24,464 nt of DNA from a virus. Below the pieces are notes generated by a model. That model was not told the DNA's origin and did not search any database. It saw nothing but the letters and a program-made list of their open reading frames with translations. The stretch lies in IMG/VR virus record IMGVR_UViG_3300048586_000279, positions 1-24,464 of that record; one strand, given 5' to 3'. This document shows, piece by piece, positions 1 through 24,464 of the stretch; position 1 is the first letter of the stretch, and each line of letters opens with the position of its first letter. A program made the translations under genes and the position numbers.

Positions 1-27
1 GACGCCCTCGGATGCGTCCCGGACCAC
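1..27 (-). CDS. Possible start of next head/connector gene (truncated by window edge)
   Basis: Fifteen bases after the stop of the connector-like gene there is a GTG codon on the minus strand at 27, opening a frame that stays open for the nine codons to the edge (V-V-R-D-A-S-E-G-V). In related phages a small head-tail connector gene usually follows at this point. There is no convincing ribosome binding site and too little sequence to identify a product, so this is a weak call. Confidence 0.25.
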
Positions 28-42
28 CAGGGCCCGCGGGTG

Positions 43-486
43 TTACTGGGCGGGGGTGCCGTACAGCTCGACGAGCTCGTCACGCTTGAGCGCGACGACG
101 TCCTCGAGCGCCGCGCCCTTGGCGACGGCGTAGGCGGCCCACTCGTCCTTGGAGCCGTTGCGTGCCGGCTCCTCGAGGACGACGGCGTCACCGTCGCCGT
201 TCCCGTCCTGGCTGCCGTCCGGGTCCCCCTCGGGGTCACCGGCCGGGTCGTCGTCCTCGTCCTCGGGGTCCTGGCCGGGCTCGTGCAGGAGCACGACCTC
301 GTCCTGGCCCGCGAGGATGTCGGCCGGGCCGATGAGCCCCACCTCGAGGTTGTGCGCGATCTCCTCCTCGGTCGCGGAGTCCGGCACCAGCGCACCCTGG
401 TAGAGCAGGGTTCGGTACGGCTTGCCGTCGAGCGGGGAGATGGTGGTGAGGTACGCGCACGCACCCAGGACCACGTAGGAGCTCAT
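43..486 (-). CDS. Head-tail connector-like or head accessory protein
   Basis: The protein has 147 residues. It starts at an ATG with a GAGGAGG ribosome binding site 8-9 bases upstream and lies 10 bases after the major capsid gene. The N-terminal 75 residues look globular. A strongly acidic low-complexity linker (about residues 72-100, rich in D, E, G and P) follows. The last 35 residues (SKDEWAAYAVAKG onward, ending in KRDELVELYG) resemble the short helix-extended-loop-helix or Rho-N-like tails common on actinophage head accessory proteins. The position directly after capsid supports a connector or head-completion role, but I do not recognise a specific family. Confidence 0.7.
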   Translation of the reverse strand: MSSYVVLGACAYLTTISPLDGKPYRTLLYQGALVPDSATEEEIAHNLEVGLIGPADILAGQDEVVLLHEPGQDPEDEDDDPAGDPEGDPDGSQDGNGDGDAVVLEEPARNGSKDEWAAYAVAKGAALEDVVALKRDELVELYGTPAQ

Positions 487-496
487 GGGTGCCTCC

Positions 497-1417
497 TCAG
501 GCGCCGGTGATGCGCCAGGCAGCGCCCGGCTCCTGGATGACCGGGACCGTCTTGCGGCGGCCCTGGATGTCGACGGCGTCGATCTCCGCCTGCTCGATGA
601 CCTTCGTGAACACGGCCATGTCCGAGACGTTGTAGCCCGGCAGGGACGCGCCCTCGTCGGCCATGCCGCCGATCTGCGTCGAGTCGACGACGTACACCGT
701 CGAGGTGACGGGGAGGTTCGGCGTGACGACGATCGTCAGGCCGGCGATCTTCTCGATCTCGCCGGTGTAGATCGGGTTGTCCGAGGTCTCCCGCTTGAGC
801 AGGCCGGACACGATCTGGTTGTTGGTCAGCGCCGCGTAGCGGTCGTCGTCCATCACGATCGTGTCGGGCTTGTAGCCCATGTTCAGCTTGCGGATCTGGG
901 CCTTCGCCTTCTGGATGTCGTAGAACGGCGTCGCGGTCGCGATGGTGCCCCACGCGGTGGTCGCGGCGGTGTTCTGCGTGACGGCCGACTCGAGCGCGGC
1001 CATAGTGACGCCGTCGACCTGCTTGATGATCGAGTTGACCAGCTTGCGGAGCTTGCGGTCGAGCACCGAGGGGACGGTCTCGCGCTCGACCTCCTCCTCC
1101 GTGATGCGGACCTTCTGGCCCCACTTCACGACCGCGGCGAGCGCGGCCGTGCCGGTCGGGGTCTCCGCGAACGGGTACTCGCCGCCGGGGTTGACGGGCT
1201 CCACCGTGCGGTCGGTGACGAACGGCTCCGACTGCTCGTAGAGCACGGCGCCGCCGCTCGAGCGGAACCGGGCGGTGAGGATCTGGTCGGAGACGAACCG
1301 CAGGTCGCGGAAGTCCCTCAGGCGCCGACGGATGTTCGTCGGGTTCTGCAGGAAGCGGCTGATGGTGAGCAGGTCGCCCGAGAGGGTCGGGGCGGCTGCC
1401 GGGTAGGTCATGGGCAT
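497..1417 (-). CDS. Major capsid protein
   Basis: This 306-residue protein is probably the HK97-fold shell subunit. It follows the protease-scaffold and decoration-like genes, the standard place for capsid. The N-terminal third has an extended basic stretch (TNIRRRLRDFRDLRF), followed by a segment resembling the capsid E-loop and spine helix (KWGQKVRITEEEVERE, then a long helix). The C-terminal half contains a typical domain (KPDTIVMDDDRYAALTNN) ending in a beta-rich region. The start is ATG at 1417, with another ATG two codons later (MPM); a GAAGGGAT stretch upstream could serve as ribosome binding site. Assignment is from position, length and general character, without a database search. 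Confidence 0.85.
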   Translation of the reverse strand: MPMTYPAAAPTLSGDLLTISRFLQNPTNIRRRLRDFRDLRFVSDQILTARFRSSGGAVLYEQSEPFVTDRTVEPVNPGGEYPFAETPTGTAALAAVVKWGQKVRITEEEVERETVPSVLDRKLRKLVNSIIKQVDGVTMAALESAVTQNTAATTAWGTIATATPFYDIQKAKAQIRKLNMGYKPDTIVMDDDRYAALTNNQIVSGLLKRETSDNPIYTGEIEKIAGLTIVVTPNLPVTSTVYVVDSTQIGGMADEGASLPGYNVSDMAVFTKVIEQAEIDAVDIQGRRKTVPVIQEPGAAWRITGA

Positions 1418-1435
1418 GGCCTAGATCCCTTCGGG

Positions 1436-1816
1436 TTAGCGGGCGGTCCAGCGGACCTTGTTGCCCGCGGTGGCCGTGGTGAGGGCGGTGCCGATCAGGG
1501 TGCCGGCGGCCGCGAGGGTGCCGAGGACGCCGGTGGCGACACCGCCGGACGCCGCGGACGACAGGGGGTCGCCGGCGGTGGAGCCGGCGGGGCTGACGGA
1601 CTCGTGGACGGGGCCCACGAGCGGCCAGATGGTGACCTTCGCGCCGTTCGCGGCGTCGGTCGCGGCGACGCCGACGACGGCACCGGACGCACCGGCCGAC
1701 GGGCCGACGGTGCCGGCGCCGGTCACGACGACGAGCTGGCCGCCCGTGATCGCGGCGGACGCCTGCAGCGTGAAGGGGTTGTTCCCGTTCGCGAGGACCG
1801 GGCTGTAGTCGGCCAT
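1436..1816 (-). CDS. Capsid decoration-like protein (DUF2190-like)
   Basis: The protein has 126 residues and is rich in A, G, T and V. It begins MADYSPVLANGNNPFTLQAS and consists of short beta-strand-like repeats with GAG, GAV and TAG turns, ending in KVRWTAR. Small beta-rich proteins of this size between scaffold and capsid usually coat the shell (DUF2190 or RecA/D-like decoration family). It starts three bases after the protease-scaffold stop and ends 18 bases before the capsid start. The family name is an inference from composition and position. Confidence 0.65.
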   Translation of the reverse strand: MADYSPVLANGNNPFTLQASAAITGGQLVVVTGAGTVGPSAGASGAVVGVAATDAANGAKVTIWPLVGPVHESVSPAGSTAGDPLSSAASGGVATGVLGTLAAAGTLIGTALTTATAGNKVRWTAR

Positions 1817-1819
1817 GGC

Positions 1820-2239
1820 TCAGGCCTCCGTTCCGTAGATGGCGGCGTACTCGGCGCTGGGCGCGTCGGACTCCTTGAGCGGGGTGGTGCCGGCGCCGAG
1901 GCCGATGACCTGGCCGTAGCCGGACTCGGCGAGCAGCTCGGCGGCCTCGGCCTCGGCGTCGGTGCGCGCGGCCTCGATCGCGGCCGTGAGCGCGGCCTCG
2001 TCGAGGTCGCCGCTGTCGGTCGCGGGGGCCGCGGCGACGAGCGCCTCGGTGACGCGGGTGCGGGTGCGGGCCGAGATGTTGGCCTCGGCGAGCGCGGCGG
2101 TGACGATCGGTCGCGCGGCGTCGCGGCGACGGTGGGCAGCGAGCTCGGCTCGTGCCGCGTCGCGCTCGGCCGTCACGGTGGGCAGCTGCTCGGCGGCCTC
2201 GCGGAGCGTCTGCACCTCCGCCTCGGTGAGCTCGGGCAT
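1820..2239 (-). CDS. Probable separate scaffolding protein from an internal start
   Basis: Inside the protease gene and in the same frame, an ATG at 2239 is preceded by a near-perfect AGGAGG site five bases upstream. The product would be 139 residues, starting MPELTEAEVQTL, and consist only of the helical, charged scaffold domain. In phage lambda the scaffold Nu3 is made in exactly this way from within the C protease gene. The strength of the site and its position at the domain boundary are seen in the sequence; that the start is used is an inference. Confidence 0.6.
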   Translation of the reverse strand: MPELTEAEVQTLREAAEQLPTVTAERDAARAELAAHRRRDAARPIVTAALAEANISARTRTRVTEALVAAAPATDSGDLDEAALTAAIEAARTDAEAEAAELLAESGYGQVIGLGAGTTPLKESDAPSAEYAAIYGTEA

Positions 2240-3091
2240 GGCGTCCTCCTGGGACTCCTGGGTGGGCACGGGCAGCGGGTCGCTGGCCGGCTGGCCCGCC
2301 TCGGTGGCGGGGGTCTCGGTGGCGACGGCCTCGAGGGCGGCGTCGGCGATGGGGGTGGCGGTGTCGGCCTCGGCGACGGGCACGAACACGGTCTGCTGGT
2401 GCACGGGGGTGCGGTCACCGGTGAGGGTGACGACGCCGTCGGTGACCGTGTAGGCCTGCTGGAACAGGTCGGTGGAGTCGGGGGTCTCGATGGAGAAGAC
2501 GGCCCACTCGTCGGTGTAGTCGCGGACCCACGTGTAGGTGTCCTGGCCGCCGTAGGTGTCTCGGACGGCGTCGGACACGGCCTGGGAGAGGTCGTTCGCG
2601 GTCATGCCATGGCCCTCGACGATGACGGCGGACTCGACGAGCTGGAACGAGCCGCCGCGGCCGGCCTTGGTGACGAAGTCGACGGACGCGACCGGGCCGA
2701 TCGACTGGACGACGCCGTTCTCGATGACGCCGTCGGCGCGGATGCTGACGCCGATGTCGTCCTGCATCTCGGCGAGCATCGACCGGAACCGGGGGTAGAT
2801 CTTCGCGGGCGCCTTCAGCGCGCTGCCGTCCCACGTGGCGGCCTCGGTGAGGACACCGGCGAGGCGGTCCAGGGACCGTTCGGGGCGCTCCCCGGGGGTG
2901 GGGTGGTCGAGGTACATGTGGGTGCCGGCGGGGAAGACGGCGTCGTTCGCTGCGGCCTCGAGGACCGCGGCGGGGTACTCCCCGGACGAGCCGCGGCCCG
3001 GGGTGATGAGGGTGACCAGGGCGGTGCCCGCGGTGGTGGTCTCGGTGAGGGTGACGGTCCCGGCCTCGGCCAGGCTCTGGCGGTCCGGCAC
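1820..3091 (-). CDS. Prohead protease fused to scaffolding domain
   Basis: The protein has 423 residues. The start is GTG at 3091 with a strong TAGGAGG site. Residues 1-175 look like a capsid maturation protease: a beta-rich core with HMYLDHPTPGERPERS (a candidate catalytic His region), DIGVSIRADG, and SVDFVTKAGRGG, which matches the conserved segment of phage prohead proteases and may carry the Ser. A central region (175-285) is variable and rich in A, T and P. The last about 139 residues are a charged, alanine-rich helical scaffold (LTEAEVQTLREAAEQL onward). The protease would cleave scaffold and capsid N-termini in the prohead. The order protease, decoration, capsid is standard. Catalytic residues are inferred from family pattern only. 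Confidence 0.8.
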   Translation of the reverse strand: MPDRQSLAEAGTVTLTETTTAGTALVTLITPGRGSSGEYPAAVLEAAANDAVFPAGTHMYLDHPTPGERPERSLDRLAGVLTEAATWDGSALKAPAKIYPRFRSMLAEMQDDIGVSIRADGVIENGVVQSIGPVASVDFVTKAGRGGSFQLVESAVIVEGHGMTANDLSQAVSDAVRDTYGGQDTYTWVRDYTDEWAVFSIETPDSTDLFQQAYTVTDGVVTLTGDRTPVHQQTVFVPVAEADTATPIADAALEAVATETPATEAGQPASDPLPVPTQESQEDAMPELTEAEVQTLREAAEQLPTVTAERDAARAELAAHRRRDAARPIVTAALAEANISARTRTRVTEALVAAAPATDSGDLDEAALTAAIEAARTDAEAEAAELLAESGYGQVIGLGAGTTPLKESDAPSAEYAAIYGTEA

Positions 3092-3101
3092 GGCGGCCTC
3101 C

Positions 3102-3107
3102 TACGGT
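3102..3107 (+). promoter_or_regulatory. Candidate leaderless -10 box (TACGGT) for the small + strand gene
   Basis: TACGGT fits the actinobacterial TANNNT -10 consensus and ends six bases before the ATG at 3114, so transcription would begin at or next to the start codon. No clear -35 box is seen. The same bases, read on the other strand, overlap the ribosome binding site of the protease-scaffold gene. Confidence 0.5.
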
Positions 3108-3113
3108 GGGCGG

Positions 3114-3260
3114 ATGGACGAGCGGGCATGCGACGAGCACGAGTGGCGGCTCGTCGAGGTGGTCCTGCAGATGCCGGGGTCGCTGTCGACCTACACGTGC
3201 ACCCGCTGCGAGGCGGTGCTGCCCGTCCCTTCAGGGCAGATGAAGCCGGGGACGGTCTAG
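3114..3260 (+). CDS. Small zinc-ribbon protein transcribed against the late operon
   Basis: This 48-residue protein starts MDERACDEHEWRLVEVVLQM and ends with CTRCEAVLPVPSGQ. A CxxC pair, a Cys near residue 6 and a His-Glu-Trp segment suggest a single zinc ribbon. Third codon positions are almost all G or C, as in its neighbours, which supports real coding. It sits divergently 22 bases from the protease-scaffold start and converges on the HNH gene, the two stop codons sharing a CTAG at 3257-3260. It is the only + strand gene among the head genes and has its own promoter-like box, so it may be expressed when the late operon is silent. Function unknown. Confidence 0.75.
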   Translation: MDERACDEHEWRLVEVVLQMPGSLSTYTCTRCEAVLPVPSGQMKPGTV

Positions 3261-3685
3261 GAAGCGCGGCGCCGCGGAGTGCGGCGTCGGTCTGCTGCTC
3301 GCCGGCACTCGCGGCACTGGCGCCCGTTGCGCGGGTCCAGGTAGGTGTTCTCCGGGGTGAACTCGTGGCCCTGCGGACAGGTGGTGTTCCGGAGCTTCAT
3401 CGCGGTCGGAGACGTCGAGCGGGCGTTGTTGACCTGCGGCGGCACGGCCTCGAGGTGACGCCACTGCACGCAGTCGCGGACGCGGCACAGGTGGTCGACC
3501 TCATACCCGTCCGGGATGGGCCCGATGAACAGCTCGTGGGCGACGCGGTGCGCGTAGGTGATCTTCTCGCCGTCCCAGAACTTGCCGTAGCCGTCCCGGT
3601 CGATGTACCCCTGCCAGCGCAGGCAGCCGTTCTCGTCCTCGCGGACCTTGGCCGCGAAGCGGGCGGGAGCGGTGGCGTTGGGCAT
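3257..3685 (-). CDS. HNH endonuclease-like protein with C-terminal zinc motif
   Basis: The protein has 142 residues. A region typical of the HNH_3 family runs from about residue 45 to 90: HRVAHELFIGPIPDGYEVDHLC, a second Cys pair, RHLEAV, then a conserved NNAR. First His is 65 and last His is 77. The Asn that normally precedes the HLE segment (CVNPxHLE) is Gln74 here, so activity is uncertain. A second zinc-binding segment follows (CPQGHEF at 103-109, CREC at 124-127). It lies between the MuF-like and protease genes, where free-standing HNH genes often insert; it could be a homing endonuclease or a packaging helper. The ATG at 3685 lies 13 bases after the MuF stop. Confidence 0.85.
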   Translation of the reverse strand: MPNATAPARFAAKVREDENGCLRWQGYIDRDGYGKFWDGEKITYAHRVAHELFIGPIPDGYEVDHLCRVRDCVQWRHLEAVPPQVNNARSTSPTAMKLRNTTCPQGHEFTPENTYLDPRNGRQCRECRRAADRRRTPRRRAS

Positions 3686-3698
3686 CGTCAGGATCGTC

Positions 3699-4745
3699 TC
3701 AGCCGGCTCTGACAAGGGACCGGACCGCAGTGGCCTGGTAGGAGGGCCGCCAGCCTGGGTTGGTGTGCTTCGTCGCGAGCTGCTCCCACGAGGCCGCACC
3801 GGACCGCAGCGCGGCCAGCCGTGACGGCCCCATGATGCGGTTCTGCACCGCGGTGGGCTGGTCGTTGAACCACGCCTGCGCGTCGGGGAAGACGTCGGCG
3901 GGCTCGTCGAGGTCGATGCCGAGGTCCCGCCACGACTTCGTGATCGGGACCGCAGCGCACCGGCAGTTCGGGTGCCCGGACGGGCCGGGCTCGCCGGCCT
4001 TGTGCACGGTCCCGTTCATGGCCAGGCAGGCGGGGCAGGTCCGCGACGACAACTCGCAGAGCCACTTCCACCCGGACAGCACGTCCGCGTTCGCTTCGCG
4101 CTGCGCCTGCGCGCCGGCACGGTGAGCGTCGAGGATCTCGGTGCGGGAGATCGTGAGGGCGCGGGTGAGGCCACCGTTGAACGCGCCCTGCGTGCGGCGC
4201 AGCATCTCCGCCGCGGTCGTGCGGGGGTTCTCCCCGACGACGACGCCGCGGATCAGCGCCGACCGCATCGCATCGGTCGCGGCCGCGGCCAGGGGGCGGG
4301 TCAGGGACGTGATCTGCTCGGTGACGCGCTGCACGATCGCGTCGATCGCGTCCTGCGGCAGCCGGTCGAACGCGATCCCGACGGTGACGGACGGGGGGAG
4401 CTGCGAGTCGACGATGCCAGCCTGTGCTCCAGCGCCGGCGTCGATCGCGTCGAGGGCGTCGATGATGATCGAGACGCGGGCCGTCTCGGCGAGCTGCTCG
4501 AGGCGGGCCTGCGCGAGGTCGAGGGCGCGTCGGGCGACGGTGGATCGGCGGATCTGCGCCCTGCTTGGCCAGTGCCCGGGGCGGATGGTGAGGAGGTCCG
4601 CGATCGCGGCGTCGAACTCGATCGACAGGTCGTCCCAGGCGCGGACCCACGCCTCGACGAGGCGCCGCGCGCTGGCGTCGGTGATGCGGCGGGCGTCGCG
4701 GCGCATCTCGTCGACGAGGCGCTGCGTCTCGCGGGTGTACGCCAC
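3699..4745 (-). CDS. MuF-like minor head protein (phage Mu gpF / SPP1 gp7 family)
   Basis: The protein has 348 residues and starts at GTG 4745, two bases after the portal stop. The N-terminal half is helical. The conserved MuF core is at about residues 193-266: LTRALTISRTEILDAHRAG, then CELSSRTCPACLAMNGT with a CxxC pair, and GHPNCRCAAVPI. This Cys/His pattern is the zinc-like signature of the family. MuF proteins bind the portal and a few copies enter the capsid. The location directly after portal fits. No toxin domain is fused to its C-terminus; the last 80 residues are a short tail. Confidence 0.9.
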   Translation of the reverse strand: MAYTRETQRLVDEMRRDARRITDASARRLVEAWVRAWDDLSIEFDAAIADLLTIRPGHWPSRAQIRRSTVARRALDLAQARLEQLAETARVSIIIDALDAIDAGAGAQAGIVDSQLPPSVTVGIAFDRLPQDAIDAIVQRVTEQITSLTRPLAAAATDAMRSALIRGVVVGENPRTTAAEMLRRTQGAFNGGLTRALTISRTEILDAHRAGAQAQREANADVLSGWKWLCELSSRTCPACLAMNGTVHKAGEPGPSGHPNCRCAAVPITKSWRDLGIDLDEPADVFPDAQAWFNDQPTAVQNRIMGPSRLAALRSGAASWEQLATKHTNPGWRPSYQATAVRSLVRAG

Positions 4746-4747
4746 GG

Positions 4748-6277
4748 TCAGGCCCGGGACAGAACGGCGGCGGGGTCCTGGCCGGCGTTGAACGCGTCGA
4801 CGGCGGCCTGCCCTGCGGAGGCCTGCGGGTCGATGAACTGGCCGTTCTCGTCGGTGACCTGCTCGAGGATCTCGTCGACGTCGTCGACGCGCAGGGCCTG
4901 CAGGAGCAGCCGCAGCACGACGAGGCGGGGGATGGTGTCGGTGGAGTCGGCCTGCACGATCGCGGCGACCATCGCGGCGGGGTCGATCTCGTCCAGCGGC
5001 GGCCAGGTCACCTCGAGGGTGCGGCTGGTGTCGCCGTCGAGGGTGTAGACCTCGCGGCCGGTGTAGGGGTCGCGGATGATCGTGCCCTTGAGCGGGCCCT
5101 GCGGTGCCTTGACCGCCTGGTCGATGACGTACCCGACGATCGCAGTGAACGTCTCCGTCCACGCGGCGCGGCGCAGCGCGGCCATGTCCTCGGTGGGGCG
5201 ATCGAGGGTCTCGGCGGTGGCGCGGGCGCCGGTGGTGCCGGGGTCGCCGAGGAGCATCGTGACGGGGACGTCGAGGGCTGCGGCGACCATCGCCGCGAGG
5301 GGCCGACCGGACTCGGAGTCGATGGTGGCGCCGGTCTTCGGGATGGCCTCGAGGGTGACGTCTCCGCTGCCGGTCGCGGTCGCACCGACGGTGCCGGCAG
5401 CGCCGGCGGTCGCGATCTTCGCCGCGATGCCGGTGGTCTTCGACGCCTTTGAGGTGGCACGCCACGCGAACATCGACAGGGCCTTCACGAGCTTGGCCCA
5501 GTCCTCGAGGAACACCGAGTAGGCGCGGGCCCAGTCGATCGCGGCGAACGCGTCACCGAGGCCGAACTGCCATCCGTCGAGCCGGTTCACGGCCATGTGG
5601 TGCACGGGGGCGTCCCACTGCACGTCGATGGGCTCACGGTTCTCGATCGATAGCTTCTTCGCCCGCACGGCGGGCCGGTAGCCGACGGCGGGGTAGAACG
5701 CCTGACGGGTCTCGTACTTCGTGCGGCCGGCGTCGATGGTGCGCACGGTCCACTCCCGCAGGTACAGCCACGGCTCGGAGGAGTCCTCGGGGTTGGTGAT
5801 GATCTCGACGACCTGGTCCCACGGCAGCCGCCGGACCTGCACGGCACCGGTGGCGGGGTTGGTGAACAGCGCGAAGAACACCTGACCGTCGGTGCCGAGG
5901 GACCGTTCGTTGACGTCGTGCTCGAGCAGCGCGTTGCCGGGGGTGTCGAGGAAGGCCTGCACGATGGTGTTGACGTCCTGCTCGCCGTCGCGGCTGCCGG
6001 TGGCGCGGGCGGCGATCTGCACGCCGCCTCCCCACACGTAGGACGCGCGCAGGTTCAGGCCGCGGCGGATCAGCGGGTTCGCGACGGCGTGCGCGCGGCA
6101 CACGGCGGTCACCTCGGTGAGGTTCTCCCGCGCGAAGACGCCGTCGTTGTCGGACAGGGTGCGCAGCCAGTCGGTGGTGGTGACCTGCGCGGCCTCCTCG
6201 AGCAGCGCGGCCATGCCGCGGATCTCCTCGACGAGCTCGGCGTTGTCCTCGAGGGCAGCGGCCAGAGCGTCGGTCAT
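4748..6277 (-). CDS. Portal protein
   Basis: The protein has 509 residues. The start is ATG at 6277 with an AGGGAGGG site. It forms the dodecameric ring through which DNA is packaged. Support comes from length, position between large terminase and MuF, and segments usual in this family: NPLIRRGLNLRASYVWGGG near residue 70, an extended region with FFALFTNPATGAVQVRRLPW, the long crown helix segment, and LDVPVTMLLGDPGTTGARATAE near residue 340, a well-conserved portal motif in siphoviruses. The C-terminus ends in a helical QAAVDAFNAGQDPAAVL stretch. The gene lies 13 bases after the terminase stop. Confidence 0.92.
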   Translation of the reverse strand: MTDALAAALEDNAELVEEIRGMAALLEEAAQVTTTDWLRTLSDNDGVFARENLTEVTAVCRAHAVANPLIRRGLNLRASYVWGGGVQIAARATGSRDGEQDVNTIVQAFLDTPGNALLEHDVNERSLGTDGQVFFALFTNPATGAVQVRRLPWDQVVEIITNPEDSSEPWLYLREWTVRTIDAGRTKYETRQAFYPAVGYRPAVRAKKLSIENREPIDVQWDAPVHHMAVNRLDGWQFGLGDAFAAIDWARAYSVFLEDWAKLVKALSMFAWRATSKASKTTGIAAKIATAGAAGTVGATATGSGDVTLEAIPKTGATIDSESGRPLAAMVAAALDVPVTMLLGDPGTTGARATAETLDRPTEDMAALRRAAWTETFTAIVGYVIDQAVKAPQGPLKGTIIRDPYTGREVYTLDGDTSRTLEVTWPPLDEIDPAAMVAAIVQADSTDTIPRLVVLRLLLQALRVDDVDEILEQVTDENGQFIDPQASAGQAAVDAFNAGQDPAAVLSRA

Positions 6278-6290
6278 CTGGCGGCCCTCC

Positions 6291-7784
6291 CTAGTAGTCG
6301 GTGATGCGGTAGTCCGCGACGTCGTCATCGACGTCGTCCTGGGTGACGACCGGGGTGCCGGTCAGCATCGGGGTGAGCAGGAGCCGGGTCAGAGCCTGGC
6401 TGGTGGCGTCGACCTGGTCGTCGTGGGCGCCGTTCGGGAACGCTGCGGCCTCCTCCACGAGGTCGCCGACCCACGGCGCGAGGTTCGGGTGAGGGAGGTG
6501 CACGTTGCCGGCCTCGATGAACGGCGCGACGGCCTGCGCACGGGACTCCTTCGACCCGTGGGGCTCCTCGGCGACGAGGCCGGGGACGCGGCGCTGCAGC
6601 GCGGCGATGACGGCGGGCCCGTTGGCCTTGTCCTCGACGAGCTTGAGCGCGGCCTGGGGCCAGCGCGCCGTCATCGCGACGACGGCCCGCGCGGTGTCCG
6701 GGAACGCGAGCCGGGCGTGGACCTGGTCGAGGAGGTACGCGTGGACCCCGTCGGTGAACCACACCTGGCCGACGACGAAGTCGGACTTGCTGGTCGCCTT
6801 GAACGCCATGTCCCAGGACTGGATGAGGATGCCGCCGCCGTCGGCGCGGGGCACGAACCGAGACCCATCCGGGCGCTCCACCCAGATGGGATTGTCGTAG
6901 TACGTCCACCAGGAGCGCTGCCAGACGCCGCCCTCGGCGGGGGAGGGGCGGCCCTGGTAGAGCGCGTTCCAGGTGCGCGACCCGGAACGGACCTTGATGG
7001 CTTCCCACTGGGCGACGCTGCGGCCACGGGCGGAGCGCATGTACTCGCCCGGTGCGCGACCCAGCGGGTCAGTCTCGCCACGGGCCGGGTCGTGGTCGGC
7101 CTGCGCGGGGATGTTGACGACGGTCCACAGGTCGCCGTCTTCGGCGTCGAGGAGCCGGCCGGTGAGGTCGTCCTCGTGCCAGCGGGTCTGGATGACGACG
7201 ACGGTCGCGCCGGGTGCGAGGCGGGGGCCGCCGACGTCGGTCCACCAGTCCCAGGCGCGCTGCCGGTACCGGAGGGAGTCGGCCTCGACACGGTCCTTGA
7301 ACGGGTCATCGACGATGAGGAGGTCGACGGGGCGGCCGGTGAGTGCACCGCCGATGCCGGCGGAGTAGACGCCGCCGTCGTGGCCGGCGAGCTGCCACTC
7401 GTGCTGGGCGGCGAGGTCGTCGCGGACACGGAGCCCCAGGCCGGGGTTCATCGTGATGTCGTCGCGGATGACGCGGCCCCAGCGTCGGGCGACGCCGAGC
7501 TCGTAGGACACGACCGCGATGCGCAGGTCGGGGTACTGCTCGAGCGCCCACAGCGGGAACCAGCGTGACGCCCGCTGGGACTTGCCCTCCTGCGGCGGCA
7601 TCGAGATGACGAGGCGGCCGTCGTCGGCGTCGAGCGCGTCGACGAGGGCCCGGTCGATGAGCTCGAGCGCCGGCGTCTGCTTCACCCGCGGGTCGAGGGC
7701 CTGCGCGAGCGCACCCGGGGTGGGGTACGTGCGCGTGGGTGCTTCGAAGGCGCGGGCGGCGAACTCCCAGGCGGTGGCGTTCAC
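6291..7784 (-). CDS. Terminase large subunit (packaging ATPase/nuclease)
   Basis: The protein has 497 residues from GTG 7784; no start closer to the previous gene is better, and the upstream GGTGGTGGA is a modest ribosome site. The ATPase half has a Walker A variant PPQEGKS (63-69), Walker B LLIVDD (155-160) and the TRWHEDDL segment (200-207). The nuclease half has SWDMAFKATSKSDF with Asp325, VEDKANG with Glu384, and HDDQVDA (455-460), the acidic residues of the RNase H-like fold. It cuts concatemeric DNA and drives it into the prohead through the portal encoded next. The small subunit is encoded apart, in the early-type operon at 9794-10411. Confidence 0.96.
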   Translation of the reverse strand: MNATAWEFAARAFEAPTRTYPTPGALAQALDPRVKQTPALELIDRALVDALDADDGRLVISMPPQEGKSQRASRWFPLWALEQYPDLRIAVVSYELGVARRWGRVIRDDITMNPGLGLRVRDDLAAQHEWQLAGHDGGVYSAGIGGALTGRPVDLLIVDDPFKDRVEADSLRYRQRAWDWWTDVGGPRLAPGATVVVIQTRWHEDDLTGRLLDAEDGDLWTVVNIPAQADHDPARGETDPLGRAPGEYMRSARGRSVAQWEAIKVRSGSRTWNALYQGRPSPAEGGVWQRSWWTYYDNPIWVERPDGSRFVPRADGGGILIQSWDMAFKATSKSDFVVGQVWFTDGVHAYLLDQVHARLAFPDTARAVVAMTARWPQAALKLVEDKANGPAVIAALQRRVPGLVAEEPHGSKESRAQAVAPFIEAGNVHLPHPNLAPWVGDLVEEAAAFPNGAHDDQVDATSQALTRLLLTPMLTGTPVVTQDDVDDDVADYRITDY

Positions 7785-7809
7785 GGGTCCACCACCGCCC
7801 GAGACTCGC

Positions 7810-8004
7810 CTAGTCGTTCCTGATGACCACTGCGTCGAGCCACTTGCCCGGCGCATAGATCGCGGCGACGTGGAGGCTCTGGCCGGCTCGCCGCTTGACG
7901 ATGAGGTGCCCGTCGGAGACGTCGATTGTGGACGCGTCGTCGTGGGTGATGTCCGCGGCGGAGTTGCCGGAGGGGTGACGAGAGATGGTGACCGTGACTG
8001 GCAT
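7810..8004 (-). CDS. Small beta-rich hypothetical protein, first gene of the late operon
   Basis: The protein has 64 residues and starts MPVTVTISRHPSGNSAADIT. It contains alternating short strands (STIDVSDGHLIVKRRAGQSLHVAAIYAPGKWLDAVVI) and no membrane segment or Cys motif. I chose ATG 8004; an in-frame ATG at 8049 would add 15 residues but has a worse context. It precedes the large terminase by 25 bases and follows the promoter-hairpin region at 8096-8178. Many actinophages carry such small proteins here. Function unknown. Confidence 0.65.
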   Translation of the reverse strand: MPVTVTISRHPSGNSAADITHDDASTIDVSDGHLIVKRRAGQSLHVAAIYAPGKWLDAVVIRND

Positions 8005-8095
8005 CTGTTGACCCGTTCGTGCGGGGAGCCCCGTGCTCCCGTTCACCATCGACGATACGGGCGCCCACCCACGAAATCGCGTCGCCAAACGACGA

Positions 8096-8124
8096 AGCCT
8101 CCGCACGCAGTCGCGTCGGAGGCT
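8096..8124 (-). terminator. Strong hairpin just downstream of the late promoter (terminator or attenuator)
   Basis: On the minus strand AGCCTCCG pairs perfectly with CGGAGGCT, and inside the stem ACGC pairs with GCGT around a GACT loop with one bulged G. The hairpin is followed by UCGUCGUUU, a modest U-rich tail. It lies about 20 bases downstream of the predicted start from the promoter at 8151-8178. It may end the early operon, cut short the late transcript, or both. Confidence 0.7.
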
Positions 8125-8127
8125 CTG

Positions 8128-8140
8128 CCACCTCTGGTGG
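8128..8140 (-). other. Short hairpin in the late leader
   Basis: CCACC and GGTGG flank a three-base loop (AGA on the minus strand). It lies between the predicted transcription start near 8144 and the larger hairpin at 8096-8124, so both would form in one leader RNA. Confidence 0.5.
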
Positions 8141-8150
8141 TCTTAGCAGA

Positions 8151-8178
8151 ACCGTACCGGGGAACTTCCGGCCGTCAA
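8151..8178 (-). promoter_or_regulatory. Candidate late promoter, leftward
   Basis: The minus strand has TTGACG (8178-8173), a 16-base spacer and TACGGT (8156-8151). The -35 matches five of six consensus bases and the -10 fits TANNNT. The start would be near 8144. The -35 box overlaps the stop codon of the upstream HTH gene. It is the best promoter-like sequence seen in the window and sits at the boundary between early-type and head genes. The 8005-8174 interval contains no gene. Confidence 0.65.
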
Positions 8179-9170
8179 GCACCACGTCGACCCTCGGCGC
8201 GTCGCTGGGTCTTCTCCTGCTCGCGCTGCCGTGCGTCGATCGCGAGGTCGCGGACGTCACCGACCCGGTACAGGCGCCGGCCGGCCTGGTCACGGCCGCG
8301 GGGGGCGAGGCGGCCCGAGCGCTCCCACCACCGGATCTGGTCCTCGCGGACACCGGTGCCGGTGGTGGTGGCGAGACCTCGGGCGATGTCGGACGCGGTG
8401 GCGAGGCGGTCGTCGAGGGCTTCGGCGAGCCACTCCCGGCGCTGCCGGACGTCGTGCTCGGTGCCGCATGTCCGGCAGGTGGTGGTCCGGCAGCGGTCGC
8501 ACACGTGGTCCTTGCCCTGGTCGGAGTGGTCGAGTGCGTAGACCTCCTCGGGGCAGAGCTGGCCGGTGTTGAGGGGGTCGGCGAGGCACGTCCCGAGGTA
8601 CAGGCGCGGCGCGGGGGTGTCGGCAGCGGCGAGGAGCTGCCGACTGGTGCGGGCGATCGCGGCCTTGAACGCGGGACCGCCGGAGTCGACGCGGGTGAGG
8701 AACGGGATGTTGTCCTTGAGGATCTCGACGAGGAGCCTGTGCGAGCTGGTGATGATCCAGCGGGGCCCGGTGAGGTGGTCGCGGTACTGGCGGAGGCGGT
8801 CGCGGCGGGCTCGGCCGGCGTCGTTGAGGCCGCGACGTGGGGGCCGGTCGAGCTGCTCGAGCGCGGCGAGCTCGCGGTCGATGGCCGGAAGGGCGCTCTT
8901 CGCCCAGGACACGAGCATCGCCATGGACTGCGCGAGCGCCTTGGAGGCGCGTTCGTCCCAGGCGATGACGGGGTCGGCGGATGAGCGGCCGCCGTTGCGG
9001 TCTCCGGTGTTGGTCTGGCGGGTGATGGTGAGATTGAGGTCGTCGACGAGGCTGGGGAGGTCCTCGAGCTGGGTGCGCAGCTCGTCGAGGCAGGCGTCGC
9101 ACAGGGCGCTCGTGGAGGCGGCGGGGATGGGCTTGCCGCAGTCGCACGTCCCGGTCTGGTGGTTGCTCAC
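8175..9170 (-). CDS. Zinc-ribbon protein with C-terminal MerR-type helix-turn-helix
   Basis: The protein has 331 residues from GTG 9170, overlapping the previous stop by GTGA. The N-terminus has CDCGKP and CDAC, a small zinc-binding unit. A helical middle follows. Near residues 215-255 lie CLADPL and then a second cluster, CDRCRTTTCRTCGTEHD. The last 80 residues look like a MerR-type HTH (REDQIRWWERSGRLAPRG, then RRLYRVGDVRDLAI). It is probably a DNA-binding protein. Being the last gene before the late promoter and hairpin, it is a candidate late-gene regulator, but this role is an inference from position. Similar proteins occur near terminase genes of other actinophages. Confidence 0.75.
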   Translation of the reverse strand: MSNHQTGTCDCGKPIPAASTSALCDACLDELRTQLEDLPSLVDDLNLTITRQTNTGDRNGGRSSADPVIAWDERASKALAQSMAMLVSWAKSALPAIDRELAALEQLDRPPRRGLNDAGRARRDRLRQYRDHLTGPRWIITSSHRLLVEILKDNIPFLTRVDSGGPAFKAAIARTSRQLLAAADTPAPRLYLGTCLADPLNTGQLCPEEVYALDHSDQGKDHVCDRCRTTTCRTCGTEHDVRQRREWLAEALDDRLATASDIARGLATTTGTGVREDQIRWWERSGRLAPRGRDQAGRRLYRVGDVRDLAIDARQREQEKTQRRAEGRRGA

Positions 9171-9421
9171 TGGTCCGCCTCCGACTCGAACAGGTCGTGA
9201 AGCTCCTGGCGTTCCGCGGTACGGAACAGACCGACCCGTTGGAAGATGTCCAGACCGTCGGACCATGACGTTCGGACGACGACGTCCCCGTCGGTGTCGA
9301 TGACCTTGGCGACGATGACCGCGCCGGCGATGAGGTCTCCGGGGTTGAGCGTGAACCCGATCCCGAGGTAGGTGAGCAGCTCGTGGGCGTTCATCGTGGT
9401 GTCGTCCGGCGAGTCGCTCAT
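9167..9421 (-). CDS. Small acidic hypothetical protein
   Basis: The protein has 84 residues, starting MSDSPDDTTMNAHELLTYL. Its middle (DLIAGAVIVAKVIDTDGDVVVRTS) is beta-rich and the end (GLFRTAERQELHDLFESE) is helical. The pattern resembles a common small actinophage protein with no known function. It is linked to both neighbours by 4-base start/stop overlaps (ATGA upstream, GTGA downstream). Confidence 0.75.
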   Translation of the reverse strand: MSDSPDDTTMNAHELLTYLGIGFTLNPGDLIAGAVIVAKVIDTDGDVVVRTSWSDGLDIFQRVGLFRTAERQELHDLFESEADQ

Positions 9422-9603
9422 GAGCCGGCCTCGGCCATCAGAGCAGCGCCTAGCTGCTCGCGGGTCTCGGGGTCCATCTTGACGAGGCGGAGGGGCCCGG
9501 CCGGGGTGTCGCGGATCCACGTGTAGGGCTTGCCGGCGAGGACGGTGTGCATGACGACCTCGTGGGGCGTGGTGACGGCGTCGGCTTCGGTGGGTGCGGA
9601 CAC
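9418..9603 (-). CDS. Small hypothetical protein
   Basis: The protein has 61 residues from GTG 9603, chosen because TGAGGAG lies about nine bases upstream. The core HTVLAGKPYTWIRDTPAGPL is beta-rich. It is one of the few genes in the early operon not started by overlap: there are 11 bases between it and the previous stop. Function unknown. Confidence 0.65.
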   Translation of the reverse strand: MSAPTEADAVTTPHEVVMHTVLAGKPYTWIRDTPAGPLRLVKMDPETREQLGAALMAEAGS

Positions 9604-9614
9604 GGGTGGGCTCC

Positions 9615-9794
9615 TCAGTTCGGGGACGTGTGGCGCGGGCACGGGCAGGTCGGGCGGTGCGGGACGAGCAGCGACTGCGAGCCGTCATCGCGCACGAGCA
9701 CCAAGAACTCGACCTCGACGTCGGGCAGCGGGATCAGGCCGAGCGGGGTGATCGCGGCGCGGTGCATGACCTCGACGTGGCGGTGCAGCTGCAT
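9615..9794 (-). CDS. Small hypothetical protein with C-terminal CPCPRH motif
   Basis: The protein has 59 residues, starting [19 protein letters not shown], from an ATG that overlaps the terminase small subunit stop as TGATG. Its end, PTCPCPRH, could bind metal. The core EVEFLVLVRDDGSQSLLVP is a beta hairpin-like region. GC-rich third positions match the neighbours. Function unknown. Confidence 0.6.
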   Translation of the reverse strand: MQLHRHVEVMHRAAITPLGLIPLPDVEVEFLVLVRDDGSQSLLVPHRPTCPCPRHTSPN

Positions 9795-10411
9795 CAGGCA
9801 CCGCCGGCGATCGCGCGGAGGTGCCGCGGCACCACGGTCGTCACGAGCTTCTGCTGCGCCGGCGTGAGCCGCAGGTCGTCGAGGATCGACCGGATCACGT
9901 CGGCGAGGAGCTGGCCCTGCTGCTCCGCGAGCTGCACGCGCCGCTCCTCGACGCCGGCACGCAGCGCTTCACGGCACACGTCGACGAGGTGCTTGCGCTC
10001 GTCGCGGTACAGCACCAGCCACGCGTTCGGCTTCGCCTCGTAGGTCCTGCCTCGGTCGTCGCCGCCCTCCTTGATCCGGGTCATGCCCCAGACCAGGTCC
10101 TCGTCGCCGATCGCGCGGATCTTCGACTCGAGCCACGCCACGGCGCCCGCGGTGCGATGGACCTCCTCGAGCAGCGCCGCCGCCGGCGCCACCTCACGCG
10201 GCAGCCCGAACGTCGCGACGGCAGCCTCCGCCGCGGCCCGCTCGATGCGCCGGCGAGCTGCCGCCTTCGCCTGGGGAGCGCGGCCGCCGTGGGTGCCGCA
10301 GACACGTTGGCCCTTCATGGGTCGCTTGCCGCAGGGCTGGCCGTCGCTGCGGTGGCTGCTGCAGCGTTCATGGGTCTGGCCGCAGGTGGGGCATGCACGG
10401 GTCGCGGTCAT
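9794..10411 (-). CDS. Terminase small subunit
   Basis: The protein has 205 residues. The N-terminus carries zinc-binding elements: [12 protein letters not shown], then a C-G-K / C-G-T-H-G segment ([20 protein letters not shown]). The latter followed by [16 protein letters not shown] is a hallmark of actinophage small terminases. The rest is helical, with a basic DNA-binding region and a C-terminal oligomerisation-like part. It would recognise the packaging site and recruit the large subunit. It starts by an ATGA overlap with the replication-like gene and is separated from the large subunit by four small genes and the late promoter, so its expression may be earlier than that of its partner. 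Confidence 0.82.
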
Positions 10412-11025
10412 CGGATGACTCCGGCGGCGCGGAGTTCGGGGATGGTGGGTTCGATGGGTGGGGGTGTCCAGCGTTCGGAGACGATGCGGGCGGTCTTGCA
10501 GGGGCCGCAGGCGAGTTCGGTTCCGCCGGGGTGCTTGCGGCACCAGGGTTCAGGGCGTGTGCGTGCAGTGAGCGTTGACGATGCCTCCCCCTCCTTCTCC
10601 CCTTCCCCCTCCCCCTCCTGCCGGGAGTCTCCGTGGAGTCGTTCAGTGAGCGATTCAGTGAGTCGTTCGTGAGTGGGGCAGGGTGGGATCACGGAGGGTG
10701 TGGGGCGGTTGGGCTTCTGGTGCTCGCGCCAGTTCACGGCGTGCATGTAGTGCTCGCCGTCGACCTCGTACCTGCACAGGGGAGCGGGGCGGGCGGGGTT
10801 CGAGCTGGTGGTGAAGAGGTCGAGCCAGTGGCGCATCTTCTTCTCGGTGACGTCGCGGTCGAGGGGGAAGAGGTCGGCGAGGATGAGGCGGACGTCGTCG
10901 ATGCCGCGGCCGTAGTCGTCGAGGTAGCCCCAGAGGAGCACCCAGGCGTAGCGGGCTTCGCGGGGCCAGGCGGCGACGACGCGGCTGGTCCTGAGGGAGG
11001 GCTTCACGGAGCGGATCCGTGCCAT
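10408..11025 (-). CDS. Phage replication initiator / replisome organizer-like protein
   Basis: The protein has 205 residues. It starts [20 protein letters not shown], and continues with [18 protein letters not shown] and [18 protein letters not shown]. This N-terminus is typical of actinophage DnaD-like or replisome-organizer proteins, which bind the origin and recruit helicase. A low-complexity linker ([11 protein letters not shown], residues 137-148) and a repeat LTESLTERL follow, then a C-terminal zinc-like segment (CRKHPGG, CGPC). The ATG overlaps the previous stop as TGATG. The repeats in its coding sequence resemble a phage origin (see separate entry). Specific family name is an inference. 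Confidence 0.72.
10584..10673 (-). other. Candidate replication origin inside the initiator-like gene
   Basis: Three near-identical units of 12, 12 and 11 bases lie at 10639-10673; the first two share TTCAGTGAG and the third has TTCGTGAG. Beside them is a 36-base uninterrupted pyrimidine run on the + strand (10584-10619) with the 12-mer CCTCCCCCTCCT at both ends. In lambda-like phages iterons and a low-complexity region within the O gene form the origin. No AT-rich unwinding region is visible here, so the call is tentative. Confidence 0.4.
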
Positions 11026-11189
11026 CAGCGGTGGGCCTCGCATTCGGTGTCGTGCTGGCGGAGCCAGCGGTATGCCTCGGCGGAGCGGGGGGTCCAGAAG
11101 GCGGGGGCGTCGCAGCGTCGGCACCAGGCCCAGAACTTCCGGGTCTGGGCGTCGTAGCCGGTGCGGTCGCCCCCGCCTTCGGTGGTCAC
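11025..11189 (-). CDS. Small zinc-finger protein
   Basis: The protein has 54 residues from GTG 11189, overlapping the ParB-like stop as GTGA. CRRCDAPAFW and then HDTECEAH give a CxxC...HxxxC pattern for one zinc site. An aromatic, basic segment (TRKFWAWCRRC) suggests nucleic-acid contact. It ends in TGATG with the replication-like gene. Function unknown. Confidence 0.72.
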   Translation of the reverse strand: MTTEGGGDRTGYDAQTRKFWAWCRRCDAPAFWTPRSAEAYRWLRQHDTECEAHR

Positions 11190-12475
11190 TGCTCGGCCAG
11201 CAGTTCGAGCTCGACGTCGGAGGGCTGGTAGCCGAGGAGCTGGGCGATCTCGATCGACTCTCGGTGGGCGCCCTCCCAGGCGTTCCCACTGTCGAGGGTG
11301 AGCGTGAACGAGAGGACCACGAGGGCCTTCCACGCCTGCGGCTCGGTGAGCTGGGTTGCCCAGGCCTTGAGCGCGTCGATGACGTCCTGGTCCCAGTACT
11401 TCTTGCCGTCCGGGGTGGCCGGGGCGCCGATCAGTGTGAGCTCGGCGTCGTCGTCGTGGCCGTTCTGGACGTGGTCGAGCACGATGAGGCGGAGGATGCC
11501 GAGGCGCTCGGTGTCGCTGAGGACGAGCTTGTCGAGGCGGTCGCAGAGCCAGTCGGAGCGGACCTTGCGGGCGGTCTCGAGCTCGGAGGCCCGTGCCTCG
11601 CGCTGCTCGCGCGCGGCGATCGCCTCGGGCGAGTTGCCGTAGAGGGGCGGGCGGTCGTCGGCGGTGCGGGGCTCGCAGACGGACCAGTTGTGGTCGCCGA
11701 GCTTGCGGACGACGTGGGGTCCGGTGAGCGAGTCGAGGGCCTTCTCGAGCGCGGCGATCGACTTCGGGGCGTTCCAGTCCTGCAGGACGGCGCGGCCGCA
11801 GGCGTTCCAGTCGTCGGTGATGGTCCAGTCGTCGGTGGCGTCGGCGTGGGCGACGACGACGGCGAGCTGCTCGCGGGCGCGCGCGTTGTCGCGGGCGCGC
11901 TGGACGGCGTAGGGGAACTGCGGGGTGCCGACGGTCTTGACGATGCTGGCGTAGTCCTTGGTGCCGACGAACGCGGTGAGAGTGTTGGCCTCCTGCAGGG
12001 TGATCTGCCCGTCGTGGATGCGGTCTCGGGTCTTGTCGGGCAGCTTCGCGAGCGCGAGGCGGCCCTTGATGGTCTTCGTGGACTTGCCAGTGGCCTTGGC
12101 GACCTTCGCGACGGTGTAGGTGGGGAAGTCGAGGAGGGCCTGGTAGGCCTCGGCCTCCTCGATGGGGCTGAGGTCGACGCGCTGCCCGTTCTCGATGACC
12201 ATCGCCTCGAGCTGCTTGGCGGGGGTGTCGAGGTCTTCGCGCAGTACTGCAGAGACGGTGGTGAGGCCGGCCTGCTTCGCGGCGGCGTGGCGGCGGTGCC
12301 CCGCGATGATGCGGTACTGCGTGCCGTTCAGCGGGGCGACGACGAGGGGCTCGAGGACGCCCTTGGCCTTGATGCTGGCGGCGAGGTCGTCGAGGTCGCG
12401 CAGCTGGTGGCGGGGGTTCGCACCGTGAGGGACGAGGCGCGTCAGGGGGACCTCGGGCAGGAACGTCGTCGTCAC
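11186..12475 (-). CDS. ParB/Spo0J-like protein
   Basis: The protein has 429 residues from GTG 12475 (GTGA overlap). The N-terminal domain carries the ParB signatures: NPRHQLRDLDDLAASIKAKG near residue 20, the arginine patch IIAGHRRHAAA (57-67), and ENGQRVDLSPIEEAEAY (95-111), which matches the CTP-binding ENxQRxxLxPxEEA motif. A helix-turn-helix follows (TVAKVAKATGKSTKTIKGRL, 121-140). The remaining 280 residues form a long C-terminal extension without a recognised domain. No ParA partner is encoded in the window. It may act in replication, in partition of an extrachromosomal stage, or as a transcription regulator; lone ParB-like genes are common in actinophage early regions. Confidence 0.85.
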   Translation of the reverse strand: MTTTFLPEVPLTRLVPHGANPRHQLRDLDDLAASIKAKGVLEPLVVAPLNGTQYRIIAGHRRHAAAKQAGLTTVSAVLREDLDTPAKQLEAMVIENGQRVDLSPIEEAEAYQALLDFPTYTVAKVAKATGKSTKTIKGRLALAKLPDKTRDRIHDGQITLQEANTLTAFVGTKDYASIVKTVGTPQFPYAVQRARDNARAREQLAVVVAHADATDDWTITDDWNACGRAVLQDWNAPKSIAALEKALDSLTGPHVVRKLGDHNWSVCEPRTADDRPPLYGNSPEAIAAREQREARASELETARKVRSDWLCDRLDKLVLSDTERLGILRLIVLDHVQNGHDDDAELTLIGAPATPDGKKYWDQDVIDALKAWATQLTEPQAWKALVVLSFTLTLDSGNAWEGAHRESIEIAQLLGYQPSDVELELLAEQ

Positions 12476-12846
12476 GAGGTCACCTGCTCGCGGTTGTCGA
12501 TCGCGTCGACCCAGCGGATCGCGACGGCCGCGACCTGCAGGAGCTCCCTGCGGAGCGCGGCGGGGTCGTCCTCGGCGAGGGCCTCGTAGACCTCCTCGAG
12601 GAGGATGTGCCACCAGGTGCCGAGGCCGGCAGCGAACGCGTCCTGGCAGTCCTCGCGGGCGTCGTCGGCTGAGAGTCTCGCGGCCTCGCCGCCGGTGCCG
12701 TCGGGTACGTCGTACTGGCGCCCGAACTTCTCCTCGGCGCGGGCCGCCTCCTCGAGGAGGTCTACGAGGAGTTCCGCAGCCCGCTCGAGCGCGGCGATGT
12801 CATCGGCGGTGAGCAGAGCGTCTACCGCGGGTGTGTTGGTTGTCAT
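12472..12846 (-). CDS. MazG-like protein
   Basis: The protein has 124 residues. The C-terminal half carries LLEEVYEAL (EExxE-like) and later RRELLQVAAVAIRWVDAI, the usual helical pattern of MazG-like nucleotide pyrophosphohydrolases in phages. The second motif is normally ExxD; here the position of Asp is Gln, as in several phage members, so catalysis is uncertain. Known MazG proteins hydrolyse (d)NTPs to monophosphates. It is joined to both neighbours by overlapping start/stop codons. Confidence 0.65.
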   Translation of the reverse strand: MTTNTPAVDALLTADDIAALERAAELLVDLLEEAARAEEKFGRQYDVPDGTGGEAARLSADDAREDCQDAFAAGLGTWWHILLEEVYEALAEDDPAALRRELLQVAAVAIRWVDAIDNREQVTS

Positions 12847-13034
12847 GCGGGGTGTCTCCTGTCGGTGGGAACCGGGTCGTGCTCGTCCTCGAAGTGGCGG
12901 GTGCCGGCGAGGTACGCGGCGTGGGAGTTCTGCGCGAAGCCGTGGGCTCCGCAGGTCGGGCAGCGCCACCGGTAGCGGCGGGCTGGTGGTCCGGCGCCGG
13001 TGTTGCGCTGAGCGCCGGACAGCGGGGGGCTCAC
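12843..13034 (-). CDS. Small C2H2-like zinc-finger protein
   Basis: The protein has 63 residues from GTG 13034 (GTGA overlap). RWRCPTCGAHGF gives a CxxC pair, followed by HAAYLAGTRHFEDEH with spaced His residues. Such single-finger proteins are frequent in actinophage early operons; a role in DNA binding is an inference. Confidence 0.7.
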   Translation of the reverse strand: MSPPLSGAQRNTGAGPPARRYRWRCPTCGAHGFAQNSHAAYLAGTRHFEDEHDPVPTDRRHPA

Positions 13035-13414
13035 CCGGCCGCGGCCGCCGGTGGCGTCCAGTGCGGTCGGCCACGGCGGTCACGGGCTCGCTGGTAGGCG
13101 CGCTCGGCGATGACGCACTCGGCGCAGGGGTCCTCACGGCGGGCCTTGTGCCTCATGTAGGCGGCGTGGGTGCCGCACGGCTGCAGGACCCGGCCGGGGC
13201 GGCGCACGACGTCGTCGCCGTTCGCGATGGCCACCTGCGCGCGAAGCCGAAGACCACGCGGGTCCTGGACGAGCTGCCACTGCACCGGGCCGGCTTGCGA
13301 GTACCGCTCAGCGCGCACCGCGGCTGCGAGGTCGATCGTCGCCGCGCCGATGAGGTCCGCGAGTGTGATGCGGGAGTCGAGGATGGGCCACGTCATCCGG
13401 TAGGTCGCCTTCAC
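13031..13414 (-). CDS. Zinc-binding hypothetical protein (CGTxAAYxRH family)
   Basis: The protein has 127 residues from GTG 13414 (GTGA). The C-terminal part has PCGTHAAYMRHKARREDPC followed by AECVIAERAYQRARDRR, a Cys-rich motif seen widely in actinophage proteins and likely to bind one zinc ion. The N-terminal 80 residues contain WPILDSRITLADLIGAATID and QWQLVQDPRGLRLRAQVAI. Function unknown. Confidence 0.72.
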   Translation of the reverse strand: MKATYRMTWPILDSRITLADLIGAATIDLAAAVRAERYSQAGPVQWQLVQDPRGLRLRAQVAIANGDDVVRRPGRVLQPCGTHAAYMRHKARREDPCAECVIAERAYQRARDRRGRPHWTPPAAAAG

Positions 13415-13722
13415 CGCGGGTCACCCACCCACACGTAGGTGCGGTGGATCTTCCCTGCGTTGCCGCCTGCGACGTCGTCGCTGACCTCGGTGAGGCCGTC
13501 GTAGGACAGGTGACCGCTCAGGCGCAGCGACCTGTACACCTGGCCGACCAGGTGGTGCAGGTCCCGGGGGAGGCCCGTGAGGCGGGTCCGGACAGCGTTC
13601 TGCGTTACGCGGCCACCGTGCAGGACCGCGGTGGTGCGGATCGCGTCCTCGATGAGCTGGCGCGCCTGCTCCTGACGGTCGATGCCCTCGGTGTGGATGT
13701 CGAGGGCGAGCTGCGCGGTCAT
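13411..13722 (-). CDS. Winged-helix-like small DNA-binding protein
   Basis: The protein has 103 residues. Helices in RQEQARQLIEDAIRTTAVLHGG, then RVTQNAVRTRL, VGQVYRSLRLSGHLSYDG and a final beta part (NAGKIHRTYVWVG) follow a winged-helix order. This pattern is common in small actinophage proteins. The ATG at 13722 overlaps the upstream stop as ATGA. A role in transcription or replication control is possible; the fold is inferred from pattern only. Confidence 0.7.
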   Translation of the reverse strand: MTAQLALDIHTEGIDRQEQARQLIEDAIRTTAVLHGGRVTQNAVRTRLTGLPRDLHHLVGQVYRSLRLSGHLSYDGLTEVSDDVAGGNAGKIHRTYVWVGDPR

Positions 13723-14408
13723 GCCGCACCGGCCTGGGCGGCGCGGAACGCCTCGATGAGCTCGTTGGTGGGGCGGCCATGGCCGAACTTCCGCCACGGG
13801 TGGCCGTTGGCCTGACACCACTCGTCGAGCTCGCGGTAGTCCACGCCGATCGGGCCACGCTTCGCGCCGGCCTTCGGCTCAGTCGTGCGGGCTCGGATCG
13901 GGCGGTCCCCGCGGAGGGCCTCCTTCTCCTTCGCGATCTGCGCTTCGAGCTCCGCGATGCGCCGGCGCGCCTCGGCCTCCCGCTCGACCTTCGCGCGCTT
14001 CTCGGCCTCGGCCTCCCGGTGCGCGATGACGTGCTCCGCGAGGGTGTCGAGGGCCTGCTGCGCCTTGTCCGCGAGGTGGCGGACGCGGGCGTTGCTTGAG
14101 GCACGTCCTTCTTCGATGAGGTCCCTCGTCGCCGGCCGGACCGGGGCCTGGCCGACCCAGTCCTGCGGTTCGGCGCGGGGCGCGGTGCGCTCGCTGGCAT
14201 TCGCGAGCACGACACCGGTCGGCTTCGGCTTCGGCTGCGCGGGTCGCTGGAACTTCTGCGACGAGACGTTGAGGGCGTAGCCCATCTCGCGGGCGAGGTC
14301 CTTGATCTCGCTCTCGGGCCAGCCGGTCAACGACGCGATCACGGACAGGGGCCGGATGCCGTCGACGATGTGCCGGGCGACGGTGTCCTGGGACGTCTTG
14401 GAGCCCAT
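13719..14408 (-). CDS. Possible Lsr2-like nucleoid protein with coiled coil
   Basis: The protein has 229 residues, starting at ATG 14408 with a GAGGAGG site; it does not overlap the previous gene but lies two bases after it. The N-terminal 45 residues have an HTH-like region (SVIASLTGWPESEIKDLARE). A long charged coiled coil spans about residues 105-165 (KAQQALDTLAEHVIAH, EAEAEKRAKVEREAEARRR). The last 40 residues (DYRELDEWCQANGHPWRKFG, HGRPTNELIEAFRAAQ) resemble the Lsr2 C-terminal DNA-binding domain, where a G-R element inserts in the AT-rich minor groove. The family is an inference; an alternative is an unrelated DNA-binding scaffold. Confidence 0.6.
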   Translation of the reverse strand: MGSKTSQDTVARHIVDGIRPLSVIASLTGWPESEIKDLAREMGYALNVSSQKFQRPAQPKPKPTGVVLANASERTAPRAEPQDWVGQAPVRPATRDLIEEGRASSNARVRHLADKAQQALDTLAEHVIAHREAEAEKRAKVEREAEARRRIAELEAQIAKEKEALRGDRPIRARTTEPKAGAKRGPIGVDYRELDEWCQANGHPWRKFGHGRPTNELIEAFRAAQAGAA

Positions 14409-14410
14409 GG

Positions 14411-14647
14411 TCAGTCCTCCTCGGGGGCGGGAGTGGTCGTCATGCGGTCGGCGTCGTCGGCCTCATCGGCGCGGCGGTACGCGGCGAGCAGGTCTTCCTT
14501 GCGGTGCAGCTGCTCGGTGAGGCTGCGGACCTGGGCTTCGAGGCCGTTGACCTTGGTCCGCAGGTCGTGCAGTTCCGGCAGGTGGTCGCACGGCGGCGAG
14601 GGCCACAGCGCGGCGCGCAGGTTGCCGCCGGTGCTGAAGGCGGTCAT
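14411..14647 (-). CDS. Small coiled-coil protein
   Basis: The protein has 78 residues. Residues 25-60 (LPELHDLRTKVNGLEAQVRS, LTEQLHRKEDLLAAYRR) form one likely coiled coil, followed by an acidic tail. It precedes the Lsr2-like protein, which also has a coiled coil, so the two could interact, but this is a guess. The start overlaps the MmcB-like stop as ATGA. Confidence 0.7.
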   Translation of the reverse strand: MTAFSTGGNLRAALWPSPPCDHLPELHDLRTKVNGLEAQVRSLTEQLHRKEDLLAAYRRADEADDADRMTTTPAPEED

Positions 14648-15222
14648 GACGCACCACCGAGGGACGACTCGACCGGCGGCGCGGCCTGACTGAGACGGCG
14701 GTCAAGCGCGCGGAGGAACGCCACCGTGAACGAGCGGTCGAGCGGGGCGTGTGCCTTGCGGCTGGCCGTCCAGCGCTGCGTCTCCTGGTCGAAGCCGCCA
14801 CCCACGCGGACAGGCGTTGGCGTGAGCCGGCGCGCAGCGCGCACGGTGCGCAGGGCGCCCTGCAAGGTGAACTCGATCAGTCCCCACGACGCCGGCAGCT
14901 CGTCGAGCTTCACCACGTCCCGAGGGGCCACCACGGAGAAGTGATCCGCTACGGCGAGTGCTGCTGCCGTCTTGTCGGGGTCGCGCAGCTCACGGAGCCA
15001 GTCGCCGCGGGACACCTTGACCTCGTAGACGTGCACCGCGAGGTGCTTGGACTCCCAGGTGTCGATGGCGACGTAGTCGAAGGTGCGGTTGGCGGAGAAG
15101 CCGGCGGCGTTGCGGACGTGGCGTGCGCCGATCCAGCGGGTGAGGTCGCGCGGGCCCGGCGTGTGCTTCGCGTCGAGAGCGTCGAGGATGCGGCCTTCGG
15201 TGATGGCTTCGCTCATGCTCAT
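14644..15222 (-). CDS. MmcB-like PD-(D/E)xK DNA-repair nuclease
   Basis: The protein has 192 residues. A PD-(D/E)xK arrangement is visible: RTFDYVAID (Asp49), YEVKVSRGDW (Glu67, Lys69), then ADHFSVVAPRDVV and LPASWGLIE, which match the order of MmcB/DUF2110-like proteins (EIKxSRxD, DxFxFAVP, GLI). MmcB of Caulobacter has been linked to DNA-damage repair. In this position, next to recombination genes, it may process phage DNA ends. An ATG two codons later (MSMSEA) could be an alternative start; the first gives an ATGA overlap and is preferred. Confidence 0.75.
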   Translation of the reverse strand: MSMSEAITEGRILDALDAKHTPGPRDLTRWIGARHVRNAAGFSANRTFDYVAIDTWESKHLAVHVYEVKVSRGDWLRELRDPDKTAAALAVADHFSVVAPRDVVKLDELPASWGLIEFTLQGALRTVRAARRLTPTPVRVGGGFDQETQRWTASRKAHAPLDRSFTVAFLRALDRRLSQAAPPVESSLGGAS

Positions 15223-15332
15223 CGCGGCCACCCGGTGCGCTCGGCGGCGGCGAGGCCGGCGAGGAACCCGGCGAACGCGATGAGGCCGGCGGCGGCGCCG
15301 ACGAGGAACGACCGCACGGCGAGGCGCGTCAT
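15219..15332 (-). CDS. Tiny single-span membrane protein
   Basis: The protein has 37 residues. A basic N-terminus (MTRLAVR) precedes about 22 hydrophobic residues (SFLVGAAAGLIAFAGFLAGLA). It is linked by ATGA overlaps on both sides, which is the main support for it being translated. Function unknown. Confidence 0.6.
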   Translation of the reverse strand: MTRLAVRSFLVGAAAGLIAFAGFLAGLAAAERTGWPR

Positions 15333-16156
15333 GACTCGCCCCCGTCGTTGAGGACGACGCCGCACCGGGTGCAGGTGATGGTGCCGTGCCCGTCGGGGTA
15401 CGAGGCGTCGTGGTCGCACGGGTCGCCCTCGATGGCGCGGCGCAGCGACCCCAGGTGAACCCACGCCTCAAGGTCCGCCATGCCGGGTGAGCCGCCGTAG
15501 TTGCGCTCTGCCTGGTCCGCCAGCGCCCGCACCCGGTCGAGGGCATCGCGGGCGTCGTCGCGCTCGTCGTAGACCGAGGCGACTTCCTCGGTCGTCTCCA
15601 AGTCCTCGGCCAGCCACACCAGCCGCGTCGCCCCACCGTGGCCGTGGATCACCTCGACGGACTCGACGCCGTTGTCGTGGAACACCACGGAGGTCGGGTT
15701 GCCGCCGCGCCAGCGCAGCGCCACCGTGCCGTCCGGGAACGCACACCCGTCAGCGACGACGCCGGTGCCGCTGACCCCTGACACGTCCGTCTCACGCATC
15801 AGCACGAACGGTCGGGCGTAGGCGTCGTGGTCGCGAACGGCGAACACAGCCCAGGTCAGGTACTTCGACGCCCGCCGCTCCGCCTCGGCCCGCGCCTCGT
15901 CGCGCTCGTCCAGTGCCCGGTGTGCGATCTCGTCGGCGATGCGGTGTGACTCCCGCGCCTCGGTGAGCGCCGCGATGAGGGAGACGAACACGGGGCGGGT
16001 GTGGCAGTACCCGTGCGCGTCGTCCTCGTAGTCCCACTCCTCGATGAAGTCGCGGGCGATGGCGACGGCCTTCTCGACGGTCATCCGGTCGTAGTACGGC
16101 TGAGCGATGGGGACCACCTCAACCGCGAGGGCTTCCGGTGTCAGGTCGGCGGTCAT
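15329..16156 (-). CDS. Hypothetical protein with C-terminal zinc ribbon
   Basis: The protein has 275 residues from ATG 16156 (ATGA overlap). The N-terminal 100 residues are helical (VEKAVAIARDFIEEWDYEDD). The middle (residues 115-190) is beta-rich, with DGTVALRWRGG and TSVVFHDNGVESVEVIHG. A coiled-coil-like segment follows, and the last 35 residues (GDPCDHDASYPDGHG, CTRCGVVLND) form a zinc ribbon. I do not recognise the family. Confidence 0.7.
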   Translation of the reverse strand: MTADLTPEALAVEVVPIAQPYYDRMTVEKAVAIARDFIEEWDYEDDAHGYCHTRPVFVSLIAALTEARESHRIADEIAHRALDERDEARAEAERRASKYLTWAVFAVRDHDAYARPFVLMRETDVSGVSGTGVVADGCAFPDGTVALRWRGGNPTSVVFHDNGVESVEVIHGHGGATRLVWLAEDLETTEEVASVYDERDDARDALDRVRALADQAERNYGGSPGMADLEAWVHLGSLRRAIEGDPCDHDASYPDGHGTITCTRCGVVLNDGGES

Positions 16157-16278
16157 CGCTTCACCCCCGCGAATGCGGCGAGCAGATCGGCCTTTGCGGA
16201 CGCGGTACGGCATGAGTCCGGGCCGCTGTGCAGGTCGAGGTGGACGCCGCAGAGCGGACAGAACGGGTCGGCGGTCAT
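16153..16278 (-). CDS. Very small zinc-knuckle protein
   Basis: The protein has 41 residues. CPLCGVHLDLHSGPDSC gives a CxxC-x-H-x-H-x-C pattern for one zinc site, followed by a helical tail (AKADLLAAFAGVKR). It is translated by ATGA overlaps with both neighbours. Function unknown. Confidence 0.65.
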   Translation of the reverse strand: MTADPFCPLCGVHLDLHSGPDSCRTASAKADLLAAFAGVKR

Positions 16279-16412
16279 GCCTGGCCTCCCTCGGTCGGGG
16301 TCGCGGCCCACGGACGGCGGTGACCGCATCGGGTGCAGATGTCGGCCTCGCCGTCCTGCTGGCCGTAGATGTGGACCTCGCAGGTGCGGTCGGTCGGGGT
16401 CGCGGCGGTCAT
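16275..16412 (-). CDS. Very small zinc-ribbon protein
   Basis: The protein has 45 residues. The metal-binding residues are in RTCEVHIYG and CTRCGH. Its first and last segments both contain AATPT, encoded by two copies of a 17-base repeat (see repeat entry). ATGA overlaps link it on both sides. Function unknown. Confidence 0.65.
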   Translation of the reverse strand: MTAATPTDRTCEVHIYGQQDGEADICTRCGHRRPWAATPTEGGQA

Positions 16413-16580
16413 CGGTCGAATCCGAACGACTGGAACGCATCGCCACGCTCGGTCGGGGGCGACGACGGGGCGGGCGCAGAGCCCTGCTCCCCTTGGGGAG
16501 ACTCGCCCCCGCTGCGCGCGGCAGGCGTCGAGCCGTCCGCCCCGTCGTCGGTCTGTGTCCCCTCGGTCGGGGTCGCGGCC
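16288..16580. repeat. Three perfect 17-bp dispersed direct repeats
   Basis: TCGGTCGGGGTCGCGGC occurs at 16291-16307, 16390-16406 and 16563-16579. The first and third copies extend to 21 identical bases (16288-16308 and 16560-16580). A partial fourth copy (TCGGTCGGGG) lies near 16450. All lie in coding sequence, in the frame that encodes AATPT followed by E or D, across two adjacent genes. Confidence 0.8.
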
Positions 16581-16885
16581 TCACGCCGGATGACGCGGGC
16601 GGCGGTATCGAGCGCGTCCATCGCGGCCTCGGCGAACGGGTCGCGCGAACCGGGCTCCACGGCGTCGCCGTAGCGGAACAGCCCGCGCTCGTACTCGGCG
16701 TGGATGCGCGCACGCTCGGCCTCCACCACCCGCGCGAAGTGCTCCGCGAGGAACGGCACCACGGCAGCGACGGCGTGCTCGACAACGCGCTCCGCGTCGG
16801 CGGGACTCAGTAGGTGTTCCATCCGGAGGTTGCCGACAGCCTCGATGCCGAGCCGCTCGGCCTCGGCGATGAACGGGGCGGTCAC
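16409..16885 (-). CDS. Hypothetical protein with disordered C-terminus
   Basis: The protein has 158 residues from GTG 16885 (GTGA overlap). The first 100 residues are helical (ADAERVVEHAVAAVVPFLAE, HFARVVEAERARIHAEYERG). The last 55 are low-complexity (rich in P, T, S, G, E and D) and hold one AATPTE repeat copy. The end, DAFQSFGFDR, may be a short interaction motif. Function unknown. Confidence 0.7.
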   Translation of the reverse strand: MTAPFIAEAERLGIEAVGNLRMEHLLSPADAERVVEHAVAAVVPFLAEHFARVVEAERARIHAEYERGLFRYGDAVEPGSRDPFAEAAMDALDTAARVIRREAATPTEGTQTDDGADGSTPAARSGGESPQGEQGSAPAPSSPPTERGDAFQSFGFDR

Positions 16886-17208
16886 GACATTCCCCCTCGT
16901 GCGACCTCGGCGGCTGCGGCGCGACTCACGAACGGGTCGGGAGGGCTACCGATCTCCCACGTCCAAGGCATCGCCAGGATGTCGGCGGCGATGCGCTCCC
17001 GCAGGTCGGCCTCGATGCGCGCCGTGTCGACCACGATGGGACCGCCCTGGCTCACGAGGTAGTCGGGCGTGCGGACGATGCCGTGCTCCCGGTCGTAGGC
17101 GTCGAGCGCGGCTACGATGCGCTCAGCCTCGGTGCGAGCCGACACGTCCTCCATGCACGCCTGTCGGATGACGGCGAGAGCGACCTCGGTGCGCGAGCCG
17201 GCGGTCAC
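16882..17208 (-). CDS. Hypothetical helical protein
   Basis: The protein has 108 residues. I chose GTG 17208, which overlaps the preceding stop as GTGA; a second GTG one codon earlier is also possible. It has helices in TEVALAVIRQACMEDVSA and ARIEADLRERIAADILAM with a short strand region (YLVSQGGPIVVDT) between. No known motif. Confidence 0.7.
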   Translation of the reverse strand: MTAGSRTEVALAVIRQACMEDVSARTEAERIVAALDAYDREHGIVRTPDYLVSQGGPIVVDTARIEADLRERIAADILAMPWTWEIGSPPDPFVSRAAAAEVARGGMS

Positions 17209-17348
17209 CACGGTGCGCCCATCTCGTCGGCCTCACGGTCGATGTCGTCGTGGACCTCGCCGGCGGACTTGGGGGACAGGGCAGCGAGGATCGCGAGGAC
17301 GGCGGAGCCCAGCAGGGCGAAGGCGAGGAGCCACAGGACGGCGGTCAT
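17205..17348 (-). CDS. Tiny single-span membrane protein
   Basis: The protein has 47 residues. MTAVLWLLAFALLGSAVLAI is a hydrophobic span at the very N-terminus, followed by a charged cytoplasmic-type tail (EVHDDIDREADE). Overlaps ATGA upstream and GTGA downstream support translation. Function unknown. Confidence 0.62.
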   Translation of the reverse strand: MTAVLWLLAFALLGSAVLAILAALSPKSAGEVHDDIDREADEMGAPW

Positions 17349-17464
17349 CCCTGATCGACCCCCGCCCGGAGCCGCTCGATGATGCGCGCGTGGATCGCCG
17401 CGGTGCAGTCCGCACGGTGGCTCAGGTTGCTGCCCCCGCAGAACACGCAGTAGGCCCCGGCCAT
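17345..17464 (-). CDS. Very small zinc-knuckle protein
   Basis: The protein has 39 residues: AYCVFCGGSNLSHRADC gives CxxC, a His and a final Cys in zinc-knuckle order, then a helix (AAIHARIIERLRAG). The start overlaps the previous stop as TGATG and the end overlaps the next start as ATGA. It is similar in layout to the 41-residue protein at 16153-16278, though the sequences differ. Confidence 0.62.
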   Translation of the reverse strand: MAGAYCVFCGGSNLSHRADCTAAIHARIIERLRAGVDQG

Positions 17465-17715
17465 CAGGACCACCGCCCCTCGAGCAGCTGGTCACGCATG
17501 CGGGCCTCGCGGTTCCGCCGCGCCCACACCTCGGCGCGCTGCTGTCGGCGCTGCGCGCGGCGCCGGTCGCGGATCAGCCACACGCCGACGCCCGTCACGA
17601 CGAGCAGCGACACCACGCCGTGCAGCGGCGATACGGACAGCGCAGCGATCGACCAGGCCAGGCCGGCGGCGAGCATGAGCACCTCGGGGCCGTAGGCGCG
17701 GCCGAGGCGCTTCAC
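17464..17715 (-). CDS. Two-span small membrane protein
   Basis: The protein has 83 residues from GTG 17715 (GTGA overlap). Two hydrophobic spans (EVLMLAAGLAWSIAAL and HGVVSLLVVTGVGVWLI) form a hairpin with a short loop, followed by a very basic C-terminal helix (RDRRRAQRRQQRAEVWARRN). Layout is holin-like, but the early position argues against lysis. Function unknown. Confidence 0.65.
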   Translation of the reverse strand: MKRLGRAYGPEVLMLAAGLAWSIAALSVSPLHGVVSLLVVTGVGVWLIRDRRRAQRRQQRAEVWARRNREARMRDQLLEGRWS

Positions 17716-18047
17716 GTCGTCACCGCCGGGATCGTGTCGATGCGGCAGGCGTGATCGACGAGGCGGAGCATCGCTGCCCACGTCTCGTCGGTCCAGCAGT
17801 GGTCGCACCGCTGCGACGCGACGGTGTCGTCGAGGATGTGCGACAGCGCCCACTCGTCGAGCAGCACCCGGACGCCGCCATGCCCGCACCGCGTCGTGGT
17901 GTCGGACTCAGGGTCGGTGTCGTGCTGGTGAACCTGCCATGTGCCGCCCCAGTCGAGGGAGACGGGCAGCGGGTCGAGGTGGCACCAGCGCGGGTCGCAC
18001 GTCCGGCTGATCGGGTGGTGACGCTTCACCACGTCGGCGCTGCTCAT
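17712..18047 (-). CDS. Cys/His-rich hypothetical protein
   Basis: The protein has 111 residues, starting MSSADVVKRHHPISRTCD. Cysteines and histidines occur in CDPRWCHLD, RCGHGG and CDHCW, enough for one or two zinc sites. ATGA overlap with the upstream gene and GTGA with the downstream one. Function unknown. Confidence 0.68.
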   Translation of the reverse strand: MSSADVVKRHHPISRTCDPRWCHLDPLPVSLDWGGTWQVHQHDTDPESDTTTRCGHGGVRVLLDEWALSHILDDTVASQRCDHCWTDETWAAMLRLVDHACRIDTIPAVTT

Positions 18048-18334
18048 GCCGGCACCGCCGTGAGGACCCACCGCGTCGGCGTGACGAGGACGGGGACGCG
18101 GTCGATCGAGCCGACCATGAGGCCGCCCTGCCGGTCGATGCGGCCCTCGTCGAGGACGCCCGCGATGGCGTCCTCGATCTCCGTGACGTCCGCGGGGGTG
18201 AGGAGGTCGTTGTCGATGACGACATGCACCGGGAACGGGAGGCGCGCGTTGATCGTGACCTCGACGCTGCGGGCGTCGACGACGTCGAGGACGGCCGCGA
18301 CGGTGCGGGCCAGGTCGGCGTTCGTGTGCAGCAT
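18044..18334 (-). CDS. Hypothetical protein next to RecT
   Basis: The protein has 96 residues. I chose ATG 18334, overlapping the RecT stop as TGATG, rather than the GTG just before it. Alternating strands and helices (RSVEVTINARLPFPVHVVI, TPADVTEIEDAIAGVLDEG, RVPVLVTPTRWVLT) suggest a small alpha/beta domain. No recognised family. Confidence 0.7.
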   Translation of the reverse strand: MLHTNADLARTVAAVLDVVDARSVEVTINARLPFPVHVVIDNDLLTPADVTEIEDAIAGVLDEGRIDRQGGLMVGSIDRVPVLVTPTRWVLTAVPA

Positions 18335-19197
18335 CACTGCTCACCCGCCTCGGCGGCCGGCGGGACCGGGGCGTCCGCGGGTGCGTCGGGCTCGTCGCTG
18401 CGGACGATCTCGCCACCGATGACGGCGTGGGACTCGGTCGCCGGATCAGCCTTCGGGTCGAGGTCGACACGGACGGAGTTGTCGGCCTCGATCGCGGTCG
18501 CGAGCTCGGTCGACTTCGGCATCCACTTCGACAGCTGCCGCACGCACGTCTTGTGCGCCATGGCCTCGAAGTGGTCCTCCCAGGGGCCGATGATCTTGCC
18601 CTCGCGGGTGCGGGACATCGCGAACTGGGAGCGGTAGCCGAGCATCTCGTCGTGGGACGCCACGATGAACGCGTGCCCGCCGGTCGTGAACTTCGCGATC
18701 GCGTAGTAGGCGATGGGCTTGCCGCGCTCGCCGGTGATGACGGGCTTGTGCACGAGGGTGTCGGCCAGGCCGTAGTCGACGTCGAAGTGGTCGTTCTCGT
18801 AGACGGTGCGGGCGATCAGCGACGCGATCCGGCCGGAGCGGTGCGCGAGATCGACGAGACCCTGGTAGCCGACGATCAGCTGGGCCTCGTACTGCGACCG
18901 CCGCGAGTTCCAGAACGGCACCAGCCACGCGTGCCCGAGGACACCGGGGCGCAGGCCGAGCTGCGCGCAGGTCATCAGGCCACCGAGGACGGTCGCGGCC
19001 TCGCACTCGGCGAGCTTCGGGGTCTGCCGCAGCGACGTGAGCGCGTCCCGGACGAGCTGGGACGCCTCGGCGCCGCGGGGCATCGCGAGGGCGAACTGCG
19101 ACTCCATGCGCCGGATCTGCTCGGACATGGGGAGGGTGCCGCCGTTGGCCTGCGCTGCCGCGTTGTCCGCGACGCGCTGGGAGAGTCCGCGTGCCAT
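18334..19197 (-). CDS. recT: RecT-family single-strand annealing protein
   Basis: The protein has 287 residues. It matches RecT in length and order: N-terminal helices, then LGGLMTCAQLGLRPG, HAWLVPFWNSRRSQYEAQLI, GYQGLVDLAHRSGRI (a highly conserved segment), YYAIAKFTTGG and MAHKTCVRQLSKWMPKS. RecT coats the 3' single strand made by the partner exonuclease and anneals it to a homologous strand. The exonuclease is encoded just upstream, one base apart, so the two are coordinated. The last 40 residues are acidic and disordered. Confidence 0.95.
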   Translation of the reverse strand: MARGLSQRVADNAAAQANGGTLPMSEQIRRMESQFALAMPRGAEASQLVRDALTSLRQTPKLAECEAATVLGGLMTCAQLGLRPGVLGHAWLVPFWNSRRSQYEAQLIVGYQGLVDLAHRSGRIASLIARTVYENDHFDVDYGLADTLVHKPVITGERGKPIAYYAIAKFTTGGHAFIVASHDEMLGYRSQFAMSRTREGKIIGPWEDHFEAMAHKTCVRQLSKWMPKSTELATAIEADNSVRVDLDPKADPATESHAVIGGEIVRSDEPDAPADAPVPPAAEAGEQ

Positions 19198-19198
19198 G

Positions 19199-20224
19199 TC
19201 AGGCCGCCTTCGTGGGACGGAGCACGCGGGCGCGGTGCGCGGCGTACTCGGCGGGGAACTGGGACTTCACGAGGTCGAGGTCGAGCGCCGGCTTCGCGAC
19301 GGTGCAGGCCTCCGCTGCGTCGGGGTGCGCGGCGGTGAACGCCTTCGTGGAGAAGGTGCCGTTCGCCTTGCACGTCAGGACCGGGACGCCGTCGACGCGG
19401 ACCTCCTCGGCACCACCGATGAGCTGCCGCAGGTGCGCCTCGGCGTCCTCGACGTCGGTCTCCGCGGCCTTCGCGACTGCCTTCGCCGCGAGCCACCGGT
19501 CCAGGACCGGGCGGATCTCGTCGCGGGGAACGTCGATCGACTCGGTGGTCACGGACGAGAACCGCGACTTGATCGGGGCGAGGTCCTTCGCGGTGAGCGG
19601 GGTCGGCTCGACGCGGGCGACGACGTGGTCGAACCAGAACCGCTCCTCCATCGCGGTGAGGTCCGCGATGAGCTGCTCGTCGCGGTCGACGCGGCGGATC
19701 ACGGGGGAGCGGTCGACGAGGGCGAACACCCACGCGTGGGAGCGGCCGGTGACGGCGAGGTAGTGCTGCGTCTGCGCCTCGGCGTGGTCAGCGACCTGGT
19801 CGTCGGCCCACTCGTCAGCCATGCGCCACGACGTCGTCTTGCACTCGAGGATGCCGCCGTCGCTGGTGTCGCCGTCGACCGACGCGAGCTGCCAGGGGCG
19901 CTGACGGTTCGCGCGCAGACCGGAACGGCGGACCTGGATGCCGGTGAGCTCGGTGAACCAGGCGCGGAGCATCGGCTCGGCACGGCGACCGAACTCGATC
20001 GCGTCGGACACGCGGCCGTCGTCGAGGGGGCGCTGCCCGGTCTTGTCGAGCCACAGCTCGTACCGGGACCCGAAGCGGTTGACGCCGGCGACGATGGAGG
20101 CGTCGCTGCCGCCGATGCCCTGCCGGCGGGCGGCGAGCCACTCCTCTCGGGGCGCGTCGACGGTGAGCAGGAGAGTGGACTGTGCACCGGCCGGTGTGGC
20201 GACGGTGTCGAGAGTGCTGGTCAT
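19199..20224 (-). CDS. YqaJ-family recombination exonuclease (RecE/lambda Exo-like)
   Basis: The protein has 341 residues. The start is ATG 20224 with an AGAAGGAAGG site. Nuclease motifs: GGSDAS (38-43), EFGRRAEPML (77-86), ASVDG with Asp117, LECKTTS (Glu127, Lys129), and a Gln near 151 in HAEAQTQHYLAV. This is the D-ExK-Q pattern of phage-type 5'-3' exonucleases. It resects double-strand ends for RecT, encoded directly downstream. The C-terminal third (after about residue 230) is a helical extension. Two hairpins lie upstream of its start. Confidence 0.93.
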   Translation of the reverse strand: MTSTLDTVATPAGAQSTLLLTVDAPREEWLAARRQGIGGSDASIVAGVNRFGSRYELWLDKTGQRPLDDGRVSDAIEFGRRAEPMLRAWFTELTGIQVRRSGLRANRQRPWQLASVDGDTSDGGILECKTTSWRMADEWADDQVADHAEAQTQHYLAVTGRSHAWVFALVDRSPVIRRVDRDEQLIADLTAMEERFWFDHVVARVEPTPLTAKDLAPIKSRFSSVTTESIDVPRDEIRPVLDRWLAAKAVAKAAETDVEDAEAHLRQLIGGAEEVRVDGVPVLTCKANGTFSTKAFTAAHPDAAEACTVAKPALDLDLVKSQFPAEYAAHRARVLRPTKAA

Positions 20225-20245
20225 CGTCTAGCCTTCCTTCTGTCT

Positions 20246-20287
20246 GAACCCCGGTCCTGGCCTGCGACGGTTGATGGGCCGGGGTTC
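20246..20287 (-). other. Inverted repeat upstream of the exonuclease gene
   Basis: GAACCCCGG (20246-20254) pairs with CCGGGGTTC (20279-20287), with two more G-C pairs after one mismatch. It lies 22 bases before the exonuclease start and has no T-run on either side. Together with the hairpin at 20309-20351 it makes the leader between the regulator pair and the exonuclease highly structured. Confidence 0.6.
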
Positions 20288-20308
20288 TGGCTGTCCGTGC
20301 TTGGGTGT

Positions 20309-20351
20309 GCGGTGGGCGCCGAGGGCTCCCATGCGCCTAGGCGCCCACCGC
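20309..20351 (-). terminator. Strong hairpin at the end of the second early gene (possible terminator/attenuator)
   Basis: GCGGTGGGCGCC (20309-20320) pairs perfectly with GGCGCCCACCGC (20340-20351), a 12-base stem with a 19-base loop. The right arm lies in the last codons of the 79-residue gene, whose stop is in the loop. A second self-complementary 12-mer, GCGCCTAGGCGC, spans 20334-20345. No U-tract follows. Terminators without U-tracts occur in high-GC bacteria, so this may limit read-through into exonuclease and RecT. Confidence 0.5.
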
Positions 20352-20576
20352 GGTGTCCACGCCCCCGGGGGAGGAGGACGTGGTCTCGTGGCCGGCGATG
20401 CGGGCCGCCCACTTCGCGCTGACGCGCTCGGCGGTGGCGGCGAGGTCGCCGGGGGAGCCGGCCGGGCCGCAGATGAGTGCGGCGGCGCGGTCGGCGTCGG
20501 GGTAGCAGGCGTCGACGAGGTCGAGGCCGTGCGTGAAGGTCGCGGAGGCCCGCTCGAGCTGCTCGGTCGTGGGCAT
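20337..20576 (-). CDS. Small hypothetical protein, second early gene
   Basis: The protein has 79 residues, starting MPTTEQLERASATFTHGLDL. It starts at ATG 20576 by a TGATG overlap with the HTH gene stop. Helical throughout (DRAALICGP, LAATAERVSAKWAARIAG) with a disordered C-terminus. Its end is part of the strong hairpin. Function unknown; the position after the early HTH gene allows a regulatory role. Confidence 0.68.
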   Translation of the reverse strand: MPTTEQLERASATFTHGLDLVDACYPDADRAAALICGPAGSPGDLAATAERVSAKWAARIAGHETTSSSPGGVDTAVGA

Positions 20577-20818
20577 CAGGCCACGTCCTCGGAGTCGCCG
20601 ACGACCTCGAAGAGGTCGGAGAACTCGAGCGTCCCGGCGAAGGTCGACAGGCACGCGGCGATGAAGCGCTCGCCGGGGGCGGTGCGGCCGTGCAGGACGC
20701 GGGAGAGGGTGGCGGGGTGGACGCCGAGCTCGGTCGCGGCCTGGTCGTCGCTGGTCCAGCCCTTGAGCTTCGCGAACTTCCGGAACTGCGCGGTCCGGAG
20801 CCGGATCGTGGCGGCCAT
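20576..20818 (-). CDS. Early HTH regulator (Cro/excisionase-like)
   Basis: The protein has 80 residues from ATG 20818, which has a GAGGAGGT site. The HTH is WTSDDQAATELGVHPATLSRVLHG (about 21-44), of the XRE/Cro type, followed by RTAPGERFIAACLSTF. It is divergent from the repressor, as Cro is from CI. An in-frame ATG at 20851 would add 11 residues (MEASRLAEEVS) and lies exactly seven bases after the TACGGT box, so a leaderless longer form is also possible. The serine integrase will need a directionality factor; no other small DNA-binding gene lies as close, so this protein may also take that role. Confidence 0.82.
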   Translation of the reverse strand: MAATIRLRTAQFRKFAKLKGWTSDDQAATELGVHPATLSRVLHGRTAPGERFIAACLSTFAGTLEFSDLFEVVGDSEDVA

Positions 20819-20858
20819 CGACACCTCCTCTGCGAGCCGACTTGCTTCCATGTGAGAG

Positions 20859-20887
20859 ACCGTAAACCTGTCCCGACAGATACGCAA
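20859..20887 (-). promoter_or_regulatory. Early leftward promoter
   Basis: The minus strand has TTGCGT (20887-20882), a 17-base spacer and TACGGT (20864-20859). Seven bases (CTCTCAC) then precede ATG 20851. This is the TANNNT-N7-ATG layout of leaderless actinobacterial promoters. A palindrome, CTGTC-CC-GACAG, fills the spacer, the position of a repressor operator. The rest of the 20819-21039 interval has no gene. Confidence 0.7.
20868..20879. promoter_or_regulatory. Candidate operator O1 (CTGTCCCGACAG)
   Basis: Five-base arms CTGTC and GACAG are perfect inverted copies around CC. They lie between the -35 and -10 boxes of the early promoter, so a bound repressor would block RNA polymerase. 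The two flanking bases on each side keep partial symmetry. Confidence 0.6.
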
Positions 20888-21003
20888 GGCTTGAAGATCA
20901 CGAGTTGCTAACGGGAAAGACAGGCAGGCGTGCAAGGCACCTGACCTGCGTAAAGACACCGGCGTAACTCTGTGACCAGCACCCTTGCGTGCGTGCGTGT
21001 CCG

Positions 21004-21032
21004 ACTTGTGCCGACATGGACGCCAGTAACTT
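21004..21032 (+). promoter_or_regulatory. Repressor promoter, leaderless
   Basis: TAACTT (21027-21032) fits TANNNT and is followed by exactly seven bases before the repressor ATG at 21040. The -35 is poor: ACTTGT at 17-base spacing, or TTGTGC at 15. A weak -35 suits a promoter that needs or tolerates binding of its own product. Confidence 0.6.
21006..21017. promoter_or_regulatory. Candidate operator O2 (TTGTGCCGACAT)
   Basis: This matches the O1 palindrome at nine of twelve bases, with TGT and ACA arms kept. It overlaps the -35 region of the repressor promoter. A shorter related sequence (TGTCCGAC) starts seven bases earlier. The match is degenerate, so the call is tentative. Confidence 0.4.
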
Positions 21033-21039
21033 CAGGGTC

Positions 21040-21405
21040 ATGAGCACGAACTGGCCGGAGTACCTCAAGGCCGCGATGGAGGCTGCAGGCGTGAAGAGCG
21101 CCGCGGACCTGTCACGGCGCACCGGCATCGGGGAGGCGCAGATCAGCCGATGGCTGCGCGGCCAGAACCAGACCGAGATGCCGATGCTCAGGCGCCTCTC
21201 GCCTGTCCTCAAAGTCCCACTGCTCGAGCTCGCCGTCGCGGCCGGTCACATCGAGCCGGCCGAGGCCCGCATGAAGGACCTCCCGACACCGCCACCGGTG
21301 CCTGTGGGTGCCGGGGTAGACCCTGACGTCCTCGCCGACCTCGCGGCCGCCAGCCCAGAGGTCATCGAGGCCGTCCGAGCACTGATCCGAGCAACGAAGG
21401 GGTGA
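21040..21405 (+). CDS. Phage repressor (XRE-type HTH)
   Basis: The protein has 121 residues, starting MSTNWPEYLKAAMEAAGVKS. The HTH spans about residues 19-42 (SAADLSRRTGIGEAQISRWL, then RGQNQ), with a typical XRE recognition helix. The C-terminal half has a proline-rich linker (PTPPPVPVGAG) and a helical tail (PEVIEAVRALIRATKG), with no peptidase domain. I chose ATG 21040 over ATG 21016 because of the TAACTT box seven bases upstream. It heads the lysogeny operon; the next gene is an ImmA-type peptidase that could cleave it on induction. Confidence 0.85.
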   Translation: MSTNWPEYLKAAMEAAGVKSAADLSRRTGIGEAQISRWLRGQNQTEMPMLRRLSPVLKVPLLELAVAAGHIEPAEARMKDLPTPPPVPVGAGVDPDVLADLAAASPEVIEAVRALIRATKG

Positions 21406-21412
21406 ACCGCGC

Positions 21413-21865
21413 ATGGGGGAGCGGTACGACCCGTGGCGAGACCTGGCACAGCGCACGGACCTCACGTTCGTCGTGACCCGACTCCCCGTCGGTGAGGCCT
21501 GGTACTTCCACGACATCCGAGGCATCGCCATCGACGACCGCCTCGACAAGGTCCGACGCCGCTGCGCCCTCGCACACGAGCTCGCGCACATCGACCTCGG
21601 CCACCACACCCAGACCGCCGGCTGCGGCGCCGGCACCAGCCGCATCGCGCGCCGCCGCGAAGTCCACGCCGACCAGCTCGCCGCGGAACGTCTCATCACC
21701 GTCGACGACCTCGCCGAAGCGTTCCGCTGGGTCCACGTCGTCGGCCCGGAGGAAGCAGCCGCCGAGCTCGGCGTCACCACCGAACTCGTGAAGCGGCGCG
21801 TGAAGACCCTCACCGCCGAGGAGAAGGCCTACATCGAAGCCCGACAGTGGGGGAGAACAGCATGA
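21413..21865 (+). CDS. immA: ImmA/IrrE-family metallopeptidase
   Basis: The protein has 150 residues. HELAHIDLGHH carries the HExxH zinc motif (55-59), and REVHADQLAAERL holds the usual third ligand region (Glu83). This is the ImmA/IrrE (COG2856) pattern. In ICEBs1 of Bacillus, ImmA cleaves the repressor ImmR to start induction; the same pairing is likely here, as it follows the repressor by seven bases. The gene has a GAAGGGG site before the ATG. The last 45 residues are helical. It ends in an ATGA overlap with the membrane protein gene. Confidence 0.92.
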   Translation: MGERYDPWRDLAQRTDLTFVVTRLPVGEAWYFHDIRGIAIDDRLDKVRRRCALAHELAHIDLGHHTQTAGCGAGTSRIARRREVHADQLAAERLITVDDLAEAFRWVHVVGPEEAAAELGVTTELVKRRVKTLTAEEKAYIEARQWGRTA

Positions 21866-22194
21866 GCAAGACTGACCTGAACAAGCGCGAGCTCGTCGCC
21901 GTCGGGGATGCACTCGCCGAGATGCGCAGCCCGGTGACGCGATCCGCGCTGCCCATGGCCGGCGGCCTGTTCCTCGGGCTCGTGGGAAGCGTCCTGACGG
22001 TCATCGGCACACGGGACCTCTTCATCCTCGGCGGCATCCTCGCCCTCGTCGGCACGCTGCTCGTGATCTTCGGCGTCTACCAACTCGGCCGGAACGTCGA
22101 CCGCGCCGCGCTCGCCTCCGACGCCGTGCTCGCCGTGGTCCTGCGCATCGAGGGTCTGCTCGAGCGTGACGACGACTCGGGGGACCAGGCATGA
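21862..22194 (+). CDS. Two-span membrane protein in the lysogeny operon
   Basis: The protein has 110 residues from ATG 21862 (GGGGGAG site, ATGA overlap). Two hydrophobic spans: ALPMAGGLFLGLVGSVLTVI (about 29-48) and LFILGGILALVGTLLVIFGV (about 53-72). Both ends are charged and likely cytoplasmic. It lies between the peptidase and a lipoprotein, both coupled by overlaps, so it would be made in the lysogen. Superinfection exclusion is a possible role, inferred only from context. No named family is recognised. Confidence 0.8.
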   Translation: MSKTDLNKRELVAVGDALAEMRSPVTRSALPMAGGLFLGLVGSVLTVIGTRDLFILGGILALVGTLLVIFGVYQLGRNVDRAALASDAVLAVVLRIEGLLERDDDSGDQA

Positions 22195-22796
22195 AGAACG
22201 CGATCGTCGTGACAGCGGCCATCATCAGCGTGACGCTCGTCGGCTGCTCGAGCCCAGCGAGCACGGCGACACCGACCGCGCCTCCTTCGAGTGCGGCTGC
22301 GGACACGCCTAGCGCGACACCGACACCGACCACGTCGTCGCCGACCCCCTCTCCGAGCGCCAGCGCGTCCGTGTTCACCAAGCAGCAGGCAGCCGCCTAC
22401 TACCTCTCGGTGATCTGCCCGAGCAACGCATCCATCGACGCGGTGTCAGACGCCGTGTTCGGCAAGAAGAAGACCGTCTACTTCCTCGAGTTCTCCAAGG
22501 CCAAGCGGGACAAGGTCCGCAAGAAGGCCAAGGCCGCAGCAGCGGCGAGCCGTCTGGCCGCGTCGCAGCTCGACGGCCCCCCATCCGCATGGCCCCCGAA
22601 CGTGCGGAAGTCCATGGACAAGCTCGTCGTCGAGATGCTCAAGAGCTACGAGTGGTACGCGAACCTCGGCGCTGCCAAGTCCAACTCGACCCTCCTCGCT
22701 CGCTGGAACACCGACCTCAAGTCCTCCGGCGCGGCGCAGCTCATCCGCCTGCGCCTCGGCCTTCCCGCCACGGGCAAGGGGTGCCCCAAGACGTGA
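22191..22796 (+). CDS. Lipoprotein in the lysogeny operon
   Basis: The protein has 201 residues. A signal peptide ends in the lipobox LVGC with Cys19 as the lipid site. A linker rich in T, P, S and A (about 20-60) would cross the cell wall layer. The mature domain of about 140 residues has helical charged parts (FSKAKRDKVRKKAKAAAAAS) and two cysteines (in VICPSNAS and at GKGCPKT) that could form a disulfide. Translation is coupled to the membrane protein (ATGA) and to the integrase (GTGA). A surface lipoprotein made in the lysogen may change phage adsorption or DNA entry; this is an inference. Family not recognised. Confidence 0.82.
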   Translation: MKNAIVVTAAIISVTLVGCSSPASTATPTAPPSSAAADTPSATPTPTTSSPTPSPSASASVFTKQQAAAYYLSVICPSNASIDAVSDAVFGKKKTVYFLEFSKAKRDKVRKKAKAAAAASRLAASQLDGPPSAWPPNVRKSMDKLVVEMLKSYEWYANLGAAKSNSTLLARWNTDLKSSGAAQLIRLRLGLPATGKGCPKT

Positions 22797-24235
22797 CACT
22801 CACCTCCCAGGAACACGCGAGTGGCGCACGCGCAGTGATCTACGTGCGGCAGTCGGTGGCGCGTGAGGAGTCGATCAGCCTCGAGCTGCAGGAAGCAGCC
22901 TGCCGCGAGTACGCGACCCGGCACGGGTACAGCGTCGTCGACGTCATCGCCGACCCCGGTGTCTCCGGGCTGAAGTGGGAGCGCCGCCCGGGCATCCAGC
23001 GGGTCATGGCGATGGTCACCGACCGTGCCGCCGACGTCGTCCTCGTGTGGCGCTGGTCGAGGCTGTCCCGGCAGCGGCTGCACCAGGCCGTCGCGCTGGA
23101 CACCATCGAGCGCGCCGGCGGCCGGGTCGAGTCCGCGACAGAGCCGTTCGACACGAGCACCGCCGGCGGCGAGTTCGGTCGCGACGTCATGCTCGCCGCA
23201 GCGCACTTCGAGTCCCGGCAGAAGTCCGAGCAGTGGCGCGAGACCCACGCCCGCCGCCTCGCCCTCGGCCTGCCGTCCCGGGGCGGCGACCGGTACGGCT
23301 ACGACCGCGACGGCGACACCTACCGGCCGAACCCGACCACCGGCCCCGTGCTCGCCGGCATGTACGCCGACTACATCTCCGGCCTCGGGTTCACCGCGAT
23401 CGCCGCCGGCCTCAACGCCGCCGGACACCGCACCAGCCGCGGCAACCCCTGGACCTCCGACCGGGTCTCCCGCACCCTCGACTCCGGGTTCGGCGCCGGG
23501 CTGAACGCCCGCGGTACCGGCCCCCGGGCCACCCACACACCCGGCGTCCACCCGCCCGTCATCGACGCAGACACGTGGGCTGCATATATACGTGTCCGCG
23601 GAGCCCGCGCCGGGCAGCCACCGAAGACCACCACGCCCGCGTACCTACTCACCGGGCTCATCGTCTGCGGAGACTGCGGCCGCCCCATGTGGGCCAACCG
23701 CCTCGGCCGCCACGCCGGCTACGGCTACGTCTGCTCCACCTGGCAGCGCTCCCGGACCTGCCGCTGCGTCACCGTGTCCCGCGCCAAGGCCGAGCGGGCA
23801 CTCGTCTCCTGGCTCGAGCAGGTCGCCGGCGACGTCGTCGAGGAGCAGCGCGTCACCCGGCAACGCGCCGCCACTCACCAGCGCGCCGACGAGCAGCTCG
23901 ACCGCGCGACCCGGCAGCTCGACACCACCCGCGCCCGCCTCGCGAAGCTCACCCTCGGCTGGACCGACGGGCTCGTCCCCGACAGCGCCTACGCCACCGC
24001 CCGCGACGAGCTCCTCACCCTCGAGCAGGACCTCACCGCACGCATCACCACCGCCACCCACGAAGCCACCGTCACGCGGCTGCCCGCGGCGCCGATCGCG
24101 CGCCGACTCCTCGACGAGTGGGACGACCTCCCGCTCGCGATCCGCCGCGAGATCGCGTCGGGGCTGGTCGCCCGCGTCGTCGTGAACCGGCCCCCCGACC
24201 GCGGCCCCGTCACGGTCACCGTCGAACCTCGCTGA
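22793..24235 (+). CDS. int: Large serine integrase
   Basis: The protein has 480 residues from GTG 22793, which overlaps the lipoprotein stop as GTGA; the open frame extends further upstream but that part is antisense-like overlap with the lipoprotein gene. The resolvase domain has YVRQS (Ser21, catalytic), the SLELQEAACREYA segment and WSRLSR (88-93). A recombinase domain (about 165-290) follows, then a zinc ribbon (CGDC at 292-295, then C314, C323, C325), and a coiled coil around 350-420. It catalyses attP x attB integration. It is the last gene of the lysogeny operon, so integrase is expected to be made with the repressor. Confidence 0.96.
   Translation: MTLTSQEHASGARAVIYVRQSVAREESISLELQEAACREYATRHGYSVVDVIADPGVSGLKWERRPGIQRVMAMVTDRAADVVLVWRWSRLSRQRLHQAVALDTIERAGGRVESATEPFDTSTAGGEFGRDVMLAAAHFESRQKSEQWRETHARRLALGLPSRGGDRYGYDRDGDTYRPNPTTGPVLAGMYADYISGLGFTAIAAGLNAAGHRTSRGNPWTSDRVSRTLDSGFGAGLNARGTGPRATHTPGVHPPVIDADTWAAYIRVRGARAGQPPKTTTPAYLLTGLIVCGDCGRPMWANRLGRHAGYGYVCSTWQRSRTCRCVTVSRAKAERALVSWLEQVAGDVVEEQRVTRQRAATHQRADEQLDRATRQLDTTRARLAKLTLGWTDGLVPDSAYATARDELLTLEQDLTARITTATHEATVTRLPAAPIARRLLDEWDDLPLAIRREIASGLVARVVVNRPPDRGPVTVTVEPR
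23570..23596. repeat. Inverted repeat with AT-rich centre inside the integrase gene
   Basis: GACACGT (23570-23576) and ACGTGTC (23590-23596) are perfect inverted arms around 13 bases ending in GCATATAT. The centre uses codons that are rare in this window (GCA TAT ATA CGT). It lies between the recombinase domain and the zinc ribbon. Confidence 0.6.
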
Positions 24236-24255
24236 CTCACTCATCCCGTTCCACG

Positions 24256-24275
24256 GCGTCGTCACTCGACGACGC
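24256..24275 (+). terminator. Terminator-like hairpin after the integrase
   Basis: GCGTCGTC and GACGACGC are perfect 8-base arms around the loop ACTC, 21 bases after the integrase stop. There is no T-run directly after it, but the location and stability fit termination of the lysogeny operon. Confidence 0.6.
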
Positions 24276-24331
24276 ACGTGAAACATAGTTTCCCGGCTGG
24301 CCTGTCGGACCCCGGCCGTACCGTTCGCACC
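24276..24331. other. Probable attachment-site region (phage-host junction)
   Basis: The last part before the host gene contains a short palindrome GAAAC-ATA-GTTTC (24280-24292), unusually AT-rich for this sequence, and then a G/C-rich stretch. Serine integrase att sites usually lie beside the integrase gene and have imperfect inverted arms. The junction should be here or a little upstream, but the core cannot be set from one end. Confidence 0.45.
24319..24324 (+). promoter_or_regulatory. Leaderless -10 box (TACCGT) of the DUF3263 gene
   Basis: TACCGT fits TANNNT and is followed by exactly seven bases before ATG 24332. The -35 region would fall near 24296-24301 (GCTGGC), a poor match. If the junction is upstream of this point, the -35 region may come from the phage. 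Confidence 0.5.
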
Positions 24332-24464
24332 ATGCACCGTCCGCTGAGCGACCTCGAGCGCTCCCTGCTCGACTTCGCCGGCCTGACGTGGCGCTCGCGA
24401 GGCTTGCAGGAGCAGGAGATCCGCCGCCGCTTCGACCTGTCCGCGACCCGGTACTGGCAGCTCG
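24332..24464 (+). CDS. DUF3263-family protein, host gene (5' part)
   Basis: The frame from ATG 24332 runs to the window edge, giving 44 residues. It reads LSDLERSLLDFAGLTWRSRG, then QEQEIRRRFDLSATRYWQL. This matches the DUF3263 pattern of actinobacteria: L-x-x-x-E-x-x-I/L-L-x-F near the start, a W in the first helix, then E-x-x-I/V-R-x-x-F-x-[LM]-S-x-T-R-Y-[YW]-Q. Members are short (often 70-110 residues) chromosomal proteins of unknown function, probably DNA-binding. It marks the host side of the insertion. Whether its first codons are native or phage-supplied depends on the exact junction. Confidence 0.82.
   Translation, partial: MHRPLSDLERSLLDFAGLTWRSRGLQEQEIRRRFDLSATRYWQL

Follow-up and report, generated by a model that had tools for sequence, protein, structure and literature searches.

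A promoter-then-hairpin arrangement beside a PHROG 908 gene as a candidate late switch in an actinobacterial temperate phage

The stretch of DNA analysed in this work, below called the window, is the G+C-rich source record of 24,464 bases (IMGVR_UViG_3300048586_000279). Its gene content points to a temperate phage; the phage is of actinobacterial type. The plus strand carries the genes of a repressor-type HTH protein and a serine integrase, while those of RecE-like and RecT-like proteins, a replication initiation protein, a ParB-like protein, P0001, terminase, portal and head maturation protease are located on the minus strand (Table 1). The early-to-late boundary falls at 8175-7784 and includes the small gene P0002, for which no family matches were found. 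Just ahead of this gene (8004-7810) a third hairpin, GGGAGC-ACGGG-GCTCCC, is present at 8041-8025, in addition to the two listed in the table.

Table 1. Coordinates of the genes and predicted elements discussed in the text
Feature	Position	Strand	Basis
Repressor-type HTH protein	20989-21405	+	
Serine integrase	22589-24235	+	
P0001, PHROG 908 zinc/MerR-like HTH protein, 331 aa, candidate late regulator	8175-9170	-	phrog_908 match
Candidate late promoter: -35 TTGACG (8178-8173), 16 bp spacer, -10 TACGGT (8156-8151)	8151-8178	-	sequence
Dyad GGTTCTGC (8153-8146) / GCAGAGCC (8128-8121)	8121-8153	-	window compared with L082
TAAGAC, second -10-like hexamer, 11 nt past the -10; possible sigma-dependent pause element	8140-8145	-	
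Predicted +1, A, 7 nt past the -10	8144	-	deduced from -10 position
Small leader hairpin CCACC-AGA-GGTGG	8128-8140	-	sequence
Main terminator-like hairpin AGCCTCCG-ACGC-GACT-GCGT-G-CGGAGGCT, 8+4 bp	8096-8124	-	folding
Interrupted U-rich tail TCGTCGTTT	8087-8095	-	sequence
P0002, small gene, 64 aa, first after the main hairpin	7810-8004	-	
Terminase large subunit; the late operon begins here	6291-7784	-	phrog_38, E 9e-102

The initial annotation had proposed a TTGACG-16-TACGGT promoter on the minus strand with a predicted start at 8144, and these coordinates were confirmed in the sequence. The -35 hexamer overlaps the TGA stop codon of P0001 (8177-8175). In a scan of the window for sigma70-like matches, this candidate ranks first on the minus strand and second on both strands, its score being 8.7 as against 4.7 for the best candidate between the hairpin and the terminase gene. 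A strict consensus scan flagged neither promoter nor terminator (8 of 12 promoter positions match and the T-tract is interrupted). Shuffles of the window are expected to yield a comparably strong pair of promoter and hairpin about 0.8 times per strand, so the pair taken alone is not decisive. What lifts it above chance is its position between a regulator gene and the late genes, together with its recurrence in relatives.

The main hairpin with its 8+4 bp stem, the U-rich tail and the smaller hairpin before it were likewise found as annotated, the tail TCGTCGTTT being interrupted and weak beside E. coli terminators. The main hairpin begins 20 nt past the predicted start. An RNA of 87 nt folds with -42.9 kcal/mol (z -2.98), a value equalled by one of 200 shuffles, and the main stem forms with a probability of 0.97 in RNA begun at the predicted start. 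The main hairpin is still preferred (0.89-0.90) in RNAs begun 25 or 80 nt further upstream. The folding thus predicts no switch that depends on the start, and attenuation by way of the GGTTCTGC/GCAGAGCC dyad, whose arms are conserved between the window and its relative L082 while the interior is divergent, was rejected on these values. The promoter-hairpin region has no match in Rfam, and a nucleotide search of this stretch against named phages found nothing. Exact occurrences of GGTACGGTTCTGCTA in viral contigs amount to 22 stretches, the sole related one lying in the L082 contig.

Persistence of the hairpin in RNAs started upstream would also suit an ordinary boundary, in which case the hairpin would stop early transcripts coming from further upstream, and the resemblance to a promoter would be fortuitous or the promoter a weak one. 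A terminator is expected at an early/late boundary anyway, and the chance frequency given above speaks for this explanation as well. We nevertheless regard it as unlikely, since the relatives are at odds with it in several respects. The closest one, L082, whose P0001 homologue is 85% identical, shares the -35 core and the -10 with the window promoter. In L082 and in the pair L029/L030 the terminase gene begins directly past the hairpin, which leaves no room for a late promoter beyond the hairpin; in L082 its ATG is situated 5 nt beyond. Further points against a mere boundary are the precedence of the promoter over the hairpin across many phages and, in mycobacteriophage Adephagia, a separate terminator already ahead of the promoter; both are described below.

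Comparison with L082 also bears on the hairpin itself. The stem AGCCCCCA/TGGGGGCT of L082 differs from AGCCTCCG/CGGAGGCT of the window by two compensated pairs; an alignment of related prophages to see covarying stem bases had been advised in the initial annotation. The small leader hairpin (8128-8140) is not kept in L082, and no T-tract follows the main hairpin there. A second relative, L152, is an actinomycete metagenome contig with a terminase start 78% identical to that of the window; it has a promoter-like pair, TTGCGC-17-CAGTGT, followed by a hairpin with the tail TTTCGCTTT. At the corresponding place ahead of its terminase gene, inspection by eye shows a short ORF similar to P0002. No P0001 homologue was found within 3.1 kb upstream in L152. 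The terminase large subunit of L082 (3972-6540, an open frame of 855 residues) contains an apparent intein-like insertion, which follows the GK in the ATPase motif.

Recurrence of the arrangement was surveyed in 55 non-redundant loci following the stops of PHROG 908 genes, partly by automatic calls and partly by eye, with thresholds picked during the analysis. In the 300 nt next to the stop, promoter-then-hairpin modules reach a density of 0.53/kb at strict thresholds, versus 0.015-0.026/kb in flanking DNA of the same loci, a 20-35-fold enrichment; at looser thresholds it is 0.91/kb versus 0.07-0.16/kb. Loci with a module number 10 in the sense and 2 in the antisense direction (strict), or 16 and 9 (loose). 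Even at the looser thresholds 39 of the 55 loci have no module and 16 pass. Several others (L004, L008, L016, L035) show by eye a module further on, ahead of terminase; in some loci, L010 and L051 for example, none was seen. A first module score, computed over regions of 300 nt, failed to distinguish the sense from the antisense strand, whereas position-specific tests did so. In the test of order, each locus contributed its strongest hairpin in the 260 nt next to the stop, provided that it reached -18 kcal/mol or lower (n=25). Promoter scores upstream of these strong hairpins (median 5.8) exceed those downstream or on the other strand (medians 3.1, 1.7 and 4.0; Wilcoxon P 0.008, 0.0006 and 0.004, respectively). 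Because the best promoters lie upstream of the strong hairpins, the order is that of promoter and then terminator, not the ordinary one of terminator and then promoter.

In many unrelated loci the stop of the homologue coincides with, or lies close to, a promoter-like pair, and a short and a strong hairpin follow in that order. Most modules have spacers of 16-18 bp. In many modules a short hairpin occupies the position of the small leader hairpin of the window, and the RNA predicted from start to hairpin end measures 37-74 nt in 15 modules. Over 21 modules a -10-like hexamer occurs at offset 11 more often than expected, with a family-wise P of 0.007 for the positions T1/A2/T6 and 0.059 for the full matrix, a test weakened by related modules in the set and by the pattern having been noticed before testing. 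The TAAGAC of the window misses the last T of this hexamer. A role of the hexamer as a pause element is suggestive only.

The leaders differ in how far their sequence is kept. In one group some 20 nt of the leader are invariant, and the hairpin arms vary yet still pair; an exact search for the leader motif of this group in 2.9 million viral contigs returned seven matches, and in six of these the motif comes immediately behind a PHROG 908 gene. Between groups the leader sequence is not conserved and the layout alone is. These data, together with the shortness of the leaders, bear on the idea that the product of the locus is a small RNA of about 50-60 nt acting in trans, the late genes being expressed by partial constitutive read-through. 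An invariant leader would fit such an RNA, and so would the abundant RNAs of about 100 nt reported in lysogen and late growth of phage Giles, as cited in PMC5488031. Against it speak the conservation of layout without leader sequence between groups, the lack of an Rfam match mentioned above and the match of Giles to the PHROG 908 profile, which is weak and partial. We therefore consider a trans-acting RNA quite improbable. The small terminated RNA, which the initial annotation had named beside an antitermination switch, is as such a by-product of the promoter-hairpin layout and not a clean alternative to it.

Two further observations concern the DNA that follows PHROG 908 genes. In six loci (L083, L084, L104, L107, L110 and L113) the stop is followed by CTTGCCAA..GTGCAAGAT promoter-like sites with leader dyads; the next genes are on the opposite strand, and terminase is encoded 4-8 kb on, on the same strand, in the five with a terminase found. 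In another six, tRNA genes are located between the late-promoter region and terminase (L008:3235-3313, L009:3256-3330, L100:3252-3325, L033:2943-3016, L079:3650-3720 and L126:3847-3920), four of them being tRNA-Met (CAT). The tRNA gene of L008 lies between promoter and terminator-like hairpin, those of L100 and L033 just past the hairpin.

Among named phages, Adephagia provides a late start that can be compared with the predicted one. According to PMC11373665, its late transcription starts in the gap between genes 92 and 93. In this gap we found a terminator after gene 92, then TAGACT, and 30 nt further on a hairpin of -34 kcal/mol. Adephagia thus resembles the window in having a late start in a gap with a promoter-like -10 and a strong hairpin and in encoding a PHROG 908 protein, gp72. 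It differs in that the gp72 gene is about 9 kb before the late promoter, whereas in the window the gene adjoins it, and neither an exact start nor termination is reported for it. A small lysogenic RNA at this promoter is not mentioned in the excerpted text of the same paper. By eye, a promoter-like site and then a strong hairpin are also visible downstream of the PHROG 908 gene in Whack, TPA4 and the M. abscessus prophage prophiGD51-1, so the module recurs in phages of Rhodococcus, Tsukamurella and M. abscessus. The Giles RNA is reported to be short and abundant both in the lysogen and in late growth, as would be expected of a constitutive terminated late leader; what sets Giles apart is its weak and partial matching to PHROG 908.

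P0001 matches phrog_908 with E 3.5e-37 over residues 11-329, and homologues from L083, L098, L112 and L131 as well as Adephagia gp72 also belong to this family (E 2e-26 to 5e-144). With the L112 protein as query, at least 333 phage records were found to encode relatives, among them phages of Mycobacterium, Gordonia, Rhodococcus, Arthrobacter and Tsukamurella. The match of P0001 to MerR_1 (PF13411) is borderline, 21.8 bits at a cut-off of 21.6. An AlphaFold2 model (mean pLDDT 86) predicts an N-terminal helical bundle, a zinc ribbon and a C-terminal MerR-like winged HTH, and aligns to MerR, SoxR and related chains with a VIA Z of about 6. Matches in Pfam, PHROGs and NCBIfam comprise just MerR, zinc-ribbon, DNA-binding and unknown-function families, with no Q family among them; a Q chain is also absent among the matches listed by the fold search (Foldseek, VIA-align), which we do not count as evidence against a Q-like role. 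The PHROG 908 gene of Denise and Malisha comes after those of a RepA-like initiator and a RusA-like resolvase, a position occupied by Q in lambdoid phages. The suggestion that the MerR-type HTH/zinc protein is the partner of the promoter and hairpin is supported by comparison in its positional part, the place before the promoter recurring in relatives, and gained no sequence match to Q.

The winged HTH fold at the C-terminus, which P0001 shares with MerR-family activators while differing from them in its large extra helical and zinc domains, would allow another role, that of a classical activator of the 8151-8178 promoter, with the hairpin serving RNA processing or stability. MerR-activated promoters typically have spacers of 19-20 bp, whereas that of the window has 16 bp and those of most modules 16-18 bp; moreover, the -35 box of the window promoter is a good one. 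Classical activation is therefore, in our judgement, improbable.

The genomic position of the family was examined in 20 records with three terminase models (phrog_38, PF03354 and phrog_2). In all 16 records in which TerL was found, the PHROG 908 homologue is located upstream of it on the same strand, at a distance ranging from adjacent to about 8 kb. That this position is kept with different types of terminase accords with a protein that regulates the late operon. A gene adjoining that of TerL could also encode the small terminase subunit, in which case the dyads would mark a packaging site. The Jace homologue is annotated as terminase small subunit, Adephagia gp72 was matched to TerS by DALI (PMC11373665), and a viral packaging DNA-binding domain (7lw0) is among the structural matches of P0001, weakly, with Z 5.7. 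No TerS family, however, is among the Pfam, PHROGs and NCBIfam matches of P0001, and the homologues of Adephagia and Fishburne reside among replication-region genes, away from the genome ends. In addition, the window has a better candidate: 9794-10543, which in the window is on the early side, belongs to phrog_3678 (unknown function), and its homologue stands immediately before TerL in L002 and L003. This gene is the probable small terminase subunit, which makes the same function for the zinc/HTH protein less likely still, and we hold it to be very improbable.

Taken with the gene order, the results are best accommodated by a late switch at 8178-8087, built like lambda PR'-tR' and operating by conditional read-through, with the PHROG 908 protein as the likeliest factor; we would give this reading a probability of roughly 55%. 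At the end of the early operon, transcription would begin near 8144 from a host sigma70-type promoter, and the polymerase would meet the strong hairpin, which ends about 50 nt on, where most transcripts would be stopped or stalled. Without read-through the outcome would be a short RNA of about 50-60 nt. A phage factor would permit read-through and hence expression of 7810-8004, terminase, portal and later genes, this factor most likely being the zinc/HTH protein whose gene stop overlaps the -35 box. Promoter activity at 8151-8178, conditional read-through and the identity of the factor are what we infer from this layout, and termination at 8124-8096 is an assumption, with tails that are weakly T-rich and in L082 none. 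The 39 loci lacking a module, L152 with its module but no homologue in the DNA upstream, and the 9 kb between gene and promoter in Adephagia count against the proposal. Hence the PR'-tR'-like layout of the initial annotation holds in its order, which recurs and is enriched in the 55 loci, and less so in its terminator, given a weak U-tract here and its absence from L082.

The recurrent order in distant actinobacterial phages suggests that their late genes may be gated by lambda-style read-through with an unrelated protein. A bolder proposal, to which we assign somewhat less than even chances, is that PHROG 908 constitutes a new class of antiterminators, unrelated to Q in sequence, which would load at a promoter-proximal pause and carry the polymerase through the hairpin; many phages of actinobacteria would share this as their general late switch. 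If the switch is as proposed, PHROG 908, listed as unknown, gains a function, and lambda-style control by read-through would seem to have arisen more than once, with different proteins. A 2022 review counts few late promoters of mycobacteriophages as characterised and considers their regulation worth studying (PMC9262239). To the activation of late genes in actinobacterial phages the candidate switch contributes a concrete promoter, a hairpin and a named protein family.

The system to which the window compares most closely is that of lambda Q, PR' and tR', with its Q21 and Q82 counterparts. In common are a regulator gene immediately before the late promoter, a good sigma70 promoter, a terminator-like hairpin before the first late gene, a short RNA and perhaps a -10-like element at the very start of the transcript, the pause element of lambda being at +1 to +6 (PMC4604602). 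In contrast to lambda, the U-tract of the window is weak. The distance differs too, since lambda tR' is situated about 190 nt from the start and the hairpins of the modules end 37-74 nt from the predicted one. Finally, in place of Q the window has a PHROG 908 zinc/MerR-HTH protein with no detected sequence relation to it. As far as can be read from the genes and their order, the candidate regulator is Q-like in the layout of the system in which it stands, and by sequence not a member of the Q family.
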